Source: Gammaproteobacteria bacterium (GTDB lineage Bacteria; Pseudomonadota; Gammaproteobacteria; Natronospirales; REEB76). From it: a stretch of DNA of 64,000 nucleotides. Position 1 is the first letter of the stretch. Every line of letters starts with the position of its first letter. The position numbers and the translations under genes were made by a program. The notes under the pieces are model-generated. The model was not told the DNA's origin. It ran no database searches and saw nothing but the letters and a program-made list of their open reading frames with translations. Where the stretch lies: NCBI GenBank assembly GCA_036383255.1, contig DASVOS010000004.1:124001-188000 (forward strand). The letters run 5' to 3'. Below are positions 1 to 64,000 of this stretch, one piece after another.

Positions 1-70
1 GGCCCGTCTCCTCCAGGAACACCCGTACCTTCTGTCCGTTGGGCGTGGTCCAGTAATAGAAATCCAGCAT
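1..70 (-). CDS. Glutathione S-transferase-like protein, N-terminal fragment cut by the window edge
   Basis: The reverse strand encodes MLDFYYWTTPNGQKVRVFLE followed by ETG before the edge. This matches the thioredoxin-fold N-terminus of YfcG/Ure2-type glutathione transferases, which begin with a short strand, a YYW-TPNG turn and a helix ending in FLEE. I chose ATG 68-70 because CGAGG lies seven bases upstream. In-frame ATGs further out (ending at 109 and 139) lack a clear ribosome site. Only about 23 residues are visible, so the subfamily and substrate cannot be stated. It is divergent from the peptide transporter. Confidence 0.7.
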   Translation of the reverse strand, partial: MLDFYYWTTPNGQKVRVFLEETG

Positions 71-159
71 GAGACTGCCTCGTGGAATGAGTCCAGGACC
101 CTGCGGCATGGCCGAGGGATCGGCGGTGCCCGCGGTCATGTCGCTAGCCAACCCTATAT

Positions 160-180
160 CAGGGAAACCAAGCTTCCCTG
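160..180. promoter_or_regulatory. Inverted repeat in divergent GST/transporter intergenic region
   Basis: Arms CAGGGAA (160-166) and TTCCCTG (174-180) are perfectly complementary across a 7-base spacer. The site lies in the 200-bp gap between two divergent genes, where an operator would be expected. No regulator gene is adjacent, so the role is inferred from position only. Confidence 0.3.
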
Positions 181-271
181 TCCGGTCATATTCTGGTACT
201 AAAGGCGTTGGCCATTATGTTGCATCCGCATGACGGGTGCCGGCCTAAACCCAAAGACACCGGAAGATCCC

Positions 272-1753
272 ATGAGCACCCAGACCGCCACTGCATCCCG
301 GAGCGCGTCTCCCTCCAAGACGCTCGGTTTCAGCACCCTCTTCCTGATGGAGATGTGGGAGCGCTTCGGTTACTACGGCATGACCGCGGTGATCGTGCTC
401 TACATGGTCCACCAGCTGGGCTACACCGACGACCGCGCCAACCTCACCTTCGGCGCGTTCACCGCCATGGCCTACGCCGTCCCGGCAGTGGGCGGCTGGA
501 TCGGCGACAAGATACTCGGCAGCAAGCGGACCACGGTGCTCGGCGCCTCTTTCCTGACCCTCGGCTACATCCTGCTGTCGCTGCCGGTGCCGGCGCTGCT
601 GTTCCCGGCGCTCGCGATCGTCGCGGTGGGCGGCGGCATCTTCAAGGCCAACCCTGCCAACGTCATCTCCAAGCTCTATCAGGGGGAGTCCGCCAAGCTC
701 GACAGCGCCTTCACCATGTACTACATGGCGGTGAACGTGGGCGCCTTCCTCTCCCAGTCCTTCACCCCGCTGTTCGCGGTCTGGTGGGGCTGGCACGTGG
801 CTTTCGCGCTCTGCGCAGCCGGCCTGGCTTTGGGCCAGATCAACTTCTTCTTCATGCGGCGCCATCTTGCACACGTGGGCTCCGAACCGGATTTCAAGCC
901 GCTCGATACCCGCAAGTTCGGCCTGGTGCTTGCCGGCATCGTGTTGGGCATCGTGGCAGTGACCTTCATCATCCAGAACCTGGACCTGGCGCGCGGCATC
1001 GTCTGGGCCGCCGGCATCGCAGGGCTCGCCATCTTCGTCTGGATGTGGGCCATCGGCAACGTGCGCGAGAGGAAAGGAGTGCTGGCGGTATTCATCCTTA
1101 CGTTGCAGACCGTGGCCTTCTTCATCTATTACGGGCAGATGTCCACCTCCCTGACCCTGTTCGCTGACCGCAACGTGGATCTCGACTTCTACGGCTACGT
1201 GGCCCCGGCGGGCCAGGTGCAGGTGCTGAACCCGTTCTGGATCTTCGTGCTGAGCCCGCTGTTGGCCCTGCTCTACAACCATTGGGGCAAGAGCAAGGGC
1301 GGCGACTTCCATATCTCCACCAAGTTCGCCATGGGCTTCGTGATCCTGGCGGCGGGCTTCTTCATCTACGGTTTCAGCGGCCACTTCGCCGTGGCCGGCA
1401 AGATCTCGCTGTGGTGGATGATCTGGGGCTACTGCCTGCAGTCGCTGGGCGAGCTCTTGATCAGCGGCCTCGGCCTCGCCATGGTGGCGCGTTACGTGGG
1501 CCCACGCATGCGCGGCTTCGTCATGGGCCTGTGGTTCCTGGCCACCGGAATCTCCCAGTACCTGGGCGGCATCGTGGCCACCTACGCCAGCGTGCCGGAC
1601 AACATCACCGACCCGGTGCAATCGCTGCCGCTCTACACCAACCTCTGCATGAACCTGGGTTACTGGGCGCTGGCGGGCACTGCCTTCGCACTGGCCATGA
1701 TCCCAGTGATGAAGTGGATCTCCGCTACCGGCGGCGAGGCGCTCGACCACTAG
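272..1753 (+). CDS. Proton-dependent oligopeptide (POT/PTR2) family transporter
   Basis: This 493-aa polytopic inner-membrane protein should import di- and tripeptides with protons. Near the N-terminus it carries EMWERFGYYG, the ExxERFxYY signature of the POT family (DtpA-like), followed by many hydrophobic segments. I placed the start at ATG 272 because GGAAG sits just upstream and the protein then begins MSTQTATASR; an earlier in-frame ATG at 230 would only add a non-conserved leader. Its stop codon overlaps that of the convergent FMN reductase by four bases. The exact peptide specificity cannot be read from the sequence. Confidence 0.9.
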   Translation: MSTQTATASRSASPSKTLGFSTLFLMEMWERFGYYGMTAVIVLYMVHQLGYTDDRANLTFGAFTAMAYAVPAVGGWIGDKILGSKRTTVLGASFLTLGYILLSLPVPALLFPALAIVAVGGGIFKANPANVISKLYQGESAKLDSAFTMYYMAVNVGAFLSQSFTPLFAVWWGWHVAFALCAAGLALGQINFFFMRRHLAHVGSEPDFKPLDTRKFGLVLAGIVLGIVAVTFIIQNLDLARGIVWAAGIAGLAIFVWMWAIGNVRERKGVLAVFILTLQTVAFFIYYGQMSTSLTLFADRNVDLDFYGYVAPAGQVQVLNPFWIFVLSPLLALLYNHWGKSKGGDFHISTKFAMGFVILAAGFFIYGFSGHFAVAGKISLWWMIWGYCLQSLGELLISGLGLAMVARYVGPRMRGFVMGLWFLATGISQYLGGIVATYASVPDNITDPVQSLPLYTNLCMNLGYWALAGTAFALAMIPVMKWISATGGEALDH

Positions 1754-2358
1754 TGCCTGGCATGGCTTGAGGGCTGCGCGCTCTCCGGGCGCGCAACCCG
1801 TGCCTCCCCGGCTTGCACCTGCAGCCGGCGCGTCCAGCCTTCCAGGTTCGCCAGCAGCCCGCCGATCAGCTTGCGGGTGGTCTCGTCGGTGAGCCGGCCC
1901 GAGGCGTCGAACGCCTTGGGTGCATCGGCGATCATGACCTCCGGCCGGTTCAGCGGGTACATGTTCACGAACACGCAGACCTGGCGCAGGTGGTACTGGG
2001 CGCGCGCGGTGCCCAGCTTGCTGGTGGAGGCGCCCATGATCGCCGCGGGCTTGTCCTCGAAGGGCTGCGACGGCGGCCGCGACACCCAATCAATCGCGTT
2101 CTTGAGCACGCCCGGCACCGAGTAGTTGTACTCCGGCGTCACGAACAGCACCGCGTCCGCTGCGCGCACCTGCTCGCGCAACCTCTGCACCTCCGGCGGG
2201 AATCCACGCTCGCGCACGTCGTCGTCATACAGGGGCAGCACGCCGATGTCGCCGGTCTCTATCTCCATGCCCGCGGGCTTGAGCTCCAGCGCCGCGCGCA
2301 GCGCGAGCTTGTTGTAGGAACCCTTGCGCAGGCTGCCGACCATCGCGAGTACTTTCAT
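1750..2358 (-). CDS. NADPH-dependent FMN reductase (ChrR/azoreductase-like)
   Basis: The 202-aa flavodoxin-fold protein begins MKVLAMVGSLRKGSYN, where GSLRKGSYN is the FMN-phosphate loop of the NADPH_dep_FMN_red family. Later it has TPEYNYSVPGVLKNAIDW, the conserved flavin-binding segment. Members reduce quinones, azo dyes or chromate in the cytosol using NAD(P)H. The start at 2356-2358 follows GGAG by eight bases. It is divergent from the methyltransferase across 58 bp. The family is secure; the physiological acceptor is unknown. Confidence 0.9.
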   Translation of the reverse strand: MKVLAMVGSLRKGSYNKLALRAALELKPAGMEIETGDIGVLPLYDDDVRERGFPPEVQRLREQVRAADAVLFVTPEYNYSVPGVLKNAIDWVSRPPSQPFEDKPAAIMGASTSKLGTARAQYHLRQVCVFVNMYPLNRPEVMIADAPKAFDASGRLTDETTRKLIGGLLANLEGWTRRLQVQAGEARVARPESAQPSSHARH

Positions 2359-2404
2359 GGGACGTGCTCCGTGCATGAGGGGAATACCGGCATCACCCTA
2401 CCGA

Positions 2405-2410
2405 TATAAT
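2405..2410 (+). promoter_or_regulatory. Consensus -10 box (TATAAT) directly before the methyltransferase start
   Basis: A perfect TATAAT ends six bases before the ATG at 2417, so the predicted +1 falls on or next to the A of the start codon. No convincing -35 box lies 16-18 bases upstream. If used, the transcript would be leaderless or nearly so. Confidence 0.4.
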
Positions 2411-2416
2411 GGGGGC

Positions 2417-3175
2417 ATGGCTGCGAACACGTTCAAAGATCACTTCTCCGGGCACGCCGCCGATTACTCGCGCTACCGCCCCGGCGCCTACCCGGCCGGG
2501 CTCTACAAGGCGCTGGCGGCGCTGGCGCCGGACACGGCGCGCGCCTGGGACTGCGCCACCGGCAACGGCCAGGCGGCGCTGGGACTCGCGGCACATTTCG
2601 CGCGGGTGGACGCGACCGATGCCAGCGCCAAGCAGGTCGAGGCGGCCCAGGCGCATCCCAAGGTGCATTATTCTGTCGCGCCGGCCGAGGCCTGCAGCCT
2701 GCCGGACGCGAGCATGTCGCTGGTGACGGTGGCCCAGGCGCTGCATTGGCTCGACTTGCCGCGCTTCTACGCCGAGGTGCGGCGGGTGGCGAAGCCGGAG
2801 GCGGTGCTGGCCTGCTGGTGCTACATGCACTGCGCGGTGACGCCGGCGGTGGACGCAGTCATGGGACGGCTCTATGAGGGCATACTCGGCGACGCCTACT
2901 GGCCGCCGGAGCGCAAGCACGTGGAGAACGGCTACCGCGACCTGGATTTCCCCTTCACCCGCATCGAACTGCCGGCATTCAGCCTGGAGGTGCGCTGGGA
3001 TTTCGAGGCCTACGTGGGTTATCTCAGCAGCTGGTCCGCGACGCAGAACTACATCAAGAAGAACGGCACGAGCCCCCTCGAGCTCGTGGGGGATGACCTG
3101 CTAGCGGCCTGGGGGGACCCTCGAGGAGCGCGCGACGTGCGCTGGCCTCTCACCATCCTGGCCGGCTGGGTCTAA
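2417..3175 (+). CDS. Class I SAM-dependent methyltransferase
   Basis: The 252-aa protein has the Rossmann methyltransferase motif I as WDCATGNGQAALGL (about residues 44-57), an acidic post-I strand and the QALHWLD segment typical of the Methyltransf_11/UbiE-like group related to yeast Tmt1. The substrate is not evident. ATG 2417 gives the expected N-terminus (MAANTFKDHFSG) with GGGG just upstream. The stop codon merges into the left arm of a large hairpin element (3174-3315), which separates it from the convergent kinase gene. Confidence 0.85.
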   Translation: MAANTFKDHFSGHAADYSRYRPGAYPAGLYKALAALAPDTARAWDCATGNGQAALGLAAHFARVDATDASAKQVEAAQAHPKVHYSVAPAEACSLPDASMSLVTVAQALHWLDLPRFYAEVRRVAKPEAVLACWCYMHCAVTPAVDAVMGRLYEGILGDAYWPPERKHVENGYRDLDFPFTRIELPAFSLEVRWDFEAYVGYLSSWSATQNYIKKNGTSPLELVGDDLLAAWGDPRGARDVRWPLTILAGWV

Positions 3176-3315
3176 AGTCGTCTCGAAAGCTGCTGCGCTT
3201 GCTGGAACTTCGTTGCGGTCCGGCTCGCCCTCCTCACGTACTGGAATGTACGCTCCGGGGGCTCGCCTCCCGCGCCTTGTTCTAGCTGCGCTCGCGACGC
3301 TTTCGAAACGACTTT
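3174..3315. repeat. Hairpin element family, copy 1 (inverted relative to copies 2-4)
   Basis: Outer arms at 3174-3190 and 3299-3315 are complementary at 16 of 17 positions. A middle stem pairs GCTGGAAC with GTTCTAGC (one G-T). The innermost stem is CGTAC (3237-3241), six-base loop, GTACG (3248-3252). The reverse complement shares the blocks GCGTCGCGAGCG, GGAGGCGAGC, CCGCAACGA and GCGCAGCAGCTTT (near-identical) with copies at 7.1, 54.3 and 56.3 kb. The element begins at the methyltransferase stop and ends at the kinase stop, filling the whole convergent gap. Likely a terminator or 3-prime structure. Confidence 0.75.
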
Positions 3316-3812
3316 TAGGAAAGGGCTTTCTCGGCTAGGCGAAACACTTCGTCCGGCGGCAACGTGGCATCGATGCGCACCGCTTTCTCCGGCGCCTCGA
3401 AGCGCGCCGCCACTTCCCGCACCAGCGTGGCGTCCCGGTCGCGGGCGGGGTGCGCCTGTGCCGCCACGCGCGCCGCGGCCACGTCCACCGGGCAATCCAG
3501 CCACAGCATCACGCAGTTGAACCCATACTCGCGCGCGAGGGCCTGGGCGGACTCGCGCTCGGCGCGGCGGCCGAACGTCATGCCGTCCACGATGGAGCCG
3601 CGGCCGGTGGCGCAGCGCTGCCGCAGCTCCGCCATCACCGCCAGGTTGGCGGCATGCTTCTCCGCCTCGGTGAAGCCGCCGCGGGGGAACAGCCGCGCGC
3701 GGATGCTGTCCCGGTCGATGTGAGTGTAGTTGTGCCGCTTAGCCAGCTTGGCGGCGAGCGTGGACTTGCCGCTGCCCGGCAGGCCCACCAGCAATACCAC
3801 GCTGGACGGCAT
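3315..3812 (-). CDS. Small P-loop kinase-like ATPase (AAA_33 family)
   Basis: A 165-aa protein with Walker A GLPGSGKST at residues 10-18, then HIDRDSIRARLF, the D-R-D-S-I-R pattern of AAA_33/zeta-toxin-like small-molecule or nucleotide kinases, and a late helix with RDRD. It probably phosphorylates a small metabolite; the substrate is not deducible. Its start lies three bases after the stop of the saccharopine-dehydrogenase-like gene, so the two form an operon. The gene ends inside the right arm of hairpin element copy 1. Confidence 0.8.
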   Translation of the reverse strand: MPSSVVLLVGLPGSGKSTLAAKLAKRHNYTHIDRDSIRARLFPRGGFTEAEKHAANLAVMAELRQRCATGRGSIVDGMTFGRRAERESAQALAREYGFNCVMLWLDCPVDVAAARVAAQAHPARDRDATLVREVAARFEAPEKAVRIDATLPPDEVFRLAEKALS

Positions 3813-3815
3813 GGC

Positions 3816-4946
3816 CTAGAGGCTCTCGGTGCGCTGCCGGTAGCGCACGCCGCGCTCGGCCAGGTAGGAGAGCATGTACTCGTAGCAGGGCTGCACCGCG
3901 CCCACGTGCTCCGGGGGGTGCACGCCCTTCTCCTTGAAGGTGCCGTCCAGCAGCAGGTTCGCCGCAGCGCAGCAGGTGAAACCGGTGGTGCGGGCCATGG
4001 AGGAGAAGCCGGTCCTGGGATCGTACTCGTCGTACATGTCCCACACGTGGCGCACGCGCTTGCCCTGCTCCTCGCCTTCCACGGTCACGCGCATCACGGT
4101 GAGCTCGGGCTCGCCGGGCTTGAGCTTCCACTGGTCGATGAGCAGCTTCGCGGTGAGCTTGAGCGGCACCACCTTGGCGCCGTCCAGGTCCAGCGGCTCC
4201 TCACCGAAGAAGCCGGCGCGCTTGAAGTCCTCGATGAGCGCGATGTGGCCGGGGTAGCGCAGCGTCTTCTCGGCCATGTCCGGGATGTGCTTCATGGTGA
4301 AGAGCAGCGACCGCAGGCCGTCGGTGTTGAACGCCTCGAGCGTGCCCGGCCTGTCGAAGGGGATCATCTCCCGCTCCGTGAGCGCCGGCAGCGTCACCAC
4401 CTTGCCGCCGCGCTGCAGGCGCGCGGGCCGCGTGTACTCCTCGATCACGTCGATGGGGGAGAACGGCGCCTTGTACAGGAACGGCGGCTCCGGCTTCTGC
4501 GGCAAGCCGCCCACCAGGCACTCGAAGCGCGTGACCTTCATGGCCTTGTCATGGTGGCCGAGGATCACGTTGTCCATGCCGGGCGCCACGCCCACGTCGG
4601 TGATCACGCGCACGCCCTTGTCCCGCGCTAGGGCGTCCAGCGCCAGGGCGTCCTCCGGGAAGAACGAGATGTCCGCCACGTCCTTGCCGGCCTCGATGAC
4701 GGTCTTGAGGGTGGCGAAACCCATGAAGCCCGGCACCGCGGTGACCACGAGGTCGAAGGGGGCCACGAAGGCCTTGAGCGCGGCGGGGTCGCGGCTGTCG
4801 AGCCGCTGGGTCTTGATGCCCTTCTGGGCGAGGCGCTCCAGCGCCGGAGCGGACAGGTCCGCCGAGGTGACGTCGTGCCGGGCGGCGAGGTCCTGGGCCA
4901 TCACGCTGCCCACCATGCCCGCGCCGACGATGCCGATCTTGGCCAT
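3816..4946 (-). CDS. Saccharopine dehydrogenase family oxidoreductase
   Basis: The 376-aa protein opens with a Rossmann NAD(P)-binding loop (GIVGAGMVGS, residues 5-14) and continues through a saccharopine-dehydrogenase C-terminal-type domain (DVGVAPGMDN, then LVGGLPQKPEPPF). This family includes lysine-pathway saccharopine reductases and carboxynorspermidine dehydrogenases; bacterial orphans like this one are usually of unknown substrate. The ATG at 4944-4946 follows AGGAG by seven bases. It is the first gene of a two-gene operon with the P-loop kinase. Confidence 0.85.
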   Translation of the reverse strand: MAKIGIVGAGMVGSVMAQDLAARHDVTSADLSAPALERLAQKGIKTQRLDSRDPAALKAFVAPFDLVVTAVPGFMGFATLKTVIEAGKDVADISFFPEDALALDALARDKGVRVITDVGVAPGMDNVILGHHDKAMKVTRFECLVGGLPQKPEPPFLYKAPFSPIDVIEEYTRPARLQRGGKVVTLPALTEREMIPFDRPGTLEAFNTDGLRSLLFTMKHIPDMAEKTLRYPGHIALIEDFKRAGFFGEEPLDLDGAKVVPLKLTAKLLIDQWKLKPGEPELTVMRVTVEGEEQGKRVRHVWDMYDEYDPRTGFSSMARTTGFTCCAAANLLLDGTFKEKGVHPPEHVGAVQPCYEYMLSYLAERGVRYRQRTESL

Positions 4947-5031
4947 GCCCGAACTCCTAAGCAGTGCCCGGCCCGGCGGATGCCGGGCGGCGCGGGAGTT
5001 TACTGTGCCGGCTGCCCCGTGGGTAGCCGTC

Positions 5032-5472
5032 TCACCAAGTCCCGGTGTTTGGCATCGATTTCCACGGCTCGGCCGGCGCCAACGGCTCGCCAACCTGCAA
5101 TAACTCTATAGAGATGTTGTCCGGCGTGCGGATGAAGGCCATATGGCCGTCCCGCGGCGGCCGGTTGATGGTGACTCCCGCGTCCATGAGCTTCCGGCAG
5201 AGGCTGTAGATGTCCTCCACCCGGTAGGCCAGGTGGCCGAAGTTGCGCCCGCCGGCATAGCCCTTCTCGTCCCAGTTGTGCGTGAGCTCCACCAGGGGCG
5301 CCTTCTGTCGGCGCGCCGCCTCGGCATCGCCCGGCGCCGCCAGGAACACCAGGGTGTAGCGGCCCTTCTCGTGGTCGGCACGGCTGATCTCCGTGAAGCC
5401 GAGCTTGTTGCAGAAGAAATCCAGGGTCTGGTCCAGGTCCGAAACCCTGATCATGGTATGGAGGTACTGCAT
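5032..5472 (-). CDS. gloA: Lactoylglutathione lyase (glyoxalase I)
   Basis: The 146-aa enzyme isomerises the methylglyoxal-glutathione hemithioacetal to S-lactoylglutathione. Metal ligands expected for the Ni-type GloA are in place: H5 (YLHTMIRV), E62 (VELTHNW), H80 (GHLAYRV) and E123 (IELLQ). GAAGG lies five bases before the ATG. One base separates it from the upstream DUF488 gene, so the two are co-transcribed. It is slightly longer at the C-terminus than E. coli GloA (135 aa). Confidence 0.95.
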
Positions 5473-5473
5473 A

Positions 5474-5998
5474 TCAACCTTCCAGCGTGAAAGGGTAGGT
5501 TATCTCTGAACCGTGGACCTCGGCGAAAGGCGTCAGCTCGTGCAGCGGCGTCTTGTCCGGGGCCAGGATATCCCGCACCTCCACCCCGCGCACCGTCAAG
5601 GCGTCGCCGATGAGCGAACGGTGGCAGCGCCAGGGGACCGCCTCGGCGCACATGATGCAGACGCAGCCTTTCTCCGCCAGCCCGATGAGGATGCCGAGCG
5701 CGGCCTCGAACTCGGGCGTCTGCATGTAGTCCGCGAAACCGCGGAACCCGGCGTTGCGCCAACCCATGTTGACGGAATCCTTGCGCGGCTTGCGCAGGCC
5801 GCCGAGCTCCGGCATGTGGCGGTAGGCGAGGCCCACGGCGGCCAGCGAGCGCGCCAGCACGTCGCTGTTGTACTGCGGGTTGTGCCGCGAGCGCGGTATC
5901 GTGCGAACGTCCGCCAGCAACATCACGCGGTGCTCCTGCAACAGGCCCAGGAGTTCGTCGAAGGGCCGCGTGGAGTGGCCGACGGTCAGTATCAGCAC
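5474..5998 (-). CDS. DUF488 family protein
   Basis: The 174-aa cytosolic protein begins [19 protein letters not shown], the GHS-R signature of DUF488, with [15 protein letters not shown], and later [17 protein letters not shown], a conserved Cys/His-rich segment. The biochemical role of the family is not established. The start is a GTG at 5996-5998, three bases after the upstream membrane-protein gene, and the stop abuts gloA. Five minus-strand genes from carbonic anhydrase to gloA are thus tightly packed (with the membrane protein between). Confidence 0.85.
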
Positions 5999-6001
5999 GG
6001 G

Positions 6002-6547
6002 TCAAGGCACCAGGAGGCTCAGGAGATAGACGCCCACCGCGATCCAGGTGCCGTAAGCCAGGGCCGGGATGAGGTGTGCGGTCCAGCGGTCCATGCGCGT
6101 GACGTGCAGCGCGTCGCCGCGCGCGAGCTTGCCGCGGGTGTGGCCCCAGAGCATGAAGCTCAGGGCCGGCACGCCGCAGACCATGAAGCCCACGGTGGCG
6201 AGGAACAGCAGCGGGAAGTGCGGCCCGGGCGTGCCCGGTGCCGGCAGCCAGGACAGGCGCGCCACCGCCGCGAGGTAGCAGAGCGCCACCAGCCCGGCGA
6301 GCGCGCGCGGCGCCCACCAGAAGCGCTGCTGGCTCACCAGCGAGAGCGCGAGGCAGGCAGCCGAGAAGCCCAGCGCGCTGCAGAGCAGCGCCCGCGCCCA
6401 GGTCCACTGGCTGTGATACGCGACGCTGAGCCCGAGGCAGGCTACCGTCGCCGCCGGCGCGAGCAGCCACAGCAGGCTGCGGCTGAGCTGCTGGGCGTTG
6501 CGGCGCGGTTCAAGCGCCCGCAAGGTAACGGTCCTTGAGTCGTACAT
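6002..6547 (-). CDS. Four-helix inner-membrane protein, function unknown
   Basis: The 181-aa product has about four hydrophobic segments (LLWLLAPAATVACLGLSVAY, a central pair, and AYGTWIAVGVYLLSLLVP at the C-terminus) and a polar loop with HTRGKLARGDALHV. I do not recognise the family. The ATG at 6545-6547 overlaps the end of the carbonic anhydrase gene by 38 bases; an in-frame TTG at 6521-6523 would shorten the overlap to 14. It is probably translated from the same mRNA as its neighbours. Confidence 0.65.
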   Translation of the reverse strand: MYDSRTVTLRALEPRRNAQQLSRSLLWLLAPAATVACLGLSVAYHSQWTWARALLCSALGFSAACLALSLVSQQRFWWAPRALAGLVALCYLAAVARLSWLPAPGTPGPHFPLLFLATVGFMVCGVPALSFMLWGHTRGKLARGDALHVTRMDRWTAHLIPALAYGTWIAVGVYLLSLLVP

Positions 6548-7043
6548 AGTGCGCCGCCGAGTATCGCAGCATCTCCCGCTCCCCGTCCGTGAGCGGGCGC
6601 ACCTTCTGGGCCGGGCTGCCGCGGTAGAGGAACCCGGACTCCAGGCGCTTGCCCGGGCTCACCAGGCTGCCGGCGCCGAGCAGCACGTCGCTCTCCACCA
6701 CGGCGCCGTCCATGACGATGGCGCCCATGCCGATGAGGCACCGGTCGCCCACCGTGCAGGCGTGGAGCAGGCACTTGTGGCCCACGGTGACGTCGGCGCC
6801 GATGACGAGCGGGATGCCACCCTTGCTGTAGGGTCCGTCGTGGGTCACGTGCAGCATGGTGAGGTCCTGGATGTTGCTGCGTGGACCCACCTGGATGGTG
6901 TTCACGTCGCCGCGCGCCACCACGCAGGGCCAGAGCGAGGCGTCGTCGCCGAGCGCCACCTGGCCGATGACCTGGGCGCTCTCGTCTATATAGACGCGCT
7001 GGCCGATGACGGGTCTGATGCCGGTGTAGCTGCGGATGGCCAT
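6510..7043 (-). CDS. Gamma-class carbonic anhydrase family protein (YrdA-like)
   Basis: A 177-aa left-handed beta-helix protein with hexapeptide repeats. Zinc-site histidines appear in HVTH (H65, H68), GHK (H89) and LHAC (H94), as in YrdA/CaiE homologues. The family binds zinc in trimers; CO2 hydration is shown for only some members. I chose ATG 7041-7043 (MAIRSYTGIRPVIGQRVYID) by comparison with the YrdA N-terminus; an earlier in-frame GTG at 7070 adds nine residues. Hairpin element copy 2 lies directly upstream. Confidence 0.9.
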   Translation of the reverse strand: MAIRSYTGIRPVIGQRVYIDESAQVIGQVALGDDASLWPCVVARGDVNTIQVGPRSNIQDLTMLHVTHDGPYSKGGIPLVIGADVTVGHKCLLHACTVGDRCLIGMGAIVMDGAVVESDVLLGAGSLVSPGKRLESGFLYRGSPAQKVRPLTDGEREMLRYSAAHYVRLKDRYLAGA

Positions 7044-7076
7044 AGTAACGCTCGAACCCAATAAGAACACTACCGC

Positions 7077-7203
7077 GTAAAAGCGTCGCGAGCGAAGGCA
7101 GGGCTAGGCGCGCGAGACGAGCAGGAGGGAGTGCACTCTGATGTGCATGACCGACTGCGAGTCCGAAGCGCAACGACGCCCTGCCGAGCGCAGCAGCTTT
7201 TAC
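7077..7203. repeat. Hairpin element family, copy 2
   Basis: Nested complementary arms: outer GTAAAAGC (7077-7084) with GCTTTTAC (7196-7203), middle GGCAGGGC (7097-7104) with GCCCTGCC (7178-7185), inner TGCAC (7132-7136) with GTGCA (7143-7147) around loop TCTGAT. The core between middle and inner stems is nearly identical to copies 3 and 4. The element starts just after the stop of the diguanylate cyclase gene in the direction of that gene and ends in a short T-run, as a terminator would. Confidence 0.8.
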
Positions 7204-7209
7204 GTGATT

Positions 7210-8352
7210 CTAACTCGCGACCACCCTGTTGCGGCCGGACTGCTTGGCTCTCAGCAACCTCTGGTCCGCCGCGGTGATGAGCGCCCGGGCGGTGGTGCCA
7301 TCTTCAGGATACTGGGCCACGCCGGCGCTGACGGTGAGCTTGATGTTGTGGCGCAGGCCGGGGGGCTTGAGCAGCAGCCTGGCCACCATCTGGCGCAGGG
7401 TGTCGGCCTTGTCGTAGGCGGGGGTGGCGTCGCTGTCGTGCAGCAGCAGCACGAACTCCTCGCCGCCGTAGCGCACCACCACGTCGCTCTGGCGCACGCC
7501 GAGGCGCAGCGCCCGCGCCAGCGCGCGCAGCACCGCGTCACCGGTCGGGTGGCCGTGGCTGTCGTTGATGCGCTTGAAGTGGTCGGCATCGAAGATGACC
7601 AGCGCGAAGCGGCGGCCGTAGCGGCGCGCGCGCTCGATCTCGAACTCGAACAGGGTGTCGAAGTAGCCACGGTTGAACAGGCCGGTCATGGGGTCCCGCA
7701 CCGAACGGTACAGGAGCCGTTCCGAGCGGCGCACGATGGCGTAGCTGATCACCACCGCCGCGGCCAGGAACACCACCCGCGTGAACTGGTCCACGCCACT
7801 GAAGTAACCGACCGACGGGTCCTGCAGTTCCGGCGCGTACACGTCGTAGGCGTGGGTGATGAACTCGATGAGCGCCGCGTACTGCAGCACCGTGAACATG
7901 CCGATGACGAGGCAGATGCGCCGGTCCTGACGCAGGCTCATGGCTACGATGCTGAGGAAGTAGATGTCGAAGGTGACCTTGCTGTTGGCGGCGATCAGCG
8001 GCGAGCCGACGAACACGAACAGTGCGAGCGCCGAGGTGACGAAGCTGTTGTCGAGCAGCGAGCTCAGGAACCCGACCCAGGCGCGGTAGGGGCGCCAGCG
8101 CAGGTAGAGATGGATGGCGAGTGCGAACCCCATGGCCACGCCGGTGACCACGAGCCCCCACAGGAACACCGGGTTGTCCGGGTACTCGATGATCTTGTAG
8201 ATGGGCGTGATGAGCAGCAGCGCCACCACGGTCACGCGCACGCGCGCGGCCAGCCGCTCGCCCTCGCCGCCGGCCACCAGCAACGCCGCGTCGGGCCCGC
8301 GCCAGAACTCGCGCCAGCCCTTGTTCCAGTCCAGTGCTCTCATCCCAGGCAT
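7210..8352 (-). CDS. Membrane-anchored diguanylate cyclase (GGDEF domain)
   Basis: The 380-aa protein has about six transmembrane segments in residues 35-205, then a GGDEF domain (about 212-375). The active site reads GGEEF at residues 296-300, and RQSD at 287-290 sits five residues before it, which is an allosteric I-site; it should make c-di-GMP and be product-inhibited. The N-terminal membrane module is not one I can name. Two starts are possible (8352, or 8343 with GGGGG nine bases upstream). It is divergent from lemA and followed by hairpin copy 2. Confidence 0.9.
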   Translation of the reverse strand: MPGMRALDWNKGWREFWRGPDAALLVAGGEGERLAARVRVTVVALLLITPIYKIIEYPDNPVFLWGLVVTGVAMGFALAIHLYLRWRPYRAWVGFLSSLLDNSFVTSALALFVFVGSPLIAANSKVTFDIYFLSIVAMSLRQDRRICLVIGMFTVLQYAALIEFITHAYDVYAPELQDPSVGYFSGVDQFTRVVFLAAAVVISYAIVRRSERLLYRSVRDPMTGLFNRGYFDTLFEFEIERARRYGRRFALVIFDADHFKRINDSHGHPTGDAVLRALARALRLGVRQSDVVVRYGGEEFVLLLHDSDATPAYDKADTLRQMVARLLLKPPGLRHNIKLTVSAGVAQYPEDGTTARALITAADQRLLRAKQSGRNRVVAS

Positions 8353-8403
8353 CCCCCACTCGCGGCTTCAAGCATACCCCAGCCGGGCGCGCCGCCGCTG
8401 CTA

Positions 8404-8409
8404 TATACT
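8404..8409 (+). promoter_or_regulatory. Candidate -10 box of the lemA promoter
   Basis: TATACT (five of six consensus bases) is 34 bases before the lemA ATG, in a GC-rich divergent gap. I see no good -35 hexamer at the usual distance, so the call rests on the -10 alone. Confidence 0.3.
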
Positions 8410-8443
8410 CGCGGCAGGGCCTTCCTATAGGGATGGGAAACAC

Positions 8444-9016
8444 ATGAGCGTGGGCGGATTCGTGTTCTGGGCGGTGGTGCTGGTGGCCGTGGGCTACCTG
8501 GTGATGCTGTTCAACGGCCTGGTGGCCCTGCGCAACAACGTGGGCAAGGCCTGGGCGAACATCGACGTGCTGCTCAAGCAGCGCCACGACGAGCTGCCCA
8601 AGCTGGTCGAGACCTGCAAGCAGTACATGAACTACGAGCGCGACACCCTGGAGAAGGTGATGCAGGCGCGCGCCGGCGTGCAGCAGGCGCGCGAGTCTGG
8701 CGACGTGGCCGCGCTCGGCCCTGCCGAAGGACAGCTGCGCTCGATGATCGGCAAGCTGTACGCGGTGGCCGAGGCCTACCCGCAGCTCAAGGCCAACGAG
8801 TCCTTCCAGCAGCTGCAGTCGCGCATCTCGGGCCTGGAGAACGGCATCGCCGACCGGCGCGAGTTCTACAACGAGAGCGTCAACCTCTACAACACCTCCA
8901 TCCAGCAGTTCCCGGGACTGGTGATGGCGCGGCTGTTCGCGTTCCAGGGCAAGCCGCTCCTGGAGTTCGGCGCCGACGAGAAGCGCGACGTGGACATGAA
9001 GGCGCTGTTCACCTGA
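8444..9016 (+). CDS. lemA: LemA family membrane protein
   Basis: A 190-aa protein with one N-terminal transmembrane helix (FVFWAVVLVAVGYLVMLFNG) and a long helical domain containing NVGKAWANIDVLLKQRHDEL, the LemA family signature. The function of LemA proteins is poorly defined. ATG 8444 is preceded by a GGGA ribosome site; a longer in-frame reading has no support. The gene is followed after four bases by a GIDE-like membrane protein, a pairing often seen for LemA. Confidence 0.92.
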   Translation: MSVGGFVFWAVVLVAVGYLVMLFNGLVALRNNVGKAWANIDVLLKQRHDELPKLVETCKQYMNYERDTLEKVMQARAGVQQARESGDVAALGPAEGQLRSMIGKLYAVAEAYPQLKANESFQQLQSRISGLENGIADRREFYNESVNLYNTSIQQFPGLVMARLFAFQGKPLLEFGADEKRDVDMKALFT

Positions 9017-9020
9017 TCCC

Positions 9021-9941
9021 ATGACCCCGATGGACGACTTGGGCTGGGTCAACCAGCTCGGCACCCGCGAATACCTGTTCCTGCTGGCCGCCGCATGGGC
9101 CGCCTGCGTGTTCGGCTTCTTCGGCCTGTGGCGCTCGCTGCGCCGCCTGCGCCTGGTCGAAGGCACGCCCAAGTCCCTGATCCGCTCCGCCGCACAGGGC
9201 TACGTGGAGCTGCAGGGTGATGCGCGGCTCATGCCCGGCGATCCCATACTCGCGCCGCTCACGCGCCAGCACTGCGTGTGGTGGTCCTACCGCATCGAAC
9301 GCTACCGCAGGAGCGGCCGTAACTCGAGCTGGGACACCATCGAGCAGGGGACGAGCGAGGAGCTGTTCCTGGTGGACGACGGCACCGGACAGTGCGTGGT
9401 GGACCCCGACGGCGCCGAGGTCTATCCCTCCTGCGACGACACCTGGTACGGCTCCACGCCCATGCCCGAGGGCGGTCCCGCCCTCGGCCGCATGGCGCTC
9501 GGCTCCGAGTACCGCTACACCGAACGGCGCGTGCACGAGCGCGACACGCTCTACACGCTCGGCTGGTTCCACACCCAGGGCCCCGCCACCGGCGCCGACA
9601 TAGACCTGCAGGTGGCGCAACAACTGCGCGCCTGGAAGCAGGACAAGGACTGGCTGTTGCGCCAGTTCGATGCCAACCGCGACGGGCAGATCGACCAGCA
9701 AGAATGGGACGCAGCCCGCGCCGAGGCGCGGCGCCTGGTGCTGGCGCAGGAACGCGAAGCCATGCAGCGGCCGGCGGTGAACGTGCTCGGCCGCGACCCG
9801 GACGGGCGCACCTTCATCCTCTCGACACTGCCGCAGGGCACGCTCACCTGGCGGCTGCGCCTCTACGCTACGCTCGCACTAGCGGGCTTCATCGGCGGCG
9901 GCGCGCTCGGCACCTACCTCCTGCACGCGCGTTTCGGCTGA
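9021..9941 (+). CDS. GIDE/MULAN-like membrane protein with an EF-hand loop
   Basis: A 306-aa protein with an N-terminal helix (about 17-37) and a C-terminal helix (about 280-300), as in prokaryotic GIDE-domain (MULAN/E3-ligase-like) proteins that lack a RING. The central domain has PLTRQHCVWWSYRIER. Residues 217-228 form a canonical EF-hand loop (D217, N219, D221, G222, I224, E228), suggesting calcium binding. It is co-transcribed with lemA. The start could be the first or second ATG (9021 or 9030). Confidence 0.75.
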   Translation: MTPMDDLGWVNQLGTREYLFLLAAAWAACVFGFFGLWRSLRRLRLVEGTPKSLIRSAAQGYVELQGDARLMPGDPILAPLTRQHCVWWSYRIERYRRSGRNSSWDTIEQGTSEELFLVDDGTGQCVVDPDGAEVYPSCDDTWYGSTPMPEGGPALGRMALGSEYRYTERRVHERDTLYTLGWFHTQGPATGADIDLQVAQQLRAWKQDKDWLLRQFDANRDGQIDQQEWDAARAEARRLVLAQEREAMQRPAVNVLGRDPDGRTFILSTLPQGTLTWRLRLYATLALAGFIGGGALGTYLLHARFG

Positions 9942-9945
9942 AGCC

Positions 9946-9993
9946 GCTTATGTGAGGTGCGCACCGGGCCCCTGGACCCTGCGTGCTACCATG
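9946..9993 (+). promoter_or_regulatory. Candidate prlC promoter resembling the 50-kb twin promoters
   Basis: GCCGCTTATGTG ends 30 bases before GCTACCATG. The same two blocks with the same 30-base gap occur, on the minus strand, upstream of the genes at 49637-50185 and 50380-50667. Here the upstream half overlaps the end of the GIDE-like gene, so chance similarity is possible. Confidence 0.3.
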
Positions 9994-10027
9994 CGTTGCG
10001 CCCGATGAGACCCAAGACGAGCCTCCT

Positions 10028-12064
10028 ATGACCAATCCCCTGCTCGGCTGGGACACGCTCCCGCCGTTCTCCCATATCACGCCGGACGACGTGGAACCTG
10101 CGGTGGACGCGGTGCTGGCCGACAACCGTGCCGGCCTCGCACACCTCGCGGCATTGCCGCATCCGGACTGGGAGAGCTTCGTGGAGCCCCTGGAGACGCT
10201 GGGCGACCGGCTGCACCGGGCCTGGGCGCCGGCCGCGCATCTCAACGCGACGATGAGCGAGCCCAGGATCCGCGCCGCCTACAACGCCTGCCTGCCCAAG
10301 CTCGCGGACTACGAGACGGAACTCGGCCAGGACGAGGGCCTGTACCGCAGCTTCCGTCTGCTGCGGGAAGGCGCCGGCTGGAGCGGTTACTCGCCGGCAC
10401 AGCGCAAGCTCATCGAGGATGCGCTCCTGGACTTCCGTCTCGCCGGCGTGGCGCTGCCGCCGGAGCAGAAGGCGCGCTACCGGGAGCTCATGCAGGAGCT
10501 GTCGCGGCATGAGGCCAAGTTCGAGGAGAACCTGCTGGACGCGAGCCAAGGCTGGGTCAAGCAGGTGCAGGACGAGGCGCGCCTCGCCGGCATCCCCGAG
10601 GGCGCGCTGCAGCAGGCGCGCCAGGACGCCGCCGCACGCGAGCTGGAAGGCTGGGTGTTCACCCTCGACTTCCCCTCCTACTCCGCCGTGATCACCCATG
10701 CCGACGACCGCGCGCTGCGCGAGGAACTCTACGCCGCCTTCGTCACCCGCGCCTCGGACGAGGGCCCGACGGCCGGGCGCTGGGACAACACCGAGGCGAT
10801 GCAGAACATCCTGCGCCTGCGCCAGGAGTCGGCGCGGCTCACGGGCTTCGAGCACTACGCCGCCTACTCACTGGCGGACAAGATGGCGGCATCCCCGCAG
10901 GACGTGCTGACGTTCCTGGAAGGGCTGGTGCAGCGGGTCAAGCCGCTGGCCCAGCATGAGCTCCTCGAACTATCCGAGTTCGCGCTGGAGCGGGACGGCC
11001 TGAAGCGGCTCGAGCCCTGGGACATGGCCTATTACGGCGAGAAGCTGAAGGAGGCGCGCTACCACGTCTCGGAGGAGATGCTGCGGCCTTACTTCCCGGC
11101 GCCTGCCGTCACCGCCGGCCTGTTCCAGACCATGCACAAGCTCTACGGCATCTCCTTCAGCGAAGTGAAGGGAGCCGAGGTCTGGCACCCGGACGTGAAG
11201 CTCTACGCGCTGCACGACGACGCCGGCACGCTGCGCGGCCACCTCTACATCGACCTCTACACCCGCACCGGCAAGCGCGGCGGCGCCTGGATGGACGAGA
11301 CCCTGGGACGGCGCCGCGCCGGGGCGCGCCTGCAGACTCCGGTGGCGTTCCTCAACTGCAACTTCCCGCCGCCCTTGCCGACCCGGCCAGCACTGCTAAC
11401 CCACGACGACGTGGTGACGATGTTCCACGAGCTCGGCCACTGCCTGCATCACCTGCTGACGCAGGTGGACTATCCCTCGGTGGGGGGCATCAACGGCGTG
11501 GCCTGGGACGCGGTGGAACTGCCGAGCCAGTTCCACGAGAACTTCGCCTGGACCCGTGACGGACTCGACCTCGTGAGCGGGCACTTCGAAACCGGGCAAA
11601 AACTGCCTGAGGCGCTGTACCAGAAGATGCTGGGGGCGCGGCACTTCCACTCGGCCCTGTTCCTGCTGCGCCAGCTGGAGTTCGCGCTGTTCGACTTCCG
11701 CCTGCACATGACGCCGGGCGTGCCTGACCGGCACTTCGCCCAGCGCACCCTGGAGGCGGTGCGGCGGGAGGTGGCGGTGGTGCAGCCGCCGGCCTGGAAC
11801 CGCTTCGCCCACGGCTTCTCGCACATCTTCTCGGGAGGCTACGCCGCCGGTTACTACAGCTACCTCTGGGCCGAGGTGCTGGCGGCGGACGCCTACGCCG
11901 CATTCGAAGAGGCAGGGGTGTTCGACCGCGCCACCGGCCGGCGCTTCATGGCCAGCATCCTGGAGCAGGGCGGCAGCCGCAAGGCCATGGAACTGTTCGT
12001 GGAATTCAGGGGCCGTGAACCGACGCTGGATGCTTTCTTGCGTCTAAACGGCTTGGCTGCCTAG
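10028..12064 (+). CDS. prlC: Oligopeptidase A (M3 metallopeptidase)
   Basis: The 678-aa length matches E. coli PrlC (680 aa). The zinc motif HELGH is at residues 467-471 in VTMFHELGHCLHHLL, followed by the M3 consensus including PSQFHENFAW and GGYAAGYYSYLWAEV. This cytosolic enzyme degrades short peptides, including cleaved signal peptides. ATG 10028 gives MTNPLLGWDTLPPFSHI, the normal N-terminus. An unusual promoter-like pattern lies upstream. Confidence 0.95.
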   Translation: MTNPLLGWDTLPPFSHITPDDVEPAVDAVLADNRAGLAHLAALPHPDWESFVEPLETLGDRLHRAWAPAAHLNATMSEPRIRAAYNACLPKLADYETELGQDEGLYRSFRLLREGAGWSGYSPAQRKLIEDALLDFRLAGVALPPEQKARYRELMQELSRHEAKFEENLLDASQGWVKQVQDEARLAGIPEGALQQARQDAAARELEGWVFTLDFPSYSAVITHADDRALREELYAAFVTRASDEGPTAGRWDNTEAMQNILRLRQESARLTGFEHYAAYSLADKMAASPQDVLTFLEGLVQRVKPLAQHELLELSEFALERDGLKRLEPWDMAYYGEKLKEARYHVSEEMLRPYFPAPAVTAGLFQTMHKLYGISFSEVKGAEVWHPDVKLYALHDDAGTLRGHLYIDLYTRTGKRGGAWMDETLGRRRAGARLQTPVAFLNCNFPPPLPTRPALLTHDDVVTMFHELGHCLHHLLTQVDYPSVGGINGVAWDAVELPSQFHENFAWTRDGLDLVSGHFETGQKLPEALYQKMLGARHFHSALFLLRQLEFALFDFRLHMTPGVPDRHFAQRTLEAVRREVAVVQPPAWNRFAHGFSHIFSGGYAAGYYSYLWAEVLAADAYAAFEEAGVFDRATGRRFMASILEQGGSRKAMELFVEFRGREPTLDAFLRLNGLAA

Positions 12065-12130
12065 CTTCCATTTCGGCCTGGGAATCGGGAATCTCGTGAA
12101 GATCGCATCTTGGGCGAGCCGGTGCCTTTA

Positions 12131-12206
12131 CGCGAAGCACCGCTTCGCGCCGGCGAGCGACAATACAGGGATGTATTGGCTGGGAGGCGCACCAGGGATG
12201 GTTCGA
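12131..12206. repeat. Cluster of small hairpins, two with an AGGGAT loop
   Basis: In the 159-bp gap before the exonuclease gene three hairpins follow each other: CGCGAAGC/GCTTCGCG with loop ACC (12131-12149), CAATAC/GTATTG with loop AGGGAT (12161-12178), and ACC/GGT again with loop AGGGAT (12191-12102 region, i.e. 12191-12202). Two different stems closing on the same six-base loop suggest an intergenic repeat element. I have seen only this one cluster in the window. Confidence 0.5.
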
Positions 12207-12223
12207 AGGTCGGGAGTGATGAA

Positions 12224-12994
12224 TTGAAGATAGCTTCCTGGAACGTAAATTCTTTGCGCGCGCGCATGTCCCACGTGCTGGCCTGGCTGGAAGCCCAGCG
12301 CCCCGACGTGCTCGCGCTCCAGGAAATCAAGATGCCCGACATGGAATTCCCGGCGCTGGAGTTCGACGCGCTGGGCTACCAGGCCATCTGCTCCGGCCAG
12401 CCCTCCTACAACGGCGTCGCGCTGCTCACCCGCGAGGACTGCGGCGAGGTGTGCACCGCGCTGCCGGACTTCACCGACCCGCAGCGGCGCGTGCTGGGAG
12501 CGAAGGTGGGGCCGCTCTACGTGCTCGACCTGTACGTGCCGAACGGCCAGAGCGTGGAGTCGGAGAAGTACCGCTACAAGCTCGAGTGGCTGGCCCAGCT
12601 GGACCTCTGGGTCCGCGAGCTCATCATCGAGCAGCCGAACCTGGTGGTGCTGGGGGATTTCAACATCGCGCCGGATGACCGGGACGTATACGATCCCGCC
12701 GCCTGGGTGGGCTCGGTGCTGGCGAGCGCGCCGGAGCGAGCCGCCTTCCAGTCCCTGCTCGGCCACGGCCTCAAGGACAGCTTCCGCCTGCTCAACGACG
12801 GGGGCGGGAACTTCAGCTGGTGGGACTACCGGGCCGCCGGCTTCCAGCGCAACCTGGGCCTGAGGATCGACCACATCCTGCTGTCCCATCCTCTGGCGGA
12901 ACGCTGCAGCGCCGCCTGGATAGACCGGGAACCCCGGGGCTGGGACAAGCCCTCGGACCATGCCCCCGTGGTGGTGGAACTCAACCTGCCCTGA
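12224..12994 (+). CDS. xth: Exodeoxyribonuclease III
   Basis: The 256-aa enzyme (E. coli XthA 268 aa) is a 3-prime exonuclease and AP endonuclease in base-excision repair. It opens KIASWNVNSLRARMSHVLAW and has ALQEIKM (catalytic Glu), GDFNIAP (catalytic Asp/Asn) and the terminal SDHAPVVVEL (catalytic Asp-His). I chose a TTG start at 12224 because GGGAG is seven bases upstream and the family begins at this point; no in-frame ATG lies closer. Upstream reading runs through the AGGGAT hairpins and is not conserved coding sequence. Confidence 0.92.
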   Translation: MKIASWNVNSLRARMSHVLAWLEAQRPDVLALQEIKMPDMEFPALEFDALGYQAICSGQPSYNGVALLTREDCGEVCTALPDFTDPQRRVLGAKVGPLYVLDLYVPNGQSVESEKYRYKLEWLAQLDLWVRELIIEQPNLVVLGDFNIAPDDRDVYDPAAWVGSVLASAPERAAFQSLLGHGLKDSFRLLNDGGGNFSWWDYRAAGFQRNLGLRIDHILLSHPLAERCSAAWIDREPRGWDKPSDHAPVVVELNLP

Positions 12995-13140
12995 CCTGGG
13001 GCGTCCATTTCCCGGCCAGCTCTTGCGTTGCCCCCATGGGAAAGACCCCGGAAAAGCCGTTTAAAGGCCTTGGGCTGTAAGGCCCGGACCCCGCTTCCCA
13101 GGCTGGGGGATAGGCCATATTTTTAACATAATTCTAAACT

Positions 13141-13169
13141 TGGACAGCATGTCATTTCTGCGTATGCTG
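13141..13169 (+). promoter_or_regulatory. Promoter with embedded inverted repeat before the HD-domain gene
   Basis: TGGACA (13141-13146) and TATGCT (13163-13168) are 16 bases apart and fit a sigma-70 promoter 33 bases before ATG 13202. CAGCAT (13145-13150) and ATGCTG (13164-13169) form a perfect inverted repeat across it, so a repressor could cover both boxes. The local sequence is AT-rich compared with its surroundings. Confidence 0.45.
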
Positions 13170-13201
13170 CCCCGAATATACATAGGGGACTCGCCGGCGC
13201 C

Positions 13202-14254
13202 ATGGGAAGGCGCAGACCAGCCGGCGATGCAGTGGAGCACATGTCGGACTTCAAGACGCGCCGTAGCGACTACGACGTCACCAACCGCATCCAGGTGAGC
13301 GATCCCGCGTCCGTGTCGGCCGCGGTGCAGGCCATCTATTCCGACCTCTACCCCCGCAAGTCCCTCAAGCCCCTGCACACCGCCTTCGCCGACTTCGCCC
13401 GCATGTACCGCGGCGATGATCCCCGCTTCCACGGCTGCGAGACCGCTTACCACGACATGCAGCACAGCCTGGATGTGACCCTGGCGCTGGCCCGCCACAT
13501 CGACGGCCATGACCGCAGCCAGACTCCGTCCAAGCGCGTTGGCGCCAAGCGTGCCATGGTGGGCATCGTCTCGGCCCTGTATCACGACGTCGGCTACCTG
13601 CGCAGCACCCGCGACCGCCACCACCGCCACGGCGCCGAGTACACCCTCACCCACGTGACCCGTAGCGGCAGCTTCCTGGGCGATTACCTCAAGCGCGTGG
13701 GGCTCGGCAGCGAGTCCGCCATGGCCGAGGAGATGGTGCACTACACCGGCTACGAACGGGACATCAACAGGATCCAACTCGGCGACGACGGCTACACCCG
13801 CCTCGGCCACCTGCTCGGCACCGCAGACCTCACCGCCCAGATGGCGGACCGCTGCTACCTCGAGAAGTGCCGCGACCGGCTCTATCAGGAGTTCGAGATG
13901 GGCGGCATGGCGCGGCGCGTGCTGCCGGACGGCCGGGTGCTGGTGCTCTATTCCTCGCCCCAGGACCTCCTGCAGAAGACCCCGGGCTTCTTCGAGAAGA
14001 CCCGCCTCGACCGGCTCGACGGCACCTTCGCCGGCGCGTACCGCTACGCCGCCAAGCACTTCGGCGGCCAGAACCTGTACATGGAGGCGGTGCGCCACAA
14101 CCTGGCCCACCTCGGCCGCATCATCCGCGACAACGGCTGGACGGAACTGCGCCGGCGGCCGCCGCTATTCACCGCCGAAGAGATGCGCTGGAAGGGCATG
14201 CCGCCGCTGCGGTCGCAGCGGATGAAGGAGCAATCCAAAAGAGCGGCTGGCTGA
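13202..14254 (+). CDS. HD-domain phosphohydrolase (cyclic-nucleotide PDEase-like)
   Basis: The 350-aa protein has metal ligands of the HD superfamily: YHDMQHSLDV (H84, D85, H88), ALYHDVGYL (H128, D129), H180 and GTADL (D209). The YHD-x-QH-x-LDV plus HD arrangement resembles class I cyclic-nucleotide phosphodiesterases more than dGTPases or HD-GYP domains. The substrate is unproven. The start may be ATG 13202 or ATG 13241 (GGAG only three bases away). A bidirectional terminator follows. Confidence 0.8.
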   Translation: MGRRRPAGDAVEHMSDFKTRRSDYDVTNRIQVSDPASVSAAVQAIYSDLYPRKSLKPLHTAFADFARMYRGDDPRFHGCETAYHDMQHSLDVTLALARHIDGHDRSQTPSKRVGAKRAMVGIVSALYHDVGYLRSTRDRHHRHGAEYTLTHVTRSGSFLGDYLKRVGLGSESAMAEEMVHYTGYERDINRIQLGDDGYTRLGHLLGTADLTAQMADRCYLEKCRDRLYQEFEMGGMARRVLPDGRVLVLYSSPQDLLQKTPGFFEKTRLDRLDGTFAGAYRYAAKHFGGQNLYMEAVRHNLAHLGRIIRDNGWTELRRRPPLFTAEEMRWKGMPPLRSQRMKEQSKRAAG

Positions 14255-14276
14255 CGCCACCTCGCTGCACATAAAG

Positions 14277-14304
14277 AAAAACGGCGCCTGGTGGCGCCGT
14301 TTTC
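14277..14304. terminator. Bidirectional rho-independent terminator
   Basis: ACGGCGCC (14281-14288), loop TGGT, GGCGCCGT (14293-14300), flanked by A-run and T-run on opposite sides. It separates the convergent HD phosphohydrolase and lipoprotein genes. Confidence 0.85.
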
Positions 14305-14323
14305 GTTTCCGGCCAGCCGGAGC

Positions 14324-15016
14324 TTATTGCTTCGCCTGCACTTCGCCGTAGGTGGCGGGGAAGGTGCCGGGGGCGCGGGCCAGGGACCACTGGCCCGGCG
14401 AGGTCTTGCCGAAGCTCAGGTTGATCACGTAGCTCGCATAGTCGGCGCTGACGAGCAGGCCGGGGATCCAGATCGCGAAGCCGCCGTCGGACCAGTAGGA
14501 CAGGCCGCAGGTCACGGGCGACCCGTTCACGGTCATGGCGCACTCGACGCCGGAGACCTGGATCACCACCTGGGTGGCGCTGCCGTCGTTGTTGCGCAGC
14601 GTCAGGGCCTGGGCGGGCTTGGCGACGGCCCAGCTCGGCGGGAACGGGTATTGGTTGCCGAGGTCCGGCGCCTGGGTCGCGGTCATGCCGGCCGGGGTGC
14701 CGTCGATCTTCACGGTCTTGTCCCCGTCCTTGGTCTTCACGTTGATGGTCATGTGGGCATGCGGGTCGCCCAGGGAATTCGGCTCATCGCTGACGACCGT
14801 GCAGGGATAGGTGAGCACGGGGGCATCGGAGTAGAAGCCCACCATGGTCACGTACTTGCAGTCCTTCCCGGAGACCATGAAGTTACCGCTGTTGGTGCCG
14901 GAACGCGGGGTCGGGGTGCCGCGCAGGGCATAGGTGTCGTTGCCGCCGGAACAGCCGGCCGCCGCCAGCACCATCGCCCCCAAGAGGCCCGCCACCATCA
15001 AGCCGCCATGTCTCAT
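14324..15016 (-). CDS. Putative lipoprotein, function unknown
   Basis: The 230-aa product has a short basic N-terminus, a hydrophobic core (GLMVAGLLGAMVLAAAGC) and a lipobox with cysteine 22, so it should be a lipid-anchored envelope protein. The mature part is rich in Gly, Ser, Thr and Asp with four further cysteines (about positions 53, 72, 160 and 169), which could form disulphides. I do not recognise a domain. GGAG precedes the ATG. Upstream lies a REP-like palindrome. Confidence 0.75.
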   Translation of the reverse strand: MRHGGLMVAGLLGAMVLAAAGCSGGNDTYALRGTPTPRSGTNSGNFMVSGKDCKYVTMVGFYSDAPVLTYPCTVVSDEPNSLGDPHAHMTINVKTKDGDKTVKIDGTPAGMTATQAPDLGNQYPFPPSWAVAKPAQALTLRNNDGSATQVVIQVSGVECAMTVNGSPVTCGLSYWSDGGFAIWIPGLLVSADYASYVINLSFGKTSPGQWSLARAPGTFPATYGEVQAKQ

Positions 15017-15137
15017 GGTCTTTTCTCCAGGTACTTAGTATTTCTGCAGGGATCCTGCGCGGTATGTGTTAACCCATCCGGCGGCGTTGTGCAACCGGAT
15101 TCGTCGGCTCATGGGTGCAGGGTGCGGGGTATCCCAT

Positions 15138-15175
15138 GGGGACAAGTCCCCCGAGGCGAGGTGGGGACGTAAGTC
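15138..15175. repeat. REP-like palindrome remnant
   Basis: GGGGACAAGTCCCC (15138-15151) is a perfect palindrome with a two-base centre, and GTGGGGACGTAAGTC follows at 15161-15175, repeating the GGGGAC block. Such GGGGAC palindrome pairs resemble REP sequences linked to RAYT transposases, but no transposase is present here. Single occurrence in this window. Confidence 0.35.
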
Positions 15176-15205
15176 GCTGATTTATATGCCCTTAGGCAGA
15201 GGAGT

Positions 15206-15556
15206 TCAGCGCAGGAAGACTTTCAGTGCCGCGGCGTTGTTGAAGCGTTCTTCCTTGGATGAGAACAGCAGTGTCACGGTGGGCTGCTCCCGGCGCAGCC
15301 TCTTGAGCTCGGCGAGCGCCTCGCCCTGCCTGGCGCCCTTGAGCTCGGCCCGGTAGCGGCGCTTGAACTCAGCCCAGCGCCGGGGGTCATGGCCGTACCA
15401 CTTGCGCAGCGTATTGCTGGGGGCAAGGTCCCGCAGCCAGCAGTCCACTCCTGCTTTCTGCTTCGTGAGGCCACGGGGCCAGAGCCTGTCCACCAGCACC
15501 CGGAGCCCGTCGCGAGGCTCGGGCTTGAGATAGACGCGCTTGAGCTTGAGCGCCAC
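15206..15556 (-). CDS. DUF488 family protein, YeaO type
   Basis: The 116-aa protein begins VALKLKRVYLKPEPRDG and contains RVLVDRLWPRGLTKQKAG, the diagnostic VDRLWPRG segment of YeaO-like DUF488 proteins, then RKWYGHDPRRWAEFKRRY. The function of the family is unknown. I placed the start at GTG 15554-15556 by homology; longer readings into the upstream palindrome cluster look non-coding. It is a separate subfamily from the DUF488 gene at 5474-5998. Confidence 0.8.
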   Translation of the reverse strand: MALKLKRVYLKPEPRDGLRVLVDRLWPRGLTKQKAGVDCWLRDLAPSNTLRKWYGHDPRRWAEFKRRYRAELKGARQGEALAELKRLRREQPTVTLLFSSKEERFNNAAALKVFLR

Positions 15557-15568
15557 GGCTTTAGGCCG

Positions 15569-15625
15569 ACTTCCGGCGGTCCCGGAAGTGAGCCGCATGC
15601 GGCGAACGGGCAGGCAGGAGCCTGC
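15569..15625. repeat. Three consecutive palindromes between CGNR and DUF488 genes
   Basis: ACTTCCGG/CCGGAAGT with a 5-base loop (15569-15589), GCCGCATGCGGC (15592-15603, perfect), and GCAGGC/GCCTGC with loop AGGA (15610-15625). They fill much of the 127-bp gap downstream of the CGNR gene and could act as a terminator or processing structure; there is no T-run. Confidence 0.45.
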
Positions 15626-15683
15626 ACCCTGCCCCAAGCGAAACAGGGACAGCGCAGCGCAGGGGCCGCAACATCCTCCTCAC

Positions 15684-16340
15684 TCAGCCGACCTTGCTTC
15701 GCTCGCGGAATCGCCGCACTTTCGACACATTCCCGCAGGTCTGCATGGAGCACCATTGGCGCGAACGGTTCTTGGAGGTATCCAGAAATACCCAGCCGCA
15801 GTCGTCCGCGCAGCACTGCTTGATCCGGTCCAGGGGCCCCGACTCCAGCAGCTCCACCGCACGCCAGACGATCGGGCCCAGCACGGCCAGCGGCGGGGCA
15901 CCCTTGAAGTCCCAGCCGCAGCTCACCTTGCGGCCACCTTCGTCGCAGGCGGCGATGCGCCGCCAGGGGGCAGTCTTCTGCACGAGCGTGTTCAGATGGT
16001 CGAGGGCGGGCTGGGGCAGCACTTCGTGGCGTGAAGCAGCCAGGAACAGGGCTTGCAGGCTCTTCACCAGCGCCAGCGCCTCATCGAAGGCTTCCGCCTG
16101 AGCCTTCTCTGAGCCAGCGGAGAGATTGGCGCTGCTGATGGGGCCGATGAGGTCCGCCCGCCGACACCACTCCAACAAGTCCTGGTAACCATGCAGGTGG
16201 CTGCCGGGGCTGTCGCTCTTGGTGCCGCTCACGGTATTGGCGAAGTCCAGGGCCACATGGCCCCCGACCCAGCCGAGGGTTCCCAGGTCCCGGACCGGCG
16301 AGTTGGGGGCCTTCTTGGGGGTATCGGTGATTTTTTGCAT
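15684..16340 (-). CDS. CGNR zinc-finger putative transcription regulator (ABATE/CGNR family)
   Basis: The 218-aa protein has the ABATE N-terminal domain (GGHVALDFANTVSG near residue 27) and a C-terminal CGNR zinc finger: C176/C181 in QCCADDCGWVFLDTS and C197/C202 in WCSMQTCGNVSKVRRFRER. The usual CGNR tetrad is CGNV here. Members are thought to be stress-responsive DNA-binding regulators. ATG 16338-16340 has no ribosome site but is six bases from a TATACT box, so the mRNA may be leaderless. Two matching operators lie between it and the divergent ABM-fold gene, making autoregulation likely. Confidence 0.88.
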   Translation of the reverse strand: MQKITDTPKKAPNSPVRDLGTLGWVGGHVALDFANTVSGTKSDSPGSHLHGYQDLLEWCRRADLIGPISSANLSAGSEKAQAEAFDEALALVKSLQALFLAASRHEVLPQPALDHLNTLVQKTAPWRRIAACDEGGRKVSCGWDFKGAPPLAVLGPIVWRAVELLESGPLDRIKQCCADDCGWVFLDTSKNRSRQWCSMQTCGNVSKVRRFRERSKVG

Positions 16341-16370
16341 GTAACCAGTATAACTATCTTGACTAGTTAC
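16341..16370. promoter_or_regulatory. 30-bp operator, CGNR side
   Basis: GTAACCAG (16341-16348), 14-base spacer, CTAGTTAC (16363-16370); seven of eight arm positions pair. It begins immediately at the CGNR start codon and contains the reverse-strand -10 box TATACT, so a bound protein would block transcription of the CGNR gene. Confidence 0.6.
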
Positions 16371-16388
16371 GCAAGGGGGTCTAGGCTT

Positions 16389-16418
16389 GTAACCTGTCAA
16401 TCCTACTATACAGGTTAC
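16389..16418. promoter_or_regulatory. 30-bp operator, ABM-fold gene side
   Basis: GTAACCTG (16389-16396), 14-base spacer, CAGGTTAC (16411-16418); a perfect dyad with the same arm length and spacing as the site at 16341-16370. It covers the plus-strand box TATACA (16407-16412), the probable -10 of the ABM-fold gene. Confidence 0.65.
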
Positions 16419-16429
16419 GGAGCGTAGCC

Positions 16430-16879
16430 ATGCATGCCACCACTGACCTCGACCCCAAGCTGGGTCTGCCCCTGTGGCGGGCCCTGGTGGATTACTTCCG
16501 CCGCCATCCGCCCCTGGTTCAGGCAGACCAGCGCCTGCCTGAACCTTCCACCGGCGCCGGCACACGCCTGATCAGCCGGGTCTGGCACGGCTGGGCCCGT
16601 CCGGAGAAAGCCGACGCCTATGAGATCTTCCTGCGGGACCGCTCCTTGCCGTCGATCCGCGCCAAGGGCCTGCCCGGCTTCCACGGCATCCAGCTCGCCC
16701 GCCGTCCCGACGGCGACGAGGTGGAGTTCATCACCGAGATGTGGTTCGACGACCTGGAAGCGGTGAAGCGCTACGCCGGCGAGGACTACACCCGTCCGGC
16801 GGTGCTGCCCGAGGCGGCGGCGATGCTCAGCCGCTACGACTCGCGCGTGCGGCACTACGAGATCCGCATCGAGAAATGA
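16430..16879 (+). CDS. ABM/EthD-like dimeric alpha-beta barrel protein with N-terminal extension
   Basis: The 149-aa protein has an N-terminal module of about 45 residues (DLDPKLGLPLW, PPLVQADQ) and a C-terminal ABM-like domain: SRVWHGWARPEKADAYEIFL, KGLPGFHGIQLARR, DEVEFITEMWFDDLEAV. This fold includes monooxygenases and small-molecule-degrading enzymes, but many members are uncharacterised. GGAG lies seven bases before ATG 16430. The N-terminal module is repeated in the next gene. It is divergent from the CGNR regulator and likely under its control. Confidence 0.78.
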   Translation: MHATTDLDPKLGLPLWRALVDYFRRHPPLVQADQRLPEPSTGAGTRLISRVWHGWARPEKADAYEIFLRDRSLPSIRAKGLPGFHGIQLARRPDGDEVEFITEMWFDDLEAVKRYAGEDYTRPAVLPEAAAMLSRYDSRVRHYEIRIEK

Positions 16880-16890
16880 AGGAGAAGACC

Positions 16891-17166
16891 ATGGACACCC
16901 GTGACGTGGACCCGAAGTTCGGCCTGCCCCTCTGGTGGGAGGTGGTGCATCACTATCGCAAGTATCCGCCGCTGGTGCAGGTGGACGAGCAGTTCGGCCT
17001 GCCGCTGGCCCAACCGGACCAGGCGGCGCAGGCAGGCTACCCTCCCCGCTGGCTGAGCTGGCTTGCGGTGGCGGGGTTGGTGGCGATGCTGTTGCTGGTG
17101 AGCACGCCCGGAGCGGGCAGCCAGCCGGGACCGCAGCACGCCCTGCAGCACTATGGGCAGTATTGA
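16891..17166 (+). CDS. Small membrane protein sharing an N-terminal module with the ABM-fold protein
   Basis: This 91-aa product begins MDTRDVDPKFGLPLWWEVVH with PPLVQVDEQF following, closely matching the N-terminus of the preceding gene, then has one transmembrane helix (WLSWLAVAGLVAMLLLVS, about 58-75) and a short polar tail. GAAGGAG lies six bases before ATG 16891; the gap from the previous stop is 11 bases, so they are co-transcribed. Its stop directly abuts the convergent mscS stop. I know of no named family for it. Confidence 0.75.
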   Translation: MDTRDVDPKFGLPLWWEVVHHYRKYPPLVQVDEQFGLPLAQPDQAAQAGYPPRWLSWLAVAGLVAMLLLVSTPGAGSQPGPQHALQHYGQY

Positions 17167-17715
17167 TCAGGGCGGGGAGCTGAGCGTCTGGCGCGCATGC
17201 ACCAGGATGATGACGGTGCTGCTCATGACGCTGTTGGGCACGATGATCTGCTGGCCTTCCCGGTCCTGAAGGATGGTGTAACCCAGGGACAGGTTCTTGA
17301 CCACTCCTGAGACGGCACCCTTGGGTGTGGTGACCAGCACCTCGTCCCCGACGTGGAACGGCCGGTACATCACCAGTGAGAAACCGGCGATGAGGTTGCC
17401 GAGAGTAGCCTGCGCTGCCAGCCCGATCACCACGCCCATCACGCTCACGCCGGTGAGCAGGGTGGTACCGAGCTCATGCAGTGCAGGGATGACCCGCGTG
17501 TAGATGATGAGCGCGAGCGTGAAGACCAGCACCTTCAGGAGCTGCGTCACGAAGCGCAGCGCGGTGAGGTCCGAGAGGTGCGTCTGGCTGTGGCGCGCCA
17601 GCGCATTGATGCCCCGGCCCGCGCCGAGAGCCAGCAGGAACAGTATGACGCCGTAGGTCACGGCGCCGAAGATGTTCGCCGGATCGAAGAGATCCGTGAG
17701 GACACGATGGAGCAT
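17167..17715 (-). CDS. Short MscS-type mechanosensitive channel protein
   Basis: The 182-aa protein has two or three N-terminal transmembrane helices and the MscS pore-helix signature GLAAQATLGNLIAGFSLVMY, followed by the beta domain (PFHVGDEVLV, then QQIIVPNSVM). It ends soon after the beta domain and lacks the large C-terminal vestibule of E. coli MscS (286 aa); short versions are common in genomes. It may gate solutes on hypo-osmotic shock. It is convergent with the small membrane protein gene. Confidence 0.88.
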   Translation of the reverse strand: MLHRVLTDLFDPANIFGAVTYGVILFLLALGAGRGINALARHSQTHLSDLTALRFVTQLLKVLVFTLALIIYTRVIPALHELGTTLLTGVSVMGVVIGLAAQATLGNLIAGFSLVMYRPFHVGDEVLVTTPKGAVSGVVKNLSLGYTILQDREGQQIIVPNSVMSSTVIILVHARQTLSSPP

Positions 17716-17756
17716 GTTCGGTCTCCTTGACCATGCCCACTAGCGACGAAGCAGGG

Positions 17757-19583
<1,827 letters not shown>

Positions 19584-19597
19584 CCCCTTCGAACCCC

Positions 19598-20962
19598 CTA
19601 CTGCTTCTTCGCCGGCGGCTTCCAGCCGGGGATGGTGGCCTGCTTCGCCCGCGCCAGGGTGAGCTGGCCGGCGGGTGCGTCCTTGTTGATGGTGGAGCCG
19701 GCGCCGATGTAGGCCCCGGCGCCGATGGTGACCGGCGCCACCAGGGTGGTATCGGAGCCCACGAAGGCGCCGTCCTCGATCACGGTGGTGTGCTTCGCCA
19801 CGCCGTCGTAATTGCAGGTGATGACGCCGGCGCCGATGTTGACCTTCTCCCCCACCTGCGCGTCGCCCACGTAGGCCAGGTGGTTGGCCTTGCTGCCGGC
19901 GCCGAGCCGGCTCTTCTTCACTTCCACGAAGTTGCCCACGTGGGCCTCGTCCCCCAGCACGGTCTCGGGCCGGATGCGGGCGAAAGGCCCGATGCGCACC
20001 TTGCGGCCGATGCGGGCGCCGTCCAGCACGCTGTGGGCGAACACCTCGGTGTCATCGCCGATGGCGCAGTCCTTGATCACCGCCCCGGGGCCGATCCTCA
20101 CGCGGTTGCCGAGCGTGACCTTGCCCTCCATCACGCAGTTCACGTCCACGATGCAATCGCGGCCGAACTCGAGGCTGCCGCGCAGGTCGAAGCGGTGCGG
20201 GTCGCGCAGCGTGAGGCCCGCCAGCATCAGCTCGCCGGCCATGCGCACGCGCAGCGCCTCCTCGGCCTGGGCCAGCTGCTGCTTGTCGTTGATGCCGTGT
20301 ATCTCGTCGTGATGCTCCGCCAGCACGCCGTCCACCATGACCCCGTCCGCCACCGCCAGCGCGATCACGTCCGTGAGGTAGTACTCCTTCTGGGCGTTCT
20401 GGTTGCCGACCTTGGCGAGCCAGCCGCGCAGCTTGCCCGCGTTGCAGGCCATGAGGCCGGTGTTGACCTCGTCGATGTGCTTCTCGGCGGCGCTCGTGTC
20501 CTTCTCCTCCACGATGCGGGTCACGCGGCCGGCCCCGTCGCGCACCATGCGGCCGTAGCCACGCGGGTCCGGCACCCGGGCGGTGAGCACCGCGAGGTGG
20601 CCCTTCCCTGCGGAATCGGTGAGGCGCTTGAGCGTGCCGGGGCGCACCAGCGGCACGTCGCCGTAGAGGATGAGCGCGAGATCGGCATCCTCGAGCTGCG
20701 GCAGCGCCTGCATCACCGCATGGCCGGTACCGAGCTGCTCGGCCTGCAGTGTCCAGCTCACCGGCAGGTGGGCATGGCGCTCCCGCACCACCTCGCCGCC
20801 GTGGCCGTAAATCACCACCGTCTGCGCCGGTGCGAGCGCGCCGGCGGCGCGCACCACGTGCTCCAGCAGCGTGGCGCCGCCGAGCGGCTGCGAGACCTTG
20901 GGCAGGTCGGAGTGCATGCGCTTGCCCTGGCCGGCGGCCAGGATGACGACGCTGAGCGCCAT
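19598..20962 (-). CDS. glmU: Bifunctional GlmU uridyltransferase/acetyltransferase
   Basis: The 454-aa protein acetylates glucosamine-1-phosphate and transfers UMP to give UDP-GlcNAc. The N-terminal nucleotidyltransferase motif is [10 protein letters not shown]; the C-terminal half has hexapeptide repeats of a left-handed beta helix and acetyltransferase residues in [14 protein letters not shown] and [13 protein letters not shown]. The length matches E. coli GlmU (456 aa). It is first in the glmU-glmS operon, whose promoter must lie in the 90-bp divergent gap. Confidence 0.97.
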
Positions 20963-21052
20963 GCTTGGATCCTGAAAGTTAGGGCGAAGACTCGTTATAT
21001 GATAATCGAAAGGGCCGGTACGGACCCAATCCGGCGCACACGAGAGGGCAGG

Positions 21053-21589
21053 ATGGAAGGTTTCTCACAGCAGATCGGGGCCTGGATACCCTTCTTCACC
21101 ACCCTGGCGGTGCTCTGCGCCACGCTGGCGGGGCTGCTGTTCGTGGCACTCTCGCTGCACGTGGGCGTGCTCAAGGCCGAGGGCGGGGTGAACCTCCGGC
21201 GCCTGGCCCAGCAGACCTTCGGCGACTTCGTGCAGGTGCTGTTCATCGGCACCTTCTTCATCGTGCCCTTCGACAAGCCGCAGTTCTTCGGCCTGGCGGC
21301 ACTGATGATCGTGGTGGCGGGACTCAAGGAGTCAGGCGGGCGCTTCTGGCAGGCCTGGAGCGACCGCAACCACCCCGAGCACCGGGCCTACTTCATGCGC
21401 CGCTTCGCCATGTCCCTGCTCGGCCGCGCGCTGCTGGCGGGGGGCGGCGCCGGGCTGCTGTTCGGCGTGGTCGGCGGGGTGCAGGCGAGGCAGGACCTCC
21501 TGTTCATCTTCTCCGGCAGCGTGGTGCTCATGATCGCGGCGCTGCGCAACGCCTGGTTCCTGCTGGTGCACGAGCTGGGAGAGCAATGA
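21053..21589 (+). CDS. Inner-membrane protein, function unknown
   Basis: The 178-aa product has about four hydrophobic segments: FFTTLAVLCATLAGLLFVAL, a central one at VLFIGTFFIVPF, then AGGGAGLLFGVVGGVQ and a C-terminal IFSGSVVLMIAALR. AGGGCAGG precedes ATG 21053. I do not recognise a named family. It is the only plus-strand gene in the glm/atp region and is closed by a bidirectional terminator shared with atpC. Confidence 0.7.
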   Translation: MEGFSQQIGAWIPFFTTLAVLCATLAGLLFVALSLHVGVLKAEGGVNLRRLAQQTFGDFVQVLFIGTFFIVPFDKPQFFGLAALMIVVAGLKESGGRFWQAWSDRNHPEHRAYFMRRFAMSLLGRALLAGGGAGLLFGVVGGVQARQDLLFIFSGSVVLMIAALRNAWFLLVHELGEQ

Positions 21590-21616
21590 AGAAGGCCGGC
21601 ATGGAGCCGGCCTTCT
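21590..21616. terminator. Bidirectional terminator at the end of the atp operon
   Basis: AGAAGGCCGGC (21590-21600), loop ATGGA, GCCGGCCTTCT (21606-21616): an 11-bp perfect stem between the convergent membrane-protein gene and atpC. Confidence 0.8.
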
Positions 21617-21640
21617 CGTGTCTTCCGATCCGTGCGCGCC

Positions 21641-22060
21641 TCAGCGCGTGTTCTTGCGGATCTTCTCCAGGGCCTTGAGGCGCGCCACGGCTTCCATGAG
21701 CTCTGCCTGGGCACGGGCCACGTCCAGGTCATCGGACTGGTTGGTCAGGGTCTCCTCGGCCTTGCGCTTGGCTTCCAGGGCGGCAGCCTCGTCGATGTCG
21801 GCGGCGCGCTGGGCGGTATCGGAGAGCACCGTCACCACGTGCGGCTGCACCTCGAGGATGCCGCCGGACACGTAGAACACCTGCTCCTCGTCGCCGGACT
21901 GCACCCGCACCACGCCGGGCTTCATGCGCGTCAGCAGCGGGGCATGGCGCGGCGCGATGCCGAGCTCGCCCTGCTCGCCCGGCGCGAACACCATGTCAGC
22001 CTCGCCCGAGAAGATCTCGCGCTCGGCGCTGACGATGTCGACGTGGATGTTGCTTGCCAT
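21641..22060 (-). CDS. atpC: F1Fo ATP synthase epsilon subunit
   Basis: The 139-aa protein begins with the beta-sandwich ([35 protein letters not shown]) and ends in the two-helix domain (about 88-135) that inhibits ATP hydrolysis. It is the last gene of the operon and is followed by a strong terminator. Confidence 0.96.
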
Positions 22061-22074
22061 GCTCGTTTACCGCC

Positions 22075-23496
<1,422 letters not shown>

Positions 23497-23513
23497 TCAG
23501 GTGTTCTTGATGC

Positions 23514-24377
23514 TTAGCCGATCGCGGCGGCGCCGCCGACGATCTCCGACAGTTCCTTGGTGATGCCGGCCTGCCGCGCCTTGTTGTAGACGAGCTGCAG
23601 GTCGTTGATGATCTCGCCGGCATTGTCCGTGGCCGACTTCATGGCCACCATGCGTGCCGCCTGCTCGCAGGCGGCGTTCTCGACCGCGCCCTGGTACACC
23701 TGCGACTCCACGTAGCGGGACAGCACGCCGTCCAGGAGCTCGCGCGCGTCCGGCTCGTACAGGTAGTCCCAGTGTTCGGCCAGTTCCTCGTCGCCGACCG
23801 GGGCGGTGGGCAGGAGCTGGCTTACGGTGGGCTTCTGGCTCATGGTGTTCACGAACACGTTGTTCACCACGAACAGCCTGTCGATCTGGCCGTCCCGGTA
23901 CGCGTCCAGCATCACCTTCACGGTGCCGATGAGGTCGTTCACGTGCGGCGTGTCGCCGAGGTGGCTGGCCTGGGCCAGCACCTTGCCGCCGAAGCGGCGG
24001 AAGAAGCCCACCGCCTTGGCGCCGACCACGCAGAACTCCACCTCCACGCCTTGTTCGCGCCAGCCACGCACCGCGGCCACGGCCGCCTTGAACAGGTTCA
24101 CGTTGAGGCCGCCGCACATCCCGCGGTCGGTGGAGATCACGATCATGCCGACGCGCTTCACCGGGCGCTCCACCATGAAGGGATGGCGGTACTCCGGGTT
24201 GGCCTTGGAGAGGTGGCCGATCACCTGGCGCATGCGCTTGGCATAGGGGCGCGAGGCCGCCATGCGCTGCTGCACCTTGCGCATCTTGCTCGCCGCGACC
24301 ATCTCCATGGCCTTGGTGATCTTCTGCGTGCTCCGGATGCTCTTGATCTGCGTCCGGATCTCTTTTGGGCTAGCCAT
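23514..24377 (-). CDS. atpG: F1Fo ATP synthase gamma subunit
   Basis: The 287-aa central-stalk protein begins [20 protein letters not shown] with the long N-terminal coiled-coil helix, has [11 protein letters not shown] near residue 79, and ends with the C-terminal coiled-coil [18 protein letters not shown]. Length and both ends match E. coli AtpG (287 aa). Confidence 0.97.
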
Positions 24378-24395
24378 CGTGCTGTCCGCTTCCGG

Positions 24396-25934
<1,539 letters not shown>

Positions 25935-25971
25935 GGTCGGACCTCGGATTCCTGAAGATTTTTCCGTCGAA

Positions 25972-26517
25972 TTAGTGGATCAGGGCCGCCGTCAGGCGCC
26001 CCAGCTTCTCGCGCACCGACCCGTCGATGACCAGGTCGCCGGCGCGGATCACCGCGCCGCCGATGAGCGTCTTGTCCTGCACGTACTTGAGCGTGATCTT
26101 GCGGCCGAGCTTCTTGTGCAGCGCGTCAGCGATGAGCTTCTGCTCCGCCGCGTCCACCGGCATGGCCGCCGCGATCTCCACCTCCAGGGTGTTCTCCGCC
26201 TCGGCGCGCAGGCGCTCGTAGTCGGCGGCGATCTCCGGCAGGAGGGTGAGGCGGCGGTTCTCGGACAGCAGGGCCACGAAGTTGCGGGCCTGCGGGTCCA
26301 GCTTCTCGCCGGCCTTGCCGGCGAGCTCCGCCAGCACCTCGGCACGCACCGCGGGGGCGGCCTTGGGACTGGCGAGCATGGCCTGCACGCTCGGGTCCTC
26401 GCTCAGCGCCGAGAGCACGGAGAGTGTCTTGCTCCAGCGGTCGAACGCGCCCTTGTCGCGCGCCAGCTCGAACACGGCGCGGGCGTAGGGACGGGCGAGT
26501 GTGCTCTTCTCGGCCAT
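25972..26517 (-). CDS. atpH: F1Fo ATP synthase delta subunit
   Basis: The 181-aa stator protein begins [19 protein letters not shown], the conserved N-terminal helix that contacts the F1 head, and ends [19 protein letters not shown], the conserved C-terminus. It joins AtpF to F1. The gap to atpF is eight bases. Confidence 0.96.
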
Positions 26518-26525
26518 GGGCTACC

Positions 26526-26999
26526 TCAGTGGATCTGGCCGGCGAGCTCGTCGAGCAGGGCCTTGTGGGCCTTGGCGTCGATCTCGCGCTCGATGATGCG
26601 CTCGGCGGCGGCCAGGGCGACCTTGGCCACCTCGGCGCGCAGCGCGTCCTTGGCCCGGTTCAGCTCCTGCTGAATCTCGGCCTTGGCGGCCTCCACCTGG
26701 CGCTGGCGCTCGGCCTGGGACTCCTTGCGGGCGCCCTCCAGGATCTGCGAGGCCTGCTGGCTCGCGGTGTTCACCGCGTCCGCCGCCTTGCCGCGCGCGT
26801 CCTTCAGGATGTCGCCGGCCTGGCCGTGAGCCTGGGCCAGCTCCTGGCGGCCGCGATCACCAGCGGCGATGCCGTCGGCGATGTGCTTCTGGCGCTCGTC
26901 GATGGCCGCCATCAGCTTGGGCCAACCGGCCTTCATCATCAGGAAGATGAACAAGCCAAAGCTGATCATCTCGCCGAGCAATGACAGGTTTATATTCAC
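26526..26999 (-). CDS. atpF: F1Fo ATP synthase b subunit
   Basis: The 157-aa peripheral-stalk protein has one N-terminal transmembrane helix (ISFGLFIFLMMKAGWPKLM) and a long Ala/Glu/Gln-rich coiled coil to the C-terminus. Length is as in E. coli AtpF (156 aa). There is a single b gene, as in non-photosynthetic bacteria. Confidence 0.96.
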   Translation of the reverse strand: MNINLSLLGEMISFGLFIFLMMKAGWPKLMAAIDERQKHIADGIAAGDRGRQELAQAHGQAGDILKDARGKAADAVNTASQQASQILEGARKESQAERQRQVEAAKAEIQQELNRAKDALRAEVAKVALAAAERIIEREIDAKAHKALLDELAGQIH

Positions 27000-27033
27000 G
27001 ATCGTTACCCTCTATGGGCGGTCAGGCCTGGAC

Positions 27034-27372
<339 letters not shown>

Positions 27373-28206
27373 TCAATGGTGGGAATTCGAGTCGTGTATC
27401 TGGTGCGCCATGTTGAGATATACCACCGACAGCATCATGAAGACGAAGGCCTGCACAGTGATCACGATGAGGTGGAACACGGTCCAGCCGAAGCCCGGCA
27501 GCCAGTTGATCCACCATGGCAGCACCGCGATGAGCACGTAGAGGATCTCGCCGGCGAACAGGTTGCCGAAGAGTCGCAGCGACAGCGACAGCGGCTTGGC
27601 GAAGGTTTCGACGATGTTCATCAGCAGGTTGGGTAACGCCACCAGCATCCGGCCGACCCAGCCGTGAGCCTCGAACGGGTGGCTGAACAAGAACTTGACG
27701 TAGCGGAACGGACCCTTGGCCACGCTGTAATACATGGTCATCAGGAATATGGTCAGCGACATGCCGAAGGTCAGGTTCAGGTCGTTAGTGGGCACGATCT
27801 TGAGGTAGACCTGCTCCGGGTCCTTGCCCGCCGCGGCGCCGATGTGCTGCGCCACCCAGGGCAGCGCATCCACCGGCAGCATGTCCATGAAGTTCATGAG
27901 CCATACCCACACGAAGATGGTGATGGCCATGGGAGCGATCATCGGGTTGTCGTAGCTGAATACCGATTTCACCTGGTCGTGCAGCTTCTCGACCACGATT
28001 TCGACGAAAGCCTGCCACTTGCCGGGCACGCCGGTGGTGGCGCGGCGCGCAGTGAGAATGAAGGTGATGAGGAACAGAGCACCGAGGCCGAAAGAGAATA
28101 GCAGGGTGTCCACGTTGATCGCCCAGAATCCCTCGCCCACCGTCCAATAGGTTAGATGGTGATGGATGTACTGGTCGAGAGTAACGTCTTGTGCTTCGCT
28201 GCTCAT
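27373..28206 (-). CDS. atpB: F1Fo ATP synthase a subunit
   Basis: The 277-aa polytopic protein forms the proton half-channels. The essential arginine is R211 in SLSLRLFGNLFAGE; later GWTVFHLIVITVQAFVFMML contains the conserved Gln/His region. Its ATG overlaps the stop of atpI (ATGA). Confidence 0.96.
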   Translation of the reverse strand: MSSEAQDVTLDQYIHHHLTYWTVGEGFWAINVDTLLFSFGLGALFLITFILTARRATTGVPGKWQAFVEIVVEKLHDQVKSVFSYDNPMIAPMAITIFVWVWLMNFMDMLPVDALPWVAQHIGAAAGKDPEQVYLKIVPTNDLNLTFGMSLTIFLMTMYYSVAKGPFRYVKFLFSHPFEAHGWVGRMLVALPNLLMNIVETFAKPLSLSLRLFGNLFAGEILYVLIAVLPWWINWLPGFGWTVFHLIVITVQAFVFMMLSVVYLNMAHQIHDSNSHH

Positions 28207-28592
28207 CTCGCCTGCCCGATGTTGCTCTTGAACAGTCCTACCCAGTACGCCACGAGGACGGCCAGGTATCCCACCATCAGCGGCCCGACGGCCACCTTGA
28301 ACTTAGCGAAGGCGATGATGAACAACATCACCGCCACCATGAACTTCGACATCTCACCCAACATCATCCGCAGCAGGAAGCGCTGCGGGTCACGCTCGAT
28401 TTTCCCGGCGAAGACCCACAGAGCCAACACCGCGCTGGCACCGGTACCAATCAGGCCGCCCATCAGGGCTGCACCACCGGCCGCCAGGCCGCCCACCGCC
28501 AGGGCGAGGGCCGCGGTCACCAGGGCCGCCGATACCTGGAGCGCGACGGCCCTAAGCACCCCTCGGCGCATCTCTTCCAGATAGCCGGCCAT
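28203..28592 (-). CDS. atpI: ATP synthase protein I (assembly factor)
   Basis: The 129-aa four-helix membrane protein occupies the usual first place of the operon. AtpI helps assemble the c-ring. I chose ATG 28590-28592 (MAGYLEEMRRGVLRAVALQV) because AGGAG is nine bases upstream; a GTG 33 bases earlier is less likely. The protein is weakly conserved in sequence, so position and topology carry the call. Confidence 0.85.
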   Translation of the reverse strand: MAGYLEEMRRGVLRAVALQVSAALVTAALALAVGGLAAGGAALMGGLIGTGASAVLALWVFAGKIERDPQRFLLRMMLGEMSKFMVAVMLFIIAFAKFKVAVGPLMVGYLAVLVAYWVGLFKSNIGQAR

Positions 28593-28676
28593 CGCTCCCC
28601 AACTCCTGGGCAACAAAAAAGCCACGTCGTCACCGTATGCGGCAGCGGGTGGCCCAAGGGCTCCAGTGAGCCCGCT

Positions 28677-28705
28677 ATTCTAGCTGGCCACGCTGGCGTC
28701 TTCAA
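28677..28705 (-). promoter_or_regulatory. Promoter of the atp operon
   Basis: On the minus strand TTGAAG (28700-28705) and TAGAAT (28677-28682) are exactly 17 bases apart, a good sigma-70 match. It lies 84 bases before atpI and after parB, so the operon has its own promoter and a leader of roughly 75 bases. Confidence 0.6.
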
Positions 28706-28724
28706 TAAAAATGTGGGGGATTTC

Positions 28725-28742
28725 GGCCCTAAAACAAGGGCC
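28725..28742 (-). terminator. Possible parB terminator hairpin
   Basis: GGCCCT and AGGGCC pair around the loop AAAACA (plus-strand reading) just after the parB stop. A T-rich stretch comes about 13 bases later, not directly after the stem, so the terminator call is weak. Confidence 0.3.
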
Positions 28743-28759
28743 TGCAAGCATTACGGCGC

Positions 28760-29632
28760 TTACTTGATATGAGCCAGGATGCCGTCCAGTTCGTCCAGGC
28801 TCGAGTAGTGGATCACGAGCTTGCCGCCCTTGCCCTTGCCTTCCACCACCACCTTGGCGCCCAGCTTCTCGCTCAGGGTCCGTTCCAGGCGGCTCACGTC
28901 CGGGTCGGTCTTCTTGCCCTGGGGGGCGCGGGTCTCGCCGGCCTCCTTGAGCTTGTTGCGCACCAGGCGCTCGGTGTCGCGCACCGTGAGGCCCCGGTCC
29001 ACCACCTGGCGGGCGGCGGCGGTCTGGCTCGCGCCCTTCAGGGCGAGGAGCGCGCGGGCATGGCCCATCTCCAGGGCGCCCTGGCGCACCAGGTCCTGGA
29101 CCTCGCGGCTGAGCTCGAGCAGGCGCAGGAGGTTGCTGACCATGACGCGGGAGCGGCCCACCGCCTCGGCGGCTTCCTGGTGGGTGATGCTGAACTCGTT
29201 GATGAGGCGCTGCATGGCCTCGGCCTCTTCCAGGGGGTTGAGGTCGGCGCGCTGGATGTTCTCGATGAGCGCCATGGCCATGGCGGCCTTGTCCGAGACC
29301 TCCCGCACCACCGCGGGCACCGTCTCCAGGCCCGCCATCTGGGCGGCGCGCCAGCGGCGCTCGCCGGCGATGATCTCGTAGCGCTTGCCGTCTATCGGGC
29401 GCACCACGATGGGCTGGACGATGCCCTGCTTGCTGATGGAGTCGGCCAGCTCCTTGAGCGCCTCCTCCTTCATGTCGCGGCGCGGCTGGTACTTGCCGCG
29501 CTGCATGCGGTCGAGGGGGAGCTGGCGCAGCTCGCCGCCGGCGCCGGCTTCAGCCACGTTCGCGGGCGCGAGCGCCTCGCCGCCCAGGAGGGCGTCGAGT
29601 CCGCGGCCGAGGCCTTTACGCTTGGCTGACAC
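28760..29632 (-). CDS. parB: Chromosome-partitioning protein ParB
   Basis: The 290-aa CTP-dependent DNA clamp starts at GTG 29630-29632 (SAKRKGLGRGLDALLGG, the family N-terminus). It has the ParB/Srx domain with GERRWRAAQMAG and an HTH around THQEAAEAVGRSRVMVSNLL, then a C-terminal dimer domain. It should load on parS and act with ParA; no parS palindrome is visible in the window. Confidence 0.95.
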   Translation of the reverse strand: MSAKRKGLGRGLDALLGGEALAPANVAEAGAGGELRQLPLDRMQRGKYQPRRDMKEEALKELADSISKQGIVQPIVVRPIDGKRYEIIAGERRWRAAQMAGLETVPAVVREVSDKAAMAMALIENIQRADLNPLEEAEAMQRLINEFSITHQEAAEAVGRSRVMVSNLLRLLELSREVQDLVRQGALEMGHARALLALKGASQTAAARQVVDRGLTVRDTERLVRNKLKEAGETRAPQGKKTDPDVSRLERTLSEKLGAKVVVEGKGKGGKLVIHYSSLDELDGILAHIK

Positions 29633-29702
29633 GATGGCAGGGGCTCCCGAAGAGGGTGGGCATTTTAGCAGCAAGCGCCCGGGGCGCACGCATTTGACGC
29701 AA

Positions 29703-30488
29703 CTATTGGACGCCCGGGGCTTGTTTCTCGCCGCGCCGCAGCATCTCGCCGGCGAGCGCGAGGTAGGCCAGCGCGCCGCGGGAGGTGGAGTCGTGTTTCA
29801 GGGCCGGCAGGCCGAAGCTCGGCGCCTCGGCGAGGCGCACGTTGCGCGGGATCAGGGTGCGGTACACCTTGTCGCCGAAGTGCATGATGAGCTGGGCCGA
29901 GACCTCGTTGGCGAGGTTGTTGCGCGGGTCGAACATGGTGCGCAGCAGGCCCTCGATCTCCAGGCGCGGGTTCACGGTCTGCTTGAGCCGCTCCACCGTG
30001 GCCACCAGCGCCGACAACCCTTCGAGCGCGTAGTATTCGCACTGCATGGGGATGAACACCCCGTCCGCGGCGGTGAGCGCGTTGAGCGTCAGCATGTTCA
30101 GGGACGGCGGGCAGTCGATGAGGATGTAGTCGTAGTCGGCGCGCAGCGGCATGAGCGCGTCGCGCAGCTTGCCCTCGCGCTTCTCGGCGGTGAGCAGGTT
30201 CACCTCGGCGGCGGTGAGGTCGCCGTTGCCGGGCAGCAGGTCGTAGCCCGCCGCCGGCACCTTCACCACGGCCTGGGCCGCGGGCACCTCGCCCATCAGC
30301 ACCTCGTAGGCGCCGGCCTCGATCTCATGCTTGTTGACGCCGCTGCCCATGGTGGCGTTGCCCTGGGGGTCGAGATCCACCAGGAGCACGCGGCGCTTGG
30401 TGGCGGCCAGGGACGCAGCCAGGTTGATGGCCGTCGTCGTCTTGCCGACGCCACCCTTCTGGTTCGTGACTGCGAGGATCTTGCTCAT
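29703..30488 (-). CDS. parA: Chromosome-partitioning ATPase ParA
   Basis: The 261-aa protein has the deviant Walker A KGGVGKTT at residues 11-18 and the LLVDLDPQGNAT and LIDCPPSLNMLT motifs of Soj/ParA ATPases. It drives segregation of ParB-bound origins along the nucleoid. It sits between rsmG and parB on the same strand, the standard order. Confidence 0.96.
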   Translation of the reverse strand: MSKILAVTNQKGGVGKTTTAINLAASLAATKRRVLLVDLDPQGNATMGSGVNKHEIEAGAYEVLMGEVPAAQAVVKVPAAGYDLLPGNGDLTAAEVNLLTAEKREGKLRDALMPLRADYDYILIDCPPSLNMLTLNALTAADGVFIPMQCEYYALEGLSALVATVERLKQTVNPRLEIEGLLRTMFDPRNNLANEVSAQLIMHFGDKVYRTLIPRNVRLAEAPSFGLPALKHDSTSRGALAYLALAGEMLRRGEKQAPGVQ

Positions 30489-30548
30489 GGAAGACTGGTA
30501 TATGAAGACCGGGAGGTGGAATACCGTACAGGATACCTCGGGGTAATC

Positions 30549-31178
30549 CTAGGTTTTTTGCAGCACCACCAGGCAGCGCTCGGCATCCAAGCCCGGCACC
30601 TTGAGGGGGTGCACCGCCAGCAGCCGGAACCCGGGCGGCAGGTCCTGGAGTTCCGGGTCCGGCCGCGCGCCCTTCATGGCCAGGAGCCGCCCGCCGGGCG
30701 CCGCCATGCCGCCCGCGAGGGCGGCGAAGTCCTTCAGCGACGCGAAGGCTCGGCTCATGACCTGGGCATAGGGCGTGGCCGGCCGGTGCGCCTCGGCCCG
30801 CGCCTGCACCACCTCGACGTTCGCGAGCTTGAGTTCCGCCGTCGCGTGGGTCACGAAGCGGGTCTTCTTGCCGTTGCTGTCGATGAGGGTGAAGTGGATG
30901 TCCGGCCGCGCCACCGCCAGCGGGATGCCAGGAAGCCCCGCGCCGGTGCCCACGTCCGCCGCGGGACCGGCGCCGAGGAAGGGCAGGATGGCGAGGCTGT
31001 CCAGCACGTGCTTCACCAGCATCTCGGCCGGGTCGCGCACCGCCGTGAGGTTGTAGGCCTGGTTCCATTGCACCAGCAGCTCGACGTAGCGCAGGAGCCG
31101 CGCCTCGCCGCCTTCCGGCAACGTCACGCCCAGGGCTTTCAGCCCCGGCGCCAGGCCCCGACGCCAGTCACCCGCCAT
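30549..31178 (-). CDS. rsmG: 16S rRNA (guanine-527-N7)-methyltransferase
   Basis: The 209-aa enzyme methylates G527 of 16S rRNA; its loss gives low-level streptomycin resistance. It has NLTAVRDPAEMLVKHVLDSL, the RsmG signature, and the SAM loop DVGTGAGLPGIPLA. ATG 31176-31178 follows GCGAGG by seven bases; an ATG five codons earlier is possible. mnmG, its usual neighbour, is absent. Confidence 0.95.
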   Translation of the reverse strand: MAGDWRRGLAPGLKALGVTLPEGGEARLLRYVELLVQWNQAYNLTAVRDPAEMLVKHVLDSLAILPFLGAGPAADVGTGAGLPGIPLAVARPDIHFTLIDSNGKKTRFVTHATAELKLANVEVVQARAEAHRPATPYAQVMSRAFASLKDFAALAGGMAAPGGRLLAMKGARPDPELQDLPPGFRLLAVHPLKVPGLDAERCLVVLQKT

Positions 31179-31251
31179 GGAATTGCCTCGCATGCATGAC
31201 CCACACTACCATGCGACCCGCCGCCATGATCCGGCGGCACTGGAGCGGGGA

Positions 31252-31806
31252 ATGAAGAAGAGAGTGCATCCGGCCGTCGCGGAAGCCTTCGAGGGCATCG
31301 AGGGGCGCAGCACCGCCGACGATTTCCTGGGCGTGATCGGCAACCACCATGTGCAGCTTTCCGCCATGGCGGACGTGAAGGCCAACATCATCATCACGGC
31401 TTCCTCCATCGTGCTGACCCTGGCGCTCAGCCACTTCGAGGACCCGGTCTACCGCACTACGGCGCTGTTGCTCCTGCCGTTCGTGACCCTGGCGCTCCTG
31501 TTCGCCATCGTCGCGGTGCTGCCCAAGCACCGGAACATCCCGTGGGTGGAGGGCGCGCCCCGGCCCTCCACCTTCAACCTGCTGTTCTTCGGCCACTTCG
31601 CCCAGCTCTCCCAGGAGCGCTACCTGCGGGAGATGTCGCGGCTGTTGAAGGACGACCGGACGATCTACGAGGCCATGTGCGAGGACATCTACGGCATCGG
31701 CCAGTACCTGGATGCGTACAAGTACCGTTTCCTGCGCTGGTCCTATCTCTGCTTCCTGATCGGCTTCCTGCTCGCCGCAGGCTCCGCGGCGTTGCGCTAC
31801 GCCTAG
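31252..31806 (+). CDS. Pycsar-effector-like (PycTM/DUF5706) membrane protein
   Basis: The 184-aa protein has ADVKANIIITASSIVLTLAL (about 40-59), a second helix at 69-90, a cytoplasmic segment RYLREMSRLLKDDRTIYEAM with EDIYGIGQYL, and a final helix near 164-181 after KYRFLRWSY. This layout and these motifs are those of the Pycsar effector domain (PycTM), which in phage-defence systems is opened by cUMP or cCMP to disrupt the membrane. No cyclase gene is adjacent. GGAG lies six bases before ATG 31252. Confidence 0.65.
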   Translation: MKKRVHPAVAEAFEGIEGRSTADDFLGVIGNHHVQLSAMADVKANIIITASSIVLTLALSHFEDPVYRTTALLLLPFVTLALLFAIVAVLPKHRNIPWVEGAPRPSTFNLLFFGHFAQLSQERYLREMSRLLKDDRTIYEAMCEDIYGIGQYLDAYKYRFLRWSYLCFLIGFLLAAGSAALRYA

Positions 31807-32543
31807 AGGATGAAGAATAGGGACGAGTTGTAGAGGAAGTGGGCGAACACGCCTGGCCAGAGCGAGCGATAGCGCACCCGCAGCAGCACCAGCAGCGCCC
31901 CCAGCATCCCCACCACCACGAAGCCGGGCCACCAGTCGATCTTGTCGAACACGTGCAGCAGCATGAACACCGCGGTGGTGACGATGCCGGCCGGCGACAC
32001 GCCCCAGCGCCGCGCCACCGCGGCGAACAGCGCGCCGCGGAACAGGAGCTCCTCCACCAGCGGCGCGCCGCCCACCGCCAGCACCAGCACCGTGAAGCGC
32101 GGCCAGCCGGGCGCGCCCAGGAGGCGTGACAGGGGGCCGGTGAGCTTGTCCGGATCCGGTGGCAGCACCGCCACCATCAGCGAGGCGAACAGCATGGCCG
32201 CGAGCGCGGCGGCGGCGGCTACCGCATAGGCGTGGCGGCGGCGCGGCGCGCACCAGGCGATGCCCCGTGCGTCGCCCTGGCGCAGCAGCGGCCGGGCACG
32301 GCGGCGTATATAGAAGACCAGCCAGAGCGCCGAGATGATGAAACCGAGCAGCGCGGCCCAGGCCAGCACGCCGTCGCCGGGGTGCGGCCGCACGGCGGGC
32401 GGGCCGTGCAGTTCCGCATCCAGCCCGACACCCACGCCCCACGCCACGTAAGGCAACGCGTTGCCGAGCAACTGGGCCAGCACATAACCCAGCATCAGCC
32501 ACAGGCCCTGCCAGGGCCCGAACTCCCTCGCCTTGCCCGCCAT
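31803..32543 (-). CDS. CPBP family intramembrane metalloprotease
   Basis: The 246-aa polytopic protein carries the CPBP (CAAX-protease/bacteriocin-processing) motifs EELLFRG (E164, E165, R169), H197 in MLLHVF, and H235/N239 in FAHFLYN. Such proteases act within the membrane on prenylated or other substrates and are often of unknown role. Its stop overlaps the convergent PycTM-like gene by four bases. It is last in a run with the small membrane protein upstream. Confidence 0.87.
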   Translation of the reverse strand: MAGKAREFGPWQGLWLMLGYVLAQLLGNALPYVAWGVGVGLDAELHGPPAVRPHPGDGVLAWAALLGFIISALWLVFYIRRRARPLLRQGDARGIAWCAPRRRHAYAVAAAAALAAMLFASLMVAVLPPDPDKLTGPLSRLLGAPGWPRFTVLVLAVGGAPLVEELLFRGALFAAVARRWGVSPAGIVTTAVFMLLHVFDKIDWWPGFVVVGMLGALLVLLRVRYRSLWPGVFAHFLYNSSLFFIL

Positions 32544-32551
32544 CTTCGGGC

Positions 32552-32824
32552 TCAGGCCGGCGGCTTCTTGGTGCCCGGCAGCACACCCTTGAGCGTGCCG
32601 ATGACCGCTCCCAAGAGGGCAAGCAGCAGGATGGACAGGCGCAGCGTGGTCAGCAGCGAGGCGTGGTCCGCCACGAACGCGGTGGCGGCGTCCATGCCCT
32701 GCTGCATGTTGGCGCCCGGCGGCACGCTGCGCGAGGCCCACACGCCGACCACGATGGACATGAGCAGCGTCAGCCCCAGCCAGAACGCGACGAACCACAC
32801 GATCCCCACCCCGATGCGCTTCAT
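32552..32824 (-). CDS. Small two-helix membrane protein, function unknown
   Basis: The 90-aa product has two hydrophobic helices (GIVWFVAFWLGLTLLMSIVV and LSILLLALLGAVIGTL) joined by a polar loop with MQQGMDAATAFVADH, and ends in basic residues. It lies eight bases before the CPBP protease gene and 15 bases after the GspE-type gene on the same strand, suggesting one transcript. I do not recognise a family. Confidence 0.65.
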   Translation of the reverse strand: MKRIGVGIVWFVAFWLGLTLLMSIVVGVWASRSVPPGANMQQGMDAATAFVADHASLLTTLRLSILLLALLGAVIGTLKGVLPGTKKPPA

Positions 32825-32839
32825 TGTGTTTCCCCGCCT

Positions 32840-34648
32840 TTAGGTTGACCGGTCTTGCTGCACGGAGGCCGGCGGCGCCACGCGCATCACCTCCTCCACG
32901 GTGGTGACGCCCTCCGCCACCTTCTGCGCGCCGCGCAGGCGCAGCGGCTTCATGCCCTCGCGGATAGCCGCGTCCCGCAGGCCGTCCATGTCCAGGCGCT
33001 CGGTGACGAGCGGCTTGAGCTTGGGCGTGAACTTCAGCATCTCGTACAGGCCGACGCGGCCCTTGTAGCCGGTGTTGCGGCACTCCAGGCAGCCCACCGC
33101 CTCGTAGACCTTGCGCGGCTTCTGCACCTTCCAGGGGCTGACCAGCGCTTCCCAGTCGGAGTCCTCTATGGTGCTCTCGCGCCGGCAGTGCGGGCAGAGC
33201 GTGCGCACCAGGCGCTGGGCGATGATGCCGAGCAGCGTGGACTGGATCAGGAACGGCTGCACCCCGAGGTCCAGCAGGCGGCTCACGGAGGACGGCGCGT
33301 CGTTGGTGTGCAGCGTGGAGAACACCAGGTGGCCGGTGAGTGCGGCCTGCACCGCCATCTCGGCGGTCTCGGCGTCCCGGATCTCGCCGATCATGATGAT
33401 GTCCGGGTCCTGGCGCAGCAGCGTGCGCACGCCGGCGGCGAAGCTGAGATCGATGCCCGCGTTCACCTGCATCTGGTTGAAGGCGGGTTCCACGAGCTCG
33501 ATGGGATCCTCCACCGTGCACACGTTCACCTCGGGCTTCGCCACCTGCTTGAGCGTGGAGTAGAGGGTCGTGGTCTTGCCGGACCCGGTGGGCCCGGTCA
33601 CCAGCACGATGCCGTGGGGGTTCTCGATCAGCGAGTTCCACAGCTTCTCATCGGTCTCGGTGAAGCCGAGCGCGCGGAAGTCCTTGAGCAGCACGGTCGG
33701 GTCGAAGATGCGCATCACCAGCTTCTCGCCGAACGCGGTGGGCATGGTGGAGAGGCGCAACTCCACCTCCTGGCCGGCCGGGGTGCGGGTCTTGATGCGC
33801 CCGTCCTGGGGCCGGCGCTTCTCGGCGATGTCCATGCGTGCCAGGATCTTGATGCGGCTGGTCACCGGCGTGAGCACCGCCGCCGGCAGCTGGTAGACCT
33901 GCTGCATGACGCCGTCGATGCGGAAGCGGATCACGCCCTGCTCGCGGCGCGGCTCCACGTGGATGTCGCTGGCGCGCTGGTCGAAGGCGTACTGCAGCAG
34001 CCAGTCCACGATGCTGATGATGTGGCTGTCGTTGACGTCGAGCTTGCCGCTGCGGCCGAGCTCGACCAGCTGCTCCAGGTTCTGGATGCCGCCGCCCGCC
34101 GGCAGGCCCTCGTTCTGTTTCTCGGCTCCGGTCACCGAGCGCGAAATGCCGTAGAACTCGACGAGGTAGCGCGCGATGTCCTCGGGGTTCGAGATGACGC
34201 GCCTGATGCGCTTCTTCTGGACCGCGGCGACCTCCCGCTCCCACTCGTCCTCATAGGGCTCGGCGGTGGCGAACACGATCTCCTGCCTGGTGACCTCCAC
34301 CGGCAGCACGTTGAAGCGCGAGGCGTAGGGCAGCGATACCACGCCGGTGATGCGCTGGACGTCCAGCTTCAAGGGGTCGATGCGCGCGTGGGGCAGGCCG
34401 ACGCGGCCCGCCAGCCAGGCGGTGAGGGAGTCCACGGTGAGCGGCAGGTTCGGCGGGCGCTCGTCGTTCCAGCCGCGCTTGCCCAGGATCAGCAGCGGAT
34501 GCTTGTCCTTGTAGGCGCCGCGCTGGTCGAGGCCCCGCAGGAGCTCGGCCTTGTCGGCGCTCACCATGCCGTCCGCGACCATCCAGCCCAGCACTTCGGA
34601 GAGCGTGAGCTTGTGGGGCGTGATGCGGGTTTCGCGGGCACTGGACAT
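32840..34648 (-). CDS. GspE/PilB-type secretion or pilus assembly ATPase
   Basis: The 602-aa protein has an N-terminal GspE_N/MshEN-type domain, the Walker A GPTGSGKTTTLY (about 351), the Asp/His boxes (EDPIELVEPAFNQMQVN, STLHTNDAPSSVSRL) and a C4 zinc finger from CPHC (about 484) and CLEC (about 519). These hexameric ATPases power type II secretion or type IV pilus extension. No gspF, pilin or secretin gene is near, so it is an orphan; the larger N-terminal region fits the PilB/GspE-like rather than the retraction PilT group. Confidence 0.9.
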   Translation of the reverse strand: MSSARETRITPHKLTLSEVLGWMVADGMVSADKAELLRGLDQRGAYKDKHPLLILGKRGWNDERPPNLPLTVDSLTAWLAGRVGLPHARIDPLKLDVQRITGVVSLPYASRFNVLPVEVTRQEIVFATAEPYEDEWEREVAAVQKKRIRRVISNPEDIARYLVEFYGISRSVTGAEKQNEGLPAGGGIQNLEQLVELGRSGKLDVNDSHIISIVDWLLQYAFDQRASDIHVEPRREQGVIRFRIDGVMQQVYQLPAAVLTPVTSRIKILARMDIAEKRRPQDGRIKTRTPAGQEVELRLSTMPTAFGEKLVMRIFDPTVLLKDFRALGFTETDEKLWNSLIENPHGIVLVTGPTGSGKTTTLYSTLKQVAKPEVNVCTVEDPIELVEPAFNQMQVNAGIDLSFAAGVRTLLRQDPDIIMIGEIRDAETAEMAVQAALTGHLVFSTLHTNDAPSSVSRLLDLGVQPFLIQSTLLGIIAQRLVRTLCPHCRRESTIEDSDWEALVSPWKVQKPRKVYEAVGCLECRNTGYKGRVGLYEMLKFTPKLKPLVTERLDMDGLRDAAIREGMKPLRLRGAQKVAEGVTTVEEVMRVAPPASVQQDRST

Positions 34649-34800
34649 ATCGGGACAGTCTAGCAGCGACTCCGGCTCCGCCGCGCCATTCCTGGAAAAG
34701 CCTGTTTATTCCGCGTTATTCACCCGAGATTCATGGCTCGCAGCCTTCCTATTCCCGCCCCCCTGCACCAGACTCCCTGGCATCCGAGCACACCGAGGTC

Positions 34801-35400
34801 ATGCCCATGCCCTTCCACGAGAACCTGCGCACCCTGCGCCTGGCCCGCGGCCTGACGCAACCGACCCTGGCCGAGAAGGCCGGCATCGAACAATCCTACC
34901 TCTCCAAGCTGGAGAACGGCCGCTCCAAACCCTCAGAGGACGTGCTGGGGCGACTGGCCCAGGCGCTGGAAGTGAAGCCGGAGACCCTCGCCAACGGCGA
35001 CGAGACAGAAGAACGCACCCGCTTCTGGCAGCGCGCCGCCATGGCGGCGGCCGCAGTGCTCGCGCTCGGCCTCGCATTCCTGCTGGGCCGTGCCACCGCC
35101 GTCTATCCCTTGAGCTTCGGTCAGGTGATCCGCGGCGCCCACGCCGGTGAGAACCTGGTGCTGGACGTGCGGGAACTGGCGCCCCAGGGGATCGAGGTCA
35201 TCAACGTGGCCAGCAGCGGCGGCGCGCAGGAGCACATCGGCGTGAGCGGCACGACGCCAGACTACGCCACGCTCGATGCCTACATGGGCGGCATCAAGGC
35301 CAAGTTCGGCGGGAGCTTCTCTTTCATCCAGCTGGACCCGGCCGCGGCGGGCCAACCCCATCACTTCAGCGTGATCTACGAAGCGCCGCGTTCGCGCTAG
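34801..35400 (+). CDS. Membrane-anchored XRE-family HTH protein
   Basis: The 199-aa protein has an XRE helix-turn-helix (LRTLRLARGLTQPTLAEKAG, then IEQSYLSKLENGRSKPSEDV), a transmembrane helix at about 78-95 (AMAAAAVLALGLAFLLG) and an extracytoplasmic domain of about 100 residues that I cannot name. It may link an envelope signal to transcription. The start may be ATG 34801 or 34807. Its stop overlaps that of the convergent thioredoxin/NHL gene. Confidence 0.8.
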   Translation: MPMPFHENLRTLRLARGLTQPTLAEKAGIEQSYLSKLENGRSKPSEDVLGRLAQALEVKPETLANGDETEERTRFWQRAAMAAAAVLALGLAFLLGRATAVYPLSFGQVIRGAHAGENLVLDVRELAPQGIEVINVASSGGAQEHIGVSGTTPDYATLDAYMGGIKAKFGGSFSFIQLDPAAAGQPHHFSVIYEAPRSR

Positions 35401-36980
35401 AGCTTCTTGTCAGGATCGCTGAGTGCCAGCGGTGCCGTTTTCCCGGTCTTGATGTCCACGGTGACGATGCGGCCGTGGTTGGTGTCGGCCACGTAGAGCG
35501 TGTCGCCGGCGAAGCTCAGGCCGCCCGGCTCATCCAGCACGCCTCCTCCCACCAGCGTGACCACGGAGCGGTTGGCGGGATCGAGCACCTTGATCTTGCT
35601 GTTGTAGGTGTCGGCCACGTAGATGCGGTCGGCATGCCAGGCGACGCCGAGGTCATGCTGCAGGCGCACCGCGTCGCCGGTACCGTCTTCGTCGCCGAAG
35701 GTGAAGAGGCCGCGGCCCACCAGGGTCTTCACCCGGGCGAAGCGGCCGTCGAAGTCGGCCGCGCGCACCGCGCTCGCCTCGGGGTCAGCCACGTAGAGCT
35801 TCGCGCCGTCGGTGGCGAGGCCGCTCGGCTGGGCGAAGCTCGCCTGGGTGAGCTCGCCGTCGTCGATGCCTTCGCGGCCGGAGCCGGCGAAGTGGCGGAT
35901 GCGCTGCTGCTTGGGATCGTAGGTCCAGAGCTGGTGCTGGCCCGCCATGGCGATGTACACCAGGCCATCGTGCGCCAACAGGTCCCAGGGCGTGTTGAGC
36001 TCGGCCTTGGCCGCCGGCTGGTCGCCATCGGTCATGTAGCTCTGCTTGCCGTTCCCCGCCACGGTGCTCACCGCGCCGGTCTTGAGGTCGATGCGGCGCA
36101 GCGCGCTGTTGTCCGTGTCCGCCACGTAGAGCGTGTCCGGGTCCGCGAGGGCGAGACCCTGGGGATAGTCGAACTCGGCGGCCTTGCCCGCACCATCTTT
36201 GAGGCCCGGCTTGCCGTCGCCGTACACGGCGATCACCTTGCCTTCCAGCGTCGTCACCACCACCCGGTCGTGGTTGGAGTCGGCGATGAAGAGCCGCCCG
36301 CCCTTGGCGTCCGCCAGCACCTTGCCGGGATAGAGCAGCTGGCTGTCCGGCATCTTCTCCCTGAGGCCTGCGAACCAGAGCGGCTTGGTGTCGAGCTGCT
36401 TCTTCGCGGCGAACTCCTTCGCCAAGGTGCCGATGACCTTGTCCAGGAGCGCGTACTGTCCCTCACCCGAGGTCTGTCCCACCACCTTGCCGGCGGGATC
36501 GATCACCACCAGCGTGGGCCAGCCCTCGGCGCCGTAGGCTTCCCAGACCTGCATGGCATGGTCGTTCACCACCGGGTGCGCGAGCCCGTAGCGGCGCACC
36601 ACAGAGGCGATGTGCTCGGTCTTGCCCTCGGTCTCGAACTTGGCGGAATGCACGCCGATGATGACCAGGCTGTTCCCGTATTTCTCCTCGAGCTTCTTGA
36701 GGTCGGGGATGATGTGGAAGCAGTTGATGCAGCCATAGGTCCAGAAGTCCAGCAGTACCACCTTCCCCTTGAGCTGGCTGATGCTCACCGGCTTGCCGCC
36801 GGTGTTGATCCAGTCGAGGCCGGCAGGGAACTCCGGAGCCGCCTGGCTTCCCAGGTACTCGTCGGGCATGCCCGCGGCGGCGGCCACCAGCGGCAGCGGC
36901 GAGGGCCCGCCCCAGCGCAGCACAGCGAGGATGCCGCCGGCGGCCAGCAGGAGGGCGATGAGGTAGGCGGTATGTCTCAT
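35397..36980 (-). CDS. Thioredoxin-like/NHL-repeat protein (NHLRC2-like)
   Basis: The 527-aa protein has an N-terminal membrane anchor or signal (AYLIALLLAAGGILAVLRW), a TlpA-like thioredoxin domain with C84-I-N-C87 in DFWTYGCINCFHIIPDL, and a beta-propeller of NHL repeats (repeated LYVADTDNSALRRID-type strings) to the C-terminus. It is probably periplasmic and may act in thiol redox control. ATG 36978-36980 is chosen; a TTG start would add seven residues. Confidence 0.85.
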   Translation of the reverse strand: MRHTAYLIALLLAAGGILAVLRWGGPSPLPLVAAAAGMPDEYLGSQAAPEFPAGLDWINTGGKPVSISQLKGKVVLLDFWTYGCINCFHIIPDLKKLEEKYGNSLVIIGVHSAKFETEGKTEHIASVVRRYGLAHPVVNDHAMQVWEAYGAEGWPTLVVIDPAGKVVGQTSGEGQYALLDKVIGTLAKEFAAKKQLDTKPLWFAGLREKMPDSQLLYPGKVLADAKGGRLFIADSNHDRVVVTTLEGKVIAVYGDGKPGLKDGAGKAAEFDYPQGLALADPDTLYVADTDNSALRRIDLKTGAVSTVAGNGKQSYMTDGDQPAAKAELNTPWDLLAHDGLVYIAMAGQHQLWTYDPKQQRIRHFAGSGREGIDDGELTQASFAQPSGLATDGAKLYVADPEASAVRAADFDGRFARVKTLVGRGLFTFGDEDGTGDAVRLQHDLGVAWHADRIYVADTYNSKIKVLDPANRSVVTLVGGGVLDEPGGLSFAGDTLYVADTNHGRIVTVDIKTGKTAPLALSDPDKKL

Positions 36981-37055
36981 GGTGCGGAGGAGTGCGTGCA
37001 AGGGTCGGTTCCTGTCCCGGTCATGCAGTACAAGACCCGCCGGGCGGCAGGCTTA

Positions 37056-37826
37056 TTACGGGCCGCCGCCGAACAGGATGCTGCAGCAGGTGACGCCGCC
37101 CTCGGCCTTCTCGGTCTCGGACATGTCCACGATGTGCAGCTTCAGGCCCGCCCGCTCCAGCCTGGCGCGGGTGCGGGGGAAGGAGGCGGGATAGACGAGC
37201 TCCCGCCCTACCCTGACCGCGTTCGCGGCGGGCGGCTCGGTGGGATCGCACTCGATGAAGTCGAGACCCGGGAACGCGGCCTTGTCCACGAACGCGGGGT
37301 TGATGAGCAGCGTCTTCTCCGCCACCCGTGTGGCGGCGGTCTTGAGGTGCAGGCAGCCCTGCACCTCGACGCCCTTCACCTCGTAGCCATGGGGCTTCAA
37401 GTGCGCGCGCAGCTGCCCGATGCCGGCGTGGTTGCTGCGGGCGGTGAGGCCCACGTAGAGCGTGCGGCCCGTCTGCAGCACGTCGCCGCCGTCCAGGGTG
37501 CCGGGCGCCTCGATGTAGGCCAGTGGCTTGTGGCGCGCCAGCACGGAAGCGGTGGAATCCACCTCGGCGCGCCGCGACTCGGCGCCGGGACGGGTGATGA
37601 CGGCGAGCTCATCCACCACCACCGCCGTGTCCTCCACGAACACCGCGTCCGCGTTGTCAGGCAGGGATGGCAGGGTCTCCACGCGGCAGCCGAGGCTGGA
37701 CAGGGTCTCGACGTAGGCGCGGTGCTGGCGCCGGGCCAGTTCCAGGTCGATGGTCACGCGCTCCTGGAAGCTGAGCTCGCAGCGCTCCAGGGCCGGGCTG
37801 ACGTCACGTACCAGTGCGATGTACAA
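37056..37826 (-). CDS. Dimethylarginine dimethylaminohydrolase family protein
   Basis: The 256-aa amidinotransferase-fold enzyme should release dimethylamine from asymmetric dimethylarginine, giving citrulline. Catalytic residues are visible: E65/D66 in FVEDTAV, DGGD at 112-115, H160 in CLHLK and Cys247 in GGVTCCS. The start is a TTG at 37824-37826 (MYIALVRDVS), with no closer ATG. It is divergent from an amino-acid permease across 116 bp. Confidence 0.9.
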   Translation of the reverse strand: MYIALVRDVSPALERCELSFQERVTIDLELARRQHRAYVETLSSLGCRVETLPSLPDNADAVFVEDTAVVVDELAVITRPGAESRRAEVDSTASVLARHKPLAYIEAPGTLDGGDVLQTGRTLYVGLTARSNHAGIGQLRAHLKPHGYEVKGVEVQGCLHLKTAATRVAEKTLLINPAFVDKAAFPGLDFIECDPTEPPAANAVRVGRELVYPASFPRTRARLERAGLKLHIVDMSETEKAEGGVTCCSILFGGGP

Positions 37827-37942
37827 AATTCGGGCTCTTGTCGGTGAATTTTCCTGTCGGAACTATGTCTTTTTTAGTAGCATCAGGCAAACGGCGCGCC
37901 CGGCGCGCGCTCATATATATAGACCGTCTCCAGGGGAACCAC

Positions 37943-39280
37943 ATGAAAGCGGCAACGAACACGGCGGACCGTCGCAGCCTCGGCCTCGCCACCACCACGT
38001 CCATCGTGCTTGGCAACATGGTCGGCTCGGGCGTGTTCCTGCTGCCCGCCTCCATGGCCGCCTATGGCGCCTACAGCCTCTTGGGCTGGAGCGTGAGCAC
38101 GGTCGGCGCGCTGCTGCTCGCCTGGGTGTTCGCCAACCTCTCGCGCCGTCTGCCCAAGGCCGGCGGACCTTACGCTTATCCTCGTGAGGCCTTCGGCGAT
38201 TTCGCCGGCTTCCAGATCGCCTGGATCTACTGGCTCAGCATCGTGGCCACCAACGCCGCCATCGCCGTGGCCTTCGCGAGCTACCTCGTCATCTTCGTGC
38301 CTGGGCTGAAGGATCCGCTGTACGGCACCCTCGCCGCCCTGGCCGCGAGCTGGCTGCTAACGGGCATCAACATCCTGGGCGTGAAGGCCGCCGGCCGCCT
38401 GCAGCTCATCACCGTGGTGCTCAAGCTCACGCCGCTGGTGGTGCTGGCGGTGTTCGGCCTCAGCCACTTCAGCGGCGCCACCTTCAACTCCGGCCACACC
38501 ACCGAGGGCCCGCTCTCGGCGGTGAACTCCACCGCCGCGCTCGCCATGTGGGCGTTCCTGGGCCTGGAGTGCGCCACCGTGCCGGCGGACCACGTGAAGG
38601 ACCCGGAGAAGACCATCCCGCGCGCCACCCTGCTCGGCACCGTGATCGCCGGCGCGTTCTACATCGTCTGCACCTCGGTGGTGATGGGCATCATCCCCGC
38701 CGACGTGCTGGCGAAGTCCAACGCGCCCTTCGCCGACGCGGCGCAGCTCTTGTGGGGCGACTGGGCCGGCAAGCTCATCGCCGCCGCCGCGCTCATCTCC
38801 TGCTTCGGCGCCCTGAACGGCTGGATACTGATGCAGGGCCAGCTTCCCCAGGCGGTGGCCAACAACGGCCTCTTCCCCAAGGCGCTGGCGAAGGAATCGA
38901 AGTTCGGCACGCCGGTCACGGCGCTGGTCGTCTCCAGCGTCATCGCCAGCGGCTTGCTGCTCATGAGCTACTTCGGCAGCACCCTGAACGGCGGCCTGGG
39001 CCAGGCGCTGGTGCAGATGTTCAACATCCTGATCCTCATCACCACCTTCTTCACCCTGGTGCCCTACATGCTCTGCGCCCTGGCGGACGTGGTGCTCAGC
39101 CGCCGCGACAAGCGCGCGCCCAACGTGCGCATGCGCGATGTGGTGATCGCCTCCGGCGCCTTCGTGTTCGGCATCTGGGCCTGCTACGGCACCGGCAAGG
39201 ACTCGCTGTTCTACGGCACGCTCATGCTGCTCGCCGGCCTGCCCATCTACGTGTGGCAGACCCGCACCGCCAAGGCCTGA
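37943..39280 (+). CDS. APC superfamily amino-acid permease/antiporter
   Basis: The 445-aa, about 12-helix transporter has SIVLGNMVGSGVFLLPASMA in TM1, the substrate-backbone motif of AdiC/CadB-like members, and GGPYAYPREAFGDFAGF. It may import or exchange arginine-type amino acids, which would suit the divergent DDAH gene, but the substrate is inferred. AGGGGA lies before ATG 37943. A strong terminator follows. Confidence 0.9.
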   Translation: MKAATNTADRRSLGLATTTSIVLGNMVGSGVFLLPASMAAYGAYSLLGWSVSTVGALLLAWVFANLSRRLPKAGGPYAYPREAFGDFAGFQIAWIYWLSIVATNAAIAVAFASYLVIFVPGLKDPLYGTLAALAASWLLTGINILGVKAAGRLQLITVVLKLTPLVVLAVFGLSHFSGATFNSGHTTEGPLSAVNSTAALAMWAFLGLECATVPADHVKDPEKTIPRATLLGTVIAGAFYIVCTSVVMGIIPADVLAKSNAPFADAAQLLWGDWAGKLIAAAALISCFGALNGWILMQGQLPQAVANNGLFPKALAKESKFGTPVTALVVSSVIASGLLLMSYFGSTLNGGLGQALVQMFNILILITTFFTLVPYMLCALADVVLSRRDKRAPNVRMRDVVIASGAFVFGIWACYGTGKDSLFYGTLMLLAGLPIYVWQTRTAKA

Positions 39281-39292
39281 CCCGCTGAAAAG

Positions 39293-39330
39293 AAGAAGGC
39301 GCCGGCCTCGCGGCCGGCGCCTTCTTTTTT
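39293..39330. terminator. Strong rho-independent terminator
   Basis: AAGAAGGCGCCGGCC (39293-39307), loop TCGC, GGCCGGCGCCTTCTT (39312-39326) and then a T-run. The 15-bp stem with A and T tails can terminate both the permease gene and the convergent Rieske oxygenase operon. Confidence 0.9.
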
Positions 39331-39341
39331 GCGTCCGGGGC

Positions 39342-40412
39342 TCAGCGATAGGCTGCGCGAATCAACTCTTGGAAATGGTGCACGCCGGACTCCCGCTTGG
39401 GCGAGAGACGACCGGCCTGGTAGCTGCCGGAAGCGAGCCCCTTCTGCACCCGCTCACAGATGCCGATGTCCTCCTTCTGCACCTCGTCGCTGAAACTCAA
39501 GTCCTCGGCGATCATCTTCTTGGCTGCCGCTGATTCCATGTCGGTGTAGAAATAATCGAACAGCACTTGGCAGCGGTCCGCCGCCACCGGGACCACCCGA
39601 TTCGTCTGCAGCCGTCCCGGCAGGATGTTCAGCATCATGTTGGGATAGATGAAGTAGTAGTGGGCATCACCTGCGGTATAAGGGCCTTGGTCACCATCCA
39701 GGGGACTGTGCTGGTAGGAATACCAGGGGGCCGTGTGGGTGGTGTATTCCCGGTAATCCAGCAGCTTGTTCAGGCCCGGATGCACATGGGGCAGGTGGTA
39801 GCCTTCCAGGTAATTGTCCACGTAGGCCTTCCAGTTGCAGGCCACGTCGTAGACCACGTGGGAGTGATAACGGAACTTGCCGAGTTCGATGGGCCGGATG
39901 CGCGCGGTGATACCTTCCAGCAGCGTCGCGAGCGGCACCGGCGGCTCGCCCACGCAGGCGAACACCAGCCCTTCCCACTCCGCCACCTTGATCTCATCCA
40001 GGTGGATGCACTTGATGTCGAAGTCCTTGGCCTGCTGCATCTCGTGGGCGGCCCGCAACTGCCCGGCCAGGGTGTAGGTCCAGCCGTGGTACTTGCACTG
40101 GAGCTGGCGCGCGTTGCCGTCCGCGAGCGCGAGGGGCCCAGCCCGGTGCCGGCAGACGTTGAAGAAGCCGCGCAGCACGTGGTCGTCGCCCCGCACCAGG
40201 ATGATGGGCCGGCCGGCGATCTCCGCCACCACGTGGTCACCAGGATTCTTCAATTTTTCCGCGTGGCTGACGAGCTGCCAGGTGCGGGCGAATACCCGCT
40301 CCAGGTCGAAACCGTGGAAAGCCGGGTCTGCATAAGAGTAGCCCGGCAGCGTGGACGCTTCCTCCAGCGGCCGTGCCACGAAGTCGGCAGGATCGAAGCT
40401 CACAGGCTTCAT
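39342..40412 (-). CDS. Rieske [2Fe-2S] aromatic/choline-type oxygenase, alpha subunit
   Basis: The 356-aa protein has a Rieske site with C87/H89 in CRHRAGPL and C106/H109 in CKYHGW, and a mononuclear iron site with H206/H211 in NYLEGYHLPHVH. The overall pattern resembles choline/carnitine/glycine-betaine oxygenases. No reductase or ferredoxin gene is adjacent. Its ATG overlaps the stop of the MFS gene (ATGA), so translation is coupled. The substrate is unknown. Confidence 0.88.
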   Translation of the reverse strand: MKPVSFDPADFVARPLEEASTLPGYSYADPAFHGFDLERVFARTWQLVSHAEKLKNPGDHVVAEIAGRPIILVRGDDHVLRGFFNVCRHRAGPLALADGNARQLQCKYHGWTYTLAGQLRAAHEMQQAKDFDIKCIHLDEIKVAEWEGLVFACVGEPPVPLATLLEGITARIRPIELGKFRYHSHVVYDVACNWKAYVDNYLEGYHLPHVHPGLNKLLDYREYTTHTAPWYSYQHSPLDGDQGPYTAGDAHYYFIYPNMMLNILPGRLQTNRVVPVAADRCQVLFDYFYTDMESAAAKKMIAEDLSFSDEVQKEDIGICERVQKGLASGSYQAGRLSPKRESGVHHFQELIRAAYR

Positions 40413-41686
40413 CCGCCCACCGCCGGCTGCGTCATCTCGGGCTCCAGGTGGCCCGGCCGCGTGGTGCGCCAGGCGATGAAGGCGGCGCAGAGCAGGATGA
40501 AGGCGGCCAGCAGGAACGGCGCGCCAGGGATGCCCCAGGCGGCATAGGCACCGATGGCGATGGCGAAGCTCTGGGTGAAGAGGCCAGGGCCGATGCAGCT
40601 GGCGATGCCCATGAGGCTGGAGAGCGCGCCCTGCAGTTGGCCCTGCTCCGTGGGTTCCACCAGGTGGGTCATGATGCCCTGGGCGGAAGGGTTGGCGATG
40701 CCCCACAGCGACATCACCGGCACGCCCAGCCAGAACCAGTAGCCGGTGGGCGCGAAGCCGTAGATGGCGAAGCCAGTAGCACCGAACAAGAGGCCCAGCA
40801 CCAGGGACTTGCGTTCGCCGAGCTTGCGCACGATGGGCTTCACCAAGCCGCCCTGCACGATCACGGCGCAGATGCCCACGCCCATGAGCATGTAGCCCAC
40901 GTAGAGCGCGTCCCAGTGATAGCGGTAAGCCATATACAGCACCGCGGTGCTGGGCAGCACGGCGTGGGCCGTGTTCATGAGGAACTGGGAAGTGGCGAGA
41001 CCCGCGAGGATGGGGTGCGAGCGGAGCAGCACCAGCGCGCCCACCGGGTTGGCCTTCTTCCAGGAGAAGGACTTGGCGCGCTTCTCCGGCGGCAACGACT
41101 CCGGCAACACGAAGAAGCCGTAGCCGGCGTTGATGAGCGCCAGACCCGCCGCGAACCAGAACGGCAGGCGCGGCGCGATGTGTCCCAGCACGCCGCCGAC
41201 GAAAGGACCGAGCACGAAGCCGATGCCGAAGGCGGCGCCGATCATGCCGAAGGCGCCGGCGCGCTTCTCCTTGGGTGTGACGTCGGCGATGTAGGCGCCG
41301 GCGGTGCTGATGCTGGCGGCGCAGATGCCGGAGATGATGCGGCCCGCGAACAGCCAATACAGGTTGGGCGCCACGGCCATGAGCAGGAAGTCGAGGCCGA
41401 GACCCGTGCAGGAGATGAGGATCACGGTGCGGCGGCCGAAACGGTCCGAGAGCACGCCCTGCAGGGGCGAGAACAGGAACTGCATCAGCGCCCAGCCGGT
41501 GCCGAACAGCCCGTAGATCTCGGCGGCCTTCACCGGATCGCCAGCCATGAAGCTCTGCACCAGCATGGGCAGCACCGGGATGATCATGCCGAAGGCCAGC
41601 ATGTCGATGACCACGGTGACGAGGATGAAGGCCAGCGCGGCTCTGCGGTTCTTCAAGAGGAGGACTCCACTCCGGGTATCGCCCAT
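40409..41686 (-). CDS. TetA-like major facilitator superfamily transporter
   Basis: The 425-aa, 12-helix protein has the MFS loop GVLSDRFGRRTVIL between TM2 and TM3 and the antiporter motif GAAFGIGFVLGPFVGG in TM5, as in TetA-type drug efflux pumps. It probably exports a small molecule by proton antiport. It is third in a four-gene operon (DUF1761, glyoxalase-fold, MFS, Rieske oxygenase), so its substrate may be that of the oxygenase. Confidence 0.88.
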   Translation of the reverse strand: MGDTRSGVLLLKNRRAALAFILVTVVIDMLAFGMIIPVLPMLVQSFMAGDPVKAAEIYGLFGTGWALMQFLFSPLQGVLSDRFGRRTVILISCTGLGLDFLLMAVAPNLYWLFAGRIISGICAASISTAGAYIADVTPKEKRAGAFGMIGAAFGIGFVLGPFVGGVLGHIAPRLPFWFAAGLALINAGYGFFVLPESLPPEKRAKSFSWKKANPVGALVLLRSHPILAGLATSQFLMNTAHAVLPSTAVLYMAYRYHWDALYVGYMLMGVGICAVIVQGGLVKPIVRKLGERKSLVLGLLFGATGFAIYGFAPTGYWFWLGVPVMSLWGIANPSAQGIMTHLVEPTEQGQLQGALSSLMGIASCIGPGLFTQSFAIAIGAYAAWGIPGAPFLLAAFILLCAAFIAWRTTRPGHLEPEMTQPAVGG

Positions 41687-41710
41687 TATCCCCGAGCAGG
41701 GTGCTTTGCG

Positions 41711-42115
41711 TCAGCCGGCGATCTCGTCGTAGCCGCGGCCGAGGAACTGCAGCAGGCAGATGCCGTGGCCGAAGGGATCCGCGAGGTGCGCGATGCGTCC
41801 CCACTTGTGGGTCTCGATGGGATCTTCAAGCACCGCGCCCGCCGCCACGGCCGCCTTCACGGCGGATTCCACGTCCGGCACGACGAAGTCCAGGTGCACG
41901 GGCGTCCAATGGCGCCGGTAGTCCCGGGCCTGGGTGAGGCCCGACGCCGCCGGCGTGCCCGCCGCCTTCACCAGGAGGTAGAGGGGCGAACTCATGCCCA
42001 GTAGCTCTACCCCTTCCCTGCCGAAGCGGCGCCCGACCTTGAGGCTGAAAGCCTCCGTGTAGAAGGCGACGCCCTTCTCCAAGTCGTCCACGTCGATGTT
42101 CGCTAGCAGCTCCAT
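41711..42115 (-). CDS. Glyoxalase/VOC superfamily protein
   Basis: The 134-aa protein shows the VOC pattern: ANIDVDDLEKGVAFYTEAFS, a second half with VHLDFVVPDVESAVKAAVAA and HLADPFGHGICLLQF. Such proteins are lyases, dioxygenases or antibiotic-binding proteins. The start ATG overlaps the preceding stop in TGATG. It is separated from the MFS gene by 24 bases. Confidence 0.85.
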   Translation of the reverse strand: MELLANIDVDDLEKGVAFYTEAFSLKVGRRFGREGVELLGMSSPLYLLVKAAGTPAASGLTQARDYRRHWTPVHLDFVVPDVESAVKAAVAAGAVLEDPIETHKWGRIAHLADPFGHGICLLQFLGRGYDEIAG

Positions 42116-42519
42116 CAGTGCCAGAGGCCGAGCACCAGGCCGAAGATGAGGAACTGCACCGTGTGATAGCCGCCGTCGATGGCCCAGGCCAGGGTCGAGC
42201 GGCCGGCGAACTGGTAGTTGATGCCGAAGCTCGCCGCCACGAAGCAGAAGCCTGCCACCGCGCCCATCGTCAGTGCGCGGCCGAGTTCGGGTTCCGGCCC
42301 CAGCATCCAGGCGAAGGCAAACGCGGCGATGAGCGCGAACAGGAAGCTCACGGCGAACACCCGCGCCGGATGATGCCCCTCGCCCGTCTTTTCGCCCCGG
42401 TTCATCTCGCGGTTCCAGGCGGTGCCGAAGAGCTTGGCGGAGTACCACGGCCCTCCCAGGAGGAACGTGGCGGCCGCGGCCACGACGATGGCCAGGATGT
42501 TCAGTCCGTATGCGTGCAT
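42115..42519 (-). CDS. DUF1761 family membrane protein
   Basis: The 134-aa four-helix protein has LLGGPWYSAKLFGTAWNREM, the conserved GGxWYS..LFG segment of DUF1761, and GINYQFAGRSTLAWAIDGGY near the C-terminus. Its function is unknown. It is the first gene of the Rieske/MFS operon. Confidence 0.85.
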   Translation of the reverse strand: MHAYGLNILAIVVAAAATFLLGGPWYSAKLFGTAWNREMNRGEKTGEGHHPARVFAVSFLFALIAAFAFAWMLGPEPELGRALTMGAVAGFCFVAASFGINYQFAGRSTLAWAIDGGYHTVQFLIFGLVLGLWH

Positions 42520-42573
42520 GATCTATCCCCAATGTTGCCCCGGATCGAGTATAGCCGGGCCTGAAAAGAACGA

Positions 42574-42592
42574 AGCCCGGCGGGGCCGGGCT
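42574..42592 (-). terminator. Terminator of the 42615-42893 gene
   Basis: AGCCCGGC/GCCGGGCT with a three-base loop, followed on the minus strand by CGTTCTTTT. Confidence 0.7.
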
Positions 42593-42614
42593 CATGGACA
42601 GGTACGGGGCGCCC

Positions 42615-42893
42615 TCAGCGGCCCATGAAATGTCCGAGGATGGACATCAGGTTCACCAGCCCCCATACCGCCCAGATCGCCAGGGTGAGACCGGGCATGG
42701 GCTTGCGCTTCACCAGCCAGTAGATCCCCGCGGGGATGCCCACCAGCACGAACGCGATAAGGACCGGCATCAGCGCGGCGCCCAGCACGTAGCCGATGCC
42801 CGCGGCGCTGGTAGGCGCCACGCCAGACAGCAGCGCCACCAGTACCCCGACTACCAGCGAAGCCGCCAGCAACCCTATGAAGCTCTTGGACAT
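42615..42893 (-). CDS. Small three-helix membrane protein, function unknown
   Basis: The 92-aa product has hydrophobic segments at about 5-25, 38-56 and 67-88, with a basic turn YWLVKRKPMPG between the last two. ATG 42891-42893 follows AGGGGA by about five bases. It is flanked by terminators on both sides, so it is transcribed alone. I do not recognise a family. Confidence 0.7.
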   Translation of the reverse strand: MSKSFIGLLAASLVVGVLVALLSGVAPTSAAGIGYVLGAALMPVLIAFVLVGIPAGIYWLVKRKPMPGLTLAIWAVWGLVNLMSILGHFMGR

Positions 42894-42964
42894 GAGGTTC
42901 CCCTTCATCAAGGTATTAACCCGCAGGAGTATAGCTTTCCGCTGAGGAAGCAGGGCCCACGAAC

Positions 42965-42991
42965 GGAAAGCCCGGCGGAGCCGGGCTTTCC
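42965..42991 (-). terminator. Terminator of the prp operon
   Basis: GGAAAGCCCGGC (42965-42976), loop GGA, GCCGGGCTTTCC (42980-42991), a 12-bp perfect stem 24 bases after the prpD stop. Confidence 0.75.
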
Positions 42992-43014
42992 TTCACGTCA
43001 TTGCGCGGTCCAGG

Positions 43015-44463
43015 TCACACCGTCCACATACCCATGAAGTCGGTGACCGAAGCCGCCTCGAGCTTCTTCTGGTCGCCGCAGAGCGCGTTGATGGACGCGC
43101 ACTGGCGGGCCGAGAGCCGGCCGGCGATGGCCTTCTCGAACTTGTTCACCAGCACCGGGATGCCCTCGGCGCGGCGCTTGCGGTGGCCGATGGGGAACTC
43201 CACCTCCACCCGCTCGGTCTTGGCGCCGCCCTTGAAGAACACCTGGATGGCGTTGCCGATGTAGCGCTTCGCCGGATCGTAGTAGTCCTTGGTGTACTTG
43301 CCGTTCTCGCGCACTTCCATCTTGGAGCGCAGCTTGTCCACGCGCGGGTCCTGGGCGACGGCGTCCTCGTAGTCCCCCGCGGTGAGGCGGCCGTGGATCA
43401 GCGGGATGGCGACCATGTACTGGATGCAGTGGTCCCGGTCCGCGGGGTTCGCGAGTTCCCCGGTCTTGTCGATGATGCGTACGCCAGGCTCCTGGGTCTC
43501 GATCACGATCTTCTCGATCTCGCCGAGCTTGTCCTTCACCTTGACGTGCAGGGCCATGGCGGCCTCGACTGCGGTCTGGGCATGGAACTCCGCCGGGAAC
43601 GAGATCTTGATGAGCACGTTCTCCATGACGTAGCTGCCGTACTTGCGCTGGAACTTGAAGGGCTGGCCCTTGAACAGCACGTCGTAGAAGCCCCAGGTCT
43701 TGGCCGTGAGTGCGGAGGGGTAGCCCATCTCGCCCTTGAGGGCCATGAGGCCGTGGCGCACGGCGCGGCTGGTGGCGTCACCCGCCGCCCAGCTCTTGCG
43801 GGAGCCGGTATTGGGGGCGTGGCGATAGGTGCGCAGCGCGCCGCCGTCGATCCAGGCGTTGGAGACGGCGTTGATCACGTCCTCGCGGCTGCCACCCAGC
43901 ATGTGGGTCACCACGGCGGTGGAGGCGACGCGCACCAGCAGGACGTGGTCCAGGCCCACCCGGTTGTAGCTGTTCTCGAGCGCCAGCACGCCCTGGATCT
44001 CGTGGGCCTTGATCATGGCCGTGAGCACGTCCTTGATGGTGAGCGGCTTCTTGCCCTCGGCGATGTTGCGGCGCGACACGTAGTCCGCCACCGCCAGGAT
44101 GCCGCCCAGGTTGTCGGAGGGGTGGCCCCACTCCGCCGCGAGCCAGGTGTCGTTGAAGTCCAGCCAGCGCACCATGGCGCCGATGTTGAACGCGGCCTGC
44201 ACCGGATCCAGCTCGAAGCTCGTGCCCGGCACCCGCGCGCCGCCCTGCAGGGTGGCGCCCGGCACCACCGGCCCCAGCAGCTTGGTGCAGGCCGGGTAGT
44301 CGAGGGCGAGCATGCCGCAGCCCAGGGTGTCCATGAGGATGTAGCGCGCGGTCTTGTAGGCCTCGGCGCTCTTCACCTTGTAGTCGCAGACGTAGTCGGC
44401 GATGTCCTTCAGGACCTGGTCGGGGGCGGGACGCTTGGCGGAACGGATGTCATGGCCACTCAT
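43015..44463 (-). CDS. prpD: 2-methylcitrate dehydratase
   Basis: The 482-aa MmgE/PrpD-family enzyme dehydrates 2-methylcitrate to 2-methyl-cis-aconitate in the propionyl-CoA-degrading methylcitrate cycle. It has [39 protein letters not shown] and the late [19 protein letters not shown] segment. No acnD/prpF genes are present, so PrpD performs this step. Confidence 0.95.
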
Positions 44464-44481
44464 CTATGTTTCCTTTCTCTC

Positions 44482-45648
44482 TTACTTGCGCTTTTCGATT
44501 GAAATGAACTTCTGGTCTTCGGGGCCAACGTAGTTGGCGCTCGGGCGGATGATCTTGCCGTCGGCGCGCTGCTCGATGACGTGGGCGCTCCAGCCGGTGG
44601 TGCGGGCGATCACGAACAGCGGCGTGAACATGGCGGTGGGCACGCCCATCATGTGGTAGGACACGGCCGAGAACCAGTCCAGGTTCGGGAACATGTTCTT
44701 GGTCTTCTTCATCACCGCCTCGAGGCGCTCGGCGATGTTGTAGAGCTTCATGTCCCCGGCGCCCTTGGACAGCTCGCAGGCGACCTTCTTGATCACCACG
44801 TTGCGCGGGTCGCTCACGGTGTACACCGGGTGGCCGAAGCCGATGATGACTTCCTTGGCCTCCACGCGGCGGCGGATGTCCGCCTCCGCCTCGTCCGGGT
44901 TGCCGTAGCGGCTCTGGATCTCGAACGCCACCTCGTTGGCGCCGCCGTGCTTGGGGCCGCGCAGGGCGCCGATGCCGCCGGCGATGCAGGAGTACATGTC
45001 GGAGCCCGTGCCGGCGATGACGCGGGCGGTGAAGGTGGAGGCGTTGAACTCGTGCTCGGCGTAGAGGATCAGCGAGGTGTGCATGGCGCGCACCCAGGCG
45101 TCCGAGGGCTCGCTGCCGTGCAGCAGGTGCAGGAAGTGGCCGCCCACGGAGTCGTCGTCCGTCTCCACCTCGATGCGACGGCCGTCGTGGCTGAAGTGGT
45201 ACCAGTAGCAGAGCATGGAGCCCAGGGAAGCCACCAGCCGGTCCGCGATGTCGCGGGCGCCGGCGGCGTTGTGGTCGTCCTTCTCCGGCAGCGCGCAGCC
45301 CAGCGCCGAGACGCCGGTGCGCATCACGTCCATGGGATAGCTCGCGGCGGGCAGCGCCTCCAGGGCGGCGCGCACCACCTGAGGCAGGCCGCGCAGGCGC
45401 TTGAGCTTGGCCTTGTAGCCCTTGAGCTCGGCGCGGTTCGGCAGCTTGCCGTGGACGAGGAGGTAGGCCACCTCCTCGAAGTCGCACTTCTCGGCGATGT
45501 CGAGGATGTCATAGCCGCGGTAGTGCAGGTCGTTGCCGCTGCGGCCCACGGTGCAGAGCGCGGTGTTGCCGGCCACCACGCCCGAGAGGGCGACGGACTT
45601 CTTGGCCTTGGGGGCGGCGGCCGGGGCCGGAGTGTTGGTATCAGCCAT
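44482..45648 (-). CDS. prpC: 2-methylcitrate synthase
   Basis: The 388-aa citrate-synthase-fold enzyme condenses propionyl-CoA with oxaloacetate. It has [20 protein letters not shown], the catalytic His segment GAANEVAFE-like ([11 protein letters not shown]) and [14 protein letters not shown]. Its place between prpB and prpD separates it from citrate synthase gltA. Confidence 0.95.
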
Positions 45649-45676
45649 GTTCCTGCTCCTGATGAGACCGAACTAC

Positions 45677-46567
45677 TTAACTTTTCTTGCCGTCCTGTTT
45701 GAATAACTCGTCGAGCTTCTTCTCGTAGTCCATGTAGCCGAGCACGTCGTAGAGCTCGGCGCGGGTCTGCATGCTGTCCAGCACGCCCTTCTGGGTGCCG
45801 CGGGCCCGCAGCTCCGCGTACACCCGCTCCGCCGCCTTGCTCATGGCGCGGAACGCGGAGAGCGGATAGAGCACCAGGCGCACGCCGGCGTCGCCCAGCT
45901 CCTTGGTGGTGAACATGGGCGTCTTGCCGAACTCGGTGATGTTCGCCAGCACCGGCACCTTCACGGCTTTCGTGAACTGCTTGTACTCGTCCAGGGTCGT
46001 GAGCGCTTCGGCGAAGATCATGTCGGCGCCTGCCTCCACATACTTCGCCGCACGGTCCAGTGCGGCCTGCTGGCCCTCGCTGGCGTGGGCGTCGGTGCGG
46101 GCCATGATCACGAACTTGGGATCACTGCGCCCGTCCACCGCCGACTTGATGCGGTCGCACATCTCGGCGGCGTCCACCAGCTCCTTGCCGGGCCGGTGGC
46201 CGCAGCGCTTGGCGGCCACCTGGTCCTCGATGTGCATGCCGGCGGCGCCGGCACGGATCATCTCGGCAGCGGTGCGGGAGATGTTGAAGGCCGAGCCCCA
46301 GCCGGTGTCCGCATCCACCAGCAACGGCAGTTCGGTGGCGCCGCTGATGCGGCGGATGTCCTCGCAGACATCGTTGAGGGAGGTCATGCCGAGATCCGGC
46401 AGGCCGAAGGAGGCGTTCGCCACCCCGGCGCCGGAGAGATAGAGGGCCTTGAAGCCGGCCCGCTCCGCCAGGAGCGCCGCGTAGGCGTTGACGGCGCCCG
46501 CCACCTGCAGGGGACGTTCGGCTTCGAGCGCGGACCAGAACCGCGCGCCGGCGGAAGCATGAGCCAT
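45677..46567 (-). CDS. prpB: 2-methylisocitrate lyase
   Basis: The 296-aa TIM-barrel enzyme splits 2-methylisocitrate to pyruvate and succinate. It has [33 protein letters not shown] with catalytic Cys122, and [11 protein letters not shown]. It is first in the prpBCD operon; the regulator PrpR is not in the window. Confidence 0.96.
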
Positions 46568-46628
46568 GGCGGGACCTCTAGGGATGCCGGCCGGAGCCGG
46601 GCTTAAGAGCCGCCTATTTTACCGGTTT

Positions 46629-46643
46629 TGCATTCCCCACGCC
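46629..46643 (-). promoter_or_regulatory. Possible sigma-54 promoter of prpB
   Basis: On the minus strand GGCGTGGGGAATGCA has GG and GC separated by ten bases, the -24/-12 spacing of RpoN promoters, 62 bases before the prpB ATG. The match outside the GG/GC cores is partial (GGC for TGGCAC, ATGCA for TTGCA). Enteric prp operons use sigma-54 with PrpR. Confidence 0.3.
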
Positions 46644-46660
46644 CCATCTGGCAAGTCGGC

Positions 46661-47278
46661 TCAGCCATCCATGGCCCGGGTATGGATGCCGCACTCCTGG
46701 TCCTGCTTCGGCCCCTTGCTGGGATCGTAGTAATCCTCGTTCATGGGCAGCTTGTGGGCGAGGCAATAGTCGATGGCCTGCATCTGGGTCCAGTCAAGCA
46801 TGGGATAGACCGCGAGCATGCCGCCTCGCATGCGCGCGTAGGGGAAGAACCGGCGCTCGGCACTCTCCTCGCGCATGACCCCGGACAGCCAGACCTTCGG
46901 CGCTTCGGCCTTGAGCGCCTGCTGCAGGGGATCGAACTTCACGACCCGGGTGAAGTGGGCGAACGCGGGGCTCTCGACCTCGGGTACCGGCAGTTGCGGG
47001 GCACGGTAGACCTTAAGATTCAGCTTGAACATCCGAGTGTAGATCTCCATGAGCTCGCGGGTGCGCCCGGTCTCATGGCCGTGGACGATGGTCACCACGC
47101 GCATGTCCGGCATGGCATCCGTCACGAGCTTGAGCATGACGCCGGCGGTGGGGCCGAAACTGGTGGTGAGGATCACGTCGCGCCCGTAGCGCTCCACCAT
47201 GCGGCGGATGCGCGCCGCCGCATCCAGCATCTCCAATTCACTGTCGAGCCGTACAGCGTCCGGCGGCCGATCTGTCAT
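46661..47278 (-). CDS. PAPS-reductase-like PP-loop protein
   Basis: The 205-aa protein resembles CysH: TTSFGPTAGVMLKLV (PP-loop position), KLNLKVYRAPQLP, and the C-terminal catalytic Cys196 in QECGIHTRAMDG. There is no CC...CxxC Fe-S motif of APS reductases. The usual TDTGYLFPET block reads TIVHGHETGRT. It is shorter than E. coli CysH (244 aa), and no other sulphur-assimilation gene is near. It is coupled to the upstream oxidoreductase (one-base gap). Confidence 0.75.
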   Translation of the reverse strand: MTDRPPDAVRLDSELEMLDAAARIRRMVERYGRDVILTTSFGPTAGVMLKLVTDAMPDMRVVTIVHGHETGRTRELMEIYTRMFKLNLKVYRAPQLPVPEVESPAFAHFTRVVKFDPLQQALKAEAPKVWLSGVMREESAERRFFPYARMRGGMLAVYPMLDWTQMQAIDYCLAHKLPMNEDYYDPSKGPKQDQECGIHTRAMDG

Positions 47279-47279
47279 C

Positions 47280-48284
47280 TCAGTCACGGCTACCGCCGAT
47301 GTCCACCACGATGCGGCCCTGGTGGCGGCCGTCCAGCACGCGGGGGAAGACCTGCGGCAACTGGTCGAAGGGCACGGTCTCATGGCCGATGGCCTTGAGT
47401 TTGGTGGGCTTCAAGTCGGTGGCGATGCGCTGCCACACTTTCAGGCGCAGCTTGCGGGGCGTCGCCATGGAGTTGATGCCCAGGAGGTTCACGCCCCGCA
47501 GGATGAAGGGCATCACGGTGGTATGCAGTTCGTGCCCGCCCGCGAGGCCGATGGAGGCGATGTTGCCCCACCAGTCGGTGGTGCGGGTGAGCCAGGTGAG
47601 CATGTCGCCACCCACGTTGTCGATGGCGCCCTGCCACTGGATGCGTTCCAGCGGCCGCGAACCGTAGTCGATCTCGCCGCGCAGCAGGATGTGGCTGGCG
47701 CCGAGCTGCTTGAGGTACTCCTGGGAGTCCTTCTTGCCGGTGACCGCCACCACCTCATAGCCGCGCCTGGCCAGCATGTTGACCGCGATGCTTCCCACGC
47801 CGCCGGTGGCGCCGGTGACCACCACCGGCTTGCCCTTGGGGCTTAGGCCGTTGTGCTCCATCTTGTGGATCGCGAGGGCCGCGGTGAACCCGGCGGTGCC
47901 CACCATCATGGCGGTCTCCGGAGTGAAGCCGCGGGGCATGGGGATCACCCACTCACCCCGCACCCGCGCATACTCGGCATAGCCGCCGTCGTGCTCCTCG
48001 CCCAGGCCGCAGCCGGTGACCAGCACCTTCTGGCCCTTCTTGTAGCGCTTGTCGCTGGAACTCACCACCGTGCCGGCGAGGTCGATGCCACCCACCAGCG
48101 GGAAGCGGCGCAGGATCTTGCCCTTGCCGGTGGCGGCGAGGGCGTCCTTGTAGTTGACGCTGGAGTACTGCACCCGCACCACCACTTCTCCGGGACCGAG
48201 GTCCGCGAGCGTCAACTGCTCGTAGCGCGCCTCGACTCCCTTCCCGGCCTCGTGGATGCGGAACGCGGTGAAGGTCTTGTCCAT
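47280..48284 (-). CDS. Acrylyl-CoA reductase-like MDR oxidoreductase (YhdH/AcuI family)
   Basis: The 334-aa zinc-free medium-chain reductase has YSSVNYKDALAATGKGKILR, GGIDLAGTVVSS and the NADPH loop VTGATGGVGSIAVNML. YhdH/AcuI enzymes reduce acrylyl-CoA to propionyl-CoA. Its location near prpBCD fits this reaction, which would feed the methylcitrate cycle. ATG 48282-48284 begins MDKTFTAFRIHE. Confidence 0.85.
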   Translation of the reverse strand: MDKTFTAFRIHEAGKGVEARYEQLTLADLGPGEVVVRVQYSSVNYKDALAATGKGKILRRFPLVGGIDLAGTVVSSSDKRYKKGQKVLVTGCGLGEEHDGGYAEYARVRGEWVIPMPRGFTPETAMMVGTAGFTAALAIHKMEHNGLSPKGKPVVVTGATGGVGSIAVNMLARRGYEVVAVTGKKDSQEYLKQLGASHILLRGEIDYGSRPLERIQWQGAIDNVGGDMLTWLTRTTDWWGNIASIGLAGGHELHTTVMPFILRGVNLLGINSMATPRKLRLKVWQRIATDLKPTKLKAIGHETVPFDQLPQVFPRVLDGRHQGRIVVDIGGSRD

Positions 48285-48325
48285 GGCGGTGTCCCTGCGG
48301 GCGGTGCGCGCCATTCTAGCGCGGT

Positions 48326-49564
48326 TCAACCTTGATCCATGATGAGGCGGGCACCGCGCCGGTTGGTGAAGTAGGTCCAGGCCCACTGCAGCATCACCAC
48401 CATGCGGTTGCGGTAGTCGACGAGGTAGTAGATATGCACGAACACCCACATGAGCCAAGCCAGGTAGCCGCGCACCTTGAGCGCGTGCAGCGCCGCCACG
48501 GCCCGGTTGTGGCCGATGGTGGCCATCTGGCCCTTATCTATATAACGGAACGGCTTGCGCGGCCGGCCCTTGAGATCCGCGAGGATGGCGCGCGCCACGG
48601 CCAGCCCCTGCTGATAGGCCACCGCAGCGATGCCGGGATAGAGCACACCGGGAGACTGCTCCAGGTGCGCGAGGTCGCCCGCCACGAAGAGTTCCGGATG
48701 GCCCGGCACACTCAAGTCCGGCTGCACCCGCACCCTGCCCTGGCGGTCCGCCTCGACGCCCAGAGTCTTGCCCAAAGGCGAGGCGGTGACACCGGCGGCC
48801 CAAAGCACCGTGCCCGCCTCGATGCGCCGGCCGGCGAGCTCCACTCCGCTCGCATCGATGCCGGTGACGGCGGTGCCGGTCAGCACTTCCACGCCCAGCT
48901 CCGTGAGCGCCCGCGCCGCGTAATCCGAGAGCTTGGGCGGCAGCGCGGACAGGAGGCGCGGCCCCGCCTCCACCAGCACCACGCGGGTGAGCTCGGTGTG
49001 GATGTTGCGGAAGTCCTTGGCCAGGGTGAAACGTCCCATCTCGGCGATGGCGCCAGCCAATTCGACGCCGGTGGGTCCACCGCCCACGATCACGAAGCTC
49101 AGCAAGCGCTTCTGCAGCTTGGGGTCGGTGGAGCACTCCGCCGCCTCGTAGGCATTGAGCACGCGGCGGCGGATCTCGCGGGCATGCTCCAGGGTCTTGA
49201 GTCCCGGCGCCAGCGGCTCCCACTCATCGTGACCGAAGTAGGCGTGGCTCGCGCCGCTCGCCAGCAACAAGTAGTCGTAAGCGAGTTCGCCGAAAGAAGT
49301 GATGACGCGGCGCGCGGCGATGTCCGCGCCCCTCACCTCGCCCTGGTACACCCGCACGTTGGCGTGGCGCGAGAGCACCGCGCGCAGCGGCACCGCGATG
49401 TCCGCCGGGCTAAGCTGGGCCATGGCCACCTGGTAGAGCAGCGGCTGGAACACGTGGTGGTTGTGCCGGTCCACCAGCGTCACCTCGACGCCGGGCCGGC
49501 TGCCCAGGCGCTTGGCTGCCTGCAGGCCCGCGAAACCACCGCCGACGATGACTACCTGCTTCAT
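48326..49564 (-). CDS. ndh: Type II NADH dehydrogenase (single-subunit)
   Basis: The 412-aa FAD enzyme has two Rossmann loops (VIVGGGFAGLQAA at the N-terminus, FVIVGGGPTGVELAGAIAEM near residue 160) and a C-terminal membrane-associated region (YLAWLMWVFVHIYYLVDYRN). It passes electrons from NADH to quinone without pumping protons. Family level is certain; orthology to E. coli Ndh is likely. Confidence 0.9.
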   Translation of the reverse strand: MKQVVIVGGGFAGLQAAKRLGSRPGVEVTLVDRHNHHVFQPLLYQVAMAQLSPADIAVPLRAVLSRHANVRVYQGEVRGADIAARRVITSFGELAYDYLLLASGASHAYFGHDEWEPLAPGLKTLEHAREIRRRVLNAYEAAECSTDPKLQKRLLSFVIVGGGPTGVELAGAIAEMGRFTLAKDFRNIHTELTRVVLVEAGPRLLSALPPKLSDYAARALTELGVEVLTGTAVTGIDASGVELAGRRIEAGTVLWAAGVTASPLGKTLGVEADRQGRVRVQPDLSVPGHPELFVAGDLAHLEQSPGVLYPGIAAVAYQQGLAVARAILADLKGRPRKPFRYIDKGQMATIGHNRAVAALHALKVRGYLAWLMWVFVHIYYLVDYRNRMVVMLQWAWTYFTNRRGARLIMDQG

Positions 49565-49590
49565 GTCGCTATTGTCTCATGCCAAAAGAA

Positions 49591-49614
49591 AGGCCCCGCC
49601 TCGTGGCGGGGCCT
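49591..49614 (-). terminator. Terminator after the outer-membrane protein gene
   Basis: AGGCCCCGCC (49591-49600), loop TCGT, GGCGGGGCCT (49605-49614); on the minus strand it is followed by TTTCTTTT. Confidence 0.85.
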
Positions 49615-49636
49615 AGGTTCACCGGCGTACGCCCGG

Positions 49637-50185
49637 TCAAAACACGTAGCGGGCGCCGATCATGAAGGTGTTGCCGTCGGAGTTGTTGGCCACGCTCGCG
49701 AACAGCCGCCAGTCATGGTTGAGGGTGAACAGCCCGCGAACGCCGAGGGTGTTCTGGGTGTCGCTGCTCACGTCCGTGTGGCTGACGAAGCCGTCCAGTT
49801 CGAACATGGGCGCGAGCCAGGCGCGCAGGCCGCCGGTGGCACCCCAGCCGCTGTCGGTGCCGTTGCCGGTGGCGTTCACGCTCAGGAACTCGCCGTCGAT
49901 GAACAGGTCCACCTGGTCGGCGAGGTGCGTGTTCCAGCCGGCCCCGACGTCGAACGTGTTCTGGCTCACGCTGCAGCAGGACACGTGGCTGTAGCCGGCG
50001 AACGCGTGCACGTCTTCCGTGAGCGCCAGCGAGGCGTCCACGCTCGGACCGTCCAGGCTGTTGCCGCCGTGGTCTGGGTTGAAGTTGGTGTAGGCGCCTT
50101 CCACGTAGTTGTAGTCGAAACCGGCGGCCTGCGCGAACGGCGCAGCGGCCACCAGGGACAGGCTCAGCAGGATGCGCTTCAGCAT
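49637..50185 (-). CDS. Small outer-membrane beta-barrel protein
   Basis: The 182-aa product has a signal peptide (MLKRILLSLSLVAAAPFAQA, cleavage after residue 20), alternating hydrophobic strands and a C-terminal aromatic signature (MIGARYVF) recognised by the BAM complex. The mature 160 residues fit an eight-stranded OmpA/OmpX-size barrel. The role is unknown. Its promoter closely matches that of the lipoprotein gene at 50380. Confidence 0.8.
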   Translation of the reverse strand: MLKRILLSLSLVAAAPFAQAAGFDYNYVEGAYTNFNPDHGGNSLDGPSVDASLALTEDVHAFAGYSHVSCCSVSQNTFDVGAGWNTHLADQVDLFIDGEFLSVNATGNGTDSGWGATGGLRAWLAPMFELDGFVSHTDVSSDTQNTLGVRGLFTLNHDWRLFASVANNSDGNTFMIGARYVF

Positions 50186-50231
50186 GGTTCTCTCCTTGGG
50201 TATGCGGCATCCCTCTGGCCGCGTGCGAGCG

Positions 50232-50307
50232 CACTCTAGCGGTTACGCCACGCGGCACCGAGCAGTTCATGACATAAGCGCCGCAACGATGGCGGAACTG
50301 TGAAGCA
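50232..50307 (-). promoter_or_regulatory. Twin promoter A (outer-membrane barrel gene)
   Basis: A 37-bp block at 50271-50307 (GACATAAGCG at one end, GTGAAGCA at the other) is followed, after a 30-base gap, by a -10 region CACTCTAGC (50232-50240; reverse strand GCTAGAGTG). No -35 box is evident. The layout equals that of the promoter at 50712-50788, and each lies about 46 bases before a start codon. It suggests an activator site centred near -62. Confidence 0.55.
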
Positions 50308-50335
50308 GTTAACGATGGCTGGCTTCGAAGAGCGC

Positions 50336-50372
50336 CCCGCGCATGCCCCGTGGGATACAAGGCATGCGCGGG
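50336..50372. terminator. Long hairpin after the small lipoprotein gene
   Basis: CCCGCGCATGCC (50336-50347) and GGCATGCGCGGG (50361-50372) form a perfect 12-bp stem with a 13-base loop, eight bases after the lipoprotein stop. No T-run follows, so it may be a processing or rho-blocking structure rather than an intrinsic terminator. Confidence 0.55.
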
Positions 50373-50379
50373 ACGAGGC

Positions 50380-50667
50380 TCACGGAGGAGCCGGACTCGT
50401 GACGCTGATCAGGCGGCCGCCGGAACTGAACAGGAACGTGGCGCTCACGTCATCCTTGAGCTGATACCAATAGCTATAGCGTCCATCCTGTTCCTGGGTC
50501 TTGCGGTCCGGTGTCCCCAGGCAATGCTCCACTTCCGCCGAGGTGGCGTCGTTGGGCTGGAAGCCCGCCACCGTGCCCGGGCAGACGTAGCCGGGCGGCG
50601 GCGCGCTGGAGCAGGCCGATAGCGATGCTGCGACGAGGAGCAGTGAGACGATCGCCGTGGCCTTCAT
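50380..50667 (-). CDS. Small lipoprotein, possibly SmpA/BamE-fold
   Basis: The 95-aa product has a signal peptide and lipobox ASLSAC with Cys19. The mature part has EVEHCLGTPDRKTQEQDGRY with SYWYQL following, the glycine/proline turn and aromatic strand pattern common to SmpA/BamE-like lipoproteins, though BamE itself is usually longer. Two further cysteines may pair. Its promoter matches that of the outer-membrane barrel gene. Confidence 0.7.
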   Translation of the reverse strand: MKATAIVSLLLVAASLSACSSAPPPGYVCPGTVAGFQPNDATSAEVEHCLGTPDRKTQEQDGRYSYWYQLKDDVSATFLFSSGGRLISVTSPAPP

Positions 50668-50711
50668 TTGCGTCTGCCTTGCATCACGGGGACGGTCCCC
50701 GAGCCTGGAAC

Positions 50712-50788
50712 CACGCTAGCGCGCCCGGGGCGCAGAGCGATAACTCAGGGGACATAAGCGGCAGGCAGGATCGCCGAAACGTGAAGCA
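50712..50788 (-). promoter_or_regulatory. Twin promoter B (lipoprotein gene)
   Basis: A 38-bp block at 50751-50788 (GACATAAGCG to GTGAAGCA) is followed after 30 bases by CACGCTAGC (50712-50720; reverse strand GCTAGCGTG). It shares sequence and spacing with twin promoter A. Confidence 0.55.
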
Positions 50789-50810
50789 TCCCGCAGGCGC
50801 GGGCGTTATG

Positions 50811-53219
50811 TCAGGCGGGGGTGCGCTTGCGCACGCCGAGCGCGAGGCGCAAGGCGTTGGCGAACTCCATGCCGGTCTGGAAACGCGCGTCCGGATCCTT
50901 CTGCAGGGCCTTGTCCATCACCACCTTCACCGTGGCCGGGATGTCGGGGCGCAGGAAGGTCACGTCCGGATGCGGATCGTTCGCGATCTTGAACATGAGG
51001 CCGGTGAGCGAAGGCGCCTCGAACGGCAGCTCGCCGCGCAGGAGCTGGTAGATGGTGACGCCGAGGGAGTACAGGTCGCTGCGGCCGTCCAGCTTGTTGC
51101 CCTGCACCTGCTCCGGAGACATGTACAGGGGGCTGCCGAGGATGGTGCCGGTCTTGGTCTTGCTCATGTCGGTGAGCGCGGCGATGCCGAAGTCGGTGAT
51201 CTTCACGCGCCCGCTGGCCCGGTCGTACATGATGTTGGCGGGCTTGATGTCGCGGTGCACCACGTGGTGCTTATGGGCGTAGTCCAGCCCCTCCGCCACC
51301 TTGATGGCCACCGCAAGCGACTCGCCCATGGGCAGCAGGTTCTTGGAGTCGGTGAACTTCTGCAGCGAATCGCCCTGCAGGTAGTCCATGGCGATGTAGG
51401 CCAAGCCCTGGTCCTCACCCACGTCGTAGATGGTGACGATGTTGCTGTGGTTGAGCCGGCCGGCGGTCTCCGCCTCGCGGAAGAAGCGCTCGTGCACGTC
51501 CTTGAGCGCTTCGCCGTCGAACTCGTCGGCCAACGCCATGGTCTTGATCGCCACCTGGCGGCCGATCTTGGCATCCTTGCCGAGGTACACCACGCCCATG
51601 GCGCCGCGGCCGAGCTCTTGCACCAATTCATAGCGGCCCAGCATCGGCTTCTGCACGCCGCCGCTGGCGATCGCGCGGGAGAGCGTGGCGGCGCTGCCGG
51701 TGCGGGTGAGCGCCGGTGTGCTCTCCAGCTGGCGCAGCCGCTCCAGCCGTTCGCCCAGGCCCTCATAGGCCGGCGCGATGCGCTGCACGTGGGCATAGAC
51801 CTCCAGCGCCTGGGAGTAGCGGCGGCCGCGCTCATGCTCCTGGCCGAGCGCCATCAGGTTGTCGCACAGGAGGCGCGAGGGCAGGCACAGCCTGAAACGC
51901 TGGAACGCCAGGTCGAAGCGGTTGAGCGCCTGCAGCGCCAGCGCATACTCGCGGTTGAGCTCGGACATGGCGCCGCGCGAGACCCCGCTGCGGTCGCGCA
52001 CGAAATGCATTACGCCCAGCGCGAAGTGCCCGAACAGCAGGAACAGCGTGGGCAACATCAGCGGCAGCCACAACGACTTGGCGAGGAGCGGCACGAACTC
52101 GCCGTTGAGGAGTGCCACCGCCAGGAACGCGGTGACCACGAGACCGATGGTGCGGCTGAGGTGCGGCAACAGCAGCAGGAGGTACAGGCCCGCGGCCAGC
52201 GTGAGCAGCGCACGCAGACCCCAGGCCCAGAACGGTGTGGATACGAGGTCGCCATTGAGGAGGCCCGAGACCAGCGCCGCGGTGCGCAGTACCGGCGCCC
52301 TGCCCTCCGCGTCCACGCGTCCCACCAGCACCGCCTTGCCGGCGAGCTTCTCCGCAGGTACCGCGCCGCTGAGCACGTCCGCGAACCCATAGCGCGGGAG
52401 GCCCTCGGCGTCGCCCCGCAGCAGCACTTGGCTGTGGCGATCGGTGCGGATCGCGAGGTCACCGAGCGTGATGCCGCCCAGGGTCTGCACGCCCATGCGG
52501 TTGATCTCGATATCCTGCTGACGCGCCGCCGTGAGCAGCGCGAGCGTGGCGAAGGCGTGGCCGTCGGACTGCACCAGCAGCGGCGCCTGGGGCGTGTCCG
52601 CCGGCACCTCATCCAGGAAACCCACGCCGCGGGCTGCATTCACGAACTTGGGCAGCGGGGCATCCAACGACACCGCCGGGGCCGCAGGTGCTTCCAACGG
52701 CAGCGCGAAGGTGGGGCTGCCGCCGTTCGCTGCGCTGGGCGCGGCGCTCAAGCGCGTGCCACGGGCCGCGACCAGCACGCGCCCGGAGCGCACGATGCTG
52801 GCGGCCAGTGCCGCGTCGGTGTCGAGGGCGGCCTGTGCTTCGCCGAGCTTGGCGTTGACCATGGCATCCGGCGAGGCGAGGGATTGCAGCTCGGTGATGT
52901 AAGCCAGGGCCGCCGCATTCTGTGGTGAGGACAAGTCCTCTGTGAGCGCCACCACTGCGACCTTGTCATCGGTGAGCACGTCCACCAGCTTCGCGAACCG
53001 GCTGCGCGGCCAGGGCAAGGGGCCGTACTGCTTGAGTGCGGCGGCATCGATCGCCACCACCGCCACCTGCGGGTTGGCCGCGCGCTGGGCCGAGAGCGCC
53101 TCGCCGAAGCCGTAGCCCGCCCATTCCACGCCCAACGCCCCCTGCAGCAAGGCATACACGGTCAGCGCGGCGACGAAGGCCAGGCCCCAGGCGAGCTTGT
53201 TCTTGAGGAATGCGGGCAT
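50811..53219 (-). CDS. CHASE2-domain membrane serine/threonine protein kinase
   Basis: The 802-aa protein has an N-terminal transmembrane helix, an extracytoplasmic CHASE2 sensor domain (about 25-330, with VVAIDAAALKQYGPLPWPRS), three more helices (about 335-400) and a cytosolic Hanks kinase: GRGAMGVVYLGK, VAIK (near 556), HRDIKPANIM (near 654) and DFGIA. All catalytic residues are present. It should phosphorylate proteins in response to an outside signal. ATG 53219 is used; a GTG 42 bases upstream is possible. Confidence 0.88.
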   Translation of the reverse strand: MPAFLKNKLAWGLAFVAALTVYALLQGALGVEWAGYGFGEALSAQRAANPQVAVVAIDAAALKQYGPLPWPRSRFAKLVDVLTDDKVAVVALTEDLSSPQNAAALAYITELQSLASPDAMVNAKLGEAQAALDTDAALAASIVRSGRVLVAARGTRLSAAPSAANGGSPTFALPLEAPAAPAVSLDAPLPKFVNAARGVGFLDEVPADTPQAPLLVQSDGHAFATLALLTAARQQDIEINRMGVQTLGGITLGDLAIRTDRHSQVLLRGDAEGLPRYGFADVLSGAVPAEKLAGKAVLVGRVDAEGRAPVLRTAALVSGLLNGDLVSTPFWAWGLRALLTLAAGLYLLLLLPHLSRTIGLVVTAFLAVALLNGEFVPLLAKSLWLPLMLPTLFLLFGHFALGVMHFVRDRSGVSRGAMSELNREYALALQALNRFDLAFQRFRLCLPSRLLCDNLMALGQEHERGRRYSQALEVYAHVQRIAPAYEGLGERLERLRQLESTPALTRTGSAATLSRAIASGGVQKPMLGRYELVQELGRGAMGVVYLGKDAKIGRQVAIKTMALADEFDGEALKDVHERFFREAETAGRLNHSNIVTIYDVGEDQGLAYIAMDYLQGDSLQKFTDSKNLLPMGESLAVAIKVAEGLDYAHKHHVVHRDIKPANIMYDRASGRVKITDFGIAALTDMSKTKTGTILGSPLYMSPEQVQGNKLDGRSDLYSLGVTIYQLLRGELPFEAPSLTGLMFKIANDPHPDVTFLRPDIPATVKVVMDKALQKDPDARFQTGMEFANALRLALGVRKRTPA

Positions 53220-53287
53220 GAGCAGATAGCGCCTTGGAGCGTCCCCGTTGTTCCGGTCCACCCCTCGAGACGGGGGTTTTCCATAAC

Positions 53288-53326
53288 CGGATTTGACCCA
53301 CAGGGTAGCTTAAATTCCCAAATCCG
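53288..53326. promoter_or_regulatory. Inverted repeat upstream of the CHASE2 kinase
   Basis: CGGATTTG (53288-53295) and CAAATCCG (53319-53326) are perfectly complementary across 23 bases in an AT-richer gap of 192 bp. The position suits an operator for the kinase gene. Confidence 0.35.
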
Positions 53327-53411
53327 ACACTACGGGGGTTACCTGGCGCGGCCGGGGCCGCGCCTGCCGCATAGAAGTCCCGCCGTGATCACGGGTTCTC
53401 CGGGGGGGTCT

Positions 53412-53861
53412 TCAGCCCCGGCGCTGCCGTCCAGAAGTGGACCTGGCCTCGCGCTCCATCAGCAGGCAACGGGCCAGGAGACTGAGGTTCCGCCCCGTGA
53501 CCAGCGCCAGGAACATGGGCAGGCCCCAGTTGTGGCCGAAGTCGCCGCTGAAACCGATGGCTGCCAGGCTGATGAACGCGAGCGCGCCGGGCAGGCCGAG
53601 CTCGATCCAGGCCACCGGCGAGCGCCACCCATAGCGGATCTTGAGGTCGATGTGCCGCTGCCGTGGCATCACCGGCAGGATCAGGAGGGTGATGAAAGGC
53701 ACCGCCAGGAACACCGCGAGCAGGAACTTGAGATCCGCCGCCCGGGGCACGAACCACAGTACCTGCGCCACCACCAGCGACATGCCGCCAGCGCCGATGA
53801 GCGCTGCGAGGATGAACAGGCGCGTGTCCGAGAGTGGTCCCCGCTGCTCTTCCGGCTGCAT
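53412..53861 (-). CDS. Four-helix inner-membrane protein, function unknown
   Basis: The 149-aa product has hydrophobic segments around 14-36, 44-63, 88-106 and 112-131, with a basic loop MPRQRHIDLKIRYGWRSP. Its ATG overlaps the upstream stop (TGATG), and GGGGAGGGG is the ribosome site, so it is translationally coupled to the gene before it. No family is recognised. Confidence 0.7.
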   Translation of the reverse strand: MQPEEQRGPLSDTRLFILAALIGAGGMSLVVAQVLWFVPRAADLKFLLAVFLAVPFITLLILPVMPRQRHIDLKIRYGWRSPVAWIELGLPGALAFISLAAIGFSGDFGHNWGLPMFLALVTGRNLSLLARCLLMEREARSTSGRQRRG

Positions 53862-54211
53862 CAGGCCCCTCCCCGGAGCCAGCCGCCCAGGAGCAGCGCG
53901 AAGCCCGTGAGCGCGAACGCACCGTGCAGCAGTACCACGCCGAGCGGCAGCCGCTGGCGCGAGACGCGGAACGCGAACAGGAGCAGCCCGCCCAGGGCCG
54001 CGAGCACGAAGACCAGGATGGCGGAGTTCACCAGGCGATTGTCCGGGTGATCCACCGCCTGCATCACCAGGAACACGAGGGCGGCGGTGCCCAGCACGCC
54101 GTGGGCGCCGCTGATCTTGAGCGGCGGCATGCGGCCGCGCCGCTCCAGCACCGCGAGACCGGCGCCGGCGAGCATCACCACCAGGAAGAAGAAGAGCAGC
54201 AGCGTGAGCAT
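53861..54211 (-). CDS. Four-helix membrane protein, function unknown
   Basis: The 116-aa product has helices at about 2-20, 36-52, 61-82 and 91-110. Segments ISGAHGVLGTAALVFLVMQA and GVVLLHGAFALTGFALLLGG each contain a conserved-looking histidine, a pattern seen in haem- or quinone-linked membrane proteins, but I cannot assign one. It is co-transcribed with the next gene. Confidence 0.65.
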   Translation of the reverse strand: MLTLLLFFFLVVMLAGAGLAVLERRGRMPPLKISGAHGVLGTAALVFLVMQAVDHPDNRLVNSAILVFVLAALGGLLLFAFRVSRQRLPLGVVLLHGAFALTGFALLLGGWLRGGA

Positions 54212-54257
54212 CCGCCCATGATACCAACCGGATAGAACATGACATGAAAGGACTACG

Positions 54258-54388
54258 GCACTAAAACGAGGAATTTTGACCTCTGGCTAGGCGCGCGAGG
54301 CGAGCAGGAGGGAGTGCACTCTTATGTGCATGACCGACTGCGAGTCCGAAGCGCAACAACGCCAGAGGGTAAAGGCCCGTTTTAGTGC
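54258..54388. repeat. Hairpin element family, copy 3
   Basis: Outer stem GCACTAAAACG (54258-54268) with CGTTTTAGTGC (54378-54388), a perfect 11 bp; middle stem CCTCTGGC (54280-54287) with GCCAGAGG (54361-54368); inner stem TGCAC (54315-54319) with GTGCA (54326-54330). The right outer arm includes the stop codon of the dehydrogenase gene. The core is nearly identical to copies 2 and 4, but both outer stems differ from them. Confidence 0.8.
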
Positions 54389-55659
54389 TGCGGCGAGTAG
54401 GTGACGCGCCAGATCCGGCCTGTTTGCGTATCGCCTATATATAGAGAGCCGTCCGGCCCCTGGGCCAGGCCCATGGGCCGGTACTTCGCATCCCCCGGCG
54501 AGGCGGGCGCGGCGCTACCGGCGAAGCCGTCGGCGAACACTTCGTAGGGCGCCGAGGGGCGGCCACCCTCGAAAGGCAGGAACACCACCTTGAAGCCTGC
54601 CTGGGCCAGCGGCGCGCGGTTCCAGGAACCGTGGAAGGTGATGAACGCGCCGCCCTGATAGCGGGCCGGAAACTGGCGGCCGCTGTAGAACAGCACCGCC
54701 TCTGGCGCCCAGTGGCCCGGGAACACGGCGATCGGCTGGCCGTACTTGCCGCAATCGCCCTGCTGCTTGCCGTCGCCGCCGTACTCCGGCGCGCGCAGCT
54801 TCTGGCTGCGGTGCGAGTCGTAGTAGCAATAGGGCCAGCCGAAATCGTCGCCGCTGTGCACCTGGAAGAACTCTTCCGCCGGCAGCTCGGCGCTTTCGGT
54901 ATCGGTATACAGCGAGGGCCAGTTGTCGGAGAGCTGGTCGCGGCCCATCTGCAGCACGTATAGCCCGTCGCGTGCGCCGCCCCAGGTCAGTGCCACCGCG
55001 TTGCGGATGCCGGTGGCGTAGCGCGTGCCGTCCTGCGGGAAGCGCTGGTGCGGCGTGTCGGCGTCGAAGCGCCAGATGCCGCCGTGTTCCTCAAGCAGAG
55101 GACAGGGCGCGATGCCGGGCGAGCCGGCGGCGCGGTCGTCCTGCTGGCAGGCGTTGGAGGGCGCGCCCACGTTCACGTAGAGGTGGCCGGAGTCATCGAA
55201 GGTGATGGTCTTGGCGGCGTGCTCGTCCTGCTGCGGGAAGCCGTCCACCACCGTCTGCGGCAGTGCGGCTGGCACCGCCTCGCCGGGCTTGAGCTCGTAG
55301 CGCAGCACCTCGGTGTCGGCAGCGAGATAGAGCCAGCCGTCATGGATGCCGATGCCGCTGCCGCCGGTGTCGCCGAAGTACTGCACCTGGTCGGCAAGGC
55401 CGTCGCCATCGGTGTCACGCAGCACCGCGATGCCGCCGCCGTGGGAACGATGCGACAGCGCCACGTACAGGGTCCCGTCCGCGTCCACCACCATGTGGCG
55501 CGCCACGCCTACGCCGTCGGCGAACACCGTGGCGCAGAACCCTTCCGCCAGCTTCACGCCGCCGGTGTCTGCGCCGCAGGCACCCGGCGCACCGGCCTCC
55601 CCCGTGCGGCAGCCGGCGAGCGCCAGGGCGAGCAGGCAGAGCGGCAGGGAAGCTCGCAT
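54382..55659 (-). CDS. Sorbosone/glucose dehydrogenase-like beta-propeller lipoprotein
   Basis: The 425-aa protein has a lipobox LALAGC with Cys17 and a six-bladed propeller of the L-sorbosone/PQQ-glucose dehydrogenase family: ARHMVVDADGTLYVAL, ATGIRNAVALTW, GDDFGWPYCYYD, FYSGRQFPARYQGGAFITFH and GLAQGPDGSLYIGD. It is probably periplasmic and oxidises a sugar with PQQ; PQQ synthesis genes are not in the window. It follows the BsuPI-domain gene by two bases. Its stop lies in hairpin copy 3. Confidence 0.88.
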   Translation of the reverse strand: MRASLPLCLLALALAGCRTGEAGAPGACGADTGGVKLAEGFCATVFADGVGVARHMVVDADGTLYVALSHRSHGGGIAVLRDTDGDGLADQVQYFGDTGGSGIGIHDGWLYLAADTEVLRYELKPGEAVPAALPQTVVDGFPQQDEHAAKTITFDDSGHLYVNVGAPSNACQQDDRAAGSPGIAPCPLLEEHGGIWRFDADTPHQRFPQDGTRYATGIRNAVALTWGGARDGLYVLQMGRDQLSDNWPSLYTDTESAELPAEEFFQVHSGDDFGWPYCYYDSHRSQKLRAPEYGGDGKQQGDCGKYGQPIAVFPGHWAPEAVLFYSGRQFPARYQGGAFITFHGSWNRAPLAQAGFKVVFLPFEGGRPSAPYEVFADGFAGSAAPASPGDAKYRPMGLAQGPDGSLYIGDTQTGRIWRVTYSPQH

Positions 55660-55661
55660 GG

Positions 55662-56234
55662 CTACTGGATGGTGAAGGGCGTCAGCAGCGCGCGGTACAC
55701 GGTGGGGAACAGCTGGCCGGCGGCGGGCGCCCCCTGGGCCATGGAATCGGCGTTGTCCGCCGCGGAGCCGGCGCCGGTGGTGTTGTACACCGTGAAGCCG
55801 CCGATCACCTCGTACTTGCCGGTGTCCACCTGGGCGCTGTCGTTGCCGGCCTGGTCCCAGGTGACGGTGAAGGTCTTGGTCTCGCCCGCGGTGAACTCGA
55901 GCGAGGTGAACTGCGAGTCGAAGGTCTGGGTGGCATCCCAGTTCCAGACCACGTCGTTGGTGCCGGCCTGCACCACCGCCAGGTTGTACTCCTGGCTGCT
56001 GTTGAACCACAGCGTCTGGCTGGAGTTGCTGCGGTTGCGGATGGTGAGCACGAACTTGATGGTGTCGCCACGGGCGAAAGCGCTGGCCGGCAGGTTGTTG
56101 GCATCCTGCACCGCGATGCTGGTGACGAACTGCGGGGTGCCGGTGTCATTGTTCTTGCTGCAGTTGTTGTTGCCGAGCAGCATGAGCACGGCGCAGAGGC
56201 CGATCAGATAACGGAACGGGCGACGTAAGGGCAT
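55662..56234 (-). CDS. Secreted BsuPI-domain protein
   Basis: The 190-aa product has a signal sequence (about 1-24, ending LGNNNC, possibly a weak lipobox) and a BsuPI (intracellular proteinase inhibitor) beta-sandwich: FVLTIRNRSNSSQTLWFNSS, FTSLEFTAGETKTFTVTWDQ. Its partner is the dehydrogenase gene two bases downstream. The region upstream holds hairpin copy 4. The role is unknown; extracellular protein-binding is plausible. Confidence 0.78.
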   Translation of the reverse strand: MPLRRPFRYLIGLCAVLMLLGNNNCSKNNDTGTPQFVTSIAVQDANNLPASAFARGDTIKFVLTIRNRSNSSQTLWFNSSQEYNLAVVQAGTNDVVWNWDATQTFDSQFTSLEFTAGETKTFTVTWDQAGNDSAQVDTGKYEVIGGFTVYNTTGAGSAADNADSMAQGAPAAGQLFPTVYRALLTPFTIQ

Positions 56235-56265
56235 TTCACAACCTTAAGATTTGAAGTTCCCAGTG

Positions 56266-56390
56266 CAAGACCGTCGCGAGCGAAGGCAGGGCTAGGCGCG
56301 CGAGGCGAGCAGGAGGGAGTGCACTCTGGGTGTGCAGACCGACTGCGGGTCCGAAGCGCAACAACGCCCTGCCGAGCGCAGCAGGTCTTG
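56266..56390. repeat. Hairpin element family, copy 4
   Basis: Outer stem CAAGACC (56266-56272) with GGTCTTG (56384-56390), extendable to nine of ten; middle GGCAGGGC (56285-56292) with GCCCTGCC (56366-56373); inner TGCAC (56320-56324) with GTGCA (56332-56336), loop of seven. It lies downstream of the amidohydrolase gene at 56449-57741, in the same orientation as copies 2 and 3. Confidence 0.8.
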
Positions 56391-56448
56391 TACCGAGTAT
56401 ACCGCCGTGTGCGAGACAAGGTTGACCGTCTCGCACACGGCGCGTGGC

Positions 56449-57737
56449 TCAATGTGACGGATAGGCCGGCGGTAGCGCCGGCGGGTTCGGTTTGACGTAA
56501 GGCAGGTAGCGGTCGCGCAGCTCGGTCTGGCGGCTGGTCAGCGGCACCGCCTGGCCGCGGATGAACACCGCGTCGGCGAAGCTCGTGACCTCCAGCGGGT
56601 CGCCGCTCCATACCACCACGTCCGCGTCCTTGCCCGCCTCCAGCGTGCCCACGCTCTTGTCCATGCCGTAGATGCGCGCCGGGTTGAGGGTGATGGCCTT
56701 GATGCCCTCCAGCCACGGCAGCCCGTAGGCCACCGCGTTGCCGGCGTACTGCTTCACGTTCCATGACTTGTGGGAGTCGCCGGTCTCGAAGGCCACCAGC
56801 ACGCCCGCCTTCTGCAGCTTGGCCGCGCCCGTGAGTGTCGCGCCCAGGGACTCGAAGGCCTCCGGCAGGTCACGCATGGGATTGAGGATGACCGGTACCT
56901 TCGCCCGGGCGAGGTCGTCCGCCACCATCCAGGCCTCGGCACCGCCGGAGATGACGAGCTTGAGCTTGAACTCCGCAGCGAGCTTCAGCACCGCCCGGAT
57001 GTCGCTGGCGCGGTCCGCCTGCACCACCACCGGCATCTCGCCGCGCAGCGCCGGTTGCAACGCCTCCAGGTCGAGACGCGAGAGCGCATACGGGCGCCGC
57101 GCGGCCTTCTCCCAGGCGGCGCGGTTGGCGCCGAAGTCCTTCGCGTCCTGCAGCGCCTCACGCAGCACCAGCAGCGAACCGTCGCGCGCGCCGCCGGCGA
57201 GCTTCTTGCCCGCCTCGCCGAGCGTGACGAACAGCGCCGCCGGATCCTTGAGCACGAACCCATCCAGGCCATCCAGCGCGATGACCGCGCCGCGGCCCTG
57301 CAGCACGCTGCTGCCGCCGGCCGGTGCCACCATGGCGCGGGTCACGCCCTCCATGCGGTTCACCGGGATCAGCACCGAACGCGGGTTGATGCCGTCCACC
57401 GGGTCGAATGCGGTGCTGTAGCGGGTGCTGTTCAGCGCCTCGTCCTGGGTCTCCTCCACCTGGTCCACTTCGTCCACGCCGAACTGGCTCTGCGGATCGA
57501 AGATGCCGGGGGTCACGAGCTTGCCGGTGGCGTCGATCACCTTGGCGCCGGCGGGCACCGGCAGGTCTGCGCCCACCGCTGTGATCTTGCCGTCCTTGAT
57601 GATCACGGTGCCGTGGTTGATCTTGCCGGCGGCGCCGAGCGTGTACACCGTGCCGCCGGTGATGGCGTAGGTGTCGGCCTGGACGGGAGCGGCGGCCAGG
57701 GCCGCCAGGATCATGCCGATATATATAGAGAGACGGT

Positions 57738-57741
<4 letters not shown>
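56449..57741 (-). CDS. Amidohydrolase-fold protein lacking the metal-binding HxH motif
   Basis: The 430-aa exported protein (signal peptide about 1-22) has the amidohydrolase frame VTPGIFDPQSQFGVDEVDQV, where the family has H-x-H; here it is Q84-S-Q86. Later strands read VVVQADRASDI and VISGGAEAW at the other histidine positions, so metal ligands are missing. The C-terminal GTLEAGKDADVVVWSGDPLE is normal. GTG 57741 overlaps the stop of the upstream intact amidohydrolase; it may be a non-catalytic partner. Confidence 0.82.
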
Positions 57742-59138
<1,397 letters not shown>

Positions 59139-59272
59139 GGGGCGTTCCTTTCTGTGGAGGTCCCGAAGGGGACGGACAGCATACGCAGTTAGCAGAGCCT
59201 TGGACGCGAAAAGCCGTGAATCGTTCAATGCTATGATGCAAACCACTGATTTATATGGGGTGAAAGCGGGTC

Positions 59273-61285
59273 ATGGAACACACCACCCTGCGTTCCATCC
59301 TGATCCTCATGGGGGTCGCGGTGTTCGTGGTGGCGGCGCTGCGCCGCCTGAACGTCCCCGCCGTGCTCGCCTACCTCGTCACCGGCTACCTGGTCGGTCC
59401 CCACGGCTTCAAGCTCATCGGCGACAGCGCCGACACGCGGGAGCTCGCCGAGTTCGGCGTGGTGTTCCTGCTGTTCACCCTGGGACTCGAGTTCTCCATC
59501 CCGCGCTTCATCGTCATGCGCAAGGCGGTGTTCGTGCTGGGCGGCGCGCAGGTGATCCTCACCACCTTCGGCGCCATGGCGCTGGCCCGGCTCATGGGCA
59601 CCAGCACGCCGGTCGCGATCGTGCTGGGCGGCGCCTTCGCCATGTCCTCCACCGCCATCGTGGTGAAGCAGCTCACCGAGCAGAACGAGATCGGCCTGCA
59701 ACACGGCCGCTCGGCGGTGGCGGTGCTGCTGTTCCAGGACCTGGCGGTCATCCCCTTCCTGATCCTGATCCCCTCGCTGCACGACGGGCTCCACGGCGCC
59801 ATCGCGGCCGACCTCCTGTGGGCCTTCGCCAAGGGCACGCTGGCGGTGATCGTGATCCTGGCCGCCGGCCGCTGGCTGCTGCGGCCCTTGCTGCACCAGG
59901 TGGCGACGGCGCAGTCCGCCGAGCTCTTCACGCTCACCGCGCTGCTGGTCACCATGGCCTCCGCCTTCGGCACCGCCTACCTCGGCCTGTCGCTGGCGCT
60001 GGGCGGCTTCCTCGCCGGCATGATGCTGGCGGAGACCGAGTACCGGCACCAGGTGGAAGCGGACATCCGCCCGTTCCGCGACGTGCTGCTCGGCCTCTTC
60101 TTCATCACCATCGGCATGCTGCTGAACCCGTTCACGGTGGCGCGCCACTGGTTCCTGCTCATCGTCGCGGTGCTGGCGCTGCTCACGTTCAAGACCGCGC
60201 TCATCGCCGTGCTGAGCCGGCGCCTGGGATCCGACAACAACGCGGCGCTGCGCACGGGCCTGGTGCTGGCGCAGGGCGGCGAGTTCGGCTTCGCGCTGCT
60301 CTCGCTCGGCCTCGCCCAGGGCATCATGCGCCTGCCGCTCGCCGAGTTCGGCCTCGCCGTGATCGTGGTGAGCATGCTCTCCGGGCCCTTCCTCATCCGC
60401 TACAGCCGGCAGATCGCCGAGCGTTTCTTCCCCGAGAGCGACATCGAGGACCACGACCGGCTGCAGCACGACATCGGCCGCCACCAGGTGCACCTGCAGG
60501 ACCACGTGATCATCGTGGGCTACGGCCGCGTCGGCCAGAACGTGGCGCGCCTCTTGGAACCGGAGGGCTTCGAGTTCGTAGCGCTGGACCTGGATCCCGT
60601 GCGGGTGCGCCACGCGCGCGAGGCGGGCGACCCGGTGTACTACGGCGACGGGACCAATAGAGAGGTATTGCGAGCCGCCGGGGTCGAGCGGGCCCGGGTG
60701 CTGGTGATCAGCTACTTCAAGGTCTCCACCGCCCTCAAGATCCTCGCCCACGTGAAGAAGATGCGGCCGGACCTGCCGGTGCTGGTGCGCACCCGTGACG
60801 ATGCGGAGCTGGAGAAGCTGCAGGCGGCCGGCGCCACCGAGATCATCCCCGAGACGCTGGAATCCAGCCTGATGCTGGCCTCCCACCTGTTGCACGTGTT
60901 GCACGTGCCCATGTCGCACATCCTGCGCAAGATCCAGGAGGTGCGCAGCCATCGCTACAGCCTGCTGCGCAGCGTGTTCCGCGGCCAGGACGCGGTGCCG
61001 ATCGATCCTTCCCATGCGTTCCGCGAGCAGCTGCATACCGTGACGCTCACGCCCGGCGCCCGCGGCATCAACCGCACACTGGCCGAGATGGACCTCAAGT
61101 CCCTGGGCGTGGTGGTGACGGCGCTGCGCCGCGAGGGCGTGGTGGGCCGACAGCCGCCGGGCATCACGGTGCTGAAGCAGGGCGATGTGGTGGTGCTGTG
61201 GGGCACGCCGGAGAAGCTGCAGGATGCGGAGGAGCGGTTGCTGCAGGAGAAGCCGCGCAAGAAATCGGCGGGACCCGCTTCCTAA
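59273..61285 (+). CDS. Kef-type (CPA2) K+/H+ antiporter with RCK domains
   Basis: The 670-aa protein has a 12-helix CPA2 membrane domain (about 1-390, with GVVFLLFTLGLEFSIPRFIV and LLFQDLAVIPFLILIPSL), a TrkA-N/RCK_N domain with IIVGYGRVGQNVARLL (about 410), and an RCK_C domain (about 570-655). Such antiporters exchange K+ for protons and protect against electrophiles. GGGG and GGGT lie before ATG 59273. It is divergent from the amidohydrolase operon. No kefF/G-like ancillary gene is adjacent. Confidence 0.92.
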   Translation: MEHTTLRSILILMGVAVFVVAALRRLNVPAVLAYLVTGYLVGPHGFKLIGDSADTRELAEFGVVFLLFTLGLEFSIPRFIVMRKAVFVLGGAQVILTTFGAMALARLMGTSTPVAIVLGGAFAMSSTAIVVKQLTEQNEIGLQHGRSAVAVLLFQDLAVIPFLILIPSLHDGLHGAIAADLLWAFAKGTLAVIVILAAGRWLLRPLLHQVATAQSAELFTLTALLVTMASAFGTAYLGLSLALGGFLAGMMLAETEYRHQVEADIRPFRDVLLGLFFITIGMLLNPFTVARHWFLLIVAVLALLTFKTALIAVLSRRLGSDNNAALRTGLVLAQGGEFGFALLSLGLAQGIMRLPLAEFGLAVIVVSMLSGPFLIRYSRQIAERFFPESDIEDHDRLQHDIGRHQVHLQDHVIIVGYGRVGQNVARLLEPEGFEFVALDLDPVRVRHAREAGDPVYYGDGTNREVLRAAGVERARVLVISYFKVSTALKILAHVKKMRPDLPVLVRTRDDAELEKLQAAGATEIIPETLESSLMLASHLLHVLHVPMSHILRKIQEVRSHRYSLLRSVFRGQDAVPIDPSHAFREQLHTVTLTPGARGINRTLAEMDLKSLGVVVTALRREGVVGRQPPGITVLKQGDVVVLWGTPEKLQDAEERLLQEKPRKKSAGPAS

Positions 61286-61320
61286 GCCCCGGCCATGAAC
61301 CCCAACCCCAAGGTATTTGA

Positions 61321-62502
61321 ATGACTGACATCGGCACGCCCCTCACCCCCAACGCCACCCGCGTGATGCTCCTGGGTTCCGGCGAGCTCGGCAAGGAAGT
61401 GGTGATCGAGCTGCAGCGCCTCGGCGTGGAGGTGATCGCCGTGGACCGCTATCCGCGGGCGCCGGCCATGCAGGTGGCGCATCGCAGCCACGTCATCAAC
61501 ATGCTGGACGGCGCCGAGATCCGCCGCCTGGTGGAGCTGGAGAAGCCCCACTACATCGTGCCGGAGATCGAGGCCATCGCCACGCCGGAACTGCTCAAGC
61601 TGGAGGCGGAAGGCTGGACCGTGATCCCTACCGCGCGCACCGCGCGGCTCACCATGGACCGGGAGGGCATCCGTCGCCTCGCCGCGGAGACGCTCGGTAT
61701 CCCCACTTCCCGCTACGAGTTCGCCGACACCCTGGAGGACTTCCGCGCCGCCGTGCACGAGATCGGCATGCCCTGCGTGGTGAAGCCGGTGATGAGTTCC
61801 TCCGGCAAGGGCCAGAGCGTCATCAAGAAGGACGGTGACATCGAAGTCTCGTGGAAGTACGGCCAGGAGGGCGGCCGCACCGGCAAGGGCCGCATGATCG
61901 TGGAGGGCTTCATCGACTTCGACTATGAGATCACCCTGCTCACCGTGCGGCATGGTGCAGGGACCAGTTTCTGCGCTCCCATCGGCCACCGCCAGGAGGA
62001 CGGCGACTACCGCGAGTCCTGGCAGCCGCAACCCATGAGCCCGAAAGCCCTGGCGGAAGCGGAGCGCATCGCCAAGCTGCTGAGCGACGACCTGGGTGGA
62101 CGCGGCATCTTCGGCATGGAGTTCTTCGTGAAAGGCGACGCGGTGTGGTTCAGCGAGGTCTCGCCGCGGCCCCACGACACGGGGCTGGTGACGCTCATCT
62201 CCCAGGACCTCTCGGAGTTCGCGCTGCACGCGCGGGCGATCCTGGGACTGCCGATCCCGGTGATAAGGCAATGGGGTCCATCGGCTTCCGCCGTGATCCT
62301 GCCCCACGGCGACTCGGATGCCCCGCTGTTCCGGCAGGTGGACGCGGCGCTCAAGGAGCCGGACACGATGCTGCGGCTCTTCGGCAAGCCCGAGATCCGC
62401 GGCCAGCGCCGCATGGGCGTGGCGTTGGCGCGGGACGCGAGCATCGAGGCCGCCGTGGCCAAGGCGCTGCGGGCGGCCGCGGCGGTGAAAGTACAGTTCT
62501 GA
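61321..62502 (+). CDS. purT: Formate-dependent phosphoribosylglycinamide formyltransferase
   Basis: The 393-aa ATP-grasp enzyme formylates GAR from formate and ATP in purine synthesis. It has [53 protein letters not shown], and [20 protein letters not shown]. The length matches E. coli PurT (392 aa). Confidence 0.96.
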
Positions 62503-62532
62503 GAACGACAGACGGTCTCTAGGGAGACGACG

Positions 62533-63414
62533 ATGGATACCACGATCCCGACGGTCAACCGCCGTCCCGGCAAACTCTGGGCCTTCCTGCAGTTCCCGTT
62601 GACGCGTTTCCTGCTGGCGTTCTTCGCCATCTTCATCTGGATAGGCGCCATCCAGGTGGGCTCGAAGCTCGTGGGCGTGGCGCCAGAGAGTCCCCTCGGC
62701 GCCATGCTTGGCCTGCTCATCGCCGTGGGCGTGCTGGTCATCTACGTCTTCTATGTGAGGCTCCTGGAGCGGCGCACGGCAGTGGAGCTGGCGGCAAAGG
62801 GTGCGCAGCGGCATGCGGCCCGCGGCATCCTCGTGGGCGCCGCGCTCTTCTGCACCACCATGCTGGTGTTGAAACTGCTCGGCGCATGGAGCTACACCGG
62901 CACCTATCCCCTCTCCGCCCTCGCCTTCCCCTTCGCCGGTGCCGTGTTCGCGGCCCTGGTGGAGGAGACCGTGGTGCGGGGCCTGCTGTTCCGTATCCTG
63001 GAGGAGAGCCTGGGGAGCTGGATCGCGCTTGGCCTCTCTGCGCTCATCTTCGGCCTGTTGCACGCTGGCAATCATGGCGCCACCCTGGTCAGCACCTCCG
63101 CCATCGCGCTGGAAGCCGGCGTGCTGCTGGCCGCCGCCTACATGTACACCCGCAGCCTGTGGTTCGTGATGGGACTGCACTTCGCCTGGAACTTCACGGA
63201 GGGCGGCGTTTTCGCCACCAGCGTCTCCGGCCACGCGCCCGAAGGCGTGATCGGCGTGCAGTTCACGGGGCCTGAGCTCCTCACCGGCGGCGCCTTCGGC
63301 CCGGAGGCCTCCCTGGCGGCGGTGGTGATTTGTCTCGCGGCAGGAGTCGCGTTCATCATATTGGCCGTCCGCACAGACCGCGTAGTAGAACCCTTCTGGA
63401 TGCGCAACACGTAA
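62533..63414 (+). CDS. CPBP family intramembrane metalloprotease
   Basis: The 293-aa membrane protein has the CPBP motifs EETVVRG (E144, E145, R149), H177 in LLHAGNHG and H216/N220 in LHFAWNF. It is followed by a C-terminal helix. It follows purT by 30 bases and precedes yajQ by ten, so it may share their transcript. It differs in sequence from the CPBP protein at 31803-32543. The substrate is unknown. Confidence 0.88.
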   Translation: MDTTIPTVNRRPGKLWAFLQFPLTRFLLAFFAIFIWIGAIQVGSKLVGVAPESPLGAMLGLLIAVGVLVIYVFYVRLLERRTAVELAAKGAQRHAARGILVGAALFCTTMLVLKLLGAWSYTGTYPLSALAFPFAGAVFAALVEETVVRGLLFRILEESLGSWIALGLSALIFGLLHAGNHGATLVSTSAIALEAGVLLAAAYMYTRSLWFVMGLHFAWNFTEGGVFATSVSGHAPEGVIGVQFTGPELLTGGAFGPEASLAAVVICLAAGVAFIILAVRTDRVVEPFWMRNT

Positions 63415-63424
63415 CGGAGTTCCA

Positions 63425-63910
63425 ATGCCTTCCTTCGATGCCGTCTCCAAGGTCGACACCGCCGAGCTCACCAATGCCGTGGACCAGGCCAGCCGCGAGA
63501 TCGGCCAGCGCTACGACTTCAAGGGTTCCTCCGCCGCCATCGAGCGGTCGGACGACGTGCTGACGGTCTTCGCAGACAGCGAGTTCCAGCTCAAGCAGGT
63601 GACGGACATCCTCTACGGGAAGGCCGCCAAGCGCGGTATCGACGTGGCCAGCTTCGACCCGCAGAAGATCGAGGCCATCGGCGGCGACAAGGCCAAGCAG
63701 GTCATCAAGGTGAAGCAGGGCATCGAGAAGGAACTGGCCAAGAAGATGGTGAAGCTCGTCAAGGACAGCGGCCTCAAGGTGCAGGCGGCGATCCAGGGGG
63801 ACGAGCTGCGTGTCTCCGGCAAGAAGAAGGACGATCTGCAGGCGTGCATGGCGCTGTTCCGCCAGTCCAAGCTCGAACAACCCATCCAATACACGAATTT
63901 CAGAGACTAG
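63425..63910 (+). CDS. yajQ: YajQ family nucleotide-binding protein
   Basis: The 161-aa protein begins MPSFDAVSKVDTAELTNAVD and has IGQRYDFKGSSAAIE, the YajQ (DUF520) signature; it consists of two RNP-like halves. Homologues bind c-di-GMP and can affect transcription. Its stop abuts that of the convergent partial gene. Binding of c-di-GMP is known for Xanthomonas members and inferred here. Confidence 0.95.
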   Translation: MPSFDAVSKVDTAELTNAVDQASREIGQRYDFKGSSAAIERSDDVLTVFADSEFQLKQVTDILYGKAAKRGIDVASFDPQKIEAIGGDKAKQVIKVKQGIEKELAKKMVKLVKDSGLKVQAAIQGDELRVSGKKKDDLQACMALFRQSKLEQPIQYTNFRD

Positions 63911-64000
63911 TTAGAAATTCCACATCCTGAGACCTATCAGTCCCCAGTGGCCTAAGAAAGCGGCCACGCCCAGGCAAGCGACAGCGGCAGCGAGCGCCTG
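63911..64000 (-). CDS. C-terminal fragment of a membrane protein (runs off right edge)
   Basis: The minus strand reads in frame to a TAA at 63911-63913, giving a 29-residue tail with LAAAVACLGVAAFLGHWGLI and then GLRMWNF. It is hydrophobic and uninterrupted, and its stop touches the yajQ stop, the usual arrangement for convergent genes in this window. Too little is visible to name the family. Confidence 0.5.
   Translation of the reverse strand, partial: QALAAAVACLGVAAFLGHWGLIGLRMWNF

Follow-up and report, generated by a model that had tools for sequence, protein, structure and literature searches.

In the window, by which we mean the whole stretch of 64,000 nucleotides of gammaproteobacterial DNA under analysis, a gene for a regulator of the CGNR/ABATE family lies divergently to a gene for an ABM-like protein, which is followed on its own strand by a small open reading frame; the DNA between the two divergent genes carries two dyads, treated here as candidate operators (table 1). 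The regulator has an N-terminal ABATE domain (PF07336), scoring 62.6 bits against a cut-off of 24.4, and a C-terminal CGNR zinc finger (PF11706), scoring 70.2 bits against a cut-off of 24, in which four cysteines, C176, C181, C197, and C202, are invariant in a seven-member alignment and constitute the putative zinc ligands. The literal CGNR signature is absent, the window protein having CGNV and both relatives described below CGND, with the Asn retained. Jann_2411, the only clear relative by sequence in the PDB, itself carries CQNR (PMC2954205), and the literal string consequently does not define membership of the family. The structure of Jann_2411 (PDB 3h0n) is a dimer, in which the treble-clef zinc finger was proposed to bind DNA and the N-terminal domain to bind a ligand, with a cavity located within the dimer interface (PMC2954205); the homodimeric state is known in the ABATE/CGNR family for this protein alone (PMC2954205). 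The window protein resembles Jann_2411 in having both domains above the Pfam cut-offs together with the four finger cysteines, and differs from it in its CGNV finger and in the operator proposed here, for the 2009 structure paper proposes no DNA site (PMC2954205). Four proteins were run against NCBIfam, and none matched a model. According to our Pfam search the protein is rare in Gammaproteobacteria (5 of 369 genomes). ABATE/CGNR proteins in general are widespread, and the 17 CGNR-bearing genomes that we re-examined have from one to 17 copies each.

Table 1. Features of the divergent locus (coordinates counted from the first letter of the window; a dot marks features without strand)
Feature	Coordinates	Strand	Remarks
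CGNR/ABATE regulator gene, 218 aa	15684..16340	-	ATG at 16340; Pfam ABATE and zf-CGNR
CGNR-side operator (candidate)	16341..16370	.	GTAACTAGTCAAGATAGTTATACTGGTTAC on the - strand; orthologous loci keep GTAACTAGTCAAGTGTGATACACTGGTTAC
-10-like TATACT of CGNR gene	16347..16352	-	inside CGNR-side operator; from sequence
-35-like TTGCGT of CGNR gene	16369..16374	-	by eye, weak; 16-bp spacer
Spacer between operators	16371..16388	.	18 bp; together with the operator edges contains both -35-like hexamers
-35-like GCTTGT of divergent gene	16385..16390	+	by eye, weak; 16-bp spacer
Divergent-gene-side operator (candidate)	16389..16418	.	GTAACCTGTCAATCCTACTATACAGGTTAC; orthologues have GTAACCGTCTAGCTATAGCTAGACGGTTAC in the same place
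-10-like TATACA of divergent gene	16407..16412	+	inside divergent-side operator; from sequence
ABM-like divergent gene, 149 aa	16430..16879	+	possibly of dimeric alpha+beta barrel type; Pfam ABM below cut-off
Small ORF, 91 aa	16891..17166	+	from the ORF list; starts 11 bp after the ABM-like gene

The product of the divergent gene scored 16.8 bits with Pfam ABM (PF03992), against a cut-off of 23.1 (E = 0.0076). Its predicted structure, which is of low confidence (mean pLDDT 55), has a ferredoxin-like order of strands and helices, and the best fold matches of this weak model are EthD/ABM-type proteins, with E values of about 2e-3 to 1e-2. Since the Pfam score lies below the cut-off and the predicted structure is of too low a confidence to decide, what had been called an ABM gene in an earlier note on this DNA is retained here only as ABM-like: it resembles the superfamily by a subthreshold match and, tentatively, at the level of the fold, while differing in the score and in the low confidence of its model. 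The 91-aa open reading frame matched no Pfam or NCBIfam family and is possibly the second gene of a regulated, cotranscribed unit. The beginnings of the two plus-strand reading frames are alike (DPK-GLPLW--V--Y---PPLVQ-D, positions 16430–16500 and 16891–16990) and seem to represent a common N-terminal module; a similar N-terminal segment is present in the relatives' ABM-like protein, and in the 91-aa frame the segment is followed by a membrane-helix-like stretch.

Two Dyads of the Same Design

Read directly from the sequence, the CGNR-side dyad is GTAACCAGTATAACTATCTTGACTAGTTAC and the divergent-side dyad is GTAACCTGTCAATCCTACTATACAGGTTAC, both of the type GTAACC-N18-AGTTAC, 30 bp in length and 48 bp apart; the two 30-bp dyads of common design that the earlier note had described in the promoter between the CGNR and ABM genes are thus present exactly where it placed them. 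The arms are perfect over 9 bp in the divergent-side dyad and match in seven of eight pairs in the CGNR-side dyad. The two dyads are inverted copies of one another (70% over 30 nt), so that each faces its own gene, and when read toward that gene each takes the form GTAACYWGTCAA...TATACWGGTTAC. With up to two mismatches, the pattern GTAACC-N18-GGTTAC has three matches in the window against a shuffle mean of 0.41, and the only zero-mismatch matches of a tighter pattern in the whole 2.59-Mb genome are the two dyads themselves; the looser TAACY-N18/19-RGTTA adds a single match genome-wide, on another contig, against two for the reversed control.

The regulator is present in three of 56 related genomes, namely that of the window and two others of the same taxonomic family, one of them recorded as a Gammaproteobacteria MAG (L022). 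The regulators of these two relatives are 57–58% identical in protein sequence to that of the window, and both genomes keep the pair of dyads, at a distance of 47 bp, together with a divergent ABM-like gene (35–36% identity); the dyad on the ABM side is in their case a perfect palindrome. The earlier note had made its reading depend upon conservation of the dyad beside CGNR orthologues, and this conservation is observed in both same-family orthologues as well as across phyla, where a first strict scan found the dyad in 42 of 83 CGNR upstream regions.

The Site across the CGNR Family and the Finger Residue

A scan of named genomes with the single protein as query gave no match, and a profile scan of the same kind of genomes yielded 80 CGNR loci from many phyla, to which loci from related genomes were added. 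The promoter DNA of 86 CGNR genes, 34 kb in total, contains 68 copies of TAACY-N18/19-RGTTA, and about 400 kb of flanks contain one: at gap 18 there are 45 sites inside the promoter windows and none outside, at gap 19 there are 23 inside and one outside. Gap 8 adds 18 sites inside and none outside, nearly all other gaps have 0–3 sites in the same windows, and the enrichment is limited to gaps of 18/19 and 8/9; the reversed-sequence control in promoter regions gave none at gaps 12–26. This gap profile constitutes an internal control, because the composition is identical for all gaps, and it defines two classes that differ by approximately one helical turn. The sites are mostly paired, 41–49 bp apart. 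In a hold-out set, for which the Pfam model was used to fetch loci independently from further genomes of the phylum, the strict motif is present in 20 of 27 loci, the promoter windows (11.6 kb) having 36 sites and the 73 kb outside them one, while a third set of paralogues, mostly actinobacterial and about half of them unscored owing to a finger pattern that was too strict, peaks at gap 18 (27 sites) and gap 9 (22 sites). Spacing class follows the CGNR tree, with six changes between long and short in 77 rows, a clustering beyond that of all shuffles, and one clade of 28 rows belongs entirely to the long class. Sites of the short class, with TAACC half-sites at gap 8 (9 in actinobacteria), were seen at L028, L040, L047, L048, L061, L062, L094, L099, L108, L110, and other loci, often next to AzlC or glyoxalase genes.

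The sequence of the arms is broader than the TA-type motif. Dyads of the form ACY...RGT with three complementary outer bases number 39 at gap 18, where 0.26 would be expected from the flanks, and 12 of them are not TA (TATACC/GGTATA, GCTACC/GGTAGC, CTTACC/GGTAAG, ATCACT/GGTGAT, CCAACC/GGTTGG, and others); the two arms change together with symmetry kept, as expected of the site of a dimer. The reading of the earlier note needs refinement here: The general site is wider than GTAACC-N18-GGTTAC, with ACY...RGT as its core, additional gaps of 8/9 and 19, and a base 2 that varies with the protein. Both window dyads have the features of the operator class that we propose for Asn proteins, namely ACY-N18/19-RGT with complementary outer bases and base 2 A, upstream of the CGNR gene: their arms are TAAC/GTTA, the gap between these is 18, and base 2 is A. 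The half-site profiles have T(C/A)AA at +7 to +10, after GTAACY, in each of the four half-site classes, and this extension is strongest (TAACYTGTCAA) in the regulator's own site, in its upstream half. The inner TGTCAA directly follows the TAACY arm at 16395–16400 of the window and, at most loci, in the site nearest the regulator gene (e.g., L023, L036, L103), and is strongly conserved in gap-18/19 and gap-9 sites alike. We considered it as a -35 element and rejected it: In many gap-18 sites it lies only about 4–8 bp from the -10-like string, and in gap-9 sites it stays beside TAACC.

The divergent neighbors belong to many families, including alpha/beta hydrolases (about 22), AzlC (6), EamA (5), arginase-type proteins (5), MFS (4), and glyoxalases (4), among others, so that what remains constant is the CGNR protein. 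No recognizable box was seen at about a quarter or more of the CGNR genes (37 of 136 Asn proteins), some boxes having been missed by the upstream interval searched or by the pattern. Across 19 genomes the box is in most cases not in excess over the reversed-pattern control, and the regulon is therefore probably local; a slight excess was found in a few genomes, such as those of L095 (Tatumella; 40 against 28) and L076 (an Enterobacter; 17 against 12).

Base 2 of the operator varies with the signature residue of the finger. It is A in 91 of 99 Asn proteins and in none of 26 Ser proteins, in a pool of 190 distinct proteins that includes those in which the Ser rule was first seen (Fisher p about 4e-20, relatedness ignored). 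Ser proteins have T or C at this position, a rule predicted from eight proteins that then held in newly fetched ones, which were collected with a codon pattern for WCxMxxCG[S/T] from the class or order to which each of three genomes with Ser proteins belongs (an actinobacterium, a Ktedonobacteraceae MAG, and Fulvivirga): none of the Ser proteins has A at base 2, and their boxes are again at gap 18 (35 matches). A Pfam search of Bacteroidia for further CGS proteins returned nearly none, and the codon pattern succeeded in the order to which the genome of L051 belongs. One CGT protein has an ATAACC box. The exceptions among the Asn proteins with a dyad, eight in number, have a different base at this position, and in two cases the exception is clearly real (CTACC in L078 and L085). 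Along the tree the residue has changed at least eight times, and a test of independent pairs gave three well-supported pairs with none in the opposite direction, too few for significance. The pairing of Asn with adenine is a classical contact, which makes it plausible that the finger Asn directly contacts A at base 2. Together with the conservation described above, this covariation supports the proposal of the earlier note that the dyads are candidate sites for the CGNR regulator. For the family as a whole, it is likely that a DNA recognition code is obeyed, in which Asn would read the A at base 2, Ser would go with T or C, and the gaps would be 8/9 or 18/19.

Some divergent cases deserve mention. 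CGNA and CGNS proteins (L041, L067, L096) have sites of the type CCAACC-N18-GGTTGG, in which base 1 becomes C and base 2 stays A, a hint that the residue after the Asn may matter for base 1; L041 and L067 have arginase-type neighbors. The distant Bacteroidota CGNR gene of Fulvivirga marina (L051) has a divergent gene that is ABM-like by eye, and its boxes, TATACT...GGTATA and ATCACT...GGTGAT, are as expected for a CGS finger.

Putative Promoter Architecture and Proposed Mode of Action

Each dyad contains a -10-like string in its gene-side half, and with the -35-like hexamers picked by eye the region plausibly forms two face-to-face promoters. The boxes TATACT and TATACA, one per dyad as in the earlier note, are real as strings, and a consensus promoter scan of the region returned no promoter above threshold, either -10-like box included. 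Because no base separates the CGNR start codon from its operator, an mRNA from that -10 would be leaderless; the divergent gene has GGAG 7 bp ahead of its ATG. Several relatives have a TATAAT-like string within the proximal site (e.g., L026, L031, L035), and at many loci no more than 15 nt separate the proximal site from a possible start codon, a position that fits promoter occlusion.

In functional terms, the dyads are very probably autoregulatory operators, at which a CGNR/ABATE dimer represses its own gene and the ABM-like gene until it is released by a ligand. One dimer would occupy each dyad, with each C-terminal zinc finger on one TAACC half-site, which in the upstream half of the gene-proximal site would be extended inward as TAACYTGTCAA, and the Asn of the CGNR motif would specify A at base 2. 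As the operator would extend from the -35 end to the transcription start and cover the -10, bound dimers would exclude RNA polymerase from both promoters, and the CGNR protein would repress itself along with the ABM-like gene. Release of the regulator, and with it induction of the putative enzyme, would come from a small molecule, for which the ABATE domain is the probable binding site. Binding, dimeric occupancy, and the ligand are what we infer from the comparisons, as is repression rather than activation, which is suggested by the position over the -10.

This last step raises a question: Could the CGNR protein bind the dyads as an activator, or activate one promoter while repressing the other? 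Position alone is no proof of repression, and -35-like hexamers that are both weak, with no consensus promoter passing the scan, are common at activated promoters. However, the dyads extend over the -10 as far as the start codon, the promoter spacers are 16 bp as against the 19 bp of MerR-type activation, and the TATAAT-like string inside the proximal site of several relatives also speaks against it, so that we consider activation unlikely. Much less probable still is that another regulator, or some general promoter architecture, accounts for the dyads and that their position beside CGNR genes is incidental. The evidence is comparative, and the inner TGTCAA and the -10-like strings show that the motif may include parts of the promoter, but the divergent genes are unrelated between loci while CGNR is constant, the remainder of each locus lacks the sites, these show no genome-wide excess in most genomes tested, base 2 changes with the CGNR finger residue, and spacing follows the CGNR tree. 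That the dyads function as attenuators or leader hairpins in RNA, as inverted repeats can, is scarcely credible, because their position is over the -10 and ahead of the inferred starts, a hairpin would have a loop of 12–18 nt, and the exact gaps of 18/19 and 8/9 with near absence of the arms elsewhere fit a protein on the DNA helix.

A self-regulating local repressor with a palindromic operator is an ordinary kind of system; what appears to be new is the site with its two classes of spacing, along with the rule for the finger residue. In our search of open-access journal papers, among which only the 2009 structure paper (PMC2954205) describes a CGNR/ABATE protein and others mention the family in passing, we found no operator for it. 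If the recognition code is true, operator and target gene would become predictable from sequence for very many uncharacterized regulators, and a site that recurs across phyla, passes a hold-out, and is linked to a residue of the protein would render function, target gene, and specificity testable family-wide. An almost unstudied family of DNA-binding proteins would thus gain a concrete and testable binding rule, and the locus would offer a candidate new operator/regulator pair for ligand sensing.

Repression by the CGNR protein, as proposed here, would work like that of TetR/MarR-type repressors, which are likewise small one-component regulators with a palindromic operator over their own and a divergent promoter, and with an enzyme or efflux target next door. 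The CGNR protein is not a member of these families, since only ABATE and zf-CGNR domains were found in it and the helix-turn-helix is absent; in contrast to them, a zinc finger would read half-sites separated by 23–24 bp, or by 13–14 bp where the gap is short, and there is a separate operator for each promoter. Three operators rather than two were seen in the divergent promoter of L059, L076, L101, L115, and L122.
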